In this document: piece after piece, positions 1 to 64,000 of the stretch
How positions within the stretch are numbered: the first letter of the stretch is position 1
Layout of the letters: each line of letters starts with the position of its first letter
From: Prevotella koreensis
GTDB lineage: Bacteria; Bacteroidota; Bacteroidia; Bacteroidales; Bacteroidaceae
Length of the DNA stretch: 64,000 nucleotides
Direction: 5' to 3'
Assembly (NCBI RefSeq): GCF_003977605.1
Contig: NZ_RYYU01000001.1
Coordinates: forward strand, 1 to 64,000
The notes under the pieces: model-generated
Seen by the model: the letters and a program-made list of their open reading frames with translations, nothing else
Database searches by the model: none
What the model was told of the DNA's origin: nothing
Program-made: the position numbers and the translations under genes

Positions 1-141
1 TGGCGGATTTTCTGCAGTTTGCGCCGTATGTCCTTAATAATCAAGCCCAATTGCGTTAAACTGCCGACTTTATGCAAATATTACAGCAATTTTGTGTTTA
101 TTTTGCGGACAAATTATTATTTATTTCTAAAAATATTGCGT

Positions 142-1686
142 ATGAAAAGAATTGTGCTTATAGTCGCATTGGTTACGTTTTACCTGAATGGTCGGGCAGA
201 TTGGAACTTTGATTCGTCGAACAACGTTCTAGTCACTCCTACGGGCCTGTCTTACTATGACAAGGAACTCACGACTAATAAAAACGGATATACGTATGTA
301 CTTTTGGCATGTCCGTCTCCAGAGTGTGGAATAGCTTATAGACTCCAGATAATGGATAAAGACGGAAACAAGAAACTGGGTAGAGGAGGAAAAGTTATTT
401 CAAGTGAAAAGAACAGGACATGGACTACATGGAACCAATATCTACAAAAAGACAATTACGGGAATGTTTTTGTCGCAATCCAAGATGCAAGGTATGATGC
501 AGGGAACGTGAATTATACCATCCTGAAATTTTCCGAGGACGGAGAGTCTTTATGGAAAGGAACCGCGCTAAACGACGGCATCGGTCATCCTATTGAGGCA
601 GGGTTGTCAATGTTGGACACTCCTGACAACGGTTTGCTGTGCGCGTATAGTTTTACCGATATTGAAGCAGCAAAAGACTGTCTTCATCTTGAAAAATTAA
701 ACAAGGACGGCTCTATAGCCTGGAAAAAAGAAATCTTCCAAACTACAAGTTCCGCCAATCCTTTTCCTTTTGTCGAAAAGACTAATGGCGACAGGGCCTT
801 GGTTTTATGGGTGGACAAAGGCAATATCAACGCAAACATAATTGACTGCAATACAGGTGACCTGTTGTATGATGAACCGAAGGTAGTTTACGCCAACGGA
901 TTCGCATCACCCAAGGTGATGGAAGTTGTTGAGGTTATGTCTGGTCCTGATAACGGAGCTATTATATCTGTCGTGGATGGCAATCAGCAGGGAAGACTAG
1001 TCTATGTAAAGAATGACCTCTCAATAGGCTTGGACGGTGATATGAAAGGTATCTTGCTTGAACAGTCAGATGATACGGCTCTTTCGTCAACAAGTCCTGC
1101 GGTGGCATACAATGCATTTGATAACACATTCTCATGCTTCTATAAGAGTTTTGACAAGAACAACAAGTATAGTCAGACAATTTATTATCAGAAGTTGGAT
1201 ATGAACGGTGAGATAAAATGGAAAGGCGGAAAAACGCTAATTCCTCTTCAGACGGATGACCAATATTCTTTTTTCAAGATTCGTAACATTGGTGATGGAG
1301 CATCTGCTTTGTTTTACTTGAAATACAATAATGCCACAAATACTGTTAAAGGGCTGTCTGCTACGGTGGACAATGACGGTAATATGTCCGAGCCTAATGT
1401 GTTTGCTGCTACAGATAAGATAAAGACAGGGCTTTGGGTATCTGAAAGTTTAGGCGACAATAAATTCATCACGGCATGGGACGAAAAACTCTCAGACGGC
1501 TATACGTTATTCATGCAAGAAGTGGATTTTGCTTCCACCTCTGGTATGGAAGTTTCAACTGCTTGTGCCAAGCCTGTGTATTCAGATGCATACTACTCAA
1601 TCGACGGTACCAAGAGAAATGGTATTGAGAAAGGTATCAATATTTTGAGGCGCGCCGACGGATCGATAGTGAAAATTGCCAAATAA
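142..1686 (+). CDS. Secreted protein of unknown function with T9SS-like C-terminal tail
   Basis: I do not recognise a family for the 514-residue body. Residues 1-19 look like a signal peptide (basic MKR, hydrophobic core, ending near GRA). The open frame runs further upstream, but those residues are not signal-like, so I chose the ATG at 142. The middle has repeated short segments of the kind L-x-x-x-G-x-x-x-W-K, which suggests a beta-propeller or beta-sandwich; this is inference. The last 30 residues follow the pattern Y-x3-G, then KGI-x-I-LR-x-x-DG-x-x-VK, which resembles Bacteroidota type IX sorting tails and matches the tail of the next gene. The product is probably exported and held at the cell surface or released. 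The next gene starts 40 bp downstream in the same direction, so the two may be co-transcribed. No clear promoter is visible upstream. Confidence 0.75.
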   Translation: MKRIVLIVALVTFYLNGRADWNFDSSNNVLVTPTGLSYYDKELTTNKNGYTYVLLACPSPECGIAYRLQIMDKDGNKKLGRGGKVISSEKNRTWTTWNQYLQKDNYGNVFVAIQDARYDAGNVNYTILKFSEDGESLWKGTALNDGIGHPIEAGLSMLDTPDNGLLCAYSFTDIEAAKDCLHLEKLNKDGSIAWKKEIFQTTSSANPFPFVEKTNGDRALVLWVDKGNINANIIDCNTGDLLYDEPKVVYANGFASPKVMEVVEVMSGPDNGAIISVVDGNQQGRLVYVKNDLSIGLDGDMKGILLEQSDDTALSSTSPAVAYNAFDNTFSCFYKSFDKNNKYSQTIYYQKLDMNGEIKWKGGKTLIPLQTDDQYSFFKIRNIGDGASALFYLKYNNATNTVKGLSATVDNDGNMSEPNVFAATDKIKTGLWVSESLGDNKFITAWDEKLSDGYTLFMQEVDFASTSGMEVSTACAKPVYSDAYYSIDGTKRNGIEKGINILRRADGSIVKIAK

Positions 1687-1726
1687 GGGATTTTAAACAT
1701 ATTGTATAACAAAAAATGATTTTACT

Positions 1727-3424
1727 ATGATTAAATTATTACTTTCTGCCGCACTTGTCCTATCTACCGTATCTGCACAGGGACAGACAGTCATATCCCT
1801 TGACAAATCAGGGACATTATCCGAAAAGATATCCAATGCTGACAAGTACAATATTACCAGCTTGAAAATCTCCGGTCCGTTAAACGGAACAGACTTCATA
1901 TTGCTACGCGACATGGCAGGCTTGGATCAGGACAACAATGTTTCTGAGGGAAAACTCGAGAACCTCGATCTCTCCGATGCCTCTATCGTAAAAGGAGGAG
2001 AGCCATACTACGTGTCATACAAAGGTTCTGAAAATGTAGAGTATTACACTACAGACAACGAGATGAGCAATGCAATGTTCTTCAAATGTGGCAAACTGAA
2101 GGAGATAAAGATGCCGGCAACAGTCACAGCCATTGGCGACAGCTGCTTCTACAAGTGCGCATCCCTGCAAGACATAACAATACCAAACTCTGTGAAAGAA
2201 ATCAGGAGTTATGCCTTCGCGGAAACGGCTCTGCCGAAATTTGATTTTCCGGAAGGCGTTGCCATATCCAAGTATGTACTGTCCGGATGCTCGTCAGTTA
2301 AAGAAATCACGGTTCCTTCTGATGCTACAGAAATACCTGACGAAGCTTTCTCTGGAACAGGGATTACCGAAATACAATTGCCGTCAAGTCTGGTATGCAT
2401 TGGCAGCGGGGCTTTTTCCGGGTCGACTTTGACAAACTTCACTTGTCCGGATGCATTAAAAAGTATCAAGGACGATGCTTTCTCTCTCTGCGAATATTTG
2501 GCAGTTGTCAAATTCAACTCCAAACTTGAGGAAATAGGAAAAAGCGCATTCTATTCATGTGCACTGACAGAGGTTAATGTCCCCAACAGTGTTAAGACAC
2601 TTGGAGGAGCATTCAGTTTATGCAAAAACCTGGTAAAGGCTCATATCCCTGATGGACTTACCGAAATTAGTTCCAGTCTGTTTGACCGTTGTGAAAAACT
2701 TACGGAAGTCAACATTCCTGAGAACATAACACGAATTGGAGAACTTGCTTTCCAAAACAACGCTCGCTTGGCAAACGTTAAGTTGCCAGAGACTCTTACA
2801 GAGATAGACCATGGTGCATTCAAGGGCTGTGAAGCGTTTACCGAGATAAAATTGCCCTCTAAGTTGACTACAATCGGCAAAGAATGCTTCAATGGATGCG
2901 AGGGTGCTACAATCATAGATCTCTCGCCTGCAATGAAGGAGATTCCTCATGGTGCTTTCGGCTTTTGTACTTCAGTGAATGAACTAGATGTTCCAGAAGG
3001 CGTGGAGTCTATAGGCAATATCGCATTCGTATATTGTGAAAACATGACAAAACTCACATTGCCATCAACATTAAATACACTACAAAACTCCTCGTTTGCG
3101 AGCAATGAGAACCTTGCTGAAATTTATTGTTCTGCCGTTACTCCTCCAACATGTGGACGTGGTGCTTTCTCAGGCGTTCCTACAGAAGATTGCATTCTTT
3201 ATGTCCCAAAAGGATCAAAAGACGCTTATGCCGTAGCCGACACATGGAGCGAGTTCACAACAATAAAGGAGGTCGGAACGACAAATATCAGTGGCGACCT
3301 TGCAGAAAAGGATAAGTTTGAGGTTGCAAGATATAACAGTCTCGGTCAGTTGGTGGACAATGAAAGCAAGGGAATTATGATTTTAAGATACTCAGATGGA
3401 ACATCCGTCAAAGTGCTTAAATGA
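1727..3424 (+). CDS. BspA-like leucine-rich repeat surface protein
   Basis: This is a 565-residue secreted protein with a signal peptide (residues 1-18, ending at VSAQG). From about residue 110 to 500 it carries many LRR_5-type repeats of roughly 23 residues, recognisable from recurring I-P-x-S/G-V-x-x-I-G-x-x-A-F-x-x-C segments. This is the Treponema/Bacteroidota BspA type, known in oral and gut species for binding host matrix proteins and other bacteria. A segment near residue 470-500 (TPPTCGRGAF, then LYVPKGSKDAY) is the usual closing module of these proteins. The C-terminus (YNSLGQ, then KGIMILRYSDG, then VKVLK) is a short T9SS-like tail shared with the upstream gene. The ligand cannot be read from the sequence. 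A hairpin terminator follows. Confidence 0.9.
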   Translation: MIKLLLSAALVLSTVSAQGQTVISLDKSGTLSEKISNADKYNITSLKISGPLNGTDFILLRDMAGLDQDNNVSEGKLENLDLSDASIVKGGEPYYVSYKGSENVEYYTTDNEMSNAMFFKCGKLKEIKMPATVTAIGDSCFYKCASLQDITIPNSVKEIRSYAFAETALPKFDFPEGVAISKYVLSGCSSVKEITVPSDATEIPDEAFSGTGITEIQLPSSLVCIGSGAFSGSTLTNFTCPDALKSIKDDAFSLCEYLAVVKFNSKLEEIGKSAFYSCALTEVNVPNSVKTLGGAFSLCKNLVKAHIPDGLTEISSSLFDRCEKLTEVNIPENITRIGELAFQNNARLANVKLPETLTEIDHGAFKGCEAFTEIKLPSKLTTIGKECFNGCEGATIIDLSPAMKEIPHGAFGFCTSVNELDVPEGVESIGNIAFVYCENMTKLTLPSTLNTLQNSSFASNENLAEIYCSAVTPPTCGRGAFSGVPTEDCILYVPKGSKDAYAVADTWSEFTTIKEVGTTNISGDLAEKDKFEVARYNSLGQLVDNESKGIMILRYSDGTSVKVLK

Positions 3425-3447
3425 TTTTATATTTAAGTTGAGTGATA

Positions 3448-3498
3448 ATAAACTGTGCTTACTATTCTTTGTAGAATATAGGCACAGTTTATATTTTT
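3448..3498 (+). terminator. Intrinsic terminator after the BspA-like gene
   Basis: An 11-bp perfect stem (ATAAACTGTGC at 3448-3458 with GCACAGTTTAT at 3482-3492) surrounds a smaller inner stem and is followed by ATTTTTGT. It lies 24 bp after the stop codon. Confidence 0.75.
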
Positions 3499-3673
3499 GT
3501 TCTCTTTACTGGAGTTCCATCGCGATATATTTCTCAACCAAATCATGTCAACAGACATGCCATTATCCATGTCAATACGCAAATCTTTTTACAGCAACAT
3601 ATTTACATCCAGATAGTTATTGATACAGTTAATAATCTGATTGTTTTTTGATTTGTTCATAACATGAATTATA

Positions 3674-4100
3674 CCAATAATGTCCTAAATAATTTTCAAA
3701 AAAGTGAAGGAAGTTGTTTTCACTAAGAAAAAAAGTATTATCTTAGTGTTCACTCCTTTGTGGTCAGAGTCAAGCACAACTTGATTTATAAGCGAATTGA
3801 AGAGCGTGACTTGTCTGACAATGTTCACCCGGAAGTACTCATAGATGAGATTGTGAGCCTCAAAGGAAACGAAACAGCCGAACAATACCCCAAACCAATA
3901 CGGAGAATTGCCGTGTACAATGCCGAACACGGCTTCACCATAAAGTTGCTCAACAACAACACAAGCCATTCACGCCACCGCCCGAGAACGAATTTGAGAC
4001 ATAGGGGGGACTGTTTACCGTTGGAACAAAATACGTCAAATCATATGATTTGATGCAACTTTGTATGCGTTTTCACAAAAATTATTTAGGATACTATTGG
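3674..4100. mobile_element. IS4-type insertion sequence relic, about 427 bp, with terminal inverted repeats
   Basis: The two ends, 3674-3696 and 4078-4100, are inverted repeats that match at 21 of 23 positions (both contain TCCTAAATAATTTT inside the end). Between them lies a short open fragment that resembles the middle of an IS4-family transposase. Full members of this family are over 1 kb, so most of the element is gone while both ends remain, as in a MITE-like internal deletion. I could not define a target-site duplication. An 18-bp perfect palindrome (TCAAATCATATGATTTGA) lies inside at 4036-4053. Confidence 0.7.
3730..3963 (+). pseudogene. Fragment of an IS4-family (DDE) transposase
   Basis: The frame reads HSFVVRVKHNLIYKRIEE, and further on VLIDEIVSLKG and RRIAVYNAEHGFTIKLLNNN. 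This order matches the stretch of Bacteroidota IS4-type transposases that runs from F-V-x-R-x-K-x-N, through a conserved D-E-I, to LRRIAVYD and the LLTNN segment before the last catalytic region. An in-frame stop sits at 3724, there is no N-terminal half, and the similarity stops after LLNNN. It is therefore a dead remnant, lying between the terminal inverted repeats of the 427-bp element. Confidence 0.65.
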
Positions 4101-4335
4101 TCTTTACCCTTGTTTGATGGTAATGACAGACGCCATCGTGAACGTAAAGGTCAAATGTCAGAAATGAAATAATGACCATTATGATATGCCGTCATTTTGG
4201 TACGTGATGTATATTGTTTCTTTGAGAATAAACTGTAGGCATTGCCGGTAGATGTGTAAATAACGATACCGTTAGAACTCTTTTTGATAAGTCTTATCCC
4301 GAATTTGAGTACGATATAACATGTGGATGAGAAAA
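4101..4335. other. Gene-free spacer between IS relic and repeat array
   Basis: Together with 3499-3673 this completes the gene-poor stretch 3425-4434. I see no RNA gene, promoter or convincing reading frame here. A minus-strand frame across 4190-4330 has a weak resemblance to a secretion tail but no gene body. Confidence 0.5.
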
Positions 4336-4423
4336 CAATTTGGGCGATTTTGTAAACCAAATTCGCCCAAATTGCATACCAAATTCGCCGATTTTGCTTT
4401 GCAATTTCGCCCAAATTGCTGTG
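4336..4423. repeat. 22-nt-period repeat array A (4 units)
   Basis: Four consecutive 22-nt units start at 4336, 4358, 4380 and 4402. Each is a 17-nt core (unit 2 CAAATTCGCCCAAATTG, unit 4 CAATTTCGCCCAAATTG, unit 1 the reverse-oriented CAATTTGGGCGATTTTG) plus a 5-nt linker. Unit 1 can pair with unit 2. The array ends 11 bp before the stop codon of the minus-strand lipoate gene, so it lies in that transcript's 3' end. Confidence 0.85.
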
Positions 4424-4434
4424 GTATGTCAGTG

Positions 4435-6267
4435 CTAAGAGGCGTGGAAAGAACGTTCGGCGTGGTAGGAAGAACGTACTAACGGACCACTCTCCACAAA
4501 CTTGAAGCCTTTGTTTAGGGCTGTCTGTCTGTATTTCTCGAACTGTTCGGGCGTGATATATTCTGCCACAGGCAGGTGGCGTGATGTGGGTTGCAGATAC
4601 TGTCCGATGGTAAGTCGGCGGCAACCTGTTGCGAGAATGTCGTCCATGAGTTCCTCCACTTCCTCTATTGTTTCGCCCAGTCCTACCATGAAGCCGGTTT
4701 TTGCCATTACACCCGACTGCGTGATTGCTGTCAGCACGTCAAGACTGCGCTCATACCGAGCCACACTGCGCACGCTCGGCGTCAGTCTGCGCACGGTCTC
4801 CATGTTGTGCCCTGCGACGTTGGGGCGTGCTTTCATCACCATTTCAACAAGTTGCTTGTTTCCCATGAAATCAGGTATGAGCACCTCCAGTATAGTGTCC
4901 GGGTTCTCTTTCTTTATACACGAAATGGTCTTTACCCAATGCTCTGCACCATAATCTTTCAAGTCATCGCGGTCAACAGATGTTATTACGGCATATCTCA
5001 GTCCGAGTGCCTTTATCGAGTCGGCCACGTTCTGCGGTTCTGCCGGATTGAGTTTTTCCGGTCGTCCGGACAGGGTGTTGCAGAATTTACAACTGCGTGT
5101 GCATACGTTTCCTCCAATCATAAGTGTCGCTGTGCGTGCTGCCCAGCACTCGGTGCGGTTGGGGCATAGTCCGCTTGTGCATATCGTGTTGAGATGATGC
5201 TTTGCGATTACGTTTGCCGTTTCGCCCGAATTTTGCGTTGATGTCAGGTTAATTTTTAGCCATTCGGGCTTCTTCACGTGCGGAGGTCGGCCGAATAACA
5301 GTCTCAGCAACTGTGGCAGTTCCATTCCACGTATTATTGCGGAGAGGTCTATGCCTTCAAGTCTTTCTGTCACGGCTTCTCTTGTGAACTGCGTTCCGCG
5401 CAGCAGATCGATAAGTTCGCGGTCGAGGTCGCCTATCAGGAAATAGTCTCCGGCAAGGTTTATGTTAGTTATGACATTGTTCTTTAGTTCGATATGTGCC
5501 TCCAACGTGCCAATATCGGGGAATCTTTTTTTTCTTACCTCTGTGAATTTCGGGTTCTTTCCATAAACGAAAGTGTCTGAAGCCAGTTCCTTTTCTATCT
5601 TGGCAATTTCCCGCATGTCCTCTTCGGTGAGTACCAGTTGTTCCGAACCGCACATATATTTACGCACGTATGCGAGGAAATCGTCGAGCGTGAGATTGGT
5701 GTATTGCCCTATGTTGTTGACGCGTTGCGATACCGATGCCACACCTTTGCTCTGCAGTTTCTCGTGCGATGGTGTTAGTGCTTTCGCCAGATGTTCGAGT
5801 TGCGTGTTGAAAAGCACTGTGTTGTGAAGCACACTTCGGTTGCGCAGCCGATAGAATGCGCTGCCCGAAACCTTCCTTCCGCCCACGAGAATGTCGTTGC
5901 GTCCGGACAGTTGCGCGTCGATGTCGATGCTCCGCAGCAATCGTGCCACATTGTTCATATAATCGCCGAATGCCAAATTCACGCTTTCGGAAAAGGAAAT
6001 ATAAGAAAATTGTATGCAACCGCTGTCTGCATAGACACATCCGCCGCCGCTCTTTCTGCGGAATATGTGTATTCCGTTGTCTCGACAATACTCCACATTC
6101 ACCTCGTTGTCAATAAGTTGGTTGCGTCCGAGCATCACCGTAGGTTCCACCTGCCAAGCAAAGAAATAGTCATCATCAGTATATTTGCTCGCCACGTATT
6201 CCTCTACTGCGAAGTAGAATGGCAACTGTTTCGCCTCTGCTCTGTCAGGCACAATTATGTATTTCAT
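4435..6267 (-). CDS. Lipoate-protein ligase / lipoyl synthase fusion (LplA-LipA)
   Basis: The 610-residue protein joins two enzymes of lipoic acid metabolism. Residues 1-330 are lipoate-protein ligase A: RRKSGGG at 70-76, the catalytic lysine K132 in GGRKVSG, and the accessory C-terminal domain. Residues 335-610 are lipoyl synthase: auxiliary cluster cysteines C363, C368 and C374, radical SAM cysteines C389, C393 and C396 (CTRSCKFC), and the closing RSSY at 598-601. LplA attaches lipoate, or octanoate, to carrier lysines of 2-oxoacid dehydrogenases or GcvH; LipA inserts two sulfurs into the attached octanoyl chain. Each half is close to full length with all key residues, so both should be active. 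It is divergent from the transhydrogenase operon. A TAATTTTG -7 box lies upstream. Fusion of these two enzymes is not the usual arrangement. Confidence 0.92.
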   Translation of the reverse strand: MKYIIVPDRAEAKQLPFYFAVEEYVASKYTDDDYFFAWQVEPTVMLGRNQLIDNEVNVEYCRDNGIHIFRRKSGGGCVYADSGCIQFSYISFSESVNLAFGDYMNNVARLLRSIDIDAQLSGRNDILVGGRKVSGSAFYRLRNRSVLHNTVLFNTQLEHLAKALTPSHEKLQSKGVASVSQRVNNIGQYTNLTLDDFLAYVRKYMCGSEQLVLTEEDMREIAKIEKELASDTFVYGKNPKFTEVRKKRFPDIGTLEAHIELKNNVITNINLAGDYFLIGDLDRELIDLLRGTQFTREAVTERLEGIDLSAIIRGMELPQLLRLLFGRPPHVKKPEWLKINLTSTQNSGETANVIAKHHLNTICTSGLCPNRTECWAARTATLMIGGNVCTRSCKFCNTLSGRPEKLNPAEPQNVADSIKALGLRYAVITSVDRDDLKDYGAEHWVKTISCIKKENPDTILEVLIPDFMGNKQLVEMVMKARPNVAGHNMETVRRLTPSVRSVARYERSLDVLTAITQSGVMAKTGFMVGLGETIEEVEELMDDILATGCRRLTIGQYLQPTSRHLPVAEYITPEQFEKYRQTALNKGFKFVESGPLVRSSYHAERSFHAS

Positions 6268-6316
6268 CAGTAAAATTAATATAAGTTGTTTTCTTATTCT
6301 ATCTTTAAATTCTTTG

Positions 6317-6324
6317 CAAAATTA
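6317..6324 (-). promoter_or_regulatory. Candidate -7 box for lplA-lipA
   Basis: The minus strand reads TAATTTTG, a perfect Bacteroidota -7 box (TAnnTTTG), about 50 bp before the start codon. The -33 element is only CTTG (6343-6346), 18 bp away. Confidence 0.5.
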
Positions 6325-6440
6325 GGGAAAATAATCCAATTACAAGCAAGTAACGAAACAAAACATTATTATGCCGATAAACTTTTATGCCCCCATAAGT
6401 TAATTATCGCTAAAAAGGAGAATAAAAGAGGCTGTTGAAG

Positions 6441-6470
6441 TTTGCTTGAAAAATAAAAATAGTACTTTTG
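6441..6470 (+). promoter_or_regulatory. Bacteroidota-type promoter of the transhydrogenase operon
   Basis: TTTG (6441-6444) and TACTTTTG (6463-6470) are separated by 18 bp, slightly shorter than the usual 19-20. The start codon is 47 bp after the -7 box. Confidence 0.6.
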
Positions 6471-6517
6471 TACATTGAAAATACACGTAAAAGTTAAATC
6501 TTAAATCTACATTAATT

Positions 6518-7675
6518 ATGATTATTGGAATTCCAAAGGAAATCATGCACGACGAAGCTCGTGTATCGGCTACCCCGGAAACTGTGGGTAAGTTCGTGAA
6601 AGATGGTTTTGAAGTGCTCGTTGAGAAATCGGCCGGCGACGGTGCGCTCTATCACGATGAGGACTATGTAAAGGCCGGTGCGAAATTGGTTGAAGGCGCT
6701 GCTGAAGTTTATGACAGGGCAGAAATCATCTTGAAGGTGAAGGAACCTCTTTTCAATGAGACTCTCGGCAAGCATGAGGTGGAACTGATGCACAAGGGTC
6801 AGTATCTCATCACGTTCATTCACCCTGCATCTCCCATCAACCACGAAATGGTTAAGAAACTCACAAAGCAGGGCGTTACAGCCATCACACTTGATGGTAT
6901 TCCACGCATCTCTCGTGCGCAGAACCTCGATGCACTTACTTCAATGAGTACCTGTGCAGGCTATAAAGGCATCTTGATGGCAGCCGACCACATGACCACA
7001 TTCATGCCACAGATGTTCACCGCAGTAGGAAGAATAGAGCCGGCCAAGGTAATGGTGATTGGTGTTGGTGTTGCCGGTCTTCAGGCTTTGGCTACAGCGA
7101 AGCGCCTCGGTGCTATCACTTACGCTGCCGACATTCGTCCGATGGCTGCCGAGAACGCAAGTTCTCTCGGCGCAAAGGTTACAGACACCGGTGTTCCCGC
7201 AGAACTCGCAGTGGGCGAGGGTGGCTATGCAAAGCGTCTGCCGGAGGATGTTCTCGTTGTTGAGCGTGAGAAACTGAACGACACCATAAAGGAAATGGAC
7301 ATCGTGTTCTGTTCTGCTCTCATCCCGGGAAAGGTTGCTCCTATCATCATAACCGAAGAAATGGTGAAGGGAATGAAGCGCGGTTCTGTAATTGTTGACA
7401 TCTCTATCGACCAAGGTGGTAACTGCGAACTGACACCGGCAGGTGGCATCGAGAAGAAGCACGGCGTGACTCTGATGGGTGTGAAGAACATTCCGGGTCT
7501 GCTCCCGACAAGTTCTACTTGGATGTTTGCAAACAACGTATATAACCTCGTGAAGTACCTCGTTAAGGACGGCAAGGTGAACCTCGACCGCACCGACGAA
7601 GTAATCAATAAGAGTCTTGTATGTATCGACGGTGAACTCGTTCACACCGGTGCCCGCGAGGCAATGGGACTCTGA
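6518..7675 (+). CDS. pntA: NAD(P) transhydrogenase alpha subunit, NAD-binding part (PntAA)
   Basis: This 385-residue cytoplasmic protein is domain I of proton-translocating transhydrogenase, which moves hydride between NAD(H) and NADP(H) using the proton gradient. The start IGIPKE with E-x-R-V-S-A-T-P is the family signature shared with alanine dehydrogenase. The NAD-binding Rossmann motif GVGVAGLQALATAKRLGA follows near residue 183-200, and the conserved Q-N/D-A-L-T-S-M-S segment is present around residue 130. The E. coli alpha subunit also carries membrane helices; here they are a separate gene (pntAB) 156 bp downstream, as in many split-subunit bacteria. It is the first gene of the operon pntAA-pntAB-pntB. 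The gap before pntAB is long for an operon and shows no clear terminator. Confidence 0.95.
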   Translation: MIIGIPKEIMHDEARVSATPETVGKFVKDGFEVLVEKSAGDGALYHDEDYVKAGAKLVEGAAEVYDRAEIILKVKEPLFNETLGKHEVELMHKGQYLITFIHPASPINHEMVKKLTKQGVTAITLDGIPRISRAQNLDALTSMSTCAGYKGILMAADHMTTFMPQMFTAVGRIEPAKVMVIGVGVAGLQALATAKRLGAITYAADIRPMAAENASSLGAKVTDTGVPAELAVGEGGYAKRLPEDVLVVEREKLNDTIKEMDIVFCSALIPGKVAPIIITEEMVKGMKRGSVIVDISIDQGGNCELTPAGGIEKKHGVTLMGVKNIPGLLPTSSTWMFANNVYNLVKYLVKDGKVNLDRTDEVINKSLVCIDGELVHTGAREAMGL

Positions 7676-7831
7676 TAGGTTGAGGCCAAGGGTTAAAGGC
7701 AAAATGATGTGTCAAGTGACTTCTCACATTACATTCTGTCTTTAACCTTTGTCGTTATGGATTTCCATTCCATGACGGCATACATTCGACTATTATCTTT
7801 TTATATTTTAATTTGAAACGTTTGACATATA

Positions 7832-8146
7832 ATGATTAATCCTATTATATTAGTAGTTGTTTTCATTGCATGCACGATAGCGGGCTACTTCATCATAAAG
7901 AATGTGCCCAGTTTGCTGCATACGCCCTTGATGTCGGGCATGAATGCCTTGTCGGGCGTTACCATTGTGGGAGCAATTACGGCTACAGGCTATGCCCTTA
8001 CCCGTCCGGAGATAGGTGGACTTGGGTCTGTATTGGCTCAGGTGGTGGGATGTCTTGCTATTGTGTTGGCGGCGATAAATGTTTTTGGTGGCTTTGGTAT
8101 CACTCACCGGATGCTCCAGATGTTCAATAAGAAGAAAAAGAATTAA
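7832..8146 (+). CDS. NAD(P) transhydrogenase alpha subunit, membrane part (PntAB)
   Basis: The 104-residue protein is almost entirely hydrophobic with three to four membrane helices and ends in a lysine-rich tail (NKKKKN). MSGMNALSGV and GALTATGYAL-like segments are typical of transhydrogenase membrane domain II of the alpha subunit. It supplies the N-terminal helices of the proton channel and pairs with PntB, whose gene begins 3 bp downstream, which indicates coupled translation. Its small size is normal for organisms with the three-gene form. Confidence 0.93.
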   Translation: MINPIILVVVFIACTIAGYFIIKNVPSLLHTPLMSGMNALSGVTIVGAITATGYALTRPEIGGLGSVLAQVVGCLAIVLAAINVFGGFGITHRMLQMFNKKKKN

Positions 8147-8149
8147 CCT

Positions 8150-9682
8150 ATGGCAACAATGCAAATCATAATCAGCACCGTATTAGCAATAGCCGTGCTT
8201 GCTGGCATATCAATGATGAGCAAGGTGGGTAGTGCCGTTCGTGGCAACCTGCTCTCTGCCCTTGCCATGTTGGTTGGTGTCGTTGCAACGCTTTATTTCA
8301 GTGGTGTTGTTTCGGCATGGACGATATATCCTTCCATTCTTGTCGGAGCATTGATAGGCGGAATGATGGCTCGCAGAGTCCGGATGATACAGATGCCTCA
8401 ACTCGTGGCCTTGTTCAATGGTCTTGGTGGTGGTGCTTCGGCATTGGTCGGTGTGCTTTCTGCCACGCAGGTGGGGTTCAGCAGTGAGCAAATTTCAGAA
8501 ATCGTTAAGAATGGCTACATGCCGTTCATGCTTTTCACGTCGATGCTCGCCATTTCTGTTGGTATGGTGACGCTTGTCGGCAGTCTCATTGCTGCGGGCA
8601 AACTTCATCGCATGCTTTCTCAGAAACCGGTGATATGGCCGGGACATTCGCTTTTCACCATGCTGTTCTTGCTACTCACCGTGGCCTTGATAGTGCTCGG
8701 AACATTCAGTGGAAACATAATGGTAATCGTGGTCTGCATCCTCACCTCGTCGCTGTTCGGTCTGTTTTTCTCTATCCGTGTGGGTGGTGCAGACATGCCT
8801 ATCACAATCTCACTGCTCAACTCTTTGTCGGGTGTGGCAGGTTCGATTGCCGGTATGGCCATCAGCGATATATTCCTTGTTGCCGTCGGCGGTATAGTCG
8901 GTGCATCGGGATTGCTTCTCACTCAGATAATGTGCCGCGCCATGAACCGCAGCCTTATCAACATCCTTGTCCCACGTGCTCCTAAGAAAGCAACCAAGAC
9001 AGTTTCCGAAACAGATAACCAAGAAGAAGAAAATAAAGAATTAATAACAAGAGTAATGAAATTAGAAGAAAGAATAAAACAACTGGAAGCCATCGTTGCC
9101 AAACTGGAAGACAGGGTTAAAGTGCTCGATGGTCAGATTGAGGCTGCCCCGAAAGAGGCTGCCGATGCTCCTTCAGCCGATAAGGTTCTCGCTGAGGCCA
9201 AGCGCGTGATAATAGTTCCGGGCTATGGTATGGCCTTGGCTCAGGCGCAGCACAAGGTGAAACAACTTGCCGAACTGCTTGAGAGTCGTGGCACCGATGT
9301 TCGCTTTGCAATCCACCCTGTGGCAGGTCGAATGCCCGGTCACATGAATGTGTTGCTTGCTGAAGCAGACGTTCCATACGAGAAACTCTACGAGATGGAT
9401 CAGATAAACGACGACTTTAAGAACGTTGATGCCGTGGTGGTAATTGGTGCGAACGACGTGCTCAACCCCGCAGCACGAAATGCCGAGGGCACTCCTATCT
9501 ATGGTATGCCGGTGCTCAGCGTTGACGAGGCTCCCGAAGTTGTAATCTGTAATTACGACCTGAACCCCGGATATGCCGGTGTGGAGAATCCTCTTTACAC
9601 TCGCGGTCATGGCGTTTATCTCGAACTTGGCGATGCCAAAGAGACACTTCAGCGCATCATTGTCGGAGTAACTGCAAGATAA
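8150..9682 (+). CDS. pntB: NAD(P) transhydrogenase beta subunit (PntB) with coiled-coil insert
   Basis: This 510-residue subunit has about nine membrane helices (residues 5-265) and a cytoplasmic nucleotide-binding domain III (from about 350; VPGYGMALAQAQ, HPVAGRMPGHMNVLLAEA, VIGANDVLNPAA). It completes the proton-translocating transhydrogenase. Two things are odd. First, it is about 50 residues longer than the 462-residue E. coli protein because of a charged heptad-like segment at about 290-332 (LITRVMKLEERIKQLEAIVA and on), a predicted coiled coil between the membrane and nucleotide domains. Second, the KRS motif that binds the 2'-phosphate of NADP in E. coli and mammalian enzymes is replaced by CNYD (467-470), directly before the conserved PGYAGVENPLY. 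Domain III may therefore prefer a different nucleotide; this is inference. Confidence 0.94.
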   Translation: MATMQIIISTVLAIAVLAGISMMSKVGSAVRGNLLSALAMLVGVVATLYFSGVVSAWTIYPSILVGALIGGMMARRVRMIQMPQLVALFNGLGGGASALVGVLSATQVGFSSEQISEIVKNGYMPFMLFTSMLAISVGMVTLVGSLIAAGKLHRMLSQKPVIWPGHSLFTMLFLLLTVALIVLGTFSGNIMVIVVCILTSSLFGLFFSIRVGGADMPITISLLNSLSGVAGSIAGMAISDIFLVAVGGIVGASGLLLTQIMCRAMNRSLINILVPRAPKKATKTVSETDNQEEENKELITRVMKLEERIKQLEAIVAKLEDRVKVLDGQIEAAPKEAADAPSADKVLAEAKRVIIVPGYGMALAQAQHKVKQLAELLESRGTDVRFAIHPVAGRMPGHMNVLLAEADVPYEKLYEMDQINDDFKNVDAVVVIGANDVLNPAARNAEGTPIYGMPVLSVDEAPEVVICNYDLNPGYAGVENPLYTRGHGVYLELGDAKETLQRIIVGVTAR

Positions 9683-9721
9683 TCGTTTCTACAAGCCGGC
9701 TTTTGTCGGGTATATAATAAG

Positions 9722-9764
9722 AGTCGTGGCTATCAGCGAATGTTCCGATAGCCACGACTTTTGT
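9722..9764. terminator. Bidirectional terminator between pntB and the acyl-CoA ligase gene
   Basis: A perfect 13-bp stem (AGTCGTGGCTATC at 9722-9734 with its complement at 9747-9759) is followed by TTTTG. It lies between two convergent genes and can serve both. Confidence 0.85.
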
Positions 9765-9778
9765 TTTATTTGCGTGCG

Positions 9779-11443
9779 TCAACCATTGTATAAGAAGCGC
9801 TTGATGCTCTTCTTCGGCGTTTTCTCGAACTCCTCTTCGTGGAGTTTTATTGCCGAAATCTTGCTGTATGCCGGCATTTCAGCGTTCAGTTCCTGACGGT
9901 TTTGTTCCATTATTTTTTCGAGGTCTTCTTTAGACAGTCCCAGATTTTTCATCTCGTCAAAGTCGGGATGCACAAGTCCCACGAGTTTTTCGTCCTTCTG
10001 TATAATGATGCTTTCTATCACGAGAGGCATCGAATTGAGTTTGTCTTCAATCTCTTCGGGGTAAATGTTCTGTCCGCTTGCTCCGAGAAGCATGTTTTTG
10101 CTGCGCCCTTTTATGAACACGTTGCCGTCTGCATCCATTGTTCCGAGGTCGCCGGTGTGATACCACCCCTCGTTGTCTATTGCCTGCCTTGTAGCTTCCT
10201 CGTTCTTGTAGTAGCCCAGCATTACGTTCATGCCGCGTGCCAATATTTCCCCCGGCACTATCGACGGTGAACTGCTGTCAATCTTTACTTCCATGTTTCT
10301 TACTGCTCTTCCGCAACTTCCCGGAACAAATTCGCGCCAGTCGCGGTAGCATATAATCGGTGCACATTCTGTTGCGCCATAGCCAACGGTATATGGGAAA
10401 CCAATGTCGTGCATGAATTTCTCTACCTCTTGGTTGAAAGCCGCACCGCCAATGATTACCTCATAGAAGTTGCCACCGAACGCATTCGTCACCTGTTCGC
10501 AAATCTTTTCTTTTACCTTCTTGTTTATCACAGGCATGTTGAGCAGCAGCTTCATACGTTGGTTCTGAAGTTTCGGGAACACCTTCTTCTTTATAATCTT
10601 CTCGATTACCAACGGAACTGAAATCACAATCGACGGTTTTATATCGGCAAACGCCTGTGCGATGATTGCCGGGGATGGTATTCGCGTAAGGTAAAAGATA
10701 TGGCAACCGTGCAGGAACTCGAAAATGAACTCGAAAGCCATGCCGTACATGTGTGCCATGGGCAGAATGCTGAGAGTGTTGGTGCCGCTTTTCACGTAAT
10801 CGCGGCCGATAACGTCCATTGCGAAATCGTAGTTGCTCCAAAGTGCGCGGTATGGTATCATCACTCCTTTCGAGAAACCTGTCGTACCACTCGTGTAGTT
10901 TATCAGAGCCATTTCGTCGGGCGATTGCTCCACGTAGTATTCCACATGTTCCTTACGGAAATACTTAGGATATTTGCGTCCGTACATTTCATTCAGATGC
11001 TCGCGTGCATAAGTCAGTTTGTCGGTGCGCGACAATACAAGCGAATAGTCGGGTATGTAGATGATACCCTCAATGTCCGGCATCTTAGTTCCATCTATTG
11101 TCGTTGCCACCACATCGCCCACAAACAGCAGTTTTGCTTCTGAGTGATTCACGATGTTGTGTATCTGTTCGGGTGTGAACTCGTGTAGTATCGGCACGGC
11201 CACCGCTCCGTATGTCAGTGTTGCCAGGAATGCCACTGCCCAGTGGGCACTGTTTCGACCGCATAATGCTATCTTGTCGCCTTTCACCACGCCACTGCTT
11301 TCGAACATTATATGCAGTTTCTCAATCTTGCGTGCCACATCCTTATATTGTAATGTTACTCCTTTGTAATCGGTAAGGGCATCCATGTCCCAATGCTCTA
11401 TTATGCTCTTCTGTATTATAGAGTTGAATTTCGGTGTATCCAT
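9779..11443 (-). CDS. AMP-forming acyl-CoA ligase (long-chain fatty acid-CoA ligase type)
   Basis: This 554-residue enzyme belongs to the ANL adenylate-forming family. It has the P-loop-like motif INYTSGTTGFSKGV at about 181-194, the YGATECAP motif that contacts AMP, and EGWYHTGDLG followed by FIKGRSKNMLLGASGQNIYP near the domain hinge. The C-terminal sequence contains KTPKKSIKRFLYN, with the lysine expected to take part in adenylation. Such enzymes make acyl-AMP from a fatty acid and ATP and then acyl-CoA. The order of motifs and length fit the FadD/long-chain class, but chain-length preference cannot be read by eye; an acyl-ACP or aryl substrate is possible. It stands alone on the minus strand with its own promoter and a shared terminator. 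Confidence 0.88.
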   Translation of the reverse strand: MDTPKFNSIIQKSIIEHWDMDALTDYKGVTLQYKDVARKIEKLHIMFESSGVVKGDKIALCGRNSAHWAVAFLATLTYGAVAVPILHEFTPEQIHNIVNHSEAKLLFVGDVVATTIDGTKMPDIEGIIYIPDYSLVLSRTDKLTYAREHLNEMYGRKYPKYFRKEHVEYYVEQSPDEMALINYTSGTTGFSKGVMIPYRALWSNYDFAMDVIGRDYVKSGTNTLSILPMAHMYGMAFEFIFEFLHGCHIFYLTRIPSPAIIAQAFADIKPSIVISVPLVIEKIIKKKVFPKLQNQRMKLLLNMPVINKKVKEKICEQVTNAFGGNFYEVIIGGAAFNQEVEKFMHDIGFPYTVGYGATECAPIICYRDWREFVPGSCGRAVRNMEVKIDSSSPSIVPGEILARGMNVMLGYYKNEEATRQAIDNEGWYHTGDLGTMDADGNVFIKGRSKNMLLGASGQNIYPEEIEDKLNSMPLVIESIIIQKDEKLVGLVHPDFDEMKNLGLSKEDLEKIMEQNRQELNAEMPAYSKISAIKLHEEEFEKTPKKSIKRFLYNG

Positions 11444-11503
11444 TTCTGATATTTATCTATAATTCTTATAACAATATTGTTGCACAATTATGTAATTTGT
11501 GTG

Positions 11504-11535
11504 CAAAGGTAAAATGTTATTTGCTCATTTGCAAA
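11504..11535 (-). promoter_or_regulatory. Bacteroidota-type promoter of the acyl-CoA ligase gene
   Basis: On the minus strand TTTG (11532-11535) and TACCTTTG (11504-11511) are separated by exactly 20 bp. The leader before the ATG is about 55 nt. Confidence 0.75.
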
Positions 11536-11685
11536 TGTTTTGTGCACTATTTCGATTTTTATTGACGTAATTATCCTAATTTATGGAATATTACGAGTTT
11601 AGAACAAGAAATAGGAAAAAACGGACATTGCCAAACAGACAAGTAGCTGTTCAGAAATATGTGTTTGATTTTGAACGCCGGTTGG

Positions 11686-12933
11686 CTATTCATACCTCAT
11701 CGACTTTGCCGGATGTATGAATGAAACGAGGTAACTGGGGGCGATGAGTGAGAGCACGCAGATTGTGAGTGTGGCGATGTTTATTGCCGCCATTATGTAG
11801 AAATCGAGTTCCACCGGAACAGTGTTGACATAGTATGTCGTTGGGTCGAGCGACACCAAACCGGTAAAATGCTGAATCAAAAGGAGACCTATTCCCACGA
11901 TGTTTCCCCACAGCATGCCACGTCCGATTATGAATACCGAGAACCATAGGAATGTGTGCCGTATGGTTTTGTTGCGTGCACCGAGTGCTTTCATCAGACC
12001 TATCATGTTGGTGCGTTCCAAAATGATGATCAGCAGACCCGAAATCATGGTGATGCCGGCAACGCATACCATAAGTGCAAGTATAATCCAGACGTTTATG
12101 TCAAGCAGGTCGAGCCATGTGAATATCTGCGGATTCATCTGCTCTATTGTCGCGGAGGAGTATGTCTGACCGTATTTGTCGCTGGTTCTATTGATGTTCC
12201 TCACCACGTTTTCCTCTACCACCTCCAACTGCCGATAGTCGTCAATGCTTAGTTCGGCACCGCTTGCTTGGTCTTTTTCCCAACCGTTTAGTTTCACCGA
12301 AGTGTATAGGTCGCAGAAGCATATTGCCTTGTCGAATTTGGTAAGGTTGGTGCGATAAATGCCCACGATGTCGAACCGTCTCGCCCTTACGTCATCGTTG
12401 TCTATGAAATATGCAAAAACTTTATCGCCGAGTTTCAGTCCGAGTTTGTCGGCATTCATCTTTGATATGAGAATCTTGTTGCTGCTCGCCTCCGAACTGA
12501 ATTTCGGAATCGAACCTTCCAGCATGTTCTGATGAATGAATGTGGTGTCGAACTCCTCTGCCATGCCTTTGAACATCACGCCCATGAAGTCGTTGTCGGT
12601 CTTCAGTATGCCTTGTTTCATGGCATATCTCTGCGCATGCTTCACCCCCTCGATGTTTTTCAGTCTGTTCATTATGCTGTCGTCCATTGAGATAGGGTAG
12701 GGTCGCTCGTCTTGCAGCGATAGGAAATTGGCCACAATTATATGGCTGCCGAAACCGATAGCCTTGTCTCTTATCGTGTGTTTGAAGCCAAGCACCACGC
12801 TTACGCTGATAAGCATCACGGCAAGACCGATTGCCACGCCAATGGTTGCAATCCTTATCGCCGGGCGGCTCACCTGTCGTTTGTCGCCCTTGTCATTGTA
12901 TATCTTCCTTGCGATGTATAAAGCGAAGTTCAT
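11686..12933 (-). CDS. FtsX-like ABC permease, LolC/LolE type
   Basis: The protein (415 residues from the chosen start) is an inner-membrane permease with one N-terminal helix (RIATIGVAIGLAVMLISVSVV), a large periplasmic domain of about 220 residues, and three C-terminal helices (IILALMVCVAGITMISGLLI and others). This is the layout of LolC/LolE, which extract lipoproteins from the inner membrane for the LolA carrier, and of the wider MacB/FtsX family. The segment MIGLMKALGARN is the typical loop that contacts the ATPase. No lolD-like ATPase lies next to it. A TTG start at 12948 is possible, but the promoter -7 box overlaps it, so I use the ATG at 12933, which begins MNFALYIARKIY. Confidence 0.85.
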   Translation of the reverse strand: MNFALYIARKIYNDKGDKRQVSRPAIRIATIGVAIGLAVMLISVSVVLGFKHTIRDKAIGFGSHIIVANFLSLQDERPYPISMDDSIMNRLKNIEGVKHAQRYAMKQGILKTDNDFMGVMFKGMAEEFDTTFIHQNMLEGSIPKFSSEASSNKILISKMNADKLGLKLGDKVFAYFIDNDDVRARRFDIVGIYRTNLTKFDKAICFCDLYTSVKLNGWEKDQASGAELSIDDYRQLEVVEENVVRNINRTSDKYGQTYSSATIEQMNPQIFTWLDLLDINVWIILALMVCVAGITMISGLLIIILERTNMIGLMKALGARNKTIRHTFLWFSVFIIGRGMLWGNIVGIGLLLIQHFTGLVSLDPTTYYVNTVPVELDFYIMAAINIATLTICVLSLIAPSYLVSFIHPAKSMRYE

Positions 12934-12945
12934 CTTTCCGATTTG

Positions 12946-12977
12946 CAAAATTACGATTTATTGCATGAAACACCAAA
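12946..12977 (-). promoter_or_regulatory. Bacteroidota-type promoter of the LolC/E-like gene
   Basis: On the minus strand TTTG (12974-12977) and TAATTTTG (12946-12953) are 20 bp apart. The -7 box overlaps the alternative TTG start, so the transcript should start only a few bases before the ATG at 12933, giving a very short leader. Confidence 0.75.
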
Positions 12978-13106
12978 TTTTGCTTCCCGTTTTTATTACA
13001 TCGCCATTAATTAACACTCTGTTACTTTGTGCTGATGCCCGCGATGATACCTGAATAGGAAGCATTCAGCGTGTTTAAAACCATCATAAGCATAACTTCG
13101 GGAAAG
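12978..13106. other. Spacer upstream of the LolC/E-like gene
   Basis: Part of the 12934-13315 interval without genes. I see no RNA gene or reading frame in it. The rest of the interval holds a promoter, repeat array B and the htpG terminator. Confidence 0.5.
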
Positions 13107-13194
13107 CAAAATGGGCGAATTTACTTTGCAATTTGGGCGAAATTGGTTTTCAAATTCGCCCATTTTGGTCTGCAAATTCGCCCAAATTGTTTTT
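13107..13194. repeat. 22-nt-period repeat array B (4 units)
   Basis: Units start at 13107, 13129, 13151 and 13173, exactly 22 nt apart. Units 1 and 2 are in the GGGCGAA orientation and units 3 and 4 in the TTCGCCC orientation. The reverse complement of unit 3 is CAAAATGGGCGAATTTG, which matches unit 1 at 16 of 17 core positions; unit 4 likewise pairs with unit 2. It lies beyond the htpG terminator and upstream of the LolC/E-like gene promoter. Confidence 0.88.
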
Positions 13195-13254
13195 CAATAA
13201 TATCTGTTATTGTTTTTAATTAGGAGTATCCTTGTGTTTCATTGACATATATTG

Positions 13255-13297
13255 AAAAAGCCCCCGGAAGCGTTCGTTATGCTTTCGGGGGCTTTTT
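13255..13297 (-). terminator. Intrinsic terminator of htpG
   Basis: A 17-bp stem with one G-U-type mismatch (AAAAAGCCCCC..GAAGC with GCTTTC..GGGGGCTTTTT) and a 9-nt loop lies 18 bp past the htpG stop codon. T runs are present on both strands, so it could work in either direction. Confidence 0.88.
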
Positions 13298-13315
13298 ATG
13301 AATAGTGTCAGTGAT

Positions 13316-15370
13316 TTACTTTATGAGGTCTATGCTGCGTTTGAGGAATTTATCGAGTGCAGCACCTTTCAGCATACCGTTCTGAAGCAGTGCGAGGTCG
13401 ATAAGTTGATGCAGGATGTCGTTGCCTTTTGCGTAGTCGGCTATTATCTGCTGTTTCTTGGAGCGTTGCTCCTCTATAGCCTTCTGCGTGTTGTTGACAT
13501 CGTCTTTCTCCTCTTGTGTTATTTCCTCAGGCTTCTTTTTGTCCTGTTCCTGTCGCAGTGCGGCAAGTCGTGCCTCCTGTCCTTTAATCTCGCTTGCCAC
13601 CGGTTTCAGGTCGGCTGCGGTCTTTTCTTTCTCATCTTCGAGGATTTTCTTTATCAACGGATGGTCGCTGTTGAGCACCAGACTGTATGTGTCGGGCATC
13701 TCGGCATAGAATGCCATGCCCTGCTGATAGCGCGAAATGTCTTTCATGCGGCGCATATACTCGCTCTGTGTGATGAGCACCGGACGAGCATTCTCGCCCA
13801 TAGCCTGCACTTCTACATAGAACTCGGTCTTTTCAATGCTTGGCATCTGCGAGCGGAAAGCCTGTGACAGATTGTCAGCGGTGTCAGCATCGAGAGTCTG
13901 TTTCGGTTCGTCTTCCTTTACGATGAGGCGTTCGATGATGTCCGAATCCACGCGAGTGAAGCGTGTTTTCTCGAATTTCTGTTCGAGCATTGACACCGCC
14001 GGTGTGTCGAGTTGGCCGTCCATGAGAAGCACGCTGTAACCCTTCTGTTGTGCCGCCTCGATGTATGTGTATTGCTCCTCCTTGTTGTTTGTGTATAGAT
14101 ACACGAGGGTTCCGTCCTTATCGGTCTGCGTGTCTTTTATCAATGTCTTGTATTCCTCGAACGTATAGTATTTTCCTTCAACGTCTTTCAGCAGTGAGAA
14201 ATCTTTCGCACGGTCGTAGAAGTCTTCCTGTGAGAGCATTCCGTAGTTGATGAAGATTTTCAAATCGTCCCACTTTTCCTCGTAATCCTTGCGGTCGTTC
14301 TTGAATATCGCGGCGAGTCTGTCGGCCACTTTCTTCGTTATGTATGTCGAAATCTTCTTCACGTCGCGGTCGCTTTGCAGATAACTTCTGCTCACGTTCA
14401 GTGGAATATCCGGAGAATCGATTACGCCGTGCAGCAATGTGAGGAAGTCGGGCACGATGCCTTCTACTTGGTCTGTTACGAAAACCTGATTGCAGTAGAG
14501 TTGAATCTTGTTGCGCTGTATCTCGATGTTGCTCTTGATGCGTGGAAAATAGAGTATTCCGGTGAGGTTGAACGGATAGTCAACGTTGAGATGTATCCAG
14601 AACAACGGCTCATCGTGCATCGGGTATAAAGTGCGATAGAAGTTTTTATAGTCTTCGTCATTCAGCGTGCTCGGTGCCTTTGTCCATAGCGGTTCCACAT
14701 TGTTTATTACGTGGTCTTTGTCTGTATCCACCTGCTTGCCGTCTTTCCATTCGGTTTCTTTGCCGAATGTTATTGTCACGGGCATGAACTTGCAGTATTT
14801 CTGCAGCAGTTGTTCTATTTGCTGTTTCTCAAGATATTCTTTGCAGTCGTCGTCAATGTACAGCACGATGTCTGAGCCGCGATCTTCTTTCTCGGCATCT
14901 TCAATGGTGAATTCCGGTGAGCCGTCGCACGACCATTTCACTGCTTTCGCACCATCTTTGTAACTTTTTGTTATGATTTCCACTTTCTTGGACACCATGA
15001 ATGCCGAGTAGAAACCAAGACCGAAGTGTCCTATGATAGCATTTGCGGAGTCCTTGTATTTGTCGAGAAAATCGGTAACTCCGGAGAAAGCAATCTGATT
15101 GATGTACTTGTCAATCTCCTCCTCGGTCATTCCTATGCCTCGGTCGCTGATGGTGAGTGTGCCCTTTTCAGTGTCGAGTTGCAATTTTACAGCGAGTTCT
15201 CCGAGTTCTCCTTTGAAGTCACCTTTGTCTGCAAGGGTTTTCAATTTCTGTGTCGCGTCAACGGCATTGCTTACCATTTCGCGCAAGAATATCTCATGAT
15301 CAGAATACAAGAACTTTTTTATCACGGGGAAAATGTTCTCTGTCGTAACCCCAATGTTTCCTTTTTGCAT
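13316..15370 (-). CDS. htpG: Molecular chaperone HtpG (Hsp90)
   Basis: The 684-residue protein starts MQKGNIGVTTENIFPVIKKF and has the Hsp90 GHKL ATPase motifs: FLREMVSNAVDA with the catalytic glutamate and nucleotide-contacting asparagine, DRGIGM, and GHFGLGFYSAFMV. The middle domain includes YFPRIKSNIEIQRNKIQLYCNQVFV and LNVSRSYLQSD, with the arginine that reaches the ATP. The C-terminal third is less conserved and includes a charged coiled-coil-like stretch near 590-640. Hsp90 is a dimeric, ATP-driven foldase that works with DnaK. The first 10 residues are somewhat shorter than in E. coli HtpG. The upstream region holds a good sigma-54-like -24/-12 match rather than the usual TAnnTTTG promoter. 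Confidence 0.96.
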   Translation of the reverse strand: MQKGNIGVTTENIFPVIKKFLYSDHEIFLREMVSNAVDATQKLKTLADKGDFKGELGELAVKLQLDTEKGTLTISDRGIGMTEEEIDKYINQIAFSGVTDFLDKYKDSANAIIGHFGLGFYSAFMVSKKVEIITKSYKDGAKAVKWSCDGSPEFTIEDAEKEDRGSDIVLYIDDDCKEYLEKQQIEQLLQKYCKFMPVTITFGKETEWKDGKQVDTDKDHVINNVEPLWTKAPSTLNDEDYKNFYRTLYPMHDEPLFWIHLNVDYPFNLTGILYFPRIKSNIEIQRNKIQLYCNQVFVTDQVEGIVPDFLTLLHGVIDSPDIPLNVSRSYLQSDRDVKKISTYITKKVADRLAAIFKNDRKDYEEKWDDLKIFINYGMLSQEDFYDRAKDFSLLKDVEGKYYTFEEYKTLIKDTQTDKDGTLVYLYTNNKEEQYTYIEAAQQKGYSVLLMDGQLDTPAVSMLEQKFEKTRFTRVDSDIIERLIVKEDEPKQTLDADTADNLSQAFRSQMPSIEKTEFYVEVQAMGENARPVLITQSEYMRRMKDISRYQQGMAFYAEMPDTYSLVLNSDHPLIKKILEDEKEKTAADLKPVASEIKGQEARLAALRQEQDKKKPEEITQEEKDDVNNTQKAIEEQRSKKQQIIADYAKGNDILHQLIDLALLQNGMLKGAALDKFLKRSIDLIK

Positions 15371-15410
15371 GATTATATACTTTATAAATTGATTTCTAAA
15401 TACTCCTTTT

Positions 15411-15426
15411 ACAAAAGTCGTGCCAA
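15411..15426 (-). promoter_or_regulatory. Sigma-54-like (-24/-12) promoter candidate of htpG
   Basis: The minus strand reads TTGGCACG-ACTT-TTGT. The RpoN consensus is TTGGCACR-N4-TTGC, and the GG to G(C/T) spacing of 10 bp is kept; only the last base of the -12 element differs. The predicted start of transcription is about 30 nt before the htpG ATG. No rpoN or enhancer-binding protein lies in this window. Confidence 0.5.
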
Positions 15427-15544
15427 ACTATCGGGATGTACTTTCGCTCTCTACCGTTTACATATTATTATATATGTACGTGCATGAAATTCTTTATTAT
15501 GACAATGTGGATGGTCTGTCGTATTGTTTCTGTTGCTGTAGTGA

Positions 15545-15589
15545 AAAAAGAAAAGTCCCCACCTACGTTGCAAAAGCGTAGGCAGGGAC
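15545..15589 (-). terminator. Intrinsic terminator of pepD
   Basis: On the minus strand the stem GTCCC-tg-CCTACG pairs with CGTAGG-tg-GGGAC and is followed by TTTTCTTTTTTC. It begins 35 bp past the pepD stop codon. Confidence 0.8.
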
Positions 15590-15623
15590 ATTCTGTTTGT
15601 TATTCGTCATCAGACGGAAAGTC

Positions 15624-17078
15624 TCATTCCGGGATGCTCTTCAAAATCTCGAGCAGGTGATCCCATACCATCTGAACGGTAGGAATGTGCAGACGCTCGT
15701 CGGGAGAGTGTACTCCGCGCAGGGTCGGACCGAATGAAACCATGTCGAGGTTAGGATATTTCTCAGAGAAAAGTCCGCACTCCAAGCCTGCGTGAATACC
15801 GAGAACTTTCGGCTCTTTACCGAAAAGCTTCTTGTACTTCTCCACTGCTATGGCAGTGAGTTTGCTGTCCGGATTCATCTTCCATGCAGGGTAACCGTCG
15901 CCTTGAACCACCTCTGCACCGGCGAGTTGGAACAACGCCTTGATTGTGGCAGCCTGATTGTCGAGCGCGCTCATCACGTTGCTTCGCTGTGAAGAAACGA
16001 TAGTAACTTCGGTATCGGTAGTCTCTACGCTTGCAACGTTGTTTGATGTCTCTACCATCCATGCGAGTGCTTCGTCCTGACACATTGCAAATACTCCGTT
16101 GTCAACGGCCTGCAATGCACGGATAAGTTTTGTGGAAGTTTCCAATGGAAGCACTTTCTCGCTGTCGGTGCTCTCCATTGAGAACTGCATGGACTTCTCG
16201 GTAACGTGGTATTCATCTGCTACTTCAGCAGCGAACACGTTCCAGTCGGCCTTTACATTCTCCTTCTTGTCGGCCGGAACACCGAAGATGGCCATACCGT
16301 CGCGTGGTATTGCGTTGTGCAGTTTTCCTGCATTGAAACTTGCGAGACGCAGACCATATTTCTCCTGAACAAGGTAAAGGAAGCGTGCAATTATCTTCAG
16401 AGCATTGCCACGCTTCTTGTTGATGTCGTCACCGGAGTGTCCGCCAACCAAACCTTTCAGCGAAGCCTTCATGAAGAAGAGACCTTCGGGAGCATTCTCT
16501 TTCTCGTAACGGAATTTTGCAGTGGTGCTTCTTCCACCTGCACAAGAAACGAAGATCTGTCCTTCGTCCTCAGAGTCAAGGTTTATAAGCATGTCGCCGG
16601 TCATAAATCCGGGCTTCATTCCCTCTGCACCGGTAAGTCCTGTTTCTTCGTCGCGTGTGAAAACGCACTCCAGCGGACCATGTTCGATGTCGTTGCTATC
16701 GAGTATTGCCATTTCTATGGCGCATCCGATACCGTCGTCAGCACCGAGAGTTGTGCCTTTTGCTGCCAACCATTCACCATCTACGTAGGTCTGTATTGGG
16801 TCGTTGTCGAAGTCGAATTCGATATCGACAAGTTTCTCGCAAACCATGTCCATGTGGCTTTGCAGGATTACGGTCTTCTTCTTTTCGTAGCCCGGTGTTG
16901 CCCCTTTACGGATGATTACGTTTCCGGTTTCATCTACCACGGTTTCAAGACCGCGTTCTTCACCGAATTTCTTAAGATACTCAATGATTTTTTCCTCGCG
17001 CTTTGAAGGGCGTGGAATTTCGTTGATTTTTGCGAATTGTTCGAATACGCAAGCGGGTTTTAACTCACATTTGTTCAT
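15624..17078 (-). CDS. pepD: Cytosolic dipeptidase PepD (Xaa-His dipeptidase, M20 family)
   Basis: The 484-residue protein is a zinc-dependent M20C aminoacyl-histidine dipeptidase. Metal and catalytic residues are visible: H75 and D77 (QSHMDMVCE), D114 (TLGADDGIG), the general-base pair E144-E145 (RDEETGLTG), and a later histidine in GIHAGLECG. The order of motifs and the length match E. coli PepD (485 residues). It hydrolyses dipeptides, classically carnosine-like Xaa-His, inside the cell, which fits an amino-acid- and peptide-fermenting anaerobe. It is transcribed away from the small membrane protein gene that starts 91 bp upstream on the other strand. Confidence 0.95.
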   Translation of the reverse strand: MNKCELKPACVFEQFAKINEIPRPSKREEKIIEYLKKFGEERGLETVVDETGNVIIRKGATPGYEKKKTVILQSHMDMVCEKLVDIEFDFDNDPIQTYVDGEWLAAKGTTLGADDGIGCAIEMAILDSNDIEHGPLECVFTRDEETGLTGAEGMKPGFMTGDMLINLDSEDEGQIFVSCAGGRSTTAKFRYEKENAPEGLFFMKASLKGLVGGHSGDDINKKRGNALKIIARFLYLVQEKYGLRLASFNAGKLHNAIPRDGMAIFGVPADKKENVKADWNVFAAEVADEYHVTEKSMQFSMESTDSEKVLPLETSTKLIRALQAVDNGVFAMCQDEALAWMVETSNNVASVETTDTEVTIVSSQRSNVMSALDNQAATIKALFQLAGAEVVQGDGYPAWKMNPDSKLTAIAVEKYKKLFGKEPKVLGIHAGLECGLFSEKYPNLDMVSFGPTLRGVHSPDERLHIPTVQMVWDHLLEILKSIPE

Positions 17079-17091
17079 TATTCAATATAAA

Positions 17092-17123
17092 TTTGTGTGT
17101 TTTACAAAAAATCATTATCTTTG
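17092..17123 (+). promoter_or_regulatory. Bacteroidota-type promoter of the small membrane protein-Skp operon
   Basis: TTTG (17092-17095), a 20-bp spacer and TATCTTTG (17116-17123) form a perfect match to the Bacteroidota vegetative promoter, 46 bp before the ATG. Confidence 0.82.
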
Positions 17124-17169
17124 CAGTCGCAAACAGTAATGTGTGCTTTCACGTGCAAAAGTAATAAAA

Positions 17170-17400
17170 ATGGTTGAAACTCTCGTGTTAACAGTGTTAA
17201 TAATTGCTATTTGTTTAGCATTATTAAGTGTTAAGGTGCTTTTCAAGAAGAAAGGTCGCTTCGAGTCGCAGCATATTCATGACAGTGCAGCAATGCGCAG
17301 ACTTGGAATACATTGCGTTATCGACCAAGATAAGGAGGCAAGACACAGTGCGGAAAAGGCAAAAAAGATAAGAAACAAAATAAAATATAAAAAAGAATGA
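17170..17400 (+). CDS. Small single-span membrane protein
   Basis: The 76-residue protein has one membrane helix at about residues 4-24 followed by a basic cytoplasmic or periplasmic tail (KKKGRF, then MRRLGIHCV, then a lysine-rich end). Short proteins of this form, with a conserved M-R-x-x-G-I-x-C segment, are common in Bacteroidales next to Skp/OmpH-type genes; no function is known to me. A GTG at 17143 would add nine residues, but the ATG at 17170 places the helix at the N-terminus. Its stop codon overlaps the start of the next gene (ATGA), so the two are translationally coupled. Confidence 0.72.
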   Translation: MVETLVLTVLIIAICLALLSVKVLFKKKGRFESQHIHDSAAMRRLGIHCVIDQDKEARHSAEKAKKIRNKIKYKKE

Positions 17401-18002
17401 AAAAGAAATTTTTCCTTGTTATGGCGGCAGTAGTTGCCTTGACAGCATGTAACAACGAAGGTAAAAGCGGTGAGCAAAACGCCGACGCACCCAGAAGTTC
17501 GGAACTGAAGATAGCATACGTGGATATAGAGGAACTTGACTCTACCTATAATTTCTGCAAGGATTTCAAGGCCGAGTTCGAGAAGAAAAGCAAGAATGCA
17601 GACAATACTCTTAACCAGAAAGGACAGGCTCTGCAAACTCAGGCAGCCCAGTTCCAGCAGAATCTTCAGAGCAATAAGTACACTCAGCAGCAGGCACAGT
17701 CGGTGAATGCAAGCCTACAGAAGCAGCAGGTTGACCTGCAGCAACTGCAGCAACGTCTTGCTGCCGAACTGCAAGCAGAGTCGGAAAACTACAGTAAGGC
17801 TCTCCGTGACAGCGTTCAGCACTTCCTTGCAGAGTATAACAAGGACAAGAAATATTCCATTATTCTCAGCAAGGCAGGCGATAATGTGCTATACAGCGAC
17901 AAATCGTTAGACATCACCAAGGAGGTGGTTGCCGGACTGAACAAGGCTTACAAGCCTGCAGCAAAGACCGCAGAGCCGGCAAAGGCTGAAAGCAAGAAAT
18001 AA
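17397..18002 (+). CDS. Skp/OmpH-family periplasmic chaperone, lipoprotein form
   Basis: The 201-residue product has a lipoprotein signal peptide with lipobox LTAC (cysteine 18), then a short linker and the Skp/OmpH pattern IAYVDIEELDSTYNFCKDF. A long glutamine- and alanine-rich helical region (about 75-150) would form the coiled-coil tentacles of Skp. The end is low-complexity (PAAKTAEPAKAESKK). Skp binds unfolded outer-membrane proteins in the periplasm. Lipid anchoring is less usual than the soluble form but is seen in Bacteroidota. It overlaps the upstream small membrane gene by 4 bp. Confidence 0.82.
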   Translation: MKKKFFLVMAAVVALTACNNEGKSGEQNADAPRSSELKIAYVDIEELDSTYNFCKDFKAEFEKKSKNADNTLNQKGQALQTQAAQFQQNLQSNKYTQQQAQSVNASLQKQQVDLQQLQQRLAAELQAESENYSKALRDSVQHFLAEYNKDKKYSIILSKAGDNVLYSDKSLDITKEVVAGLNKAYKPAAKTAEPAKAESKK

Positions 18003-18084
18003 TCATTGCTTAAAGGTTTATGATTTAGGAGTTATAAGTTTGCTCGCGCATTCTTCGTAACTCCTAATTCGTTTCAGTATATTT

Positions 18085-18218
18085 CACCCTCAACGCTCAT
18101 CTTTCATCGCTCCGCTCGGCTCCTTCAGGAGACGCTTTCGAAGCAGAGCGAAGAAAGAACCCTCATCCTTTAACGCTCAACTCTCAACCCGCAACCCTCA
18201 TCGCTCATCGCTCACCCA
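18085..18218. repeat. Heptamer-like CTCA(A/T)C repeat tracts around a hairpin
   Basis: Two pyrimidine-rich tracts (18085-18119 and 18158-18218) are built from 7-nt variants such as CAACGCT, CAACTCT, CAACCCG, CAACCCT and CATCGCT. Between them lies a short hairpin (CTCC-TTCA-GGAG) in sequence of uneven composition. Just upstream, TTAGGAGTTA (18026) and TAACTCCTAA (18058) form an inverted repeat. The second tract runs to the start codon of the nth gene, so it would form its leader. Confidence 0.65.
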
Positions 18219-18219
18219 C

Positions 18220-18855
18220 ATGACCCGCAAGGCCCGCTACGAATATATCCTTGAATATTACGCCGAAAAGATGCCACACGTTTCCACCGAACTGAATTTC
18301 GGAAGCGTGTTTCAGTTGCTTGTTGCGACCGTACTTAGTGCGCAATGCACCGACAAACGCATCAACCAAGTAACCCCAGATCTGTTCTCGCGCTATCCCG
18401 ATGCAATGTCGATGAGCAGTGCAGAGCCGGAGGATGTACTCGAACTGATAGCCAGTGTAAGTTATCCCAACTCCAAGGCGCGGCATCTCGTTGATTTGTC
18501 GCGCATGATAGTAAACGACTTCGGAGGTGAAGTGCCATCGGATATGTCAGAACTCGTGAAACTACCGGGCGTTGGACGTAAGACCGCCAATGTCGTGCAG
18601 GCCGTAGGATTCGGTCGTTCGGCGATAGCCGTGGATACACATGTGTTTCGCGTGAGCCACCGTCTCGGACTTGTTCCGTCAAAAGACAATACGCCGCTGA
18701 AAGTGGAACTGACGCTGAAGAAGAATATCCCGGCCGATGTACAGGCCGATGCACACCACTGGTTGCTGTTGCATGGCAGATATATATGCCAGAGCAGAAA
18801 GCCCAAATGCAGTGAATGTCCCTTCAATTCTTTCTGTCCGAAAGTAGGAGTGTGA
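18220..18855 (+). CDS. nth: Endonuclease III (DNA glycosylase/AP lyase)
   Basis: This 211-residue base-excision repair enzyme removes oxidised pyrimidines. Visible features are the helix-hairpin-helix LPGVGRKTANV with catalytic lysine K121, the catalytic aspartate D139 in VDTHVFRV, and a C-terminal 4Fe-4S loop with cysteines 190, 197, 200 and 206 (C-x6-C-x2-C-x5-C). Length equals the E. coli enzyme. The start codon directly follows the CTCATCGCTCACC-type repeat, and no promoter is visible close by, so it may be read from upstream. Confidence 0.96.
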   Translation: MTRKARYEYILEYYAEKMPHVSTELNFGSVFQLLVATVLSAQCTDKRINQVTPDLFSRYPDAMSMSSAEPEDVLELIASVSYPNSKARHLVDLSRMIVNDFGGEVPSDMSELVKLPGVGRKTANVVQAVGFGRSAIAVDTHVFRVSHRLGLVPSKDNTPLKVELTLKKNIPADVQADAHHWLLLHGRYICQSRKPKCSECPFNSFCPKVGV

Positions 18856-18882
18856 CATTAATTAACGATAAAAAAACATACA

Positions 18883-19593
18883 ATGCAGTCGAAAAGAATA
18901 ATAAATTTTCTCAAGGATATTGCCGAGAACAATAACCGTCCGTGGTTTCATGAACATCGCGGGGAATATGATGCCATAAGGGCAGACTTCGAAGAGGGTA
19001 TAGCAAAGGCAATCTCGCGTATCTCGGAGTTCGATACGAGCATTGCCCACATCACAGTGAAGGATACGGTCTATCGTTTCTATCGCGACACTCGCTTCTC
19101 TCCAGACAAGTCACCATATAAGCGTCATCTCGGTGCCTTTATCTGCTTGCGTGGCAGAAAGTCGATAAGCGGAGGCTACTACATACACATGGAACCCGGC
19201 AACTGTCTGCTTGCTTGTGGCAATTATTGGATGCCGATGAACGTTCTCACTGCTTGTCGCAACGAGATAATGGGAAACATCGACCGTTGGCTTGGTATTG
19301 TGGAAGACCGTAAGTTCCTGAATTTCTTTGGAAAGCCGGGCGATGGCGAGTGGAAAGATGAGGCCGCATCTCCCAAGGGGTTCGGTCTGTCGATGCTCTC
19401 AAATGCTCCGAAGGGTTTCCCCCGCGACTATGAGCATCTTGAATATCTCAAAATGAAAGACTATTGCTGCTGGAAGCGTGTGCCCGACACATTCTTCGAT
19501 GGCGACGGATGGCTCGATGAAATGGCAAAGGTGTTTCAGGTGGCGAAGCCGATGAACGACTTCGTAAATGCAGTTATCGCCGATTACGAATAG
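18883..19593 (+). CDS. DUF2461 family protein
   Basis: The 236-residue soluble protein belongs to DUF2461 (TIGR02453). The signs are the N-terminal F-L-x-D-I-A-E-N-N-x-R-x-W-F-x-x-H/N-R segment and the R-F-S-P-D-K-S-P-Y-K-x-H block followed by YYIHMEPGN. Members are widespread and their biochemical role is unknown. The gene is 27 bp after nth and 24 bp before the TetR-type gene, all on the same strand, so these three are probably one transcript. Confidence 0.85.
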   Translation: MQSKRIINFLKDIAENNNRPWFHEHRGEYDAIRADFEEGIAKAISRISEFDTSIAHITVKDTVYRFYRDTRFSPDKSPYKRHLGAFICLRGRKSISGGYYIHMEPGNCLLACGNYWMPMNVLTACRNEIMGNIDRWLGIVEDRKFLNFFGKPGDGEWKDEAASPKGFGLSMLSNAPKGFPRDYEHLEYLKMKDYCCWKRVPDTFFDGDGWLDEMAKVFQVAKPMNDFVNAVIADYE

Positions 19594-19617
19594 GCCGGAG
19601 CGGCTATTAATATACAA

Positions 19618-20265
19618 ATGTTATTGGAACAGAAGGAGTTTATGCACACAAACAATGTCACTGACTATAAGAAAGAGTTGCGTTATAAGATTCGGAACAT
19701 GGCGATGGCTATGTTCAAAAAGAACGGAATAAAGTCTGTAAAGATGGACGACATTGCCAACGCTTTGCAAATATCAAAGCGCACGCTTTACGAAATATAC
19801 GAGAACAAGGAAACACTGCTTTTCGAGTGTGTTCGCGAAGACTATATGCGGGCGAAAGAACACATTCGGCAATATGCCTGTCATGCCGAAAACGAGATGG
19901 ACATAATCATCGAGTTCTTCAATATGAAGATGGCAGACTTGGGACAGATAGACCCGAAATTCTTTTCAGAACTTCACAAATATACCAATGTTATAGAATT
20001 TCTGCACAACTCGCACGAGGAGGAAATGAGCAATGCCAAAACCTTTATAGAGAGTGGAGTGAAGAATGGCTATTTCGTAGAGGGACTTAACTACGGAGTC
20101 GTTTTGAGACTTGGCGATGCTTCGATGAACTATATAATGGAAAATAAGTTGTATTTGCGATACGGCATACAAGAGATATTCCGTAATTTCTGGATTGTTC
20201 TGATGCGCGGTTTCTGTACACCGAAAGGCATAGAGCGCGTGAACGAACTTTTCAGCAAACCGTAA
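19618..20265 (+). CDS. TetR/AcrR-family transcriptional regulator
   Basis: The 215-residue protein has an N-terminal TetR helix-turn-helix: AMFKKNGIKSVKMDDIANAL, then ISKRTLYEIYENKETLL (about residues 33-66). The rest is an all-helical ligand-binding and dimer domain without recognisable ligand residues. Translation could start at 19618 or at the second ATG at 19642. It follows the DUF2461 gene closely. Its targets are not visible here; no divergent efflux pump or other typical partner lies next to it. Confidence 0.9.
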   Translation: MLLEQKEFMHTNNVTDYKKELRYKIRNMAMAMFKKNGIKSVKMDDIANALQISKRTLYEIYENKETLLFECVREDYMRAKEHIRQYACHAENEMDIIIEFFNMKMADLGQIDPKFFSELHKYTNVIEFLHNSHEEEMSNAKTFIESGVKNGYFVEGLNYGVVLRLGDASMNYIMENKLYLRYGIQEIFRNFWIVLMRGFCTPKGIERVNELFSKP

Positions 20266-20301
20266 AAGCCTTGGCTCGGATGCCTTTTTTTATTTTATAC
20301 T

Positions 20302-20331
20302 TTTGGGTTTGAAAAAAAATAATTACCTTTG
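20302..20331 (+). promoter_or_regulatory. Bacteroidota-type promoter of pheT
   Basis: TTTG (20302-20305) and TACCTTTG (20324-20331) are separated by 18 bp; the -7 box is a full match. The start codon is 39 bp beyond. Confidence 0.62.
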
Positions 20332-20370
20332 CAGCGTATTAATACGGGAAATTAAAATCTATAGATTATA

Positions 20371-22833
20371 ATGAATATATCTTATAAGTGGTTGAAAGAA
20401 TATGTTGATTTCAGCCTTTCGCCACAAGAAGTTTGTGACGCTCTGACGAGCGAGGGTCTTGAGGTCGGTGCACTTGAAGAAGTGCAGAGCATACGCGGCG
20501 GGCTGAAGGGGTTGTTTGTTGGCAAGGTTATGACCTGCGACATGCACCCGGATTCAGACCATCTGCATGTAACCACTGTTGATCTTGGTAACGGAGAAAC
20601 GCGCCAAATAGTGTGCGGTGCGCCGAACGTTGCCGCAGGTCAGAAGGTGATAGTTGCCGACCTCGGATGCGTTCTGTATGACGGTGATAAGGAGTTCACT
20701 ATAAAGAAATCAAAACTTCGCGGTGTGGAGTCTAACGGAATGATATGTGCCGAAGACGAGATAGGTGTAGGCAGCAGTCATGATGGGATAATAGTGCTCC
20801 CGGAGGATGCCGAGATTGGTATGCCCGCAGCCGAATATTATAATCTTGAAAGCGACTGGCTCATTGAGGTTGACATAACGGCCAACCGTGCCGATGCCCT
20901 CTCACACTGGGGAGTGGCACGTGACTTGTACGCATGGTTGAAGCAGAACGGATACGAGACTTCGCTCCACCGCCCGTCTGACGAGACTTTCGTCGTTGAT
21001 GATGAGACGCTGCCGATAGACGTTGAAATAGTCAATAAGGAAGCATGCAAACGCTATGCATGCGTCAGCATAACCGACTGTGAGGTGAAGGAAAGTCCGG
21101 AATGGCTCAAAAACAAACTCAATACGATAGGGGTGCGCCCGATAAACAATATTGTAGATATAACCAACTATGTGATGATGGCATACGGTCAGCCGCTTCA
21201 CTGCTTCGATGCCGACATGGTGAAAGGTAACAGGATTGTTGTAAAGACAATGCCTGAAGGCACTCCTTTCATTACACTTGACGGCGAAGAGCACAAACTC
21301 TCGGAGCGAGACCTCGCCATCTGCAACGCCGAAGACCCCATGTGCATTGCCGGAGTGTTCGGTGGAAAGGGCTCAGGGACGTATGACAACACACGCAACA
21401 TCGTGCTCGAAAGCGCGTATTTCCACCCCACATGGATTCGTAAGAGCGCACGTCGTCACGGACTAAGCACCGACGCGTCGTTCCGTTTCGAGCGTGGTGT
21501 AGACCCGGAGGGTGTTATTTATGCACTGAAGCAGGCCGCGTTGCTATGCAAGGAGTTGTCCGGAGGAAAGGTTTCGATGCAGATAAAGGACGTATATCCC
21601 GAGAAAATAGAGAATGCGAAAGTTGACTTGGGCTACTCTTACGTTAACCGACTGGTGGGAAAAGATATTCCGGCCGAGACAATAAAGAGCATCGTGACAT
21701 CGCTCGAAATGAAAATCTTGGAGGAGAATGTTGACGGACTGAAACTCGAAATACCGGCATATCGTGTTGATGTGCAGCGTCCATGCGACGTTGTTGAAGA
21801 CATCCTACGCGTGTATGGATATAATAATGTGGAAATTCCTACGCAATTGAAGTCATCGCTTGTAGTGAAAGGCGATGAGGACAAGAAACACGTGCTTGCC
21901 AATCTGGTGGGAGAGCAACTCCTCGGTTGCGGCTTCAATGAGATACTCAACAACTCTCTGACCAAGAGTGCGTACTACGACAAACTGCAAAGTTATCCCG
22001 CAGAAAACCTCGTAAGGATTATGAACCCGCTTAGTTCAGACCTTAACGTGATGCGTCAGACAATGCTTTTCGGAGGACTTGAAAGTATTGCGTACAACGT
22101 AAACCGCCGAAACCCGAACCTGAAGTTCTTCGAGCGTGGAAACGTATATACTTTCTCTCCCGATAAACAGAACGCCGACAACCCTATGGCGGCATACAAG
22201 GAAGAGAACATGATTGCACTTTGGGTTACCGGAAAACGCGTGACCGGCTCGTGGGCACATGCTGACGAACAATCAACGTTCTTCGAACTCAAGGCATACG
22301 TTATGAATATACTTTCGCGTATAGGAGTTCCGTTCGCCATGTTGATGTTCAAGGAGAGCACCGGCGACATCTTCTCAAAGGCTACCGTTATCGAAAACCG
22401 TGGCGGAAAGAAACTTGTGGAGATGGGATTGGTGAGCAAGGCGATACTGAAATCTGCCGGAATTGCCCAAGAGGTGTATTATGCCGAACTCAACTGGACG
22501 GCTCTAATGAAGACGATAAAGAAGCAAAAGGTGGAATATCGCGAGATAAGCAAATATCCGGCGGTAAGTCGCGACCTTGCGCTGCTCATTGATAAGAATG
22601 TGGAATTTGTCACAATAGAGAGTGTGGCATATCGTAGCGAGAAGAAATTGCTGCGCAAAGTGGAACTCTTCGATGTTTATGAGGGTAAGAATCTGCCTGA
22701 GGGAAAGAAGAGTTATGCTGTGAATTTCATCCTGCAAGACGAACAGAAAACGCTTAACGACAAGCAGATTGACAGTATAATGAATAAGATTATCGCTAAT
22801 CTGAAGAAAGAGATTGGAGCGGAATTGCGATGA
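20371..22833 (+). CDS. pheT: Phenylalanine-tRNA ligase beta subunit
   Basis: The 820-residue beta subunit has all expected modules: the MNISYKWLKEYVDF start, the EMAP/tRNA-binding domain at about 40-150 (GKVMTCDMHPDSDHLHV), the B3/B4 editing domain at about 210-390, the B5 domain, the catalytic-like core (NPLSSDLNVMRQTM) and a C-terminal ferredoxin-fold anticodon-binding domain (about 725-818). It pairs with PheS, which is not in this window, so pheS and pheT are unlinked here, unlike in many bacteria. It has its own promoter. No leader peptide or T-box-like structure is evident in its short leader. Confidence 0.96.
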   Translation: MNISYKWLKEYVDFSLSPQEVCDALTSEGLEVGALEEVQSIRGGLKGLFVGKVMTCDMHPDSDHLHVTTVDLGNGETRQIVCGAPNVAAGQKVIVADLGCVLYDGDKEFTIKKSKLRGVESNGMICAEDEIGVGSSHDGIIVLPEDAEIGMPAAEYYNLESDWLIEVDITANRADALSHWGVARDLYAWLKQNGYETSLHRPSDETFVVDDETLPIDVEIVNKEACKRYACVSITDCEVKESPEWLKNKLNTIGVRPINNIVDITNYVMMAYGQPLHCFDADMVKGNRIVVKTMPEGTPFITLDGEEHKLSERDLAICNAEDPMCIAGVFGGKGSGTYDNTRNIVLESAYFHPTWIRKSARRHGLSTDASFRFERGVDPEGVIYALKQAALLCKELSGGKVSMQIKDVYPEKIENAKVDLGYSYVNRLVGKDIPAETIKSIVTSLEMKILEENVDGLKLEIPAYRVDVQRPCDVVEDILRVYGYNNVEIPTQLKSSLVVKGDEDKKHVLANLVGEQLLGCGFNEILNNSLTKSAYYDKLQSYPAENLVRIMNPLSSDLNVMRQTMLFGGLESIAYNVNRRNPNLKFFERGNVYTFSPDKQNADNPMAAYKEENMIALWVTGKRVTGSWAHADEQSTFFELKAYVMNILSRIGVPFAMLMFKESTGDIFSKATVIENRGGKKLVEMGLVSKAILKSAGIAQEVYYAELNWTALMKTIKKQKVEYREISKYPAVSRDLALLIDKNVEFVTIESVAYRSEKKLLRKVELFDVYEGKNLPEGKKSYAVNFILQDEQKTLNDKQIDSIMNKIIANLKKEIGAELR

Positions 22834-22904
22834 ACGCGGAGCGACATGGAATGAAAATCAAAATGTAATATAAATAAAAAACAATAATATTTTGAACATA
22901 GTTT

Positions 22905-23630
22905 ATGGGAAGAGCATTTGAATACCGTAAGGCAGCAAAGATGAAGAGATGGGGACACATGGCAAAGACGTTTACAAGAATTGGTAAACAGATTGCCATT
23001 GCCGTAAAATCAGGAGGTCCCGAACCAGAGAATAACCCGGCATTGCGTGCCATCATAGCCAATGCCAAGCGCGAGAATATGCCGAAAGACAATATCGAAC
23101 GCGCGATAAAGAACGCTATGGGCAAGGATCAGAGCGACTATAAGGAGGTGACATACGAGGGATATGGTCCGTTCGGAGTGGCTGTTTTTGTTGATACTCT
23201 GACCGACAACACAACGAGAACGGTGGGTGATGTGCGCTCGGTTTTCAACAAGTTCAGCGGCAACCTCGGTACTACCGGTTCGCTGAGTTTCCTTTTCGAC
23301 CACAAGAGTGTGTTCACTTTCAAGAAGAAGGATGGCATCGACATGGACGAACTGATACTAGACCTTATCGACTACGGCGTGGAAGATGAGTACGATGAAG
23401 ACGAAGAGGAAGACAGCATCACTATATATGGCGACCCTAAGAGTTTCGGTGAGATACAGAAACATCTTGAAGAGAACGGGTTTGAGGTTACGGGAGCAGA
23501 GTTCACGTATATCCCCAACGACCTGAAAGAGGTTACGCCTGAGCAGCGCGAGACACTCGACAAGATGGTGGAGAAACTCGAAGACTTCGATGACGTGCAG
23601 ACTGTATATACCAACATGAAGCCGGAATAA
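22905..23630 (+). CDS. YebC/PmpR-family protein
   Basis: The 241-residue protein is a full YebC family member. It starts MGRAFEYRKAAKMKRW, followed by FTRIGKQIAIAVKSGG, NMPKDNIERAIKNA and YEGYGPFGVAVFVD. An acidic stretch near 160-170 (DEYDEDEEED) is typical. YebC proteins were described as transcription regulators, and more recent work ties them to translation through poly-proline stretches; which applies here is unknown. It is 71 bp after pheT and could be co-transcribed. Repeat array C follows 135 bp after the stop. Confidence 0.93.
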   Translation: MGRAFEYRKAAKMKRWGHMAKTFTRIGKQIAIAVKSGGPEPENNPALRAIIANAKRENMPKDNIERAIKNAMGKDQSDYKEVTYEGYGPFGVAVFVDTLTDNTTRTVGDVRSVFNKFSGNLGTTGSLSFLFDHKSVFTFKKKDGIDMDELILDLIDYGVEDEYDEDEEEDSITIYGDPKSFGEIQKHLEENGFEVTGAEFTYIPNDLKEVTPEQRETLDKMVEKLEDFDDVQTVYTNMKPE

Positions 23631-23764
23631 TCCGCCTCATGTAGGTTTCTGCCTGCCTTTTGCGGACAGCCAATAATATGTCTGTGGCATTACGGCATGC
23701 TAATGATAATGGCTTTGTTACTAAATCATAGTCACGGAATATGGCAGAATTAGTCTTTTGAAAA

Positions 23765-23852
23765 CCAATATCGGCTGTTTTGCAGACCAATTTGGGCGAA
23801 ATTACATTTCAATTTCGCCCAAATTGGTCTGCAAAACAGCCGAATTTGTTTT
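23765..23852. repeat. 22-nt-period repeat array C (4 units, long hairpin)
   Basis: Units start at 23765, 23787, 23809 and 23831. Unit 4 is the reverse complement of unit 1 and unit 3 that of unit 2, and the linkers match too (CAGAC against GTCTG). The whole array folds into a nearly perfect stem of about 38 bp with a 7-nt loop. It lies between the convergent yebC-type gene and the minus-strand lipoprotein gene and is followed by T runs, so it may also act as a bidirectional terminator. Confidence 0.9.
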
Positions 23853-23900
23853 TTCGGATATGTGCTTTCGCAGAATGTTCTGTGGTTTGTTGCAGGCTTA

Positions 23901-24287
23901 CTATTCGTAATCCTTTGTGCTCAGTGTCGTTTCGTATAGCACCTTACCTTTTCTGCTCGCCGAGTAATAGGTATAAGCAAAGCAGAAACCGGCATCCTTA
24001 TAGACACGGTTGTTGGTGTTGCGTTTCAGTTCGTCGATAAGTGCCGGACGCACATTGTCGTCTTTCAGCACTCCCACGGTATCGGCATTGCCGCGCAACG
24101 AGAAATATGAATGTACGGTCTTTGTTGCTTTGTCGAACGTGATGCTGTCGATAATTGTAAATTCATCGATAGTTGCCGGACATTTTTTCTCGGTGTATTC
24201 TTTCGACTCTCGTGCCGCCCTGTCCTCCAGGCTCTCATGGCACGAAGCGAGGAAAATGATTGATGCAAATAACAGTAACTTCTTCAT
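23901..24287 (-). CDS. Small lipoprotein of unknown function
   Basis: The 128-residue product has a lipoprotein signal peptide with lipobox LASC (cysteine 16). I recognise no domain. The mature part begins with a charged helical stretch (HESLEDRAARESKEYTEKKC) and continues as an alternating beta-rich domain with DKATKTVHSYFSL. Two further cysteines (about positions 36 and 102) could pair. It is on the minus strand between two plus-strand genes, with a TATTTTTG -7-like box (24296-24303) just upstream of the ATG. Confidence 0.75.
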   Translation of the reverse strand: MKKLLLFASIIFLASCHESLEDRAARESKEYTEKKCPATIDEFTIIDSITFDKATKTVHSYFSLRGNADTVGVLKDDNVRPALIDELKRNTNNRVYKDAGFCFAYTYYSASRKGKVLYETTLSTKDYE

Positions 24288-24366
24288 AATGGGTACAAAA
24301 ATAAGGAATTTCTCGCTAAATATTTAAAAATAATGAAAATAATAACCATTAAAACTCATTTTTTTG

Positions 24367-24374
24367 TAACTTTG
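24367..24374 (+). promoter_or_regulatory. Candidate -7 box of lepA
   Basis: TAACTTTG is a perfect -7 box 24 bp before the lepA ATG. No TTTG lies at the right distance upstream, so the -33 part is weak or absent. Confidence 0.5.
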
Positions 24375-24397
24375 CCGTTAGTTTTGGGTAAATACAC

Positions 24398-26179
24398 ATG
24401 CAACATATACGTAATTTCTGCATAATAGCACATATAGACCACGGCAAGAGTACACTTGCCGACCGACTCCTTGAGTGTACTAACACAATAAAGATTACCG
24501 ACGGGCAGATGCTCGACAACATGGATTTGGAGAAAGAAAGAGGTATCACTATCAAAAGCCACGCCATTCAGATGGAGTATGAACTTAATGGTGAGAAATA
24601 CGTGTTCAATCTTATCGACACTCCGGGACACGTTGACTTCTCTTACGAGGTGAGCCGCAGTATCGCCGCATGCGAGGGAGCGCTGCTCGTGGTTGATGCC
24701 ACGCAAGGCGTTCAGGCGCAGACAATCAGCAATCTATACATGGCAATCGAGCACGATTTGGAGATAATCCCCGTGATAAACAAAATCGATATGCCCAGCG
24801 CAATGCCCGATGAAGTGGAAGACGAGATTGTGGAACTCATAGGCTGTGACCGTTCGGAGATTATACGTGCAAGCGGAAAGACCGGCGAAGGCATAGACGA
24901 CATACTGAAAGCGGTGGTGGAACGCATTCCGCATCCTGTTGGAAATGTCGATGCCCCGTTACAGGCATTGATATTCGACTCGGTGTTCAACTCGTTCCGA
25001 GGCATTATAGCATATTTCAAGATACTCAATGGCTCCATCAAGAAGGGCGACAAGGTGAAGTTCTTCAACACCGGCATGGAATATGATGCCGACGAGGTGG
25101 GAGTGCTGAAGATGGATATGATACCGCGTAAGGAACTAAGCACCGGTGAGGTGGGATATATCATAAGCGGAATAAAGGATGCCAAGGAGGTGAAAGTGGG
25201 CGATACCATAACCCATACGGCACGTCCTTGCGAAACAGCCATTGCCGGATTTCAAGAGGTCAAGCCGATGGTGTTTGCCGGAGTATATCCCATCGACCCG
25301 ACAGAATATGAAAACCTGCGTGCTTCGCTTGAGAAACTGCAACTCAATGATGCCTCGCTGACGTTCTTCCCGGAGTCTTCCGTGGCATTGGGTTTCGGCT
25401 TCCGTTGTGGCTTTCTCGGACTTCTTCACATGGAGATAGTGCAGGAACGTCTCGACCGCGAATTTAATATGGACGTGATAACAACCGTTCCGAACGTGTC
25501 GTATATGATATATACCAAGCAGGGGGATGCTTTGGAAGTGCATAATCCGAGCGGACTGCCTGAACCGACAATGATAGAGCATATAGAAGAACCGTATATC
25601 AAAGCCACGATAATAACCGATAGTAACTACATCGGGCCGATAATGAAACTATGTCTTGACAAGCGTGGAGAACTGCTTAATCAGGAATATGTCAGCGGCA
25701 ACCGTGTGGAACTGCATTTCATGATACCGTTGGGCGAAATCGTGATAGATTTCTATGACAAACTGAAGAGCATTTCAAAGGGATATGCTTCGTTTGACTA
25801 TCATATAGACAGTTTCCGTCTTTCAAGACTCGTGAAACTCGATATACTGTTGAACGGCGAACCTGTCGATGCTCTTTCTACACTGACACATCAGGACAAT
25901 GCCGTGGGATTCGGCAGAAGAATGTGTGAGAAACTGAAAGAACTGATACCCCGCCAGCAGTTCGATATAGCCATTCAGGCGGCTATCGGAGCGAAGATAA
26001 TAGCGAGGGAAACGGTGAAACAGGTGCGCAAGGACGTTACGGCAAAGTGCTATGGTGGTGATGTTAGCCGTAAACGCAAGTTGCTTGAGAAACAAAAGAA
26101 AGGTAAGAAACGCATGAAGCAGATAGGAAATGTTGAGGTGCCGCAGAAGGCTTTCCTCGCAGTTCTGAAACTTGACTGA
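24398..26179 (+). CDS. lepA: Elongation factor 4 (LepA), ribosome-binding GTPase
   Basis: The 593-residue GTPase has the full set of G motifs: AHIDHGKST (9-17), [13 protein letters not shown] and NKID. The C-terminal LepA-specific part is intact ([20 protein letters not shown], then [20 protein letters not shown]). EF4 binds ribosomes at the membrane and is linked to ribosome assembly and back-translocation. The length is close to that of E. coli LepA (599). The Crp/Fnr-type gene follows about 50 bp downstream. Confidence 0.97.
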
Positions 26180-26230
26180 CCCGATAATATAATATCCACT
26201 GAAAACTTTAACGTGAAGGGAGGTATGGCA

Positions 26231-26827
26231 ATGAAGGAAATGACAAAGACGATTAGGGATATTGCGAGAGAACTTGCTCGTAAGTATAGCACCATGACAC
26301 ACGAAGAACTTGATATCTTGCAGAGTGTGCTGGTGCCGATGAAGTTTGCTAAGGGCGAAATGATTCTCAAAGAAGGAGAAACTTGCAAACATATATATTA
26401 TATAGACAAGGGACTTGTAAGGCAGTTCTATTTCAAAAACGGCAAACAACTTACCGAGCACATGGCAGTGGAGGGTAATATCGTAATGTGTATAGAAAGT
26501 CTTTTCCGCGAGGAGCCTACAAAGTTGCAGATGGAAGCACTCGAAACGACAGTCATCTACGCCCTTCCGAAGGCTCGCCTTGAAGAGGTGGCCATGCATA
26601 ATGTGAACATACAGATACTTTATCGCAAGATATTGGAAGAGAGTCTGATACAGTCGCAGGTGCATGCCGACCTCGTTCGCTTCGAGTCAGCGCAGGATCG
26701 TTATCGCAAAATGTGCAAACAGAATCAGCAGGTGACATTGAGAGCACCGCTTGTATATATTGCAAGTTACCTGCAAATGACTCCGGAGACTCTTAGTCGC
26801 GTGCGTTCAAGCACATTGCTTGACTGA
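26231..26827 (+). CDS. Crp/Fnr-family transcriptional regulator
   Basis: The product (198 residues from the chosen start) has an N-terminal cyclic-nucleotide-binding-like beta barrel (FAKGEMILKEGETCKHIYYIDKG) and a C-terminal winged helix ending in VYIASYLQMTPETLSRVRS. The cysteines needed for an Fnr iron-sulfur cluster are absent from the N-terminus, and the cAMP-binding R-S residues are not evident, so the signal is unknown. A GTG at 26213 and an ATG at 26225 are in frame, but GGAGG at 26219-26223 sits 7 bp before the ATG at 26231, so I use that. A visible Shine-Dalgarno site is unusual in this window. The end overlaps the upstream in-frame extension of the TamL gene. Confidence 0.87.
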   Translation: MKEMTKTIRDIARELARKYSTMTHEELDILQSVLVPMKFAKGEMILKEGETCKHIYYIDKGLVRQFYFKNGKQLTEHMAVEGNIVMCIESLFREEPTKLQMEALETTVIYALPKARLEEVAMHNVNIQILYRKILEESLIQSQVHADLVRFESAQDRYRKMCKQNQQVTLRAPLVYIASYLQMTPETLSRVRSSTLLD

Positions 26828-26834
26828 CGCAGCC

Positions 26835-29057
26835 ATGAATAAACAGCACGGCAAGTCATATTTATGCCTCATGGTGATGTGCCTTTTGGCACTGATTCTT
26901 GTTGGTTGTTCGACACAAAAGTTTGTGCCGGATAACCAATATCTGCTTTCAAAGGTGGAGATAAAGGGCGATGTGAAGAATCTTGACGTGGAGATGTTGA
27001 GGCAGTATATACGACAGAAAGGCAACTCTAAATGGTTCTCTATGTTCAAAGTGCCGCTGCGTACCTATTCACTTGCCGGAAGGGACACCACAAAATGGAT
27101 TAACCGAACACTGAAAAATATTGGTGAAAAGCCTGTTATCTTTGACAGCGTACAGGCCGATATGTCGTGCAAAGACCTGATAACAGCAATGCAGAACATG
27201 GGATATATGAATGCTGCAGTTGCGCTGAACAAGAAGTTTAAAGGGAAAAAAGTAAGTCTGGAATATGAACTTCGTCCCGGCGAACCGTTCTATATAAGGA
27301 ACGTTGAGTATGACATTGAAGACCCTGTGATAGAGAAACTGCTCGGTCTTGAAGACCCCGCTAACCGCGGAATACATAGCGGAATGCAGTTCACCGTGTC
27401 CAACCTGAACAACGAGAGGAAGCGCATAACAAACTTGTTGCATAATTCCGGATTTTATAGGTTTAATATAGATTTCATCAGATTCACTGCCGATTCCACG
27501 CATAATGCGAGAGAGGTTGATGTGGTGCTTCATCTGCTACGGTATAAACCGAACAGTAATGCAGAGGAGACGTTGCACCCGCGCTATTTCATCGGGTCGG
27601 TGAAGCATGTCGGATTAGGTGAGGAGGACACCCATTTGAGAGAAAGGGTGCTGAATGATAACACTGTAATAGATGTCGGGCGGCCGTACAGTGCAAATGC
27701 TTTACAGCGAACATATAATAATTTTGCGAAACTCGGGGCGTTGGGATATACCAATATCAGTTTCACAGAACGCCGAGACACGACATTGCTCGACTGTGTG
27801 ATACATACAAGTCGTAAGAAACCGAACAGCATAAGTTTCAGTCCGGAGGGCACTAATACCGCCGGAAATCTCGGTGCTGCGGCTTCCATTACTTGGACCA
27901 ATAGGAATCTGTTCCGCGGGTCGGAGCAGTTGAGCGTGGAACTGCGTGGAGCATACGAGGCGATAACCGGTCTTGAGGGTTATCAGAACCATAATTACAC
28001 AGAGTTAGGAGTCGAAACGCGATTGGAGTTTCCGCGATTTCTTGCTCCTTTCCTTTCAAAATCGTTCAGAAGAAATTCTCGTGCCACGAGCGAATTGTCT
28101 GTAAGTTTTGACATGCAGAACCGTCCGGAGTTTCATCGACGAGTTTTCTCGGCCGCGTGGAGGTATAAATGGAACGACTTCGGGCATCATGCGGCATATC
28201 GGTTCGACCTGCTCGACCTTAATTATATATATATGCCGTGGATTTCTTACACGTTCAAGAAAGAATATCTTGACAATGCCGGGAGCAGGAATGCGATACT
28301 TCGGTACAACTATGAAGATATGTTCATTACCAAGGTTGGTTTCGGTGTGAACTATAACAACGGTGTCAGGGCGTTGCGGGCAAGCATAGAGACATCGGGA
28401 AACCTGCTGAATGCCGTGTCGCATATATCTAAAGGGAAGAAGAACTCAAACGGACAATACACCTTATTTAATATAGCGTATGCGCAATACGTGAAGTTAG
28501 ATATTGATTACTCGCGTCTATATCAGTTCGATAAGCATAATGTGCTTGCTTTGCATGGCGCGTTCGGTATGGCATATCCTTACGGAAACAGCAAGGTGTT
28601 GCCGTTTGACAAGCGATATTTCGCCGGTGGTGCCAATTCTGTTCGTGGATGGAATGTCAGAGGATTGGGACCGGGAAAGTTTAAAGGGACCAATGGCGCA
28701 ATTGATTTTATCAACCAAACGGGAGATATGAAACTTGACCTGAGTGCGGAGTATCGCACTTTCCTGTTCTGGAAAATTGACGGAGCATTTTTTGTTGATG
28801 CCGGAAATATCTGGACGTTGCGTAACTATGCAGAGCAGCCGGGTGGTCAGTTCTCTCTCAAGGATTTCTATAAAGAGATAGCGGTGGCATACGGTTTGGG
28901 CTTCCGTCTAAACTTCGGGTATTTCATTATGCGCTTCGACTTGGGAATGAAAGCCATTAATCCGGCATACGAAACAAGTAGTGAACACTATCCGATATTA
29001 AATCCTAAGTTCAGTCGCGACTTCGCTTTTCATTTCGCGGTAGGCCTTCCATTCTGA
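26835..29057 (+). CDS. TamA-like outer-membrane lipoprotein (TamL, BamA superfamily)
   Basis: The 740-residue protein has a lipoprotein signal peptide with lipobox LVGC (cysteine 25), POTRA-like domains to about residue 330, and a C-terminal 16-stranded Omp85 barrel with the motif RYFAGGANSVRGWNVRGLGPG near residue 595 and an end in HFAVGLPF. In Bacteroidota, the lipidated TamA homologue is called TamL and is thought to act with TamB in outer-membrane biogenesis. No tamB gene lies next to it here, so the partner must be elsewhere. I chose the ATG at 26835 because the frame upstream of it overlaps the Crp/Fnr gene. The last 47 bp overlap the convergent lipoprotein gene. Confidence 0.88.
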   Translation: MNKQHGKSYLCLMVMCLLALILVGCSTQKFVPDNQYLLSKVEIKGDVKNLDVEMLRQYIRQKGNSKWFSMFKVPLRTYSLAGRDTTKWINRTLKNIGEKPVIFDSVQADMSCKDLITAMQNMGYMNAAVALNKKFKGKKVSLEYELRPGEPFYIRNVEYDIEDPVIEKLLGLEDPANRGIHSGMQFTVSNLNNERKRITNLLHNSGFYRFNIDFIRFTADSTHNAREVDVVLHLLRYKPNSNAEETLHPRYFIGSVKHVGLGEEDTHLRERVLNDNTVIDVGRPYSANALQRTYNNFAKLGALGYTNISFTERRDTTLLDCVIHTSRKKPNSISFSPEGTNTAGNLGAAASITWTNRNLFRGSEQLSVELRGAYEAITGLEGYQNHNYTELGVETRLEFPRFLAPFLSKSFRRNSRATSELSVSFDMQNRPEFHRRVFSAAWRYKWNDFGHHAAYRFDLLDLNYIYMPWISYTFKKEYLDNAGSRNAILRYNYEDMFITKVGFGVNYNNGVRALRASIETSGNLLNAVSHISKGKKNSNGQYTLFNIAYAQYVKLDIDYSRLYQFDKHNVLALHGAFGMAYPYGNSKVLPFDKRYFAGGANSVRGWNVRGLGPGKFKGTNGAIDFINQTGDMKLDLSAEYRTFLFWKIDGAFFVDAGNIWTLRNYAEQPGGQFSLKDFYKEIAVAYGLGFRLNFGYFIMRFDLGMKAINPAYETSSEHYPILNPKFSRDFAFHFAVGLPF

Positions 29058-29475
29058 CTTTCCATTTCTTGTTTTCTTTTACAAGCGATAGTTTGAAAAG
29101 TCCTTCGTCAACTATTCTGCCTGTTTTGCCTATGGTGTCTGCCTCGAAATAGTTGCTCACCTTTACCGTTACTTCGCTTTCGTGCTTGCCGCTTTCTACG
29201 TCCTCTATTTCGATAGTGGCCTCGCTATCTGCATTTTTTAATATAGCCAATTCATCATTGCTGATTTGGCTTGCTGCGAATTTTAGAAAATTCTCACTCT
29301 CTTTGGTGCAATATTGGGTGGCATTTTTATATCTGAGGTTGAAATATTCGTTTGCAAATTTCTCTGCAATGTCACCTTCTGCAGACGGTCTTATTGTATC
29401 TGCGATGGTGCATGATACTATTGTGGTGAATAATGCCATAATCATTATGTATGGCAACTTCTTTAGCCTTATCAT
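29011..29475 (-). CDS. Small putative lipoprotein overlapping the tamL 3' end
   Basis: The 154-residue product has an N-terminal hydrophobic segment and a possible lipobox (IVSC, cysteine 22). The rest is one alpha+beta domain of a DUF4878 or NTF2-like flavour (AEKFANEYFNLRYKNATQY, then VTVKVSNYFEADTIG, then FKLSLVKENKKWKV), with the closing K-E-N-x-x-W-K-V typical of such folds. The family assignment is tentative. Its coding end overlaps the end of the convergent tamL gene by 47 bp, so both reading frames are fixed there. A TATCTTTG -7 box lies upstream at 29528-29535. Confidence 0.8.
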   Translation of the reverse strand: MIRLKKLPYIMIMALFTTIVSCTIADTIRPSAEGDIAEKFANEYFNLRYKNATQYCTKESENFLKFAASQISNDELAILKNADSEATIEIEDVESGKHESEVTVKVSNYFEADTIGKTGRIVDEGLFKLSLVKENKKWKVRMEGLPRNEKRSRD

Positions 29476-29527
29476 GTTTTTTAGTCTTTTGAAAGTTTAA
29501 AAAAATTATTAAAAGATTAAATCAGTG

Positions 29528-29535
29528 CAAAGATA
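29528..29535 (-). promoter_or_regulatory. Candidate -7 box of the lipoprotein gene
   Basis: The minus strand reads TATCTTTG, 53 bp before the ATG. The -33 element is not well placed (TTTG lies only 14 bp further). It is back-to-back with the walJ-type promoter. Confidence 0.45.
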
Positions 29536-29545
29536 TAGATTTTTT

Positions 29546-29576
29546 TTTGCAAATTGGCCACTTTTAAGTACTTTTG
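29546..29576 (+). promoter_or_regulatory. Bacteroidota-type promoter of the WalJ-type gene
   Basis: TTTG (29546-29549), a 19-bp spacer and TACTTTTG (29569-29576) are a full match. The ATG is only 19 bp past the -7 box, so the leader is short. Confidence 0.75.
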
Positions 29577-29594
29577 TATCAAAATATACACGTA

Positions 29595-30401
29595 ATGCTT
29601 AGGTTTATTTCTTTTGGCAGTGGAAGCAGCGGCAATTGCTATTATCTTTTCACTGAGACAGACGGGCTTCTGATTGATGCCGGAGTCGGTGTCAGGTTTC
29701 TGAAAAAGAGTTTTGCCGACTTCGGACTTGCCATGTCAAACATACATAATATTCTAATCACTCACGACCATGCCGACCATGTGAAATGTGTTGGCAGTCT
29801 GAGTAACGATTTGAAAGTTCCGGTATATGCAACGCGTGAAGTGCATGCCGGGATTGGGCGTAATTACTGCGTAAGAAATAAAATTAACGGTGCAAATATG
29901 AAGTATATCCATAAAGGGGAATCTGTTTGCATTGGCGATTTTATGGTTACAGCCTTTGGTATTCCGCATGACAGTGCCGATAATGTTGGTTTCATGGTTG
30001 AGAATGAGGGAGTTAAATTTTGCCTTATGACTGATGTCGGACATGTTACCGACGAGATGAAAGAATATATTTCAAATGCTGATTATCTTGTCATAGAGGC
30101 AAACCATGATGAGGAAATGTTGAAAACAGGAACTTATCCGCAACATTTGAAAGTTAGGGTGGGGGGTGATAACGGGCATCTATCCAACAAGGCTTGTGCC
30201 GAAGCCTTGGTATTATGCTGCACGGAAAGCCTGAAACATGTGTGGCTCTGCCATTTAAGCGAAGAGAACAACCATCCGGAACTTGCACGTAAGACCGTTG
30301 ATATGATATTGAGAAATTATGGAATAATACCGGGAAAAGACTTTGTGCTTGATGTCTTGAAGCGCAAAACACCAAGCGATGTTTGTGATTTGACTTTATA
30401 A
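29595..30401 (+). CDS. MBL-fold metallohydrolase, YycJ/WalJ type
   Basis: The 268-residue soluble protein starts MLRFISFGSGSSGNCYYL and has the metallo-beta-lactamase metal motif THDHADH at 56-62, D28 in LLIDAG, a later histidine in FGIPHDSADN, D-V-G-H and a final histidine in HLSEENN. This pattern matches YycJ/WalJ, a probable nuclease or hydrolase. In Firmicutes it is linked to the WalRK two-component system; in Bacteroidota it stands alone, as here. The upstream frame extends to 29574, but the promoter position and homology favour the ATG at 29595. Confidence 0.88.
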   Translation: MLRFISFGSGSSGNCYYLFTETDGLLIDAGVGVRFLKKSFADFGLAMSNIHNILITHDHADHVKCVGSLSNDLKVPVYATREVHAGIGRNYCVRNKINGANMKYIHKGESVCIGDFMVTAFGIPHDSADNVGFMVENEGVKFCLMTDVGHVTDEMKEYISNADYLVIEANHDEEMLKTGTYPQHLKVRVGGDNGHLSNKACAEALVLCCTESLKHVWLCHLSEENNHPELARKTVDMILRNYGIIPGKDFVLDVLKRKTPSDVCDLTL

Positions 30402-30444
30402 AAATATAAAACGATGTGTAATGGTATGATTATTTGATTGGAAA

Positions 30445-30476
30445 TTTGCAAATTATAAAATATTGTAGTATCTTTG
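30445..30476 (+). promoter_or_regulatory. Bacteroidota-type promoter of the tandem secreted proteins
   Basis: TTTG (30445-30448), a 20-bp spacer and TATCTTTG (30469-30476) are a perfect match. The leader is about 50 nt. Confidence 0.8.
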
Positions 30477-30532
30477 TGGCAAATCTAATTTAACTATTTA
30501 AAACTACCTTTTTAATTATTAAACCTTTTGTC

Positions 30533-32668
30533 ATGAAGCATTGTTTTATTCTTATTGCCGCTCTGTCAATTTCGGTAATCGCATCGGCAAACATCATTGA
30601 CACGATTCCAATTGGTCGTGTAAATCATCTTTCACGCAACTTAATCAACGAAAATAACAATACTGTTAGAAAGAATGGTAATTTTATATTCTGTACCCCT
30701 AAACCACAACCTTTAAAGCAGGGGGCTGAAACAGTCAACTTGACAACCGGTTTTGACAGTCCGGCTTCCTTTACCCCGGTTGGTATATCGGTGTATAATG
30801 AGGAAAATGGTATGTTCCACGTTGATTATGATGGTAGTAATAAGACCGTTACACAGGTAGTGCCAAAGGGTACATACGATATGTTTGCATGTTATTTATC
30901 ACCGTATGGTGAAATTTATTATGTGTTCAAGGAGAATGTTAAATTAGATGCAGATGCCAATTTTACGTTGTCACAGAGCGAGGCAAAGACAGGAATATCT
31001 TTCCGCACAGTTGACCAAGATGGCAACAGCATGCACATGCCGGTATATAATACTTCTTATCAGATTGTTGAAGAAGGCACAATTGATGACTACTCCTCTT
31101 TGACGTTCTTTATATTGGAAGGATTTGGTAATGTGGCTGCAAATATCGGCGGTGGATATAAGTTTAAGGGACATGAGACAGACTTCTACGTAAACCACTT
31201 GAGCGAACGTTATAAATTATGTGAGGCGCGTATGGTGTCTAAGGGAGAGGTGTATTGGTTTAACAAGTATGTACTTGACGATTTCAAAAAAGACACGATA
31301 ATTATCAACAACCCCACACGATACATTGAATACAACCAAAAATTCGAGCCAACACCGGAATGGAAAGAAAAAGCAGAGAATCATGTGCCGGGTTATTATT
31401 TTTCGGGGGTATATAATGGTGATGCCTTGATTGGACAACAATCATATATCCCTGATATGCCATCTTCCGATCTCACAACGAAATTCTTCCTTGATCTACC
31501 AAAAGATAATGACAACTCGGAAGACATGTTCAATGTTCTCGTAAAGCCACTAATGGGCGAATACATGAAAATTGAAACGTATGGAGGATACGAGTACAAA
31601 TCGTTCAATTTTATCAGGGGACAGCAAGTAATGGGTGATAAAGATGGATTGTATTTTGTTAATTCAGGATATGAGGAAAACGGAGGTTACAATGCTCCTG
31701 AGAATCATGTGCGCTCACAACTTTATCCCGGTCACCCTAAATTTTCGTTTACGGAGAAGACCGTATCCAATGTGATTTATGGAGCAGGTTGTCCGATAAA
31801 TTCACTGCGTATAGTTCCAGAGATTAATGGTGGAAAAGAATATTTGAATATCATTTCGAGTTATATCGGACGATATGGCGAATTGCGTGATGCCGACTAC
31901 ATGCTTGCTGAACAGAGTGAGCAACAAGTTAGTTCTGATGTATATAAAATCACTATTGAAAACAATAACGTTAAAGTAGATGGGCTGGATGGTAAAAACA
32001 AAACCGAACTTGTAATGATGCAAAATGAAAGCGACCATATACCCCCTACAATGCAGATGCTTCAGTTTAAAGACAAAAACGGAAATATCACAGATCGATT
32101 TGCTAATCCTGCCGATGGTGTTGTAGAGATTGCCGGTGGAGATTTCTCTTACAATCCTGTGCCTGAAAGTTACTCCGGATATTATACTTGTAGTCCTGCA
32201 ACCATTAAGGTTACGTGTACTCCATTTGGAAAGGATAATATACTCGCTATACCGATGGAGGAGATTCCTGATTTCTATTTCATGCCGGGTTTTGGATATT
32301 TCTTCCGTGGGTCATTTGAAAATATTCCTGCAAGCATGGAAAAACAATGGTATGATTTGATGGTAACATTCACCGACCCCACAGGTAATAGCCAAACACA
32401 GACAATCAGTCCTGCATTCTGCATAGACGGAACTCTTGCAGGTCTTGATGAGATGCAGTCATTGCAGTCATATATCAAAATTGTTGGAGATATGCTTATT
32501 GTGAAAGGTGTAGAGAACGCGACTATTCAACTCTTGTCGGTTGATGGCCGTTTGGTTTCCAGCAATACCGATGGTAAAATATACATAGGTAGCCTACCTC
32601 GTGGTGTGTATGTTGTTAAAGTTCTTGTTTCTGGTATCGAACAAATAACTTCGAAAATCTTAATTTAA
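30533..32668 (+). CDS. Large secreted protein of unknown function, T9SS type A tail (paralogue 1)
   Basis: The 711-residue product has a signal peptide (about 1-19, ending ASA). I do not recognise a catalytic domain. The body looks beta-rich. It shares a series of blocks with the next gene: PKGTYDM-A-x-x (early), V-x-F-K-E-N-V, a Y-R-S/SY-T-F-F segment, IYG-x-x-CP, Y-I/L-GRYGE, P-x-x-Q-ML-x-F with G-x-I-TDR, FMPGFGYF-x-R and WYDL. The last 70 residues (IQLLSVDGRLVSS, then LPRGVYVVKV, then SKILI) are a type A T9SS sorting domain. It is probably exported across the outer membrane and attached to the surface. An adhesin, or the non-catalytic part of a protease or glycan system, is possible, but nothing decides it. 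Confidence 0.82.
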   Translation: MKHCFILIAALSISVIASANIIDTIPIGRVNHLSRNLINENNNTVRKNGNFIFCTPKPQPLKQGAETVNLTTGFDSPASFTPVGISVYNEENGMFHVDYDGSNKTVTQVVPKGTYDMFACYLSPYGEIYYVFKENVKLDADANFTLSQSEAKTGISFRTVDQDGNSMHMPVYNTSYQIVEEGTIDDYSSLTFFILEGFGNVAANIGGGYKFKGHETDFYVNHLSERYKLCEARMVSKGEVYWFNKYVLDDFKKDTIIINNPTRYIEYNQKFEPTPEWKEKAENHVPGYYFSGVYNGDALIGQQSYIPDMPSSDLTTKFFLDLPKDNDNSEDMFNVLVKPLMGEYMKIETYGGYEYKSFNFIRGQQVMGDKDGLYFVNSGYEENGGYNAPENHVRSQLYPGHPKFSFTEKTVSNVIYGAGCPINSLRIVPEINGGKEYLNIISSYIGRYGELRDADYMLAEQSEQQVSSDVYKITIENNNVKVDGLDGKNKTELVMMQNESDHIPPTMQMLQFKDKNGNITDRFANPADGVVEIAGGDFSYNPVPESYSGYYTCSPATIKVTCTPFGKDNILAIPMEEIPDFYFMPGFGYFFRGSFENIPASMEKQWYDLMVTFTDPTGNSQTQTISPAFCIDGTLAGLDEMQSLQSYIKIVGDMLIVKGVENATIQLLSVDGRLVSSNTDGKIYIGSLPRGVYVVKVLVSGIEQITSKILI

Positions 32669-32676
32669 AATATATT

Positions 32677-34794
32677 ATGAAAACGATAATTTCTATATTT
32701 GTTGGGTTAATTATGCCGCTTTGTATGTCGGCACAACTCGTGGTTGATACATCCACGGAATATTCCATTGACAATGATGGTTGTAAAACGGAATTGTTTT
32801 TACCTCAATATATGGGGTATGAACATTTCAAGACATCGGAAGGTGTCATGATATATGCTCCGGCATATAATCGAAATAATACCGATGAACAGACCGTTAC
32901 GGTTACGTTTGTATATGATTATGATGCAAATAAAGCTACTCCTCTCGGTATAACGGCCTATAATAAAGAACAAGGAGTGATAGTTGTAGATAAGTCTGGG
33001 AAAGAGGCGACCTTTACATGTCAGATGCCTGCGGGAACTTATGATATGCATGCTATGTTCAAGGGTAAGCCTACAGGAACTTATGTTGTGTTCAAAGAGA
33101 ATGTCGAAATTACTGATGGCATAACGATAACATTTGTAAAAGACGAGGCAAATGTTCCGTTGACATTTAAATTTTTTGACGAGAATAGCACACCTCTAAC
33201 TTTGGATCAATATGAGAATGGAGCCGTGGCTGTTGCCGGCAATGTCAACAGTTATCGCAGTTACACATTCTTTTCTCTTAAAGGAATGGGAGTTGTTCAC
33301 ACTATCATAGGAGGGCCGTACCGAATTAAAGGTTATGATGTAGACTATTATTTTAATGCGATAAGCAATCGGTTTACATTGTTACATACAGCAAACATGC
33401 GCTCGAAAATTAATAATGCGACCTATTTCTTTAAGTTTGAGACTCCGCTTACTGCTTCTGCCACTATATCAAGCAAGCCGGAAGATTTACAGTGCTACAA
33501 GCAGAAATTCGTTCCTACTCCGGAAGGAGATAAAAATGCGAATGCACATATCTATGGTTGTCGTGTATGGTGTACATACGATGGAAAATGGTTGCTTAGC
33601 AGTAAATCGGAGAACAAGAACATGGTATTGCCAAATAATGAAACAGTTCTGTATATAGATTTACCCGAACACGAGAATGGAGGATTTAACGTAATGGTCA
33701 ATCCCATGATGGGTGATGTGTATGCTGAAGCCAATAATCAATACCATCATATTATAGGACTTCCGGTTGCCGGAAATTCTAAGACCAGCTTGCATTTTAT
33801 TGACTACGGATATGATGTTACCGATGGTTTTATTGTCCCAGTAGGTGGTGGAACACCGGTTGTTTATCCGGGAAATCCTGCTCTGTCATGGAAACTTTAT
33901 GGGGCATCAAGTCAGTATATATACGGGAACAGTTGTCCATTGTTATCTGTGAAATCAAAAGATTATAACGGAAAGAGTACGAAACTACTTACCTATCTCG
34001 GACGTTACGGAGAAGTATATGAAGCAGACCGTAAGACTGTTGTTAAAAATGAAAATGCAGATGGAGATTTTAAGACTCATACCTTTACTCAAGAGAATAT
34101 AAAGGTTGATGACATGGCAGGTAAGAATGTTACCGTAGTGCGTCACAAGGCAAAAGGCGATGACATAACTGCTCCTTCTATACAGATGTTGCGTTTCATT
34201 ACATCCGATGGTCAAATAACCGACCGTATTGACGATGCCGGCAGTGGGATGCTTGAGTTTGTTGCCGGTGACATGCAGTATCATCATGATGACAATTCTG
34301 CAAATATGCGTTACTATGACTGCAAACCAATAAATAGTGTAGAGGTGTCATATTCAGAACATGGAGCAGATTCTTGGACAACATTGCAAGCCAATATCGT
34401 GCCTGAAAAATTCTTCATGCCTGGCTTCGGATATTTCTATAGAGCATCGTTGGCATCAATCAATGGTAAAGGAAAATGGTACGACTTGTGCATAAAACTT
34501 GATGATGCAATTGGTAACACCCATACACAGACGTTAATGCCAGCCTTTTTCGTTAAAGGGAACACGAGCGGATTGGATGAAATAGGCAAAAGTGAATGTA
34601 ATGATATCATATATTTTGATGGTCGCATAATATTTTCACAACCTGTTTCAGTTGCAATATACAGTCTTGACGGAAGATGTGTGAAAACCTCTTATGCAAC
34701 AGTGGTAGAAACTGCGGAAATGTTTGGCGGTATTTATATTGTCAAAGCAACAACAGATGATGGACACGTATTTTTTAAGAAAATAACTATCTGA
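32677..34794 (+). CDS. Large secreted protein of unknown function, T9SS type A tail (paralogue 2)
   Basis: The 705-residue product starts with a signal peptide (about 1-18, ending MSAQ) and is collinear with the upstream gene over its full length: TFTCQMPAGTYDMHAMF, YVVFKENVEI, IYGNSCPL, YLGRYGEVYEAD, IQMLRFITSDGQITDR, FFMPGFGYFYRA and the T9SS tail (VAIYSLDGR, then GGIYIVKA, then KKITI). It starts 8 bp after the paralogue, so the two are one operon from a tandem duplication. Divergence is high (I judge well under half identical), so the duplication is old and both copies are kept. The function is unknown. Confidence 0.82.
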   Translation: MKTIISIFVGLIMPLCMSAQLVVDTSTEYSIDNDGCKTELFLPQYMGYEHFKTSEGVMIYAPAYNRNNTDEQTVTVTFVYDYDANKATPLGITAYNKEQGVIVVDKSGKEATFTCQMPAGTYDMHAMFKGKPTGTYVVFKENVEITDGITITFVKDEANVPLTFKFFDENSTPLTLDQYENGAVAVAGNVNSYRSYTFFSLKGMGVVHTIIGGPYRIKGYDVDYYFNAISNRFTLLHTANMRSKINNATYFFKFETPLTASATISSKPEDLQCYKQKFVPTPEGDKNANAHIYGCRVWCTYDGKWLLSSKSENKNMVLPNNETVLYIDLPEHENGGFNVMVNPMMGDVYAEANNQYHHIIGLPVAGNSKTSLHFIDYGYDVTDGFIVPVGGGTPVVYPGNPALSWKLYGASSQYIYGNSCPLLSVKSKDYNGKSTKLLTYLGRYGEVYEADRKTVVKNENADGDFKTHTFTQENIKVDDMAGKNVTVVRHKAKGDDITAPSIQMLRFITSDGQITDRIDDAGSGMLEFVAGDMQYHHDDNSANMRYYDCKPINSVEVSYSEHGADSWTTLQANIVPEKFFMPGFGYFYRASLASINGKGKWYDLCIKLDDAIGNTHTQTLMPAFFVKGNTSGLDEIGKSECNDIIYFDGRIIFSQPVSVAIYSLDGRCVKTSYATVVETAEMFGGIYIVKATTDDGHVFFKKITI

Positions 34795-34858
34795 TAAGCA
34801 TTTTTGCCAATTAAGCGAACTAAAAAAACTTAATTACCGATATTAATAAGAGAAATAT

Positions 34859-34889
34859 TTTGTTAATCGGGAAAAAGTTAGTAATTTTG
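34859..34889 (+). promoter_or_regulatory. Bacteroidota-type promoter of the rpmB operon
   Basis: TTTG (34859-34862), a 19-bp spacer and TAATTTTG (34882-34889) are a full match. The spacer contains ATCGGGAAAA, also found upstream of gyrA. Confidence 0.78.
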
Positions 34890-34935
34890 CACCCTGTTTG
34901 GAATAAGTATCAAAAATCAAGAAAAGTAGATAGCA

Positions 34936-35199
34936 ATGTCGAAGATTTGTCAAATTACGGGAAAGAAGGCGCAGATTGGCAACAATGTTTCCCACTCAAA
35001 GCATCGCACCAAGCGTTCCTTTGATGTAAACCTGTTCAGCAAGAAGTTCTACTATGTAGAGGAAAGTTGCTGGATAAGCCTTAAGATAAGTGCAGCAGGA
35101 TTGCGCCTAATTAACAAAGTGGGTCTTGATGCAGCTCTTAAGCGTGCCGTTGCCAAGGGATACTGTGACTGGAAAGACATTAAAGTTATAGGAGAATAA
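34936..35199 (+). CDS. rpmB: 50S ribosomal protein bL28
   Basis: The 87-residue protein starts [21 protein letters not shown] and has the L28 core K-x-R-x-F-x-V-N-L ([10 protein letters not shown]) and W-I[10 protein letters not shown]. It is a component of the large ribosomal subunit. It is first in an operon with rpmG and the putative bL38 gene, the usual Bacteroidota order. The CXXC zinc motif of some L28 proteins is absent. Confidence 0.97.
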
Positions 35200-35204
35200 G
35201 CATC

Positions 35205-35393
35205 ATGGCAAAGAAAGCAAAAGGCAATAGAGTTCAGGTTATACTTGAATGCACAGAGATGAAGAATAGCGGTCTCCCCGGAACAAGCCGTTATGTCACA
35301 ACAAAGAACCGCAAGAATACGCCGGAACGCTTGGAGATTAAGAAATATAATCCCCTGCTTAAGCGTATGACTGTACATAAAGAAATTAAATAA
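35205..35393 (+). CDS. rpmG: 50S ribosomal protein bL33
   Basis: The 62-residue protein starts [16 protein letters not shown] and has the L33 pattern [21 protein letters not shown] followed by [13 protein letters not shown]. Only one cysteine is present, so this is the zinc-free form. It begins 5 bp after rpmB. Confidence 0.97.
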
Positions 35394-35409
35394 ATAAAAT
35401 AGAAGCGAA

Positions 35410-35568
35410 ATGGCAAAGAAAACTGTCGCCACCCTCCATGAAGGTTCTAAGGACGGGCGTGCATATACAAAGGTTATCAAGATGGTAAGAAGCCCGAAGA
35501 CCGGTGCTTACATCTTTGATGAGCAGATGGTTCCTAACGAGGCTGTTAAGGACTTCTTCAAGAATTAA
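35410..35568 (+). CDS. DUF4295 protein, candidate Bacteroidota ribosomal protein bL38
   Basis: This 52-residue gene begins ATGGCAAAGAAAACTGTCGC 16 bp after rpmG and encodes MAKKTVATLHEGSKDGRAYT, then KVIKMVRSPKTGAYIFDEQM and VPNEAVKDFFKN. It belongs to DUF4295, a short basic protein found behind rpmG throughout Bacteroidota. As I recall, the cryo-EM structure of the Flavobacterium johnsoniae ribosome showed an extra small large-subunit protein named bL38, and this family fits it; I hold that link with moderate certainty. Its place as third gene of the rpmB operon, before a strong terminator, supports a ribosomal role. It is easy to miss because of its length. Confidence 0.88.
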   Translation: MAKKTVATLHEGSKDGRAYTKVIKMVRSPKTGAYIFDEQMVPNEAVKDFFKN

Positions 35569-35590
35569 TTTCAGAATACATAACTACAGA

Positions 35591-35630
35591 AATAAGCCGC
35601 AACATTGATTATGTTTGCGGCTTATTTTGT
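35591..35630 (+). terminator. Intrinsic terminator of the rpmB operon
   Basis: A perfect 12-bp stem (AATAAGCCGCAA at 35591-35602 with TTGCGGCTTATT at 35615-35626) and a 12-nt loop are followed by TTGT. Confidence 0.88.
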
Positions 35631-35659
35631 ACCTGTATTTACACAAAAGGCATTTCATA

Positions 35660-35691
35660 TTTGTTCTTATAAAAGATTTTGTGTAATTTTG
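35660..35691 (+). promoter_or_regulatory. Bacteroidota-type promoter of ftsY
   Basis: TTTG (35660-35663), a 20-bp spacer and TAATTTTG (35684-35691) are a full match, with the ATG only 18 bp beyond. Confidence 0.78.
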
Positions 35692-35709
35692 TAGGCAAAA
35701 ACAGACAGT

Positions 35710-36666
35710 ATGGGAATTTTCGGTTTATTCAATAAGAAGAAAAAAGAGACTCTCGACAAGGGGCTTGAAAAGACGAAGGAAAGCGTGTTTTCCAAGTTGG
35801 CAAGAGCCGTGGCAGGCAAGTCAAAGGTCGATGATGACGTTCTCGACAATCTCGAAGAGGTTCTTATTACGAGTGATGTTGGTGTAGAGACAACATTGAA
35901 AGTCATCAGTAAGATAGAGGAAAGGGTGGCTCGCGACAAGTATGTGTCCACTTCCGAACTCAACAATATTCTGCGTGAGGAGATTGCGGAACTGCTGGCA
36001 GAGAATAACACGGAAGACAACGATAACTGGGACTTGCCTTCCGACCATACCCCATACGTAATTCTTGTTGTCGGTGTGAATGGTGTCGGTAAGACAACAA
36101 CAATCGGAAAACTCGCTCATCAGTTCAAGAGTGCAGGGAAGAAGGTTTATCTCGGTGCTGCAGACACTTTCCGTGCGGCTGCCGTTGAGCAGTTGTGTAT
36201 ATGGGGAGAACGTGTGGGATGCACGGTAATAAAGCAGCAGATGGGTAGCGACCCTGCTTCTGTGGCGTTTGATACGTTAAGTTCGGCTAAAGCGAACGGT
36301 GCCGATGTGGTGCTTATAGATACCGCAGGGCGACTCCATAACAAAGTAGGCCTGATGAATGAACTGAAGAAGATTAAGGAGGTTATGAAGAAAGTGGTGC
36401 CCGATGCGCCCGATGAAGTGCTCTTGGTGCTCGATGGAAGCACAGGGCAGAATGCTTTCGAACAGGCCAAACAGTTTGCTGCCGTGACACAGATAACAAG
36501 TCTTGCCATAACCAAACTTGACGGAACGGCCAAGGGTGGAGTGGTAATCGGCATCAGCGACCAGTTGAAAGTGCCGGTAAAATACATCGGACTGGGTGAA
36601 GGAATGGAAGATTTGCAGTTGTTCAACAGACGGCAATTTGTTGATTCTTTGTTTAATACGAAATAA
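35710..36666 (+). CDS. ftsY: Signal recognition particle receptor FtsY
   Basis: The 318-residue SRP GTPase has an N-domain (helical, about 20-95) and a G-domain with VVGVNGVGKTTTIGKLA (P-loop), DTFRAAAVEQL, DTAGRLHNK and TKLDGTAKGG. It lacks the long acidic A-domain of E. coli FtsY, which is common outside Proteobacteria. It receives ribosome-SRP complexes at the inner membrane. rimO starts 25 bp downstream and is probably in the same transcript. Confidence 0.97.
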   Translation: MGIFGLFNKKKKETLDKGLEKTKESVFSKLARAVAGKSKVDDDVLDNLEEVLITSDVGVETTLKVISKIEERVARDKYVSTSELNNILREEIAELLAENNTEDNDNWDLPSDHTPYVILVVGVNGVGKTTTIGKLAHQFKSAGKKVYLGAADTFRAAAVEQLCIWGERVGCTVIKQQMGSDPASVAFDTLSSAKANGADVVLIDTAGRLHNKVGLMNELKKIKEVMKKVVPDAPDEVLLVLDGSTGQNAFEQAKQFAAVTQITSLAITKLDGTAKGGVVIGISDQLKVPVKYIGLGEGMEDLQLFNRRQFVDSLFNTK

Positions 36667-36691
36667 GTTTCAATAAAGGAAATAGAGAGTT

Positions 36692-38008
36692 TTGAAGCAT
36701 AATCATGTAGATATAATTACCCTTGGATGTTCTAAGAATCTTGTTGACAGCGAGATTCTTATCAAACAATTCGAGATAAACGGATATCCATGTACCCACG
36801 ATAGCAATAAGCCCTGCGGTGAGATTGCTGTAATAAACACTTGTGGCTTCATTGGTGATGCCAAAGAGGAGAGCATAAACACGATATTGGAGTTTATAGA
36901 GCGAAAAAAAGAGGGCAAGTTGGGCAAACTTTTTGTCATGGGTTGCCTTTCTGAACGTTATCGTGAGGAACTCGAAGCAGAACTCCCGGAGGTGGATAAG
37001 TTCTATGGTAAATTCGATTATAAACAACTTATCGCAGATCTCGGATTAGCAAAAACACCGGAAAAACCCATAATGCGTACTCTCACAACTCCCAAACACT
37101 ACGCCTATCTAAAGATAAGCGAGGGTTGTGACCGCCATTGCGCATATTGTGCAATACCGATTATCACAGGAAAACATAAGAGCCGCCCCAAGCAAGAGAT
37201 AATAGAGGAGGTGCAAGCACTTGTCGCACAGGGAGTAAAGGAGTTTCAGGTGATAGCCCAAGAACTCACATTCTATGGTAAGGATATTGACGGCAAGTCG
37301 CATATCGCAGAACTTGTCAGTGATATTGCCGATGTGAAAGGAGTAGAATGGATAAGACTTCATTATGCCTATCCTGCGCAATTCCCCTATGAATTGCTTG
37401 ATGTGATGCGCGAAAAGAAGAATGTTTGCAAATATCTTGATGTTGCTTTGCAGCACATTTCCGACCACATGCTCACCGCAATGCACCGTCATATAACCAA
37501 GGACGAGACTTACAAGTTCATCGAGAGAGTCAGAGAGGCCGTTCCGGGCATAACGCTTAGAACCACTTTAATGGTTGGTTTTCCCGGAGAAACAGAGGAA
37601 GACTTCCGCGAATTAATGGATTTCACTCGCCAAATGCGCTTCGAACGCATGGGTGCCTTTGCTTATTCGGAGGAAGAAGGTACATACGCCGGAAAACATT
37701 ATACCGACGACGTCCCGGCAGAAATAAAGGAAAAACGCCTTGCAGAATTGATGACGCTCCAGCAGACGATAAGTACCGAACTCGAAGAAACGCGTGTCGG
37801 TTCTGTGATGAAGGTCATTATAGACCGAAAAGAGGGCGATTACTACGTCGGAAGAACAGAATACAGTTCGCCGGAGGTTGACCCGGAGGTGCTTATACGT
37901 GCCAACGAAAAGACTTTAAGAGTAGGCAAATTCTACGATGTGATGATTACCGATTCTGAAGAATTCGATCTCTACGGCACTCCTATATTACAAACCACAG
38001 GTGCATGA
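36692..38008 (+). CDS. rimO: Ribosomal protein uS12 methylthiotransferase RimO
   Basis: The 438-residue radical SAM enzyme adds a methylthio group to an aspartate of ribosomal protein S12. The N-terminal UPF0004 domain starts VDIITLGCSKNLVDSE, with cysteines at about 13, 49 and 86 for the second cluster. The radical SAM motif is CDRHCAYC in SEGCDRHCAYCAIP, and a C-terminal TRAM domain follows. Translation appears to begin at a TTG codon (36692): no ATG is in frame before the conserved start of the domain, and AAAGGA lies upstream. It follows ftsY by 25 bp. Confidence 0.95.
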   Translation: MKHNHVDIITLGCSKNLVDSEILIKQFEINGYPCTHDSNKPCGEIAVINTCGFIGDAKEESINTILEFIERKKEGKLGKLFVMGCLSERYREELEAELPEVDKFYGKFDYKQLIADLGLAKTPEKPIMRTLTTPKHYAYLKISEGCDRHCAYCAIPIITGKHKSRPKQEIIEEVQALVAQGVKEFQVIAQELTFYGKDIDGKSHIAELVSDIADVKGVEWIRLHYAYPAQFPYELLDVMREKKNVCKYLDVALQHISDHMLTAMHRHITKDETYKFIERVREAVPGITLRTTLMVGFPGETEEDFRELMDFTRQMRFERMGAFAYSEEEGTYAGKHYTDDVPAEIKEKRLAELMTLQQTISTELEETRVGSVMKVIIDRKEGDYYVGRTEYSSPEVDPEVLIRANEKTLRVGKFYDVMITDSEEFDLYGTPILQTTGA

Positions 38009-38037
38009 TAACATAACTTGAAGAAACCTTTATCAAT

Positions 38038-38331
38038 ATGAACAACAAAGACTTCATACAACGACTGTCGCAGAGACTTGGAATGCCCCAAGATGATGCC
38101 CAGGCCACGCTAAACAAGGCCATAGACATCATGGGAGACATATTCCAAGAGGGTGATTCAATACAGATGCCTAACTTCGGAACGTTTGAGGTAAAGAAGA
38201 GATTGGAGCGTGTTGTAGTCAATCCAAGTACTAAACAGCGCATGCTTGTGCCACCGAAATTAGTGCTCGGATTCAAACCTGTGGCCTCTGTTAAGGAGAA
38301 ACTTAAAAATGGAGGGGTAGGCAATGAGTAA
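38038..38331 (+). CDS. HU-family DNA-binding protein
   Basis: The 97-residue protein has the HU/IHF fold: NKDFIQRLSQRLGMPQDDAQ (helical dimer part), IQMPNFGTFEVKKR, and a DNA arm with NPSTKQRMLVPPKLVLGFKP. Such proteins bend and compact DNA. It starts 29 bp after rimO, and its last codons overlap the start of the next gene, which itself begins with an HU domain. The pair is therefore probably made together and could form heterodimers; that is inference. Confidence 0.92.
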   Translation: MNNKDFIQRLSQRLGMPQDDAQATLNKAIDIMGDIFQEGDSIQMPNFGTFEVKKRLERVVVNPSTKQRMLVPPKLVLGFKPVASVKEKLKNGGVGNE

Positions 38332-39697
38332 GATTACGTTACAGGAGTTGTCGTCACGGCTTGCCGAACGATGCAGTATGAGTGTTGCCGATGCACAGAA
38401 TTTCTTGTCGGCCGTGCTCGACACGATACATGATGGGTTGCATGAAGACAAGTTCTTAAAGATAAAAGGACTTGGTACTTTCAAGGTAATAGATGTAAAG
38501 CAACGAAAAAGTGTTGATGTAAACACCGGTGAAGAGATAATAATCGAAGGGCGCGAGAAGATAACTTTCACGCCCGATGCAATAATGAAAGACTTGGTAA
38601 ACAAGCCTTTCTCACAGTTTGAAACCGTAGTACTGGGCAACGGAGTTGATTTTTCCGATTTCGAATCAACCATTTCAGAAGAGGATAATATGCCTGACGA
38701 AAACCCCGATGTGGATGAAACGCCCGAAGAAACAGTTCCGGAAGAAACAGCGGAAGGACCGAAACCTTCTGATGTTTCCGATGATACGCCGCTCGTCCAG
38801 GACGATTCTTTCAGCGAGGCATTGCTCGTATGGAATTTCATGAATAGCAATGTAAAGCCAATAGAGAGTCAAGACGAGAACAGCGAGGAAACAGAAGATG
38901 TAACTGATGAGGCTGCATGTGAGGACACAAGTGATGATTGTTTTGAAGAACAGAAGCCTGAAGATGCCGATGAGGAGGAGGAAACACAAGGCGAAACGAT
39001 AGAGGAAACCGTAGATGAAGAACCGTCTGCCGCCATTCCTCTTGCTGTGGAACAGGAAGAAACGGAGGAATCATACACTGAAAGCATCTATGCAACAGAA
39101 AAAAACAGTGCATGGAAGCGTTGGCTTATAGCCATTGCGCTTATCGGAGTGTCGGGATTATTGGTGTATTATTTCGTTTCTTTTTACAATGAAAGAGAAA
39201 CTGTGGCTAACGAACAAATTATTACAAACCATGTAATGACAGCGAGAAATTCGTCGCAGGATAAGCATGTCGCTGATTCCGCATCGCAGGCAGACTCATT
39301 GAAGCAGGCAAGCATAGAAAAGGCTGTGGAGGATTCTATCACTGCATTGGCGATAAAGGAAAAAGAGGTAAAGGCAAAACCCGAACCGAAACCGAAGCCG
39401 GCACCAAAGCCGGAGGTAAAAAAAGCAGAGCCGGCAAAGCCGGTGGCAAAACCGGAAACAAACGATAAAGCACTTGAATATTCGCGCCGACTCGTACAGC
39501 ACGGTGCTTACAACATCGTGGGTACCGACAAGGTGATAACCATAAAGAAAGGACAGACTATGACATCTGTTGCGAAAGCCTATCTCGGTAAGGATATGGT
39601 CTGCTACATCGAGGTGCATAACGGGACAACGACATTGAAAGAAGGGCAGAAATTGAAGATTCCCAAACTCAGTTTGAAGAAGAAAACAAAGAGGTGA
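38324..39697 (+). CDS. HU domain - transmembrane helix - LysM-like fusion protein
   Basis: The 457-residue protein has four parts. Residues 1-95 form an HU-like DNA-binding domain (LKIKGLGTFKVIDVKQRKSV, with a DNA arm near 60-78). Residues 110-262 are a long acidic low-complexity stretch rich in E, D, P and T. Residues 267-287 are one membrane helix preceded by KRW. Residues 350-380 are a Lys-Pro-Glu-Ala-rich rod, followed by a LysM-like domain at 400-447 (ITIKKGQTMTSVAKAYLG). By the positive-inside rule the HU part is cytoplasmic and the LysM part periplasmic, so the protein could link DNA to peptidoglycan. It overlaps the upstream HU gene by 8 bp and ends at a terminator. Proteins with this layout occur in Bacteroidales, but I know of no established function. 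Confidence 0.88.
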   Translation: MSKITLQELSSRLAERCSMSVADAQNFLSAVLDTIHDGLHEDKFLKIKGLGTFKVIDVKQRKSVDVNTGEEIIIEGREKITFTPDAIMKDLVNKPFSQFETVVLGNGVDFSDFESTISEEDNMPDENPDVDETPEETVPEETAEGPKPSDVSDDTPLVQDDSFSEALLVWNFMNSNVKPIESQDENSEETEDVTDEAACEDTSDDCFEEQKPEDADEEEETQGETIEETVDEEPSAAIPLAVEQEETEESYTESIYATEKNSAWKRWLIAIALIGVSGLLVYYFVSFYNERETVANEQIITNHVMTARNSSQDKHVADSASQADSLKQASIEKAVEDSITALAIKEKEVKAKPEPKPKPAPKPEVKKAEPAKPVAKPETNDKALEYSRRLVQHGAYNIVGTDKVITIKKGQTMTSVAKAYLGKDMVCYIEVHNGTTTLKEGQKLKIPKLSLKKKTKR

Positions 39698-39741
39698 AGA
39701 ACACCTTCCATTCCTCGGCAATATAACGCTTAGAGGCAGGT

Positions 39742-39757
39742 TTGGCACAACTTTAAG
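39742..39757 (+). promoter_or_regulatory. Partial sigma-54-like element upstream of the bat operon
   Basis: TTGGCACA-ACTT matches the -24 element and spacer seen before htpG, but the -12 part is TAAG instead of TTGC. A terminator hairpin lies between it and moxR. It is weak evidence alone. Confidence 0.2.
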
Positions 39758-39770
39758 GGTAATAAACATA

Positions 39771-39806
39771 AAGTTTCTTAAAAGTAAGTTTTAAGAAACT
39801 TTTTTA
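39771..39806 (+). terminator. Intrinsic terminator after the HU-LysM gene
   Basis: A perfect 13-bp stem (AAGTTTCTTAAAA at 39771-39783 with TTTTAAGAAACTT at 39789-39801), a 5-nt loop and a T run separate the HU-LysM gene from the bat operon. Confidence 0.85.
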
Positions 39807-39850
39807 ATACTTTTTAGTCGCGTTTTTTCGACTATCAAAGGCGAAAGTAT

Positions 39851-39858
39851 TACTTTTG
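39851..39858 (+). promoter_or_regulatory. Candidate -7 box of the moxR-bat operon
   Basis: TACTTTTG is a full -7 match 39 bp before the moxR ATG. The -33 region (TTTTTTCG near 39823-39830) is imperfect. Confidence 0.5.
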
Positions 39859-39897
39859 CGCTTAAATAAAGAATACAAACAAAAATAGATATAAACT

Positions 39898-40893
39898 ATG
39901 GCAGAAGCATTTGATATACGCGAATTGAATAATCGTATAGAGCAACAAAGTTCGTTTATTAGTACGCTCACTATGGGCATGGATCGTGTGATTGTCGGAC
40001 AAAAACATCTGATAGATTCGCTCCTTATAGGTCTGCTTAGCGATGGTCACATTCTGCTTGAGGGTGTACCGGGACTTGCAAAGACCCTTGCAATAAAAAC
40101 TCTTGCACAACTTATTGATGCTGCTTACAGTCGTATTCAGTTCACTCCCGACCTGCTTCCGGCAGACGTCATTGGTACACTCATCTACTCACAAAAGGAC
40201 GAGAACTTCCATGTGAAGAAAGGTCCGGTGTTTGCCAACTTCGTTTTGGCAGATGAGATTAACCGTGCTCCGGCCAAAGTACAGAGCGCATTGCTCGAAG
40301 CCATGCAGGAACATATCGTGACCATTGGCAGTGAGACATTCAGTTTGCCAACTCCTTTCCTTGTAATGGCTACCCAGAACCCGATAGAGCAGGAGGGAAC
40401 ATACCCGTTGCCGGAGGCGCAGGTTGACCGTTTCATGCTGAAAGTGATAATAGACTATCCTACCATAAGCGAAGAGAAACTCATCATAAGAGAGAATTTA
40501 CAGAGCGCATTGCCCACGGTAACTCCGGTTATTTCGGCAAAAGAAATTCTCGATGCACGAGAGGTGGTAAGACAGGTTTATATCGACGAAAAGATAGAAC
40601 AGTATATTGCCGACATAGTTTTTGCGACGCGCTATCCCGACAGGTATGGCTTGGTGTCGCTTAAAGACATGATTACGTTTGGCGGTTCTCCGCGTGCCTC
40701 TATCAATCTTGCCAAGGCTGCAAGGGCTTTCGCGTTCATTAAGCGCAGAGGATATGTCGTTCCCGAAGACGTGCGTGCCGTGGCTCACGATGTGCTCCGC
40801 CACCGTATCGGACTGAGTTACGAGGCTGAGGCAAGTAACGTGAGCAGCGAGGAAATTGTTAGCAGCATCATAAACAAGGTAGAAGTACCATAA
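39898..40893 (+). CDS. MoxR-family AAA+ ATPase of the bat operon
   Basis: The 331-residue AAA+ protein has Walker A GVPGLAKT at 56-63, Walker B VLADEIN at 116-122, sensor ATQNP and the C-terminal lid. MoxR ATPases act as chaperones for partners with von Willebrand A (VWA) domains. Here it is the first gene of the cluster moxR-DUF58-BatD-like-batA-batB-batC-batDE, which matches the Bacteroides aerotolerance operon. It is separated from the DUF58 gene by 218 bp that contain repeat array D. Confidence 0.95.
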   Translation: MAEAFDIRELNNRIEQQSSFISTLTMGMDRVIVGQKHLIDSLLIGLLSDGHILLEGVPGLAKTLAIKTLAQLIDAAYSRIQFTPDLLPADVIGTLIYSQKDENFHVKKGPVFANFVLADEINRAPAKVQSALLEAMQEHIVTIGSETFSLPTPFLVMATQNPIEQEGTYPLPEAQVDRFMLKVIIDYPTISEEKLIIRENLQSALPTVTPVISAKEILDAREVVRQVYIDEKIEQYIADIVFATRYPDRYGLVSLKDMITFGGSPRASINLAKAARAFAFIKRRGYVVPEDVRAVAHDVLRHRIGLSYEAEASNVSSEEIVSSIINKVEVP

Positions 40894-40924
40894 ATAATTC
40901 CTTACTTTTTGGCTGTTGGGAAAA

Positions 40925-41012
40925 CAATTTCGCCCAATTTGTTTTGTAAAACAGGCAAATTTGAAAAGCAATTTCGCCCAATTTGCCGACCAATTTCGCC
41001 CAGTTTGCCGAG
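40925..41012. repeat. 22-nt-period repeat array D (4 units, inside the bat operon)
   Basis: Units start at 40925, 40947, 40969 and 40991. Units 1, 3 and 4 are direct copies (CAATTTCGCCCAATTTG, the same, and CAATTTCGCCCAGTTTG); unit 2 is the CAGGC variant. Unlike arrays B and C, there is no inverted partner, so it cannot form the same hairpin. It begins 31 bp after the moxR stop codon and ends 99 bp before the DUF58 gene. Confidence 0.88.
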
Positions 41013-41111
41013 CGTGTCATTGTTGCCGGCTTTGCGATGTGCGGTTAAACTTCTGACAGAACGTGTTTTAATGACGTTTTTTAGGATTAAAGTACAAGGA
41101 AAAATAAGAAA

Positions 41112-41981
41112 ATGGAAACAACGGACATACTGAAAAGAGTTCGCAAGATAGAAATAAAGACGCGAGGATTGAGCCGCAATATATTTGCCGGCCAGTATCA
41201 TTCTGCGTTCAAGGGGCGCGGTATGGCTTTCAGTGAGGTTCGCGAATATCAGTTCGGCGATGACGTTCGCGATATTGACTGGAATGTCACCGCCCGTTTC
41301 CATCGTCCGTATATCAAGGTTTATGAGGAGGAGCGCGAACTCACGGTGATGCTACTGATAGATGTCAGCGGCTCGCTGGATTTTGGAACAGAGAAGTGCA
41401 TGAAGCGTGAAATGGTTACAGAGATAGCCGCGACGCTGGCTTTCAGTGCCATACAGAACAACGACAAGATAGGCGTGGTGTTCTTCTCAGACAGGATAGA
41501 GAAGTATATCCCGCCAAAGAAAGGCCGCAAGCATATATTGTATATTATTCGTGAGTTGCTCGATTTCAATGCTTCGAGCAAGAAAACCGACTTGAAAAGT
41601 GCCGTGGAGTTCCTTACAAGTGTCACAAAGAGACGTTGCACGGCTTTCGTTCTGAGCGATTTCTATGACCAAGGAGATTTCGCCAATGCCCTCACTATAT
41701 GCAATCGCAAGCACGATGTGGTGGCTATTCAAGTGTATGACCGACGTGCAAGCGAACTTCCCGATGTGGGACTGATGAAAGTTCTCGATGCCGAGACAGG
41801 TCATGAGATGTATATCGACACCGGTAGTAAGAAACTTCGTGCTGCCCATCATAACTATTGGATGAAGCGGCAGCGTGTGTTGCGCGATACCTTTATAAAG
41901 AGTCGGGTTGATAATGTATCTATCTGTACAACCGATGATTATGTGAAATCCTTGATGCAATTGTTTGCAATGCGAGGATAG
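41112..41981 (+). CDS. DUF58 domain protein of the bat operon
   Basis: The 289-residue cytoplasmic protein has the DUF58 signature GMAFSEVREYQFGDDVRDIDW (38-58, one residue more than shown in brief form) and a degenerate VWA fold with a metal-site-like DVSGS at 84-88. DUF58 proteins nearly always sit beside a MoxR ATPase and are thought to be its client or adaptor. There is no membrane anchor, unlike BatA and BatB. Confidence 0.92.
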   Translation: METTDILKRVRKIEIKTRGLSRNIFAGQYHSAFKGRGMAFSEVREYQFGDDVRDIDWNVTARFHRPYIKVYEEERELTVMLLIDVSGSLDFGTEKCMKREMVTEIAATLAFSAIQNNDKIGVVFFSDRIEKYIPPKKGRKHILYIIRELLDFNASSKKTDLKSAVEFLTSVTKRRCTAFVLSDFYDQGDFANALTICNRKHDVVAIQVYDRRASELPDVGLMKVLDAETGHEMYIDTGSKKLRAAHHNYWMKRQRVLRDTFIKSRVDNVSICTTDDYVKSLMQLFAMRG

Positions 41982-42008
41982 TCGTAAACAAATTAATGCT
42001 TTTGAAAG

Positions 42009-43115
42009 GTGTTTGTAGGATATAAAAAGATAATATCGCTGATAGTGTTGATGTTGAGCGTGTTGCCAATGTCTGCTCAAGTTGAGGTGAAGTCGAGACT
42101 TGACTCCACCGAAACATATATCGGCCGACAGGTACACATCACTCTCGACGTGACATTGAAGTCGGGCATGAAACTCGTTCTTCCTGAATATAAGCCTTTG
42201 GAACACATTACTCCGGGCTTAGAGGTTGTTGAACAAAGTGTTGCCGACACGTCAAAACTCGACAACGACATGCTGAAGGTGTCGAGAATATATACACTAA
42301 CGTCCTTCGATGAGAACATCTATTACATCCCACCGATGAATGTGAAGGTTGATGGGAAGGACTATAAGAGTCGTGAACTCGCTCTTAAAGTGTTCACGGT
42401 AGAGGTAGATACGTTGCACCCGGAGAATTTTTATCCTCCGAAGGACGTACAGAACAATCCTTTCAAATGGGAAGACTGGAGTGGGCTTTTCAGTATGAGT
42501 GTGTTGCTGACGCTGCTCGTCATCCTGACCTATTATCTGTTTACGAGGTTCAAGGAAAACAAACCTGTGATAGCCAAGGTGAGGTTTGTTAAGCGTGTTC
42601 TTCCGCATCAGAAGGCCATGAGAGAGATAGAGCGCATCAAGGCAGACAACATGACATCGTCGGAAAATCAGAAAGAATACTACACCCAACTTACAGACAC
42701 GTTAAGAAAGTATATCGAGGAGCGTTTCGGATTCAGTGCAATGGAGATGACGAGTTCCGAGATAATATCCGGTCTGAAAGCAAATGGCGACAGTGATATG
42801 ATAATGGAGTTGAGGAGTTTGTTCGAGACAGCCGACCTCGTGAAGTTTGCCAAGCACTCGACACAAATCAACGAGAACGACAATAATCTTGTGAATGCCA
42901 TACAGTTCATCAACACCACAAAGGTTGAAGACCGTCCGCAGGTGGAGCGAGTAGAACCGAAACTTACCACCGAAGAGAAACAAGGCATGCGTTACAGACG
43001 CATCTTGAAATGGACAATCGGTGCGCTCACTGCTGTTTGTGTGGTCATTCTGGTATATATAATCTATAACGCGGCAACGCTGTTGTCGTATGAACTTGAG
43101 ATATGGAGTTTCTGA
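42009..43115 (+). CDS. BatD-like membrane protein of the bat operon
   Basis: The 368-residue protein has a signal peptide (1-23, ending MSAQ), an immunoglobulin-like periplasmic domain resembling the first part of BatD (VKSRLDSTETYIGRQVHITL), a membrane helix near 160-182, a cytoplasmic helical domain like DUF4381 (ADNMTSSENQKEYYTQLTDTL, then KYIEERFGFSAMEMTSSEII) and a second helix near 338-358. It starts at GTG; an in-frame stop at 42003 excludes an earlier start. The same helical domain also follows the membrane helix in the later BatD-BatE protein, so the two look like paralogues. Its end overlaps batA by 13 bp. Confidence 0.75.
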   Translation: MFVGYKKIISLIVLMLSVLPMSAQVEVKSRLDSTETYIGRQVHITLDVTLKSGMKLVLPEYKPLEHITPGLEVVEQSVADTSKLDNDMLKVSRIYTLTSFDENIYYIPPMNVKVDGKDYKSRELALKVFTVEVDTLHPENFYPPKDVQNNPFKWEDWSGLFSMSVLLTLLVILTYYLFTRFKENKPVIAKVRFVKRVLPHQKAMREIERIKADNMTSSENQKEYYTQLTDTLRKYIEERFGFSAMEMTSSEIISGLKANGDSDMIMELRSLFETADLVKFAKHSTQINENDNNLVNAIQFINTTKVEDRPQVERVEPKLTTEEKQGMRYRRILKWTIGALTAVCVVILVYIIYNAATLLSYELEIWSF

Positions 43116-44101
43116 ATAAAGAGTGCTTCTTGCTGTTGTTGCTGCTCGTGCCATATTTCCTATGGTATGTGCTATATTGGAAGAAGAGCGAACCTACGAT
43201 GAAGATGAGCGATACCAACGTCTATCGCTATGCTTCAAAGAGTCTTAAGGTGAGACTTATGTGGTTGCCTGATGCGCTGCGTGTGCTCACTTTCGTGCTT
43301 GTTGTTATAATTCTGGCACGCCCGCAGACACATACAGCGTGGGGAAACCGAACAACCGAGGGCATCGACATAATGCTGGCAATGGACGTTTCGACGAGTA
43401 TGCTCGCCGAAGACCTGAAACCTAACCGCATAGAGGCAGCCAAAGAGGTGGCAACGGAATTTATATCCGACCGCCCCAACGACAATATCGGACTGACGGT
43501 ATTTGCCGGCGAGGCTTTCACACAGTGCCCCATGACCACCGACCATACCTCTTTGCTGAATCTTCTTCAGAATGTAAGAACCGATATTGCGGCACGAGGA
43601 CTCATCGCCGATGGTACCGCCATTGGTATGGGACTGGCCAATGCCGTAAGCAGATTGAGAGAAAGCAAGATGAAGAGCAAGGTTGTTATCCTGCTTACCG
43701 ACGGTAGTAACAACATGGGTGACATCTCTCCGCTCACCGCAGCGAATATCGCGAAGAGTCTCGGTATTCGTGTCTATACGGTCGCTGTGGGCACAAAGAC
43801 CGTTGCGCCATACCCTGTTCAGGTGGGTGGTACAACGCAGTATGTCAATGCCAAGGCAGATATTGACACCAAAACACTTAGCGATATTGCCGCTACTGCT
43901 GATGGTCATTTCTATCGTGCCACGAATAACAAGGAGTTGAAACAGATTTATAAAGATATAGATAAATTGGAAAAAACGAGAATGGACGTGAAGAAATTCT
44001 CTCGACGATATGACATATATCAGCCTTTTGCATTGGCTGCCCTGCTGTCATTGTTGCTCGAAGTGCTTTTGCGTCTTACCATATTCCGTCGTATTCCATA
44101 A
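43103..44101 (+). CDS. batA: BatA, membrane VWA-domain protein
   Basis: The 332-residue protein has two N-terminal membrane helices (5-25 and 55-73), a VWA domain with the metal-binding motif DVSTS at 95-99, a threonine in TTDHTS and LLTDGSN, and a C-terminal helix near 305-325. The metal site is complete, so it should bind Mg2+ and ligands like an integrin I domain. In Bacteroides fragilis the bat genes improve tolerance of oxygen; the mechanism is unsettled. It overlaps the upstream gene by 13 bp. Confidence 0.93.
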   Translation: MEFLNKECFLLLLLLVPYFLWYVLYWKKSEPTMKMSDTNVYRYASKSLKVRLMWLPDALRVLTFVLVVIILARPQTHTAWGNRTTEGIDIMLAMDVSTSMLAEDLKPNRIEAAKEVATEFISDRPNDNIGLTVFAGEAFTQCPMTTDHTSLLNLLQNVRTDIAARGLIADGTAIGMGLANAVSRLRESKMKSKVVILLTDGSNNMGDISPLTAANIAKSLGIRVYTVAVGTKTVAPYPVQVGGTTQYVNAKADIDTKTLSDIAATADGHFYRATNNKELKQIYKDIDKLEKTRMDVKKFSRRYDIYQPFALAALLSLLLEVLLRLTIFRRIP

Positions 44102-44113
44102 CAAAGAAAGCAA

Positions 44114-45142
44114 ATGTTCAGATTCGAGAGTCCTATATATTTATACCTCTTGGTTCTCATCCCGATGATGGTTGCCCTCAGATGGGTCATGCAGAGAAAC
44201 AGGAAAAAGAAACTTGCGAAGTTCGGAGACATCACTCTTCTGAACGAACTGATGCCCGGTGTGTCAAAGACCCGCCGCATAGTGAAGTTCTGGCTGCTGC
44301 AGTCGGCTTTGGCAATGCTCATAATAATGCTTGCACGTCCGCAGTCCGGCTCGAAGATTAGCAATGAGACAAGGAACGGTATAGAGGCCATAATCGCACT
44401 CGACATCAGTAACTCTATGAGGGCAGAAGATGTTGTTCCGTCGCGCTTGGAAAAGAGTAAGATGCTGATAGAGAACATGGTGGATAACTTTACCAACGAT
44501 AAGGTTGGACTTGTGGTATTTGCCGGTGAGGCGTTTATCCAACTGCCTATCACGAGCGACTATGTTTCGGCCAAGATGTTCATGCAGAACACCGAACCTG
44601 AATTGATTTCCTCTCAGGGCACCGACATTGCCGAGGCTATAAGAATTGCATCAAGCAGTTTCACGAAAGCCGATAACATCGGTCGGGCTATCATCGTAAT
44701 CACTGACGGAGAAGACCATGAAGGCGGGGCAGAAGAGGCTGCCGCTGCGGCAAGAAAGAAAGGAATGAATGTCTTTGTCTTGGGTGTCGGATCGTCGAAA
44801 GGAGCCTTGATTCCTGATGGACAAGGCGGATATATAAAGGATAATTCGGGTGCAGAGGTCATGTCGGCACTCAATGACGGTATGTGTAAGCAGATTGCCG
44901 ATGCCGGCGGCGGGGTATATATACACGTTGATAATACAAATGTGGCGCAAGAGAAACTCAATGCGGCATTGACAAAACTGCAAAAAGGCGAGATAGACAG
45001 CGTGATATACAGCGAATATGACGAGCAATTCAGAGCCGTTGCCATAATAGTGCTGCTGCTGTTGATAGCAGAGATTTGTATTATGGAGAGACGTAATCCG
45101 ATGTTGAAGAATATAAAACTCTTTAAGAGAAAAACAAATTGA
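44114..45142 (+). CDS. batB: BatB, membrane VWA-domain protein
   Basis: The 342-residue protein is laid out like BatA: two N-terminal helices (8-26 and 58-76), a VWA domain with DISNS at 97-101 and ITDGEDHEGG, and a C-terminal helix near 310-328 followed by a basic tail. It is probably a partner of BatA. Start and stop codons of neighbouring bat genes are 11-12 bp apart. Confidence 0.93.
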   Translation: MFRFESPIYLYLLVLIPMMVALRWVMQRNRKKKLAKFGDITLLNELMPGVSKTRRIVKFWLLQSALAMLIIMLARPQSGSKISNETRNGIEAIIALDISNSMRAEDVVPSRLEKSKMLIENMVDNFTNDKVGLVVFAGEAFIQLPITSDYVSAKMFMQNTEPELISSQGTDIAEAIRIASSSFTKADNIGRAIIVITDGEDHEGGAEEAAAAARKKGMNVFVLGVGSSKGALIPDGQGGYIKDNSGAEVMSALNDGMCKQIADAGGGVYIHVDNTNVAQEKLNAALTKLQKGEIDSVIYSEYDEQFRAVAIIVLLLLIAEICIMERRNPMLKNIKLFKRKTN

Positions 45143-45153
45143 AGTGATAGCAG

Positions 45154-45846
45154 ATGATTAGAAATATTGTCATATTTATACTCTTGACAGTCGTTTCAAC
45201 GGCGTTCGCACAGAATGACCGCGATTATATCAGAAGCGGCAACAGGCTTTATCGTGCCAAGAAGTTTGACAAGGCAGAGGTGGAGTATCGTAAGGCATTG
45301 TCGGTTAATGCTGAAAATCCGCAGGCGGTGTATAATTTGGGCTGTGCTTTGATGATGTTGCAGAAAGACTCTGTGGCCGTTTTGCAGTTTGAACGAGCCT
45401 CACAACTCGAAACAAACAAGTTCCGTCGTGCAAAGTCGAACCATAACATGGGTGTCGTTTTCCAAAATCATAAGATGTACGACAAGGCCATCGAAGCATA
45501 TAAGAAGGCACTGCGAGATAATCCAAACGACGATCAGACGAGGTATAATCTCGCATTATGCAAGAAATTATTGAAGAATCAGCCGAAGAATAACAATAAG
45601 AATAACGATAATAAGGATAAAGATAAAAAACAAGATAAGGACAATAAGGACAAAGAACGAGATAAGAATAAAGACGATAAAGACGACAAGCAGAAGCAGC
45701 AGAATCCTCCTCAGAATGAACAGATGAGCAAGGATAATGCAGAACAGTTGCTGAATGCGGCGATGCAAGACGAGAAACAAACACAGCAGAGGTTGCAAAA
45801 GGCGATGCAGCAGCCACGAAGAAGCCGCAACAATAAGAATTGGTAA
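45154..45846 (+). CDS. batC: BatC, TPR protein with charged low-complexity tail
   Basis: The 230-residue product has a signal peptide (1-20, ending AFAQ) and three TPR-like repeats (about 25-135; AVYNLGCALMMLQKDSVAVL, then SNHNMGVVFQNHKMYDKAIE and DQTRYNLALCKKLLK). It continues as a run of about 50 residues made almost only of K, N, D and Q, then a glutamine-rich helical end. It is presumably periplasmic and bridges other Bat proteins. The low-complexity stretch is longer than I would expect. Confidence 0.9.
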   Translation: MIRNIVIFILLTVVSTAFAQNDRDYIRSGNRLYRAKKFDKAEVEYRKALSVNAENPQAVYNLGCALMMLQKDSVAVLQFERASQLETNKFRRAKSNHNMGVVFQNHKMYDKAIEAYKKALRDNPNDDQTRYNLALCKKLLKNQPKNNNKNNDNKDKDKKQDKDNKDKERDKNKDDKDDKQKQQNPPQNEQMSKDNAEQLLNAAMQDEKQTQQRLQKAMQQPRRSRNNKNW

Positions 45847-45867
45847 ATAATAATAGATTGGTCATTT

Positions 45868-48429
45868 ATGAAAAAATATTTCACCCTTTTGGCTTTACTT
45901 GTAATGTTTGTGACTGCACGGTCACAAACACTTACTGTCAATGCGCCGTCACATGTTACGACCGGTGATAACTTCCGATTGTCGTACACCATAAATGCGC
46001 AGAGCACGGGAGAACTGCGTTTGGGCAATATTCCGGAAGGATTGGAGTTGATAGCAGGGCCGTATAAATCGGAACAGGCAAGTTATCAGATGACAAATGG
46101 TCATACAAGGAGTAGTTGTTCGGTAACGTTCACATTCATTGTGAGTGCGAGCAAGGCCGGTAATTACACCATTCCTGCCGCCCGTTTGACTGTTGGAGGT
46201 AAGACAATCAGTTCTTCTGCCGCTAAAATAAATGTTTCGGGTACGGCCGCAAATACCGGTGGAGCACCGCGTATGCATGATGACAGCGAACCATCGGGAA
46301 GAGTTAACAGCGCGGGTACACCAATATCCGGTAGCGACTTGTTTATAAAGGTAAGCGCAAACAAGACACGTGTATATGAGCAAGAGCCTGTGTTGCTTAC
46401 ATATAAAGTATATACGTTGGTAGATTTGAGTCAACTTGAGGGTAAGATGCCCGATCTTACAGGCTTTCATACACAAGAGGTGAAGTTGCCTCAGCAGAAG
46501 TCTTTCCATATAGAAAACTTGAATGGGCGCAATTATCGTTGTGTCACATGGAGTCAGTATGTAATGTATCCACAGATGACCGGCAAACTTGAGATTCCGA
46601 GTATCACTTTTAATGGTACTGTGGTGCAGCAGAACAGAAACGTAGATCCTTTCGAAGCGTTTCTGAATGGAGGTTCCGGATATGTTGAAGTGAAACGAAG
46701 CATCAATGCTCCCGGCATCACCATTAATGTGGAACCACTGCCTGCCAAGCCTGCCGGGTTCTCTGGAGGAGTGGGAAAATTCAATATCTCGGCTCAGTTG
46801 GACAATAATGTCGTAAAGGCCGGCACACCATTGTCGTTGCGTGTTGTAGTCGGTGGTAACGGAAACCTGAAACTTATAAAGCGGCCAACGGTGGTTTTCC
46901 CGAAAGACTTTGACAAGTACGACCCGAAGGTGACAGACAAGACGATACTCATGAGCACAGGTCTTGATGGTAATATGATTTACGATTTCCTTGCAGTGCC
47001 TCGCAATCCGGGCAATTACACGATACCGGCAGTAGAGTTCACCTATTTCGATACCGGTTCCAAGACATATAAGACGATAAAGACACAGTCGTTCAACATC
47101 ACCGTGGAACAGGGCGATGGTACTGCCGAGTCTGACGATTTCATGGATATAAAGAATAAAGATATCAGACCGATAAAGGAAAAGGACGTTGAAGTGGAGG
47201 CTTCTGATGCTTTCTTCTTCGGTTCGTTGGCCTACCTGTTGATAATAAGCGTACTTCTGCTTGTTTTCCTCACGCTGATGTTCATGTTCAGAAAACGAGC
47301 CTTGAACAATGCCAATGTGGTTATGATGCGTGGTAAGAAAGCGAACAAGGTGGCGACCAAGAGATTGCGAGTGGCCAACTCATTGATGCTTGCCAACCGC
47401 TCGTCAGAGTTTTATGATGAGGTGTTGAGAGCATTGTGGGGATATGTTGGTGACAAGTTCAATATCCCGGTGGAGCATCTTTCGCGTGAGAATATCAATG
47501 ACATTCTTAATGAAAAAGGTGTCGAAGAGACAGTTATAAGTAATTTTGTAGGTGCACTTGATGAGTGTGAGTACCAACGTTATGCCCCCGGTGATGCAAA
47601 AGGAAACATGAACAAGACATTCGAATCGGCAATGACTGCAATAATGAAGATAGAAGAAACGGTGAAGAAAGCCAAGAAAGCGGGTGCAACCTTGTCACTC
47701 TTGATTTTGCTCTTAATGCCGCTTTCAGCGTATGCCGGAAGTTCGTTGAAGGCTTCTGCTGACAACGCATACCGTAAAGGGAATTACCAACAGGCAATAA
47801 ACTATTATGAACAAATGCTGAAGAATGGCGTGAGTTCGGACGTTTATTACAACTTGGGCAACGCATACTACCGCTCGGATAATATAACAAAGGCAATAAT
47901 TAATTATGAACGTGCTCTTCTGTTATCGCCTGCAGATGCAGACATACGTTTCAATCTGCAACTTGCACGTTCAAAGACAATAGACAAGATTGCGCCGGAG
48001 AGCGAGATGTTTTTCGTGACATGGTATCGTTCTTTGGTAAGTCTTACCAACGTTGATGGTTGGGCCTACATTGCACTTGTTGCCCTTGTTTCGGCCTTGT
48101 GCCTGGCTTTCGTATATATATTCTCTTCTCGTGTGTGGTTGCGTAAGATAGGATTTTTCGCAGGATTGGCAATGCTGCTCTTGTTCATCATGTCTAATAT
48201 CTTCGCCTACCGACAACGCACAATGCTCGTAAACCGCACGGGTGCCGTGATTATCTCACCCTCGGCCAATGTCAAATCGAGTCCGGAGACAAGCGGAAAC
48301 GATGTATTCCTTATTCACGAGGGAACGAAAGTAGAGATTATAGATGACTCAATGAACGACTGGAAGTGCATACACATTGCCAACGGTAAGGAGGGATGGG
48401 TGTCTAACAAAGTGCTGGAAAGAATTTAA
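45868..48429 (+). CDS. BatD-BatE fusion protein
   Basis: The 853-residue protein joins two bat products that are usually separate. Residues 1-445 are BatD: signal peptide (1-19), then immunoglobulin-like domains (GDNFRLSYTINA early, VKAGTPLSLRVVVGGNGNLK later). A membrane helix at about 447-470 and a cytoplasmic helical domain (about 475-600) follow. At about 606-622 the segment LSLLILLLMPLSAYAG looks exactly like a BatE signal peptide but is internal. After it come TPR repeats (about 625-700), two membrane helices (about 730-780) and an SH3-like domain at the end (ANVKSSPETSGNDVFLIHEG, WVSNKVLERI). The internal signal should now act as a membrane anchor. The PAP2 gene starts 5 bp downstream. 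Confidence 0.88.
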   Translation: MKKYFTLLALLVMFVTARSQTLTVNAPSHVTTGDNFRLSYTINAQSTGELRLGNIPEGLELIAGPYKSEQASYQMTNGHTRSSCSVTFTFIVSASKAGNYTIPAARLTVGGKTISSSAAKINVSGTAANTGGAPRMHDDSEPSGRVNSAGTPISGSDLFIKVSANKTRVYEQEPVLLTYKVYTLVDLSQLEGKMPDLTGFHTQEVKLPQQKSFHIENLNGRNYRCVTWSQYVMYPQMTGKLEIPSITFNGTVVQQNRNVDPFEAFLNGGSGYVEVKRSINAPGITINVEPLPAKPAGFSGGVGKFNISAQLDNNVVKAGTPLSLRVVVGGNGNLKLIKRPTVVFPKDFDKYDPKVTDKTILMSTGLDGNMIYDFLAVPRNPGNYTIPAVEFTYFDTGSKTYKTIKTQSFNITVEQGDGTAESDDFMDIKNKDIRPIKEKDVEVEASDAFFFGSLAYLLIISVLLLVFLTLMFMFRKRALNNANVVMMRGKKANKVATKRLRVANSLMLANRSSEFYDEVLRALWGYVGDKFNIPVEHLSRENINDILNEKGVEETVISNFVGALDECEYQRYAPGDAKGNMNKTFESAMTAIMKIEETVKKAKKAGATLSLLILLLMPLSAYAGSSLKASADNAYRKGNYQQAINYYEQMLKNGVSSDVYYNLGNAYYRSDNITKAIINYERALLLSPADADIRFNLQLARSKTIDKIAPESEMFFVTWYRSLVSLTNVDGWAYIALVALVSALCLAFVYIFSSRVWLRKIGFFAGLAMLLLFIMSNIFAYRQRTMLVNRTGAVIISPSANVKSSPETSGNDVFLIHEGTKVEIIDDSMNDWKCIHIANGKEGWVSNKVLERI

Positions 48430-48434
48430 AACAG

Positions 48435-49121
48435 ATGGAAGAACTTATAAAACTCGACCAAACGATACTGACATTCTTCAACGGCAGCGACTCGCTATAT
48501 GTTGACGGACTTATGCTTGTGCTCACCAATGCCCTGACTTGGGTGCCTCTGTATTTGGCTTTGGTTGTCGTGATAATAAAGAACAACGAAACAATGCCAC
48601 AGATATTGCTGGCAATAGGTGCAGCGATAGTGTGTGTATTGCTTACGAGTCTGGCTGCCGATGTGCTGGCAAAGCCATACTTTGAGCGTTGGCGACCTAC
48701 CAACGACCCAATAATAAAATACAGTATCGATGTCGTTAACGGATTCAGAGAAAGCAAGTTCGGATTCTTCTCCGGCCATGCTGCCAACACAATGGGCATT
48801 GCTACGTTCGTATCCTTGCTGTTCAGAAGTAAGATGCTGTCATGTCTTATGGTGTTATGGTCGTTACTGAACTGCTATACCCGACTTTATCTCGGTGTCC
48901 ATTATCCCGGTGATATTCTTGTAGGCTTGCTTTGCGGAGCATCGGTGGGCTTCATCGTGTATATAATATATAATAAGGTATATGTGAAAATATCCACCAA
49001 CATGAACTATATCTCAAGCCAATACACATCAACCGGATATAACTATAACGACATTCATTTGATATTCAATATAATGATGTTTACGTTGCTTGTCGCTTCA
49101 ATAGCGGCAATCTTCGTATGA
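48435..49121 (+). CDS. PAP2-family membrane phosphatase
   Basis: The 228-residue inner-membrane protein has the three PAP2 phosphatase motifs: KPYFERWRP, SGHA (in GFFSGHAANTMG) and TRLYLGVHYPGD, between five to six membrane helices. Such enzymes dephosphorylate lipid phosphates, for example undecaprenyl pyrophosphate (BacA-independent recycling) or phosphatidylglycerophosphate. The substrate is not readable. A long, probably cytoplasmic or periplasmic loop near 185-210 is rich in Y, N and S. It is 5 bp behind the bat operon and probably transcribed with it. Confidence 0.92.
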   Translation: MEELIKLDQTILTFFNGSDSLYVDGLMLVLTNALTWVPLYLALVVVIIKNNETMPQILLAIGAAIVCVLLTSLAADVLAKPYFERWRPTNDPIIKYSIDVVNGFRESKFGFFSGHAANTMGIATFVSLLFRSKMLSCLMVLWSLLNCYTRLYLGVHYPGDILVGLLCGASVGFIVYIIYNKVYVKISTNMNYISSQYTSTGYNYNDIHLIFNIMMFTLLVASIAAIFV

Positions 49122-49136
49122 ATAACGTAACGGACA

Positions 49137-50372
49137 ATGATTACAAGAGAAATAAAAATAGAAGACTTCAATTACGAACTGCCTGATGAGAGGATAGCAA
49201 AGTTCCCCTTGTCGCAGAGAGACCATAGCAAACTGTTGTTGTATAAGGATGGGAAATTGGGTGAAGATGCTTTTTACAATCTTCCGAATTATCTCCCAAG
49301 CGGTTCTATTATGGTCTTCAACAACACGCGAGTGATACAGGCAAGGCTTCATTTCCGCAAAACAACAGGTGCGTTGATTGAGGTTTTCCTTCTCGAACCA
49401 TACATTCCGGCCGATTACGAACGCATTTTTTTACAGAAAAAGTCATGCTCTTGGCTTTGCATGATAGGCAATCTGAAGAAATGGAAGGGTGAAACGCTCG
49501 TCCGTGAGATAAAGATTGGTGATAAAACAGTGGTTTTAAAGGCTGAAAAGAGAGAGAAAGCAGAATCTTCACAGTATGAAAATGTGTGTTTCTCGTGGGA
49601 TTGTGAAGACTATTCGTTCAGCGAAATACTTGAAGCCGTTGGCGAACTTCCCATCCCTCCGTATCTTAACAGAGATACAGAGGAAAGCGACAAGACCACA
49701 TATCAAACCGTATATGGAAAGATAAAAGGCAGTGTGGCCGCTCCAACGGCCGGACTCCATTTTAGTGACGATGTTCTTAAACTTCTTGATGACAAGGGAA
49801 TAGAGCGTCAGGAGGTGACACTGCATGTCGGAGCAGGAACGTTCAAGCCGGTGAAGTCGGCCGAAATCGGTGAACATGAAATGCACACGGAATATATATG
49901 CGTTAAACGTGAGGTGCTGGAGAGCATCGTTGCCCATGACGCAGAGGTCGTTGCAGTAGGCACTACGAGCGTAAGAACCATTGAAAGCCTATATTTCATA
50001 GGCTCAAAACTTGCCGAAAACCCTGAAATTCCGGAGGAACAACTCCACGTAAACCAGTGGGAGCCTTACGAGAAAAGCCATACCGTTTCGCCGAAAGACG
50101 CTTTGCAGAACATCATTGACTATCTCGACCGTAACAATCTCTCGTCATTGCACACGAGCACACAGATAATCATTGCGCCCGGATATGAGTATAAATATGT
50201 CAGAAGACTGATTACCAATTTCCATCAACCGCAAAGCACATTACTGTTGCTTGTCAGTGCGTTTCTGAAAGGACATTGGCGCGAGGTTTACGACTATGCC
50301 TTGTCTCACGATTTCCGTTTCTTGAGTTATGGCGACAGCAGTCTTTTGATACCGCCAACGGATAATGTTTAA
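49137..50372 (+). CDS. queA: tRNA preQ1(34) S-adenosylmethionine ribosyltransferase-isomerase QueA
   Basis: The 411-residue enzyme makes epoxyqueuosine in tRNA by transferring the ribose of SAM. Signature blocks are FNYELPDERIAKFPLSQRD at the start, MVFNNTRVIQARL, GSVAAPTAGLHFSDDVL, TLHVGAGTFKPVK, and ITNFHQPQSTLLLLVSAF near the end. It is about 55 residues longer than E. coli QueA (356), mainly by inserts around 80-150, a length I believe is usual in Bacteroidota. It is co-directional with the PAP2 gene (15 bp) and nadE (12 bp). Confidence 0.95.
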   Translation: MITREIKIEDFNYELPDERIAKFPLSQRDHSKLLLYKDGKLGEDAFYNLPNYLPSGSIMVFNNTRVIQARLHFRKTTGALIEVFLLEPYIPADYERIFLQKKSCSWLCMIGNLKKWKGETLVREIKIGDKTVVLKAEKREKAESSQYENVCFSWDCEDYSFSEILEAVGELPIPPYLNRDTEESDKTTYQTVYGKIKGSVAAPTAGLHFSDDVLKLLDDKGIERQEVTLHVGAGTFKPVKSAEIGEHEMHTEYICVKREVLESIVAHDAEVVAVGTTSVRTIESLYFIGSKLAENPEIPEEQLHVNQWEPYEKSHTVSPKDALQNIIDYLDRNNLSSLHTSTQIIIAPGYEYKYVRRLITNFHQPQSTLLLLVSAFLKGHWREVYDYALSHDFRFLSYGDSSLLIPPTDNV

Positions 50373-50384
50373 AATATAGACCCT

Positions 50385-52325
50385 ATGAAATACGGATTTG
50401 TAACAGTTGCTTCGGCCATACCGTCAGTCAAGGTTGCCGATTGTAAATTTAACACGACAGAGACTATACGACTAATAGACGAAGCCGACGGAAAAGGTGT
50501 TGAGATAGTTGTTTTCCCTGAGTTGGGCATCACGTCCTATTCCTGTCAGGATCTTTTTCATCAGCAACTATTGTTGGTTGAGGCCGAAAAATCGGTGGAA
50601 AGGATTGTCGAGCACACCCGCTCGTCAGACATTATTGTCATCATTGGAGTTTCGGTGATAGTGGGCTCGTTGCTCTTGAACTGTGCCGCAGTGATACAAC
50701 GAGGCACTTTGCTGGGCATTGTTCCGAAAACGTTTCTGCCCAACTATTCCGAGTTCTATGAAAAACGTTGGTTCTCTTCGGCTCGCGACATCCCTTGCGA
50801 AACAATAATCACATACGCCAAACAGCAGGTTATTATATCCCGGAGACCCACTTTGTTCCGCACATCCGATGGAGTGATATTCGGAACAGAGGTGTGTGAA
50901 GACCTTTGGAGCCCCATACCGCCGAGCAATATTCTGACCGTCTCGGGTGCAGACATCATCTTCAACCTCTCGGCATCAGACGAACTGATAGGCAAGCATG
51001 AATATCTGCTTAACCTAATCTCACAACAGAGCGCACGCACCATCAGCGGCTACGTATTTAGTTCTTGCGGATTTGGCGAGAGTACGCAAGATGTTGTGTT
51101 TGCCGGAAATGCCTTGGTGTTCGAGAATGGTAAAATGATAGCACATGGCAAGCGTTTCTCGATAGACCCGCAACTCGTTGTAGGACAGATAGACATTGAA
51201 CACTTGCGCTCGGAAAGACGACTCAACAACATCTTCGCAGCATCCGAGGCTCTTGTAAAAGAAGAACCGAGGGTGATAGAATGTCTGCCAAATACAAGCG
51301 AGCGTAGCACTTTCCATCTTTTGAGAGACATCAACCCCACACCGTTCGTGCCATCAACGGAAATACTGCAAGACAGATGTGACGAGATATTCAACATACA
51401 GGTGATGGGACTTGCCAAACGACTTGTGCACACAAGATGCAAGCGTGTGGTTCTCGGCATTAGTGGAGGACTTGACAGTACGCTTGCATTGCTCGTGTGC
51501 GTGAAGACTTTCGATAAGTTGGGAATGTCGCGAAAAGACATTCTCGGAGTAACCATGCCGGGCTTCGGCACAACAGATCGGACTTATCGCAACGCCCTCT
51601 CGCTAATGGAGTCGTTAGGCATAGAGATGCGCGAGATAAGTATTGCAGAGGCTGTTACCCAACACTTTAAGGATATTGGACATAATGTTGATAACCATGA
51701 TGTTACATACGAAAACTCACAAGCACGTGAGCGTACTCAGATATTGATGGATCTTAGCAATAAGGAGTCGGCATTGGTAGTCGGAACCGGCGATCTTTCG
51801 GAGCTGGCACTTGGCTGGGCAACATACAACGGAGACCATATCTCGATGTATGGAGTCAATGCAAGCATTCCGAAAACGCTTATACGCTACCTTGTGAGAA
51901 GCGTGGCAGAGAGTGACGGAATTGATGAAAAGTCGCGCGACACATTGCTCGACATCATAGACACGCCGATAAGCCCGGAACTTACACCTGCCGATGCGGG
52001 TGGCAACATAAAACAGAAGACCGAACAACTTGTGGGACCTTACGAGTTGCATGATTTCTTCATGTATTACATGTTGCGCTACGGCTTCACACCTGAAAAG
52101 ATATTGTTATTGGCACTAAATGCTTTCAAGACCGGAACAGACAACGAGAAATATGACGAAGAGACAATAAAGCACTGGCTTGACGTGTTCATAAGGCGAT
52201 TCTTCTCGCAGCAGTTCAAACGCTCGTGTCTGCCCGACGGCCCTAAGGTTGGCAGTGTCAGTCTCAGCCCGCGGGGCGACTGGCGCATGCCATCAGATGC
52301 TTCTTCCGACCTATGGAAACTCTGA
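50385..52325 (+). CDS. nadE: Glutamine-dependent NAD+ synthetase
   Basis: The 646-residue enzyme has an N-terminal nitrilase-type glutaminase with the catalytic triad E46, K115 and C171 (FPELGIT, VPKTFLPNY, GTEVCEDLW), and a C-terminal NAD synthetase domain with the ATP-binding loop GISGGLDSTLAL (about 361-372). It converts deamido-NAD to NAD using ammonia channelled from glutamine. It is the last gene of the run that starts at moxR, and repeat array E begins 30 bp after its stop codon. Confidence 0.96.
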   Translation: MKYGFVTVASAIPSVKVADCKFNTTETIRLIDEADGKGVEIVVFPELGITSYSCQDLFHQQLLLVEAEKSVERIVEHTRSSDIIVIIGVSVIVGSLLLNCAAVIQRGTLLGIVPKTFLPNYSEFYEKRWFSSARDIPCETIITYAKQQVIISRRPTLFRTSDGVIFGTEVCEDLWSPIPPSNILTVSGADIIFNLSASDELIGKHEYLLNLISQQSARTISGYVFSSCGFGESTQDVVFAGNALVFENGKMIAHGKRFSIDPQLVVGQIDIEHLRSERRLNNIFAASEALVKEEPRVIECLPNTSERSTFHLLRDINPTPFVPSTEILQDRCDEIFNIQVMGLAKRLVHTRCKRVVLGISGGLDSTLALLVCVKTFDKLGMSRKDILGVTMPGFGTTDRTYRNALSLMESLGIEMREISIAEAVTQHFKDIGHNVDNHDVTYENSQARERTQILMDLSNKESALVVGTGDLSELALGWATYNGDHISMYGVNASIPKTLIRYLVRSVAESDGIDEKSRDTLLDIIDTPISPELTPADAGGNIKQKTEQLVGPYELHDFFMYYMLRYGFTPEKILLLALNAFKTGTDNEKYDEETIKHWLDVFIRRFFSQQFKRSCLPDGPKVGSVSLSPRGDWRMPSDASSDLWKL

Positions 52326-52355
52326 TACCTCTACATTGGCATACCCGGCGTATTG

Positions 52356-52442
52356 TAAAACAGGCGATTTTGCTGACCAAAACAGCCGAATTTGCAGATG
52401 AATTTCGCCCGAATTGCTTTTCAAATTCGCCAAATTGCACGA
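52356..52442. repeat. 22-nt-period repeat array E (4 units, one with a deletion)
   Basis: Units start at 52356, 52378, 52400 and 52422. Units 1 and 2 are CAGGC/CAGCC variants (TAAAACAGGCGATTTTG and CAAAACAGCCGAATTTG); units 3 and 4 are the TTCGCC type, and unit 4 has lost one base. It is the most diverged array. It lies between nadE and the glucosaminidase gene, both on the plus strand. Confidence 0.82.
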
Positions 52443-52533
52443 TATGATTAGTGTAAATTGCTGTATGAAAGCAAAGAAACGGAGTGCTGATGATGTTATA
52501 ATAAAACTAATGTGAAACTTAAACGAAATCCCC

Positions 52534-53424
52534 ATGCGTCACGTTTTTAGAATTTTACTTATACTTGTGGTCGCAATTCAGTGCAATGCACAGAACGCGA
52601 GACTTAACCCTGCGTATCTGAAATACATCGAAAGATATGCCGGTTTGGCAATGGAACAAATGAAACTTCACGGAATACCTGCGAGCATAACGCTTGCCCA
52701 AGGTCTCATAGAGAGTGGGGCAGGGCAGAGCGAGTTGGCTCGTAACGGTAACAACCATTTCGGCATAAAGTGTCATGGATGGCAAGGAAGGACGATATAT
52801 CATGACGATGACCTCGCAGGTGAGTGTTTCAGGGCATACGACAATGTGCGCCAAAGTTATGAAGACCATAGTGTTTTCCTCGTCAAAGGTCAACGTTACA
52901 GGGGTCTTTTCTCGCTGTCAAAGTCGGATTATCGTGGTTGGGCAAGGGGACTTAAGGCCGCAGGCTATGCCACGAACCCTGCATACGCAGACATATTGAT
53001 AAGGATAATCGAGCAATATCAACTCTACGATTACGATAAGAGCAAACGGCAGCATCATAAACCTATTGATACGATAGAAGAGTTCAAGGTGTTGATATGC
53101 AACAATACTCCATACGTTGTTGTAATGGATGGTGAAACGCTGGAATCAATCAGTGAAAAGACCGGTGTCTCTGTGAGAAGGTTGGCAAAATATAATGAGA
53201 TTCCAAGGAAGATGAGGTTGAAGCCCGGCTCTCCAATATATCTTGAAAAGAAGTCGAAACATGCCTCGAAGGTGTATAAAGGCAAGTATCACGAAGTGAG
53301 AGAAGGCGAGAGCATTCACTCCATAGCACAGATATACGCGATGAGGGTGAAGACACTGTATAAGATAAACAACCTTCCGCCTGACTATATGGTCAAGGTG
53401 GGCGACAAACTGCGAATACGTTGA
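52534..53424 (+). CDS. Glucosaminidase with two LysM domains (peptidoglycan hydrolase)
   Basis: The 296-residue secreted enzyme has a signal peptide (1-19, ending CNAQ), a mannosyl-glycoprotein endo-beta-N-acetylglucosaminidase (FlgJ/AcmA-type) domain at about 25-165 with catalytic glutamate E60 in QGLIESGAGQSELA and NHFGIKC, and two LysM domains at about 196-240 and 250-296 (YHEVREGESIHSIAQIY). It should cleave peptidoglycan glycan chains in the periplasm, for growth or division. No clear promoter is seen between array E and the ATG. Confidence 0.92.
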   Translation: MRHVFRILLILVVAIQCNAQNARLNPAYLKYIERYAGLAMEQMKLHGIPASITLAQGLIESGAGQSELARNGNNHFGIKCHGWQGRTIYHDDDLAGECFRAYDNVRQSYEDHSVFLVKGQRYRGLFSLSKSDYRGWARGLKAAGYATNPAYADILIRIIEQYQLYDYDKSKRQHHKPIDTIEEFKVLICNNTPYVVVMDGETLESISEKTGVSVRRLAKYNEIPRKMRLKPGSPIYLEKKSKHASKVYKGKYHEVREGESIHSIAQIYAMRVKTLYKINNLPPDYMVKVGDKLRIR

Positions 53425-53525
53425 TATTACAAACGTATATTGCATAATGTGCGGGCATGTTAATTCTTTTTCTTTTAAATGCGTAAATTTAGGCTTAAAT
53501 GTTTTCGTATATCGGGAAAAAGTAT

Positions 53526-53533
53526 TAACTTTG
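53526..53533 (+). promoter_or_regulatory. Candidate -7 box of gyrA
   Basis: TAACTTTG is a full -7 match, with TTTTC about 20 bp upstream as a poor -33. The spacer carries ATCGGGAAAA as in the rpmB promoter. The leader of about 80 nt contains a perfect 12-bp palindrome (GCGTTTAAACGC, 53568-53579) and three AACGC copies about 10 bp apart. Confidence 0.5.
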
Positions 53534-53621
53534 CCATGTTTTAAAGGCTCGAAAAACGCATCAGAACGCGTTTAAACGCTCTCTAAGGGCATTTTTAAGG
53601 AAATTAACAATATAAGATAAG

Positions 53622-56297
53622 ATGGACGAAAATCAGACATTTGACCAGGACAGGATTATAAAAATCAACATTGAGGAGGAGATGAAAACCTCCTATATCG
53701 ACTATTCTATGTCGGTAATCGTGGCACGTGCCCTGCCGGATGTACGTGATGGATTCAAACCGGTGCACCGACGCATATTGTACGGAATGAAGGGTATAAA
53801 CAATGTTAGTACCCAACCGTATAAGAAATGTGCCCGTGTAGTTGGAGAGGTGCTTGGTAAGTACCACCCGCACGGCGACAGTTCGGTATATGGAGCATTG
53901 GTGCGCATGGGACAGGAATGGAATATGCGTTACACGCTTGTTGACGGACAAGGAAACTTCGGTTCTGTTGACGGTGACTCGCCTGCTGCCATGCGTTACA
54001 CAGAGTGCCGCCTCTCGAAGATGGGCGAGCACGTCATGGACGACTTGGAGAAGGACACCGTGGATATGGTGAGCAACTTCGACGACTCACTGACGGAGCC
54101 GAGCGTGATGCCGACGAAGATTCCAAACCTGTTGGTTAATGGTGGAAACGGTATTGCCGTAGGTATGGCAACGAACATGCCGACGCATAATCTCGGTGAG
54201 GTGGTTGACGGATGCTGCGCATTTATTGACAACCCGGAGATTGATACCGACGGACTGATGAAATATATACCCGCTCCCGATTTCCCTACCGGTGCATATA
54301 TATACGGACTACAGGGCGTTAGGGAGGCTTACGAGACAGGACGCGGTCGCATCATGATGCGTGCAAAGGCAGAAATAGAGAGCGACGAGAACCACGACAA
54401 GATTGTCATAACGGAAATTCCGTATGGAGTAAACAAGGCGCAACTGATAGAATATATCGCCGACCTCGTGAAAGAGGGAAGGCTTGAGGGCATTTCAAAT
54501 GCCAATGACGAAACCGGACGACAAGGCATGCGTATCGTCATTGACATAAAGAAAGATGCTAATGCCAATGTCATTCTGAACAAACTGTTCAAGATGACTG
54601 CTCTACAGAGTTCTTTCTCTGTAAATAACATTGCGTTGGTGCCCAGTCGTAACGACCATACTAAACTCTATCCGCGACTGCTTACGATGCGCGAGTGCAT
54701 CAGTTACTTTGTTGCACACAGACATGAGGTTACAATACGCCGAACGAAGTTTGACCTAAAGAAGGCTCAAGAGCGTGCGCATATATTGGAAGGACTGATT
54801 ATTGCATGCGACAACATCGATGAGGTGGTGAAAATAATTCGTGCTTCGAAGACTCCGGCTGATGCACAGCGCAATCTTGAGGAGCGTTTTGAACTTGACG
54901 AATTACAGTCGAAGGCTATCGTTGACATGCGTCTGTCGCAGTTGACAGGATTGCGCATGGATCAGTTGCATGCCGAGTTTGACGAACTGATGAAACAGAT
55001 TGAGTATCTGCAAAGCATTCTTGATGACCCGGAACTATGCAAGAAAGTGATGAAAGAGGAACTTCAGGAGGTTAAAGCGAAATATGGGGACGACCGTCGC
55101 ACACAGATTGTGCCTGACGAACATGAGTTCAACGCCGAAGACTTCTATCCTAACGATCCCGTGGTAATTACCGTTAGCCACCTCGGATATATCAAGCGCA
55201 CACCGCTTTCGGATTTCCGCGAACAGACAAGAGGTGGAGTGGGAAGCAAGGGAGCGAAGAGCCGTGAACAGGATTTCACCGAATATATCTATCCCGCAAC
55301 GATGCATCAGACCATGATGTTCTTTACACAGAAAGGTCGTTGTTACTGGCTGAAGTGTTATGATATACCGGAGGGCGACAAGAACTCAAAAGGAAGGGCA
55401 ATTCAGAATATGCTCAATATTGAGCCTGACGATCAGGTTACGGCATTCATGCGACTGCGCAACAAAGGACTTGATGACCAAGAGTTCGTGAACTCTCATT
55501 ATGTAGTATTCGCCACGAAGAATGGTTTGGTGAAGAAGACTTCGCTTGAGGCCTACTCTCGTCCGCGTGCAAACGGTGTCATTGCGATAAATATAACCGA
55601 GGGCGATGAGGTTGTTGACGTTAGACTTACTAACGGCCGGAACGAACTAATCATTGCCAACCGTAACGGAAGAGCCGTAAGATTCAACGAGAATGCTGTC
55701 CGCGTGATGGGACGTGTGGCTACCGGTGTGCGAGGTATGCGTCTTGATGAGGGCGATGATGCCGTAGTTGGTATGGTTGTTGTGAACAAACCTGACGAAG
55801 AGAGCATCATGGTGGTCAGCGAGAATGGCTATGGCAAGCGTTCGCAAGTGGAGGAATATCGTGTCACCAACCGTGGAGCGAAGGGCGTTAAGACCTTGAA
55901 CATAACCGAAAAGACCGGTCGCCTCGTGGCAATAAAGAACGTTAACGATGAGAACGACTTGATGATAATCAACAAGAGCGGTATCACCATAAGACTTGCC
56001 GTGAGCGAGTGTAGGGTGATGGGTAGAAACACCCAAGGCGTAAGGCTGATAAACCTCTCGAAAAAGAATGATGTCATAGCAAGTGTATGTAAGGTCATGA
56101 GTTCGGAACTGGAGGCTCTTGCCGAGCAAAAGAGCCGTGAGGCGTTTGCACAGAGCAATGAGGCGTTCAGGAACGAGACCGGAATTGCGGGAGATACTGT
56201 AGTGTCTGATGACGAAAGAGCCAATCTTCCGATAGATGACGAGAATGAAAACATCACTCCGATTGACTTTGAAGAGACGGAGAATGATAATCAATAA
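53622..56297 (+). CDS. gyrA: DNA gyrase subunit A
   Basis: The 891-residue type II topoisomerase subunit introduces negative supercoils together with GyrB. The start is of the usual form (IKINIEEEMKTSYIDYSMSV). The catalytic tyrosine is Y126 in AAMRYTECR. The quinolone region reads HPHGDSSVYGALVRM, with Ser87 at the E. coli Ser83 position and Gly91 at the Asp87 position. The C-terminal beta-pinwheel has the GyrA box-like QTRGGVGSKGAKS (Q-R/T-R-G-G-x-G), which separates it from ParC. The end is acidic. gyrB is not in this window. Confidence 0.96.
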   Translation: MDENQTFDQDRIIKINIEEEMKTSYIDYSMSVIVARALPDVRDGFKPVHRRILYGMKGINNVSTQPYKKCARVVGEVLGKYHPHGDSSVYGALVRMGQEWNMRYTLVDGQGNFGSVDGDSPAAMRYTECRLSKMGEHVMDDLEKDTVDMVSNFDDSLTEPSVMPTKIPNLLVNGGNGIAVGMATNMPTHNLGEVVDGCCAFIDNPEIDTDGLMKYIPAPDFPTGAYIYGLQGVREAYETGRGRIMMRAKAEIESDENHDKIVITEIPYGVNKAQLIEYIADLVKEGRLEGISNANDETGRQGMRIVIDIKKDANANVILNKLFKMTALQSSFSVNNIALVPSRNDHTKLYPRLLTMRECISYFVAHRHEVTIRRTKFDLKKAQERAHILEGLIIACDNIDEVVKIIRASKTPADAQRNLEERFELDELQSKAIVDMRLSQLTGLRMDQLHAEFDELMKQIEYLQSILDDPELCKKVMKEELQEVKAKYGDDRRTQIVPDEHEFNAEDFYPNDPVVITVSHLGYIKRTPLSDFREQTRGGVGSKGAKSREQDFTEYIYPATMHQTMMFFTQKGRCYWLKCYDIPEGDKNSKGRAIQNMLNIEPDDQVTAFMRLRNKGLDDQEFVNSHYVVFATKNGLVKKTSLEAYSRPRANGVIAINITEGDEVVDVRLTNGRNELIIANRNGRAVRFNENAVRVMGRVATGVRGMRLDEGDDAVVGMVVVNKPDEESIMVVSENGYGKRSQVEEYRVTNRGAKGVKTLNITEKTGRLVAIKNVNDENDLMIINKSGITIRLAVSECRVMGRNTQGVRLINLSKKNDVIASVCKVMSSELEALAEQKSREAFAQSNEAFRNETGIAGDTVVSDDERANLPIDDENENITPIDFEETENDNQ

Positions 56298-56331
56298 TGA
56301 ATAATATCAACCTTTTTTTTAATTAATTATT

Positions 56332-57501
56332 ATGAAGAAATTAATAATGATGGCGGTTGCTGCTTTGTTTGCTGCATCAGCCAATGCACAGACGGACATC
56401 GTCAAGTTGGTTAAGAAAGCCAAGACATACAACGATGCCATGGAACTTGTTAATCAGGGCATAGATGCCTTGAGCGATGAAGACAAGGGTAAGGTTCTTA
56501 CAAAGGTGTGTGACCTTGCTGCAAAGGAGTTCTCGACAGAGGAAGACAACTACATCAAGAAAGACATCGCCCCCGACGCTTTTGATGCAAACAGGGCATA
56601 TATGTCTGCTCGTAACTTTATCAACTCTGCATTATCTCTTCGTCATGTAAATTCTAAAGCAGCAATCAAGTATGTTGAGCAGATAAACAAGGCTCGCGCA
56701 ATGTTGCTTGATGGCGGTCAGGAAGGTCTTGATTCAAAGGATTATAACAAGGTTCTCTCAAACCTCGGACTCTATGTTGATGCTGCCGAAATCGTTTATG
56801 ACGGTAAGGTTGAGATGGATCCGAATGCTGCTCAGATAGCATATTTCGCAACATACGGTGCTTCAGAACTTAACGATTTGAAGAGTGTTAAGAAATACTC
56901 TGTATATGCTCTTAACGATTCTACATACGGTGCTACATCAATGCATCTTTTCTTGAGTGCTATGGAGAAGGAAGTTAAGTCAAAGGAAGACTCTGTCAAC
57001 TTCGTAAACACGATGAAAGAATACATCGGTAAGTTCCCGGCAGGCCAGGCAGATGATGCAATTTTGGGTAAAATCGTTACTTTCTATTCTGCACCGCAGT
57101 ATGCTGCAGAGGTGAATAAGATTCTCGAAGGTGCCATTGCTGCCAATCCTAACAACAAGATGGCATGGGCATTGAAAGGTCAGACCGCTCTCAACAGCAT
57201 GGATTATGATGTTGCCATTGCTGCAAATGCAAAGGCTGTTGCGATAGACCCGACATTCACTCAGGTTCGTTTTAACCTCGCGGCAAGTCAGAAAGAGAAG
57301 GCAATGACTATCATTGATAAGGCCGGTGGTAATGTTACTGACGAGGCAAAGGCTTTGATTAACGAAGCAATAGCAAACCTTAATATTATCCGTGAACAGG
57401 ATCCTAACCACGAACTCGTTCAGTGGAGATATCCGTTGGCGCAATGCTATTACATCCTCGGCGACAATGCCAAGTCTGAGGAAATACAGGCTTTGCCGTA
57501 A
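56332..57501 (+). CDS. Secreted TPR-type protein, function unknown
   Basis: The 389-residue product has a clear signal peptide (1-20, ending ANAQ). The mature part is all-helical, with repeats of TPR character, clearest at about 265-345 (KILEGAIAANPNNKMAWALK, then GQTALNSMDYDVAIAANAKA and VDPTFTQVRFNLAASQKEKA). It is presumably periplasmic and binds proteins. I do not recognise a named family. It starts 35 bp after gyrA and 28 bp before another TPR gene. Confidence 0.82.
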   Translation: MKKLIMMAVAALFAASANAQTDIVKLVKKAKTYNDAMELVNQGIDALSDEDKGKVLTKVCDLAAKEFSTEEDNYIKKDIAPDAFDANRAYMSARNFINSALSLRHVNSKAAIKYVEQINKARAMLLDGGQEGLDSKDYNKVLSNLGLYVDAAEIVYDGKVEMDPNAAQIAYFATYGASELNDLKSVKKYSVYALNDSTYGATSMHLFLSAMEKEVKSKEDSVNFVNTMKEYIGKFPAGQADDAILGKIVTFYSAPQYAAEVNKILEGAIAANPNNKMAWALKGQTALNSMDYDVAIAANAKAVAIDPTFTQVRFNLAASQKEKAMTIIDKAGGNVTDEAKALINEAIANLNIIREQDPNHELVQWRYPLAQCYYILGDNAKSEEIQALP

Positions 57502-57528
57502 TAGATAAAGAATAATAACCCAATAAGA

Positions 57529-58737
57529 ATGACACGTAAGAAGTATTTGTTTCTGACAATGCTTCTCTTGACAATCTTAGGTCCGTGCATGAACGCTCAG
57601 AAGAAAGAGATCGCTCAGGCACGGACTAATATTAAGAGCGGCAAAAATCTTGATAAGGCAGAGGAGTCGATGAGGAAATTGCTCACCGACAGTGCTAATA
57701 TTGAGAATATAAAGATATATACAACACTTGCAGAGATTGTTAGAAAGCAGTATGAACAGGTGAATGAGAAAGTATATCTCAGGCAACCGTATGACACGGT
57801 AGCCTTTTTCAATACCACCAAAAAGATGTTTGACGTTTATGAGAAATTAGACAGTGCTCTTGTAAAATACAGCAAGAAGCAGGAAAACAATGATAAGATA
57901 AGAGCCAAGAACGCAGAATATCTGAACACGTATAGGGTAAATCTGTATAATGGAGGGTTGTTTCTGCTCAAGAGAAATGATTTTAATAAAGCGCGTTTGA
58001 TGTTCGATGCTTATTTGGACTGCCATTCGCAGCCTTTGTTCGCGGGGTATGATTTGGCAGGTAAAGACAAGTTGGCACCAATGGCGGCATCGCGTGCACT
58101 CTACTGTGGGTACAAGATGCAAAATGCAGGTGTTGTACTACGCTACAAAGAACTTGCGATGAAAGATATGGGAATGCTTGAACGCACCATGCAATGTCTT
58201 TCAGAGACTTATTCGTTCGTGAACGATACTACAGGATATGTTTCAATCCTCAATGCCGGTATAAAGGAATTCCCTCGTTCAGGCTATTTTTTCACACACT
58301 TAATTGATTATTACAACGGAGCATCTGATTTTGAAAAGGCAATAAGTATTGTCGATACAGCATTGGCACAGGATAGTTGCGAGACGCTGTATCTCTATGC
58401 CAAGAGTAATATAATGCTCAATTTGGGCAAATATGACGAGTGTGTTGAGTTGTGTGACAGAATCATAGCCATTAACGACTCGGTTTCTGAGGCGTATTAT
58501 AATGCCGGCGTGGCATACATCAACAAGGCGTTATCTATGGAAAAGGTCAGAGGAAATAACAAAAAAAGACAACAGATAAGGAACTTCTATTCCAAATCGT
58601 TGTCTTATATGGACAGGTATAGGTCGTTGTGTCCCGAAGATAAGGACAAATGGGGTGCGGCACTTTATAACATCTATCTGAAACTTAACATGGGCAAGGA
58701 GTTTGAGGAAATAGATGCAATGCTAAAACATTCATAA
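57529..58737 (+). CDS. Secreted TPR-type protein, function unknown
   Basis: The 402-residue product has a signal peptide (1-24, ending MNAQ) and helical repeats. A conserved-looking start (QARTNIKSGKNLDKAEESMR, then LLTDSANIENIKIYTTLAEI) resembles the N-terminal part of Bacteroidales TPR proteins; later repeats include LYLYAKSNIMLNLGKYDECV and SEAYYNAGVAYINKAL. It is probably periplasmic and may work with the upstream TPR protein. Its stop codon lies 4 bp before the stop of the convergent T9SS plug gene. Confidence 0.82.
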   Translation: MTRKKYLFLTMLLLTILGPCMNAQKKEIAQARTNIKSGKNLDKAEESMRKLLTDSANIENIKIYTTLAEIVRKQYEQVNEKVYLRQPYDTVAFFNTTKKMFDVYEKLDSALVKYSKKQENNDKIRAKNAEYLNTYRVNLYNGGLFLLKRNDFNKARLMFDAYLDCHSQPLFAGYDLAGKDKLAPMAASRALYCGYKMQNAGVVLRYKELAMKDMGMLERTMQCLSETYSFVNDTTGYVSILNAGIKEFPRSGYFFTHLIDYYNGASDFEKAISIVDTALAQDSCETLYLYAKSNIMLNLGKYDECVELCDRIIAINDSVSEAYYNAGVAYINKALSMEKVRGNNKKRQQIRNFYSKSLSYMDRYRSLCPEDKDKWGAALYNIYLKLNMGKEFEEIDAMLKHS

Positions 58738-58741
58738 CTTA

Positions 58742-59995
58742 TTATTTGTATTGAACGTTTTGGTAACCCACCAATCTGTCGTAGCGTTCGCCTTGTCCTT
58801 TATAGTAAACGTATGCCTGATAGGTATTTTCTGTCTGATAGAAACTGCCTTCTGTAGGCATGATGCGCGACACACCCGACGGGTCAACCAAAACGTATTG
58901 GTAACTATAATATCCTTGTTTCTGCTGCACCGTGGCCTCATAGCATGAGGTTTCTTCGTTATATTCCATTTTGTATTTTGGAATGAAGCGGTTGTTTGTC
59001 CAAATAGCGTTTATATATACGTTCCCATTAACTTTATATGGACAGTGCAATCGGTAATGAACGAGGACATATTCTGACGTTCTGTCGTTCTCGATGTTGT
59101 CGCTGTTGCGAATATAGAATGCTCCGTTGACATCCTCGTCATACAGATAGTTGAGTCTTTCTCCTGATGCAAAGGGGTACACGTTATGGTTCTTTCCGTC
59201 CCATTCAATCTTCTCTATGCCCATTGTAGGATGATGTGTGTCTAATATTTCATATTTGTGATACTCGTTTCCGGCATCGAATATAAGGTATTTGTTGTGT
59301 TCCCATTTCAATCCGTCTGCCATTTTGAATTGCGGTGTGGCATTGATTTTTGCATTATCCCATCTTTGGTTCTGTGTCACAATTGTCTTTATCTGTGCTT
59401 GAGGATTGCTCACGGTGATGCCACCGTAGTTTACGGCCATTGTCACTTGTTGGTGACTATTGTTGATATCTATGTCGGTGTTTGATGAAACGTTCAGCGA
59501 TACACCCATCTGTGGGTCGAGAACCATGAAGCATGCGGTGAACATCGGTTCGTTGTTGGCATTTTCGTCATAGACTGTCACTTTGTAGTTGCCGCTTAGT
59601 TTCAACTTGCAATATTTGTTGGGTATGGTAATCGAGTAATGATTGTATAAGACATTGGTGTTCAGAGACTCTTCCATATCCTCTATAGTGTTACCTTCGG
59701 CAAATCCGTCCACGTAATCGCTTGCAAACAACTCGTCCGAAACAGTCCAGTCGGCCTCACAATGCTCAATCTTGTATGTGTATCTTTGGTATGTGTGAGT
59801 CAGGTCGTCAAAGGAAATATTTATGTAGTCAGCCTCGCTGGTGCTGTTCAGCCTTATCACCGGGGGGAGTTGCCAATTAGTCCCTGCCACCACTTTAAGA
59901 GTGGCGATGCGGTCATTGTATATTTCGTTTCTCTGCGCGGTAGCGGCATTAGGTAGCATTATGGCAAGCAGTAGGGCGTAAACAATCTTATACAT
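58742..59995 (-). CDS. Type IX secretion system plug protein (DUF5103)
   Basis: The 417-residue secreted protein has a signal peptide (1-20, ending ATAQ) and the DUF5103/T9SS plug pattern: RLNSTSEADYINISFDDLTH, then YTYKIEHCEADWTVSDELFA and DYVDGFAEGNTIEDMEESLN, then NHYSITIPN, and a C-terminal half with YEATVQQKQGYYSYQYVL. In the Flavobacterium structure, the plug protein closes the periplasmic side of the SprA translocon. Its presence supports the reading of the C-terminal tails in this window as T9SS signals. Other T9SS genes are not in the window. It is convergent with the TPR gene, 4 bp apart. Confidence 0.9.
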   Translation of the reverse strand: MYKIVYALLLAIMLPNAATAQRNEIYNDRIATLKVVAGTNWQLPPVIRLNSTSEADYINISFDDLTHTYQRYTYKIEHCEADWTVSDELFASDYVDGFAEGNTIEDMEESLNTNVLYNHYSITIPNKYCKLKLSGNYKVTVYDENANNEPMFTACFMVLDPQMGVSLNVSSNTDIDINNSHQQVTMAVNYGGITVSNPQAQIKTIVTQNQRWDNAKINATPQFKMADGLKWEHNKYLIFDAGNEYHKYEILDTHHPTMGIEKIEWDGKNHNVYPFASGERLNYLYDEDVNGAFYIRNSDNIENDRTSEYVLVHYRLHCPYKVNGNVYINAIWTNNRFIPKYKMEYNEETSCYEATVQQKQGYYSYQYVLVDPSGVSRIMPTEGSFYQTENTYQAYVYYKGQGERYDRLVGYQNVQYK

Positions 59996-60037
59996 AATAT
60001 TTTTCTTTATATAACGCAGATATATGGAATTTTATTG

Positions 60038-60045
60038 TAACTTTG
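60038..60045 (+). promoter_or_regulatory. Candidate -7 box of the DMP19-like gene
   Basis: TAACTTTG lies 22 bp before the ATG. No TTTG is found at the expected -33 position. Confidence 0.4.
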
Positions 60046-60067
60046 CACGTGAAATAGAAAAGTTGTT

Positions 60068-60571
60068 ATGATTCAGGTAGAAGTAAGAGACATTGACCTT
60101 CAGGAGGCTGCCGCTAAGGGAATGGATGAGTTTATTCAGGTTTTTGTTGATGCCATTTATAAGTCTATTGGTGGTGAACTAACCCAAGAAATGATGCAAG
60201 AACTCAACTCCGACCAAATCACCTTGTTAGCTTATATAGTGCTGCGTGAGGAGGTGATGAATGGAGGTTTCGTGCAACTTATACATAACGGTTATGGTAG
60301 TTTCATATTCAAGAATCCCTTTGCTAAGGCTGTTAAAGCGTGGGGAATGAAGGATTTGTGCCGCATGGTATATGATGTTCATACGTTATATGCAAAATAT
60401 CACGATGAGATAGAAAAAGACTGCACGGACGATGAGTTCATGGCTATGTTCGAGCAATATCCTGAATTTGACGATTATGATGACGGATTTGTCGAGAACG
60501 AAGAGCGATGGACAGAGGATATTGCCCACTATATAGATTCGAATATCGAGAAGTTCGCCAAGATTATTTAA
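60068..60571 (+). CDS. DMP19/DUF4375-family acidic protein
   Basis: The 167-residue protein matches the DUF4375 (DMP19) pattern: ILREEVMNGGFVQLIHNGYG (here with V-L-R at the start), then FIFKNPFAKAVKAWG. The C-terminal third is strongly acidic (FEQYPEFDDYDDGFVENEE). The Neisseria DMP19 protein is a DNA mimic that keeps a repressor off its operator, so a similar role is possible, but many family members have unknown functions. It starts the run smpB-secreted protein-map-tsaD-cinA and is 20 bp before smpB. Confidence 0.85.
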   Translation: MIQVEVRDIDLQEAAAKGMDEFIQVFVDAIYKSIGGELTQEMMQELNSDQITLLAYIVLREEVMNGGFVQLIHNGYGSFIFKNPFAKAVKAWGMKDLCRMVYDVHTLYAKYHDEIEKDCTDDEFMAMFEQYPEFDDYDDGFVENEERWTEDIAHYIDSNIEKFAKII

Positions 60572-60591
60572 TGGATGTGGTTTAGGAAAAG

Positions 60592-61071
60592 ATGAACAAG
60601 GAAGAAGAACTGCTCAGGAAGAAGAGTCCTGTAAACATAAGAAACAAGAAAGCATCATTCGAATATTATTTCGTTGACGTGCTGACCGCAGGCATTGTGC
60701 TTACGGGCACTGAAATAAAGTCTATCAGAATGGGAAAGGCTTCGCTTGTTGATGCATATTGCTATATACACAATGGAGAGATATGGGTTAAGGGAATGAA
60801 TGTCTCACCTTATTTTTATGGCTCTTACAGTAATCATGAAAGTAAGCGTGAGCGCAAACTTCTTCTCAATAGAAGAGAAATAAACAGGCTTGAAGAGGCT
60901 TCCAAAACTCCCGGATATACCATCATCCCGATACTCATTTTCATTGATGATAAGGGACGTGCAAAGGTTGATGTGGCTTTGGCGCGAGGCAAGAAATTGT
61001 ATGATAAGCGGCAGACTATGAAAGAAAAGGAAGACCGGCGCGAGATGGACAGAGCCGTGAAGAGGTATTGA
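60592..61071 (+). CDS. smpB: SsrA-binding protein SmpB
   Basis: The 159-residue protein brings tmRNA to stalled ribosomes. Signature segments are [34 protein letters not shown], the [12 protein letters not shown] block and the basic C-terminal tail ([20 protein letters not shown]). No tmRNA gene (ssrA) is recognisable in this window. Confidence 0.96.
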
Positions 61072-61186
61072 CCGTTGCTGTCTGCTGTCGCATATCGTCC
61101 TGATGCCCTGAAAATAAAAATAAGAAGTGATTATATATAATTATTGTGATAACAAAATGTTAGGTATAACTTGTAAAAATACATTT

Positions 61187-61591
61187 ATGAAAAGATTGTT
61201 ATTAGCTGCGATAGTAGCATTATTCGTTGTTTCTTCGGGATTTGCGAAGACACGCTATAAGATAGTTTATAGTGCGGAAAAGAATGAACAGACACGTGTA
61301 TATACGAACCAACTGCATGAGGTGAACTTGCTGATTGTGCGTGATGGAGACAAGGCTATGACCATAGATGGTAAGCAATTTACACTCTCCGGCAAGAAAG
61401 TTACAGAGAATAAGTATTATTCTGCGGTGCAATATGATGCCACAGATCTTGCCGGCAGAACATACGTTGTGAGTTTCAAGCACTGGAAAGATGTTGACCC
61501 GGCACTGGAATATCAGATTATTTTCTTCTCGACAACAGATATTTATAACTGGACATATTATCTTTCGGAAAAACCGGTTGAGATAAACTGA
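61187..61591 (+). CDS. Small secreted protein of unknown function
   Basis: The 134-residue product has a signal peptide (1-18, ending SGFA) and then a single beta-rich domain (KTRYKIVYSAEKNEQTRVYT, then NQLHEVNLLIVRDGDKAMTI). No cysteine follows the signal, so it is probably periplasmic or surface-exposed rather than a lipoprotein. I do not recognise the family. A longer frame begins at 61127, but those residues are not signal-like. It sits between smpB and map. Confidence 0.72.
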   Translation: MKRLLLAAIVALFVVSSGFAKTRYKIVYSAEKNEQTRVYTNQLHEVNLLIVRDGDKAMTIDGKQFTLSGKKVTENKYYSAVQYDATDLAGRTYVVSFKHWKDVDPALEYQIIFFSTTDIYNWTYYLSEKPVEIN

Positions 61592-61607
61592 TGTAATTTT
61601 CACGTTT

Positions 61608-62462
61608 ATGAAAAGAAAGAGATGGCATCTTGTGCAAGGTCAGGAAATCACCGAACTTGACAGACGGGTGATGTACTGGGAGAACAAGGGAAAAGAGGTG
61701 CCGACGAGAGAGTTGATAAAGACTCCCGAACAGATTGAAGGCATAAAACAAGCCGGCAAACTTAATACCGCAGTACTTGATGAGGTGGCGAGGAATATAC
61801 GTGAGGGTATGTCAACACTCGAAATCGATAAGATTGTTTATGACTATACCACGCTACACGGTGGGACACCGGCTCCGCTAAACTATGAAGGCTTTCCAAA
61901 AAGCGTTTGCACAAGTATAAACGAAGTTGTGTGTCATGGTATTCCGAAAGAGGAGGATATTCTTCAGGAGGGTGACATCATAAACGTTGATTGCACGACA
62001 ATTCTCAATGGTTATTTTGCCGATGCTTCGCGAATGTTCATTATCGGAGAGACAACTCCTGAGAAAGAACAACTGGTGCGTGTGGCAAAGGAATGTCTTG
62101 AGATAGGAATGGAGGCGGCAAAGCCATACTGTTTTGTGGGAGACATTGGAAATGCAATACAGAAGCATGCCAAGAAATATAACTATGGCATCGTGCGTGA
62201 CCTTTGTGGTCATGGTGTGGGCAACGCTTTCCATGAAGAACCTGATGTGATGCACTATGGACGAAAAGGTACGGGCATGTTGCTTGTGCCGGGCATGGTG
62301 TTTACTATCGAACCTATGGTGAATATGGGAACATGGCGAGTGTTCACTGATGCCGAAGACCCGTATGGATGGGAGGTTATTTCGGAAGACGAGATGCCGA
62401 GTGCACAATGGGAACACACTTTCCTCATGACAGAGGAGGGGGTGGAAATACTTACTTATTGA
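61608..62462 (+). CDS. map: Methionine aminopeptidase, type I
   Basis: The 284-residue enzyme removes the first methionine from new proteins. Metal ligands are D128, D139, H202, E235 and E269 (VDCT, FADASRMF, GHGVGNAFHE, TIEPMV, WEHTFL), and H110 lies in the conserved NEVVCHGIP. It has an N-terminal extension of about 38 residues (WHLVQGQEITELDRRVMYWE) before the usual IKTPEQIEGIKQAG. Such extensions are found in one class of Bacteroidales Map proteins. It starts 16 bp after the small secreted protein gene. Confidence 0.95.
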   Translation: MKRKRWHLVQGQEITELDRRVMYWENKGKEVPTRELIKTPEQIEGIKQAGKLNTAVLDEVARNIREGMSTLEIDKIVYDYTTLHGGTPAPLNYEGFPKSVCTSINEVVCHGIPKEEDILQEGDIINVDCTTILNGYFADASRMFIIGETTPEKEQLVRVAKECLEIGMEAAKPYCFVGDIGNAIQKHAKKYNYGIVRDLCGHGVGNAFHEEPDVMHYGRKGTGMLLVPGMVFTIEPMVNMGTWRVFTDAEDPYGWEVISEDEMPSAQWEHTFLMTEEGVEILTY

Positions 62463-62469
62463 AATCAAT

Positions 62470-63495
62470 ATGAACGATATATATATATTAGGTATAGAAA
62501 GCAGTTGTGACGACACCTCTGCTGCGGTTCTTCGCAACGGAGTGTTGTTGAGCAATGTTACCGCATCGCAGGATGTTCATAAGGCATACGGAGGTGTGGT
62601 GCCCGAACTGGCATCGCGTGCGCATCAACAGAATGTGGTTCCGGTTGTCGATCAAGCACTGAAACGTGCAAATATAGAGAAAGAGCAACTGTCGGCTATT
62701 GCATTCACACGCGGACCGGGACTTATGGGGTCTCTGCTCGTTGGTGTGAGTTTTGCTAAAGGATTGGCACGTTCACTTGAGATTCCTTTGCTCGATGTGA
62801 ATCATTTGCAGGGACATGTCATGGCGCATTTTATTAAAGAAAGCGATGATGACAACACTGCTCCGCCACTGCCGTTTTTATGTCTGTTAGTAAGCGGGGG
62901 TAACTCGCAGATAGTTAAGGTGAATGCTTATAATGATATGCAGGTGCTCGGACAGACGATAGACGATGCCGCAGGCGAGGCTATAGACAAATGTTCTAAG
63001 GTCATGGGACTTGGTTATCCTGGTGGCCCGATAATAGATAGGTTGGCGCGTCAAGGCAATCCGGAAGCATATAAGTTCAGCGAGCCGAATATTCCGGGAC
63101 TTGACTATAGTTTCAGTGGACTGAAAACTTCGTTCTTATACAACCTTCGGGATTGGGTAAAAGAAGATCCGGATTTCGTGGAGCATCACAAGGAAGATCT
63201 TGCAGCATCACTTGAGCATACCATTGTCAATATATTGATGAAGAAGTTGCGACTTGCAGTGAAGCAGACAGGGATAAAGCATGTGGCATTGGCCGGAGGA
63301 GTGAGTGCCAATAACGGCTTGCGAAATGCTTTCCACGACAATGCCGAGCGTTATGGTTGGACTATATATATACCGAAATTCAGTTATACCACAGACAATG
63401 CCGCGATGATAGGTATCACGGGATATTGCAAATATCTTGACCGTGATTTCTGTAGCATAGACAAACCGGCATTCTCTAAAGTGACATTCAAATAA
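62470..63495 (+). CDS. tsaD: tRNA N6-adenosine threonylcarbamoyltransferase TsaD
   Basis: The 341-residue protein has the start ILGIESSCDDTSAAVL, the metal-binding histidines in NHLQGHVMAH, LLVSGGNSQIV, and the C-terminal ALAGGVSANNGLR. It transfers the threonylcarbamoyl group to A37 of tRNAs that read ANN codons, with TsaB and TsaE, which are not in this window. It begins 7 bp after map. Confidence 0.97.
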   Translation: MNDIYILGIESSCDDTSAAVLRNGVLLSNVTASQDVHKAYGGVVPELASRAHQQNVVPVVDQALKRANIEKEQLSAIAFTRGPGLMGSLLVGVSFAKGLARSLEIPLLDVNHLQGHVMAHFIKESDDDNTAPPLPFLCLLVSGGNSQIVKVNAYNDMQVLGQTIDDAAGEAIDKCSKVMGLGYPGGPIIDRLARQGNPEAYKFSEPNIPGLDYSFSGLKTSFLYNLRDWVKEDPDFVEHHKEDLAASLEHTIVNILMKKLRLAVKQTGIKHVALAGGVSANNGLRNAFHDNAERYGWTIYIPKFSYTTDNAAMIGITGYCKYLDRDFCSIDKPAFSKVTFK

Positions 63496-63508
63496 AATAA
63501 ATACCATT

Positions 63509-64000
63509 ATGGAATTAGAAAGCAGAATACTTAGCAGGGAAATTCATCAACTGTTATACGAAAAAGACAACACTATTGGAACGGCAGAGAGTTGTACCGG
63601 AGGGCGCATTGCCGAGGCTATAATTGCTGCTCCGGGTTCGTCACACTATTTTAAGGGTAGCATCGTTTCATATTCAGACGAGATAAAAGAGAGACTTCTA
63701 AACATTGACCACGATTTGATTGATGAAAAAAATGCCGTAAGTGTCGAGGTGGCAACGGCAATGGTAGAAGGTGCCTGCGATGCTCTCAACGTTGATTATG
63801 CCATTGCGGCCACCGGTTTTGCGGGTCCGGGGGGTGGTACTCCGGAGATTCCCGTAGGCACAATATTTGTCGCATGCGGTAAAAAGGGCGATGTGATGAC
63901 ACTGAAAATAACAGAAGATGAGGGGCGCGACCTCAATATCTCTAATGCCACCAATCAGGCTCTGCAACTTTTTCTGAAATATCTTGCCGACAAGGGTTGA
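63509..64000 (+). CDS. CinA C-terminal domain protein (nicotinamide-nucleotide amidase type)
   Basis: The 163-residue protein is a single CinA_C (PncC) domain: GTAESCTGGRIAEAIIAAPG, FKGSIVSYSDEIKERLL, and ATGFAGPGGGTPEIPVGTIF. PncC converts nicotinamide mononucleotide to nicotinic acid mononucleotide in NAD recycling. The N-terminal MoaB-like domain of full CinA is absent, as in many stand-alone amidases. It begins 13 bp after tsaD, and its stop codon is the last triplet of the window, so the gene is complete. Confidence 0.93.
   Translation: MELESRILSREIHQLLYEKDNTIGTAESCTGGRIAEAIIAAPGSSHYFKGSIVSYSDEIKERLLNIDHDLIDEKNAVSVEVATAMVEGACDALNVDYAIAATGFAGPGGGTPEIPVGTIFVACGKKGDVMTLKITEDEGRDLNISNATNQALQLFLKYLADKG

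Follow-up and report, generated by a model that had tools for sequence, protein, structure and literature searches.

A putative membrane-anchored HU heterodimer encoded by two overlapping genes in Prevotella koreensis and its relatives in Bacteroidota

Layout of the gene pair

The window, meaning the whole stretch of 64,000 nucleotides analysed from contig NZ_RYYU01000001.1 of Prevotella koreensis, holds two overlapping genes on the forward strand that both encode HU-type domains. The genes, their parts and their neighbours are as follows:

35710..36666, +: ftsY (SRP receptor GTPase), by Pfam; conserved neighbour in Prevotella, outside the proposed mechanism
36692..38008, +: rimO-like radical SAM gene, by Pfam; conserved neighbour
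38038..38331, +: upstream HU-type protein of 97 aa, predicted to be the small, basic, soluble subunit; Pfam Bac_DNA_binding, E 2.4e-22
38324..38331, +: overlap ATGAGTAA, upstream stop and downstream start, by sequence
38324..39697, +: predicted membrane-anchored HU subunit of 457 aa, HU - acidic linker - membrane helix - K/P-rich rod - LysM
38336..38602, +: HU domain, residues 5-93, by Pfam, AF2 and alignments
38489..38557, +: beta-arm of the membrane subunit, residues 56-78, tip V66 at 38519-38521, net charge -2
38615..39088, +: acidic linker, predicted disordered, residues 98-255, by AF2 and composition
39125..39181, +: predicted single membrane helix, residues 268-286, by hydropathy and flanking charge in homologues (AF2 helix 259-305; N side inside)
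39371..39451, +: Lys/Pro-rich periplasmic rod, about residues 350-376, by sequence
39509..39676, +: LysM fold, residues 396-451, by AF2 and VIA-align; Pfam LysM below threshold
39898..40893, +: MoxR AAA ATPase, first gene of a MoxR/DUF58/vWA cluster, by Pfam; frequent neighbour

The open reading frame 38324..39697 (+), with an ATG start, was confirmed in the sequence, and translational coupling to the HU gene is likely at the 8 nt shared by the two frames. The order of domains given by the initial annotation, an HU domain followed by an acidic stretch, one membrane helix, a rod and a LysM-like domain, was borne out by Pfam, AF2, comparison with the PDB and composition, and its conservation in more than 180 distinct loci excludes chance. 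The HU domain of the membrane subunit matches Pfam Bac_DNA_binding (PF00216) at 64.5 bits (E 1.1e-17, residues 5-93), and both window proteins far exceed the cut-off of this model. Structure prediction of both ends, named by the initial annotation as a check that could speak against an HU fold, returned an HU fold (pLDDT about 95) and a LysM fold (about 97) on either side of a disordered linker. HU/IHF chains in the PDB match the predicted HU fold at Z about 10, the best PDB sequence matches of this domain being IHF (E 5.5e-10, scIHF2), and a conserved NKPFxxFETVVL extension follows the domain in alignments to about residue 104.

The linker of 158 residues holds 57 D/E and only 3 K/R, and it is net negative in 182/183 homologues. 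The membrane helix is flanked on its N side by the KR-rich NSAWKRW, and a second hydrophobic segment was present in only 1/183 homologues. Of the 183 homologues, 123 carry more K+R on the N-terminal flank of the helix than on the other flank and 37 carry equal numbers, with means of 3.1 vs 1.7, which supports the topology first suggested, HU in the cytoplasm and LysM outside; such flanking charges favour this orientation and are not proof of it.

The LysM part of the model is closest to 4uz2 (VIA-align Z 6.0, rmsd 1.4 A over 46 residues), with further matches to the Kbp-based sensors 7vcm and 8zex. In the window protein itself the Pfam LysM model reaches 14.9 bits, under its cut-off of 20.9, and is matched by 13/56 homologues at E <= 0.01 (best E 4.7e-7); a sequence search of the PDB with the window LysM segment returned no LysM, only weak RecA repeats. 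Peptidoglycan binding would be expected of a domain with this predicted fold. Three relatives (L264, L265 and L266 in genomes G281, G323 and G309) keep the HU domain, acidic linker and membrane helix and end soon after the helix, so that the LysM domain, missing there, appears dispensable in places. Two side observations concern this end of the protein. A protein of about 220 aa next to an OmpA-like gene (L246:1681-2340 (-), G802) pairs a membrane helix with a LysM of the kind found here but has no HU domain; the periplasmic part of the module may have come from such a protein or given rise to it. In another genome (L243 / L306, G205) the HU part and the TM-LysM part lie in different frames, where a frameshift or assembly error is suspected.

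Pairing, inheritance and gene neighbourhood

The nearest named relatives of the membrane subunit belong to Prevotella and related genera, and a profile search found relatives at E <= 1e-27 in 41/247 genomes sampled across the order Bacteroidales. Outside the order, in the sampled class, no full-length relative was present among the matches listed, which there cover the HU domain only. Another class of the phylum contributes further relatives, in a single family (f131) that may be Balneolia/Rhodothermia.

The gene-neighbourhood survey proposed in the initial annotation gave a uniform answer, an HU frame lying directly upstream on the same strand in 161/161 homologous loci first examined, from two classes of Bacteroidota. 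The spacing of the pair is -1, -4, -8 or -11 nt in 123/161 of these loci, overlaps of 1, 8, 4 and 11 nt being the commonest. Of a larger set of 184 distinct loci, 182 have the upstream HU as a gene of its own, and in two the genes are fused. In a tree of HU domains built on 96 columns, of which only the main splits are trusted, the upstream HUs of both classes form one clade (100/99) and the membrane HU domains of both classes another (100/98), with plain HU standing apart from both (96/87). Since each of the separate upstream and downstream clades spans two classes, the two genes have been passed down as a pair.

The order ftsY-rimO-HU-HU/LysM is constant in Prevotella (ftsY in 62/62 eligible Prevotella loci, rimO in 74/74 eligible loci), with moxR following in 45/72 eligible loci. 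In eight loci of the other class there was no match to ftsY or moxR, and rimO gave only one distant match on the opposite strand. The neighbours thus differ between the classes yet the pair persists, which argues for functional linkage and not for inertia of the neighbourhood. On the evidence of the sequences, the HU and HU-LysM genes are an ancient two-gene module of Bacteroidota. Directly downstream of the pair, at 39898-44101 of the window, lie genes for a MoxR ATPase, a DUF58-like protein, a membrane protein and a vWA protein, a Bat-type cluster.

Heterodimer and beta-arms

In one genus (25 genomes), which by our reading is Porphyromonas-like, both HU halves, the acidic linker, the membrane helix and the LysM domain are found in a single chain, and a separate fusion of both HUs is found in a genome of the window's own family (G222). 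Structure prediction of the joined HU halves was confined to natural fusions, as a mixed alignment of fused and unfused forms collapsed both halves onto the first HU. AF2 modelled the naturally fused HU-HU region as one compact fold (pLDDT 91.7, pTM 0.85). In structure comparison 122 residues within the model range 1-168 superpose on single-chain IHF 2iie/2iif with Z 10.1, and the model also matches the microtubule inner proteins 8snb_1K (Z 11.8) and 8g2z_0T (Z 10.0) and a chain of the Mycoplasma mobile gliding machinery (Z 12.3). Single HU chains align only to one half of the model or to pieces of both halves, as expected for an intertwined pseudodimer. The upstream HU, offered by the initial annotation as a possible dimer partner, is now well supported as the predicted partner of the membrane HU by pairing in every locus, co-inherited clades, natural fusions and the compact fused fold, the model of another lineage's fusion being indirect evidence for the window pair; in Prevotella koreensis itself the two proteins would be expected to form the same heterodimer.

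The two beta-arms of the window pair are unlike. The upstream HU keeps the arm tip N62-P63 (Pro codon 38224-38226) on an arm of net charge +6, and the tip Pro is present in 180/182 of the separate upstream HUs. The mean charge of this arm is +5.2 in the order and only +2.6 in the other class, where HU net charges are near zero. In the membrane subunit of the window V66 replaces the intercalating Pro of HU/IHF, and V or I stands at this tip in 153/160 Bacteroidales homologues, the mean charge of the arm in the order being -1.9. Within the order a Pro at the membrane HU tip was found in two relatives (L233 and L244). In the other class it is present in 22/22, so that there Pro is kept in both arms.

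Several lineages have gone further. Most of the second arm is missing from four unfused relatives (L238, L239, L241 and L245) and from the fused forms, and there the partner arm has lost charge as well, averaging +1 in the four unfused cases and -0.24 in the fused genus; the HU-HU region of that genus has a net charge of -7 and no NP tip. Within the order, the charges of the two arms of a pair do not offset each other (r 0.21). What the relatives retain throughout is the pair of HU cores together with the linker and the helix. With one arm deleted and the charge of its partner lost, the lineages concerned can probably do without DNA binding. A stand-alone HU of the same genome (L002) is also without the Pro, so loss of Pro alone is no proof of lost DNA binding.

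The proposal that the membrane subunit holds DNA by its own HU domain is weakened by these observations, its HU fold being confirmed while the arm is acidic, has lost the tip Pro and is deleted in several lineages. Loss of the DNA-contact residues in all orthologues, which the initial annotation took to be incompatible with its proposal, is found in most Bacteroidales and not overall, given the Pro in 22/22 of the other class. Judged from these sequences, an asymmetric mode of DNA binding probably arose in Prevotella/Bacteroides-like lineages, and the fused, Porphyromonas-like lineages have probably given up DNA binding.

Interpretation and comparison with known systems

From the computed domain layout, pairing, co-inheritance, natural fusion, compact fused-pair fold and arm asymmetry we infer the following model. 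The two overlapping genes would encode the halves of an obligate HU heterodimer, in which the 97-aa upstream HU would be soluble and basic and carry a canonical proline arm, and the downstream subunit would join the other HU half to a long acidic tether, an inner-membrane helix and a periplasmic LysM domain gripping peptidoglycan. The dimer, its DNA-binding face turned to the cytoplasm, would then be fixed at the inner membrane and the cell wall, would hold chromosomal DNA mainly via the arm of the small subunit, and would act as a nucleoid-to-envelope anchor with a putative role in chromosome positioning or segregation. We consider such an envelope-anchored heterodimer, with DNA held mainly by its small subunit, about evenly balanced between right and wrong.

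The HU pair could also be a protein-docking module that, like eukaryotic CCDC81, binds a cytoplasmic protein, from the cytoskeleton or from the machinery of division or cell-wall synthesis, and connects it across the membrane to peptidoglycan, a reading that we find possible though somewhat short of probable. Its precedent is RodZ, in which a cytoplasmic fold of DNA-binding type, a single membrane helix and a periplasmic domain are joined and which links MreB; the general plan is that of the HU-LysM protein, with the difference that RodZ has an HTH in place of HU. No match to the RodZ-type HTH_25 (PF13413) was found in the same genome. Docking would also agree with the decay or outright loss of arms in proteins that still have their HU cores and membrane helix, and with the resemblance of the fused pair, besides scIHF, to microtubule inner proteins and the gliding chain; a CCDC81 homologue (IJ34, CCDC81b) is a component of microtubule doublets (PMC10105768, PMC11961760). 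The basic Pro arm of the upstream HU in the window, its Pro in nearly every other upstream HU and the Pro in both arms of the other class are however hard to explain without DNA. Docking probably does apply to the fused lineage.

The membrane subunit might otherwise sequester or regulate its partner by drawing the small HU away from its free pool and to the membrane; the acidic linker would be a DNA mimic that competes with DNA for the basic arm. The acidity of almost every linker, the acidic arm beside a basic one and the apparent translational coupling of the two genes would suit such a role, but it leaves the LysM domain and the permanent fusion in some lineages unexplained, and a linker of this kind is nothing unusual among single-pass envelope proteins; we hold this reading to be unlikely. 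Highly improbable is the reading first proposed, in which the HU-LysM protein alone, for instance as a homodimer, tethers DNA: the HU fold, membrane helix and LysM that it calls for are present, but its arm is acidic and without Pro, and an HU partner is directly upstream or fused at every locus examined. Compared with IHF/HU heterodimers (DNABII), the heterodimer that we favour would share the HU fold and the use of two different subunits, and would differ in having one subunit that is membrane-anchored, lacks the arm-tip Pro and carries an acidic arm.

Burroughs and colleagues reportedly described in 2017 HU-CCDC81-TM-SPOR proteins of Bacteroidetes with a predicted role in chromosome partition, which we take to be the HU-CCDC81_bac_1/HU-CCDC81_bac_2 - TM - SPOR proteins of Pfam PF18174/PF18175 + PF05036. 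Among known proteins they come closest, and they resemble the window pair in having two HU halves, one membrane helix and a C-terminal peptidoglycan-binding domain; in the window, by contrast, the halves are two genes with canonical PF00216 domains, the partner has a basic Pro arm and LysM stands in place of SPOR. On the window pair the HU-CCDC81 bac_2 model gave 16.6 bits vs a cut-off of 35 and bac_1 gave no match, and no SPOR domain was found in the window protein, the three SPOR matches of the genome lying elsewhere. Without these defining features the pair is a related variant and not a member of the family. In a tree that included the SPOR-type halves, HU1 fell among the upstream subunits and HU2 beside the second halves of the fused forms, both on very long branches (2.5-2.7), and the fused halves f1 and f2 grouped apart from the upstream and downstream clades, probably by long-branch attraction.

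The same genome encodes a protein of the HU-CCDC81_bac_1/bac_2 - membrane helix - SPOR type (L070:1489-2565; G000:C1 near 826429-826641 (-)), with domain matches at E 5.6e-25 for bac_1, 4.7e-23 for bac_2 and 9e-4 for SPOR. This is a second, parallel design of an envelope-anchored tandem HU, and its second HU half is also without the arm. Profile comparison of this type with the fused HU-LysM relatives gave a probability of 93.3 (E 2.8e-7) with both HU halves in order. Five further divergent HU-type frames of 136-155 aa are found in the genome (L005-L008 and G000:C1:97224-97382), as in the HU-HIG-type expansion of Bacteroidetes, one of them (L006) near a transposase-like frame. A literature search confined to open-licence papers found no described HU-LysM protein, which is no evidence of novelty.

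The eukaryotic CCDC81-type microtubule inner proteins align with the tandem HU pseudodimer of the fused relatives (Z 10-12). Unlike the window pair they are eukaryotic and act as a protein scaffold rather than as DNA binders, and we know of none with a membrane helix or LysM. In the fused lineages the module was probably converted to a CCDC81-like role without DNA. More tentatively, and on balance doubtfully, the module may be an ancient chromosome-to-cell-wall anchor whose relatives record the passage from an HU heterodimer to a tandem-HU scaffold that does not bind DNA, by way of forms with Pro in both arms, with one acidic arm without Pro, with an arm deleted and with the genes fused, a passage that may have led to HU-CCDC81-SPOR and to eukaryotic CCDC81.

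To our knowledge, little is known about the way in which Bacteroidota keep their chromosome at the envelope and segregate it there. The module may fasten the chromosome or some protein partner to the envelope, and the conserved pair is a direct and testable candidate for linking the nucleoid through the inner membrane to peptidoglycan. Its intermediates, in which an HU heterodimer apparently loses DNA binding while membrane-anchored, suggest a possible route to the CCDC81 tandem-HU scaffold of eukaryotic cilia.
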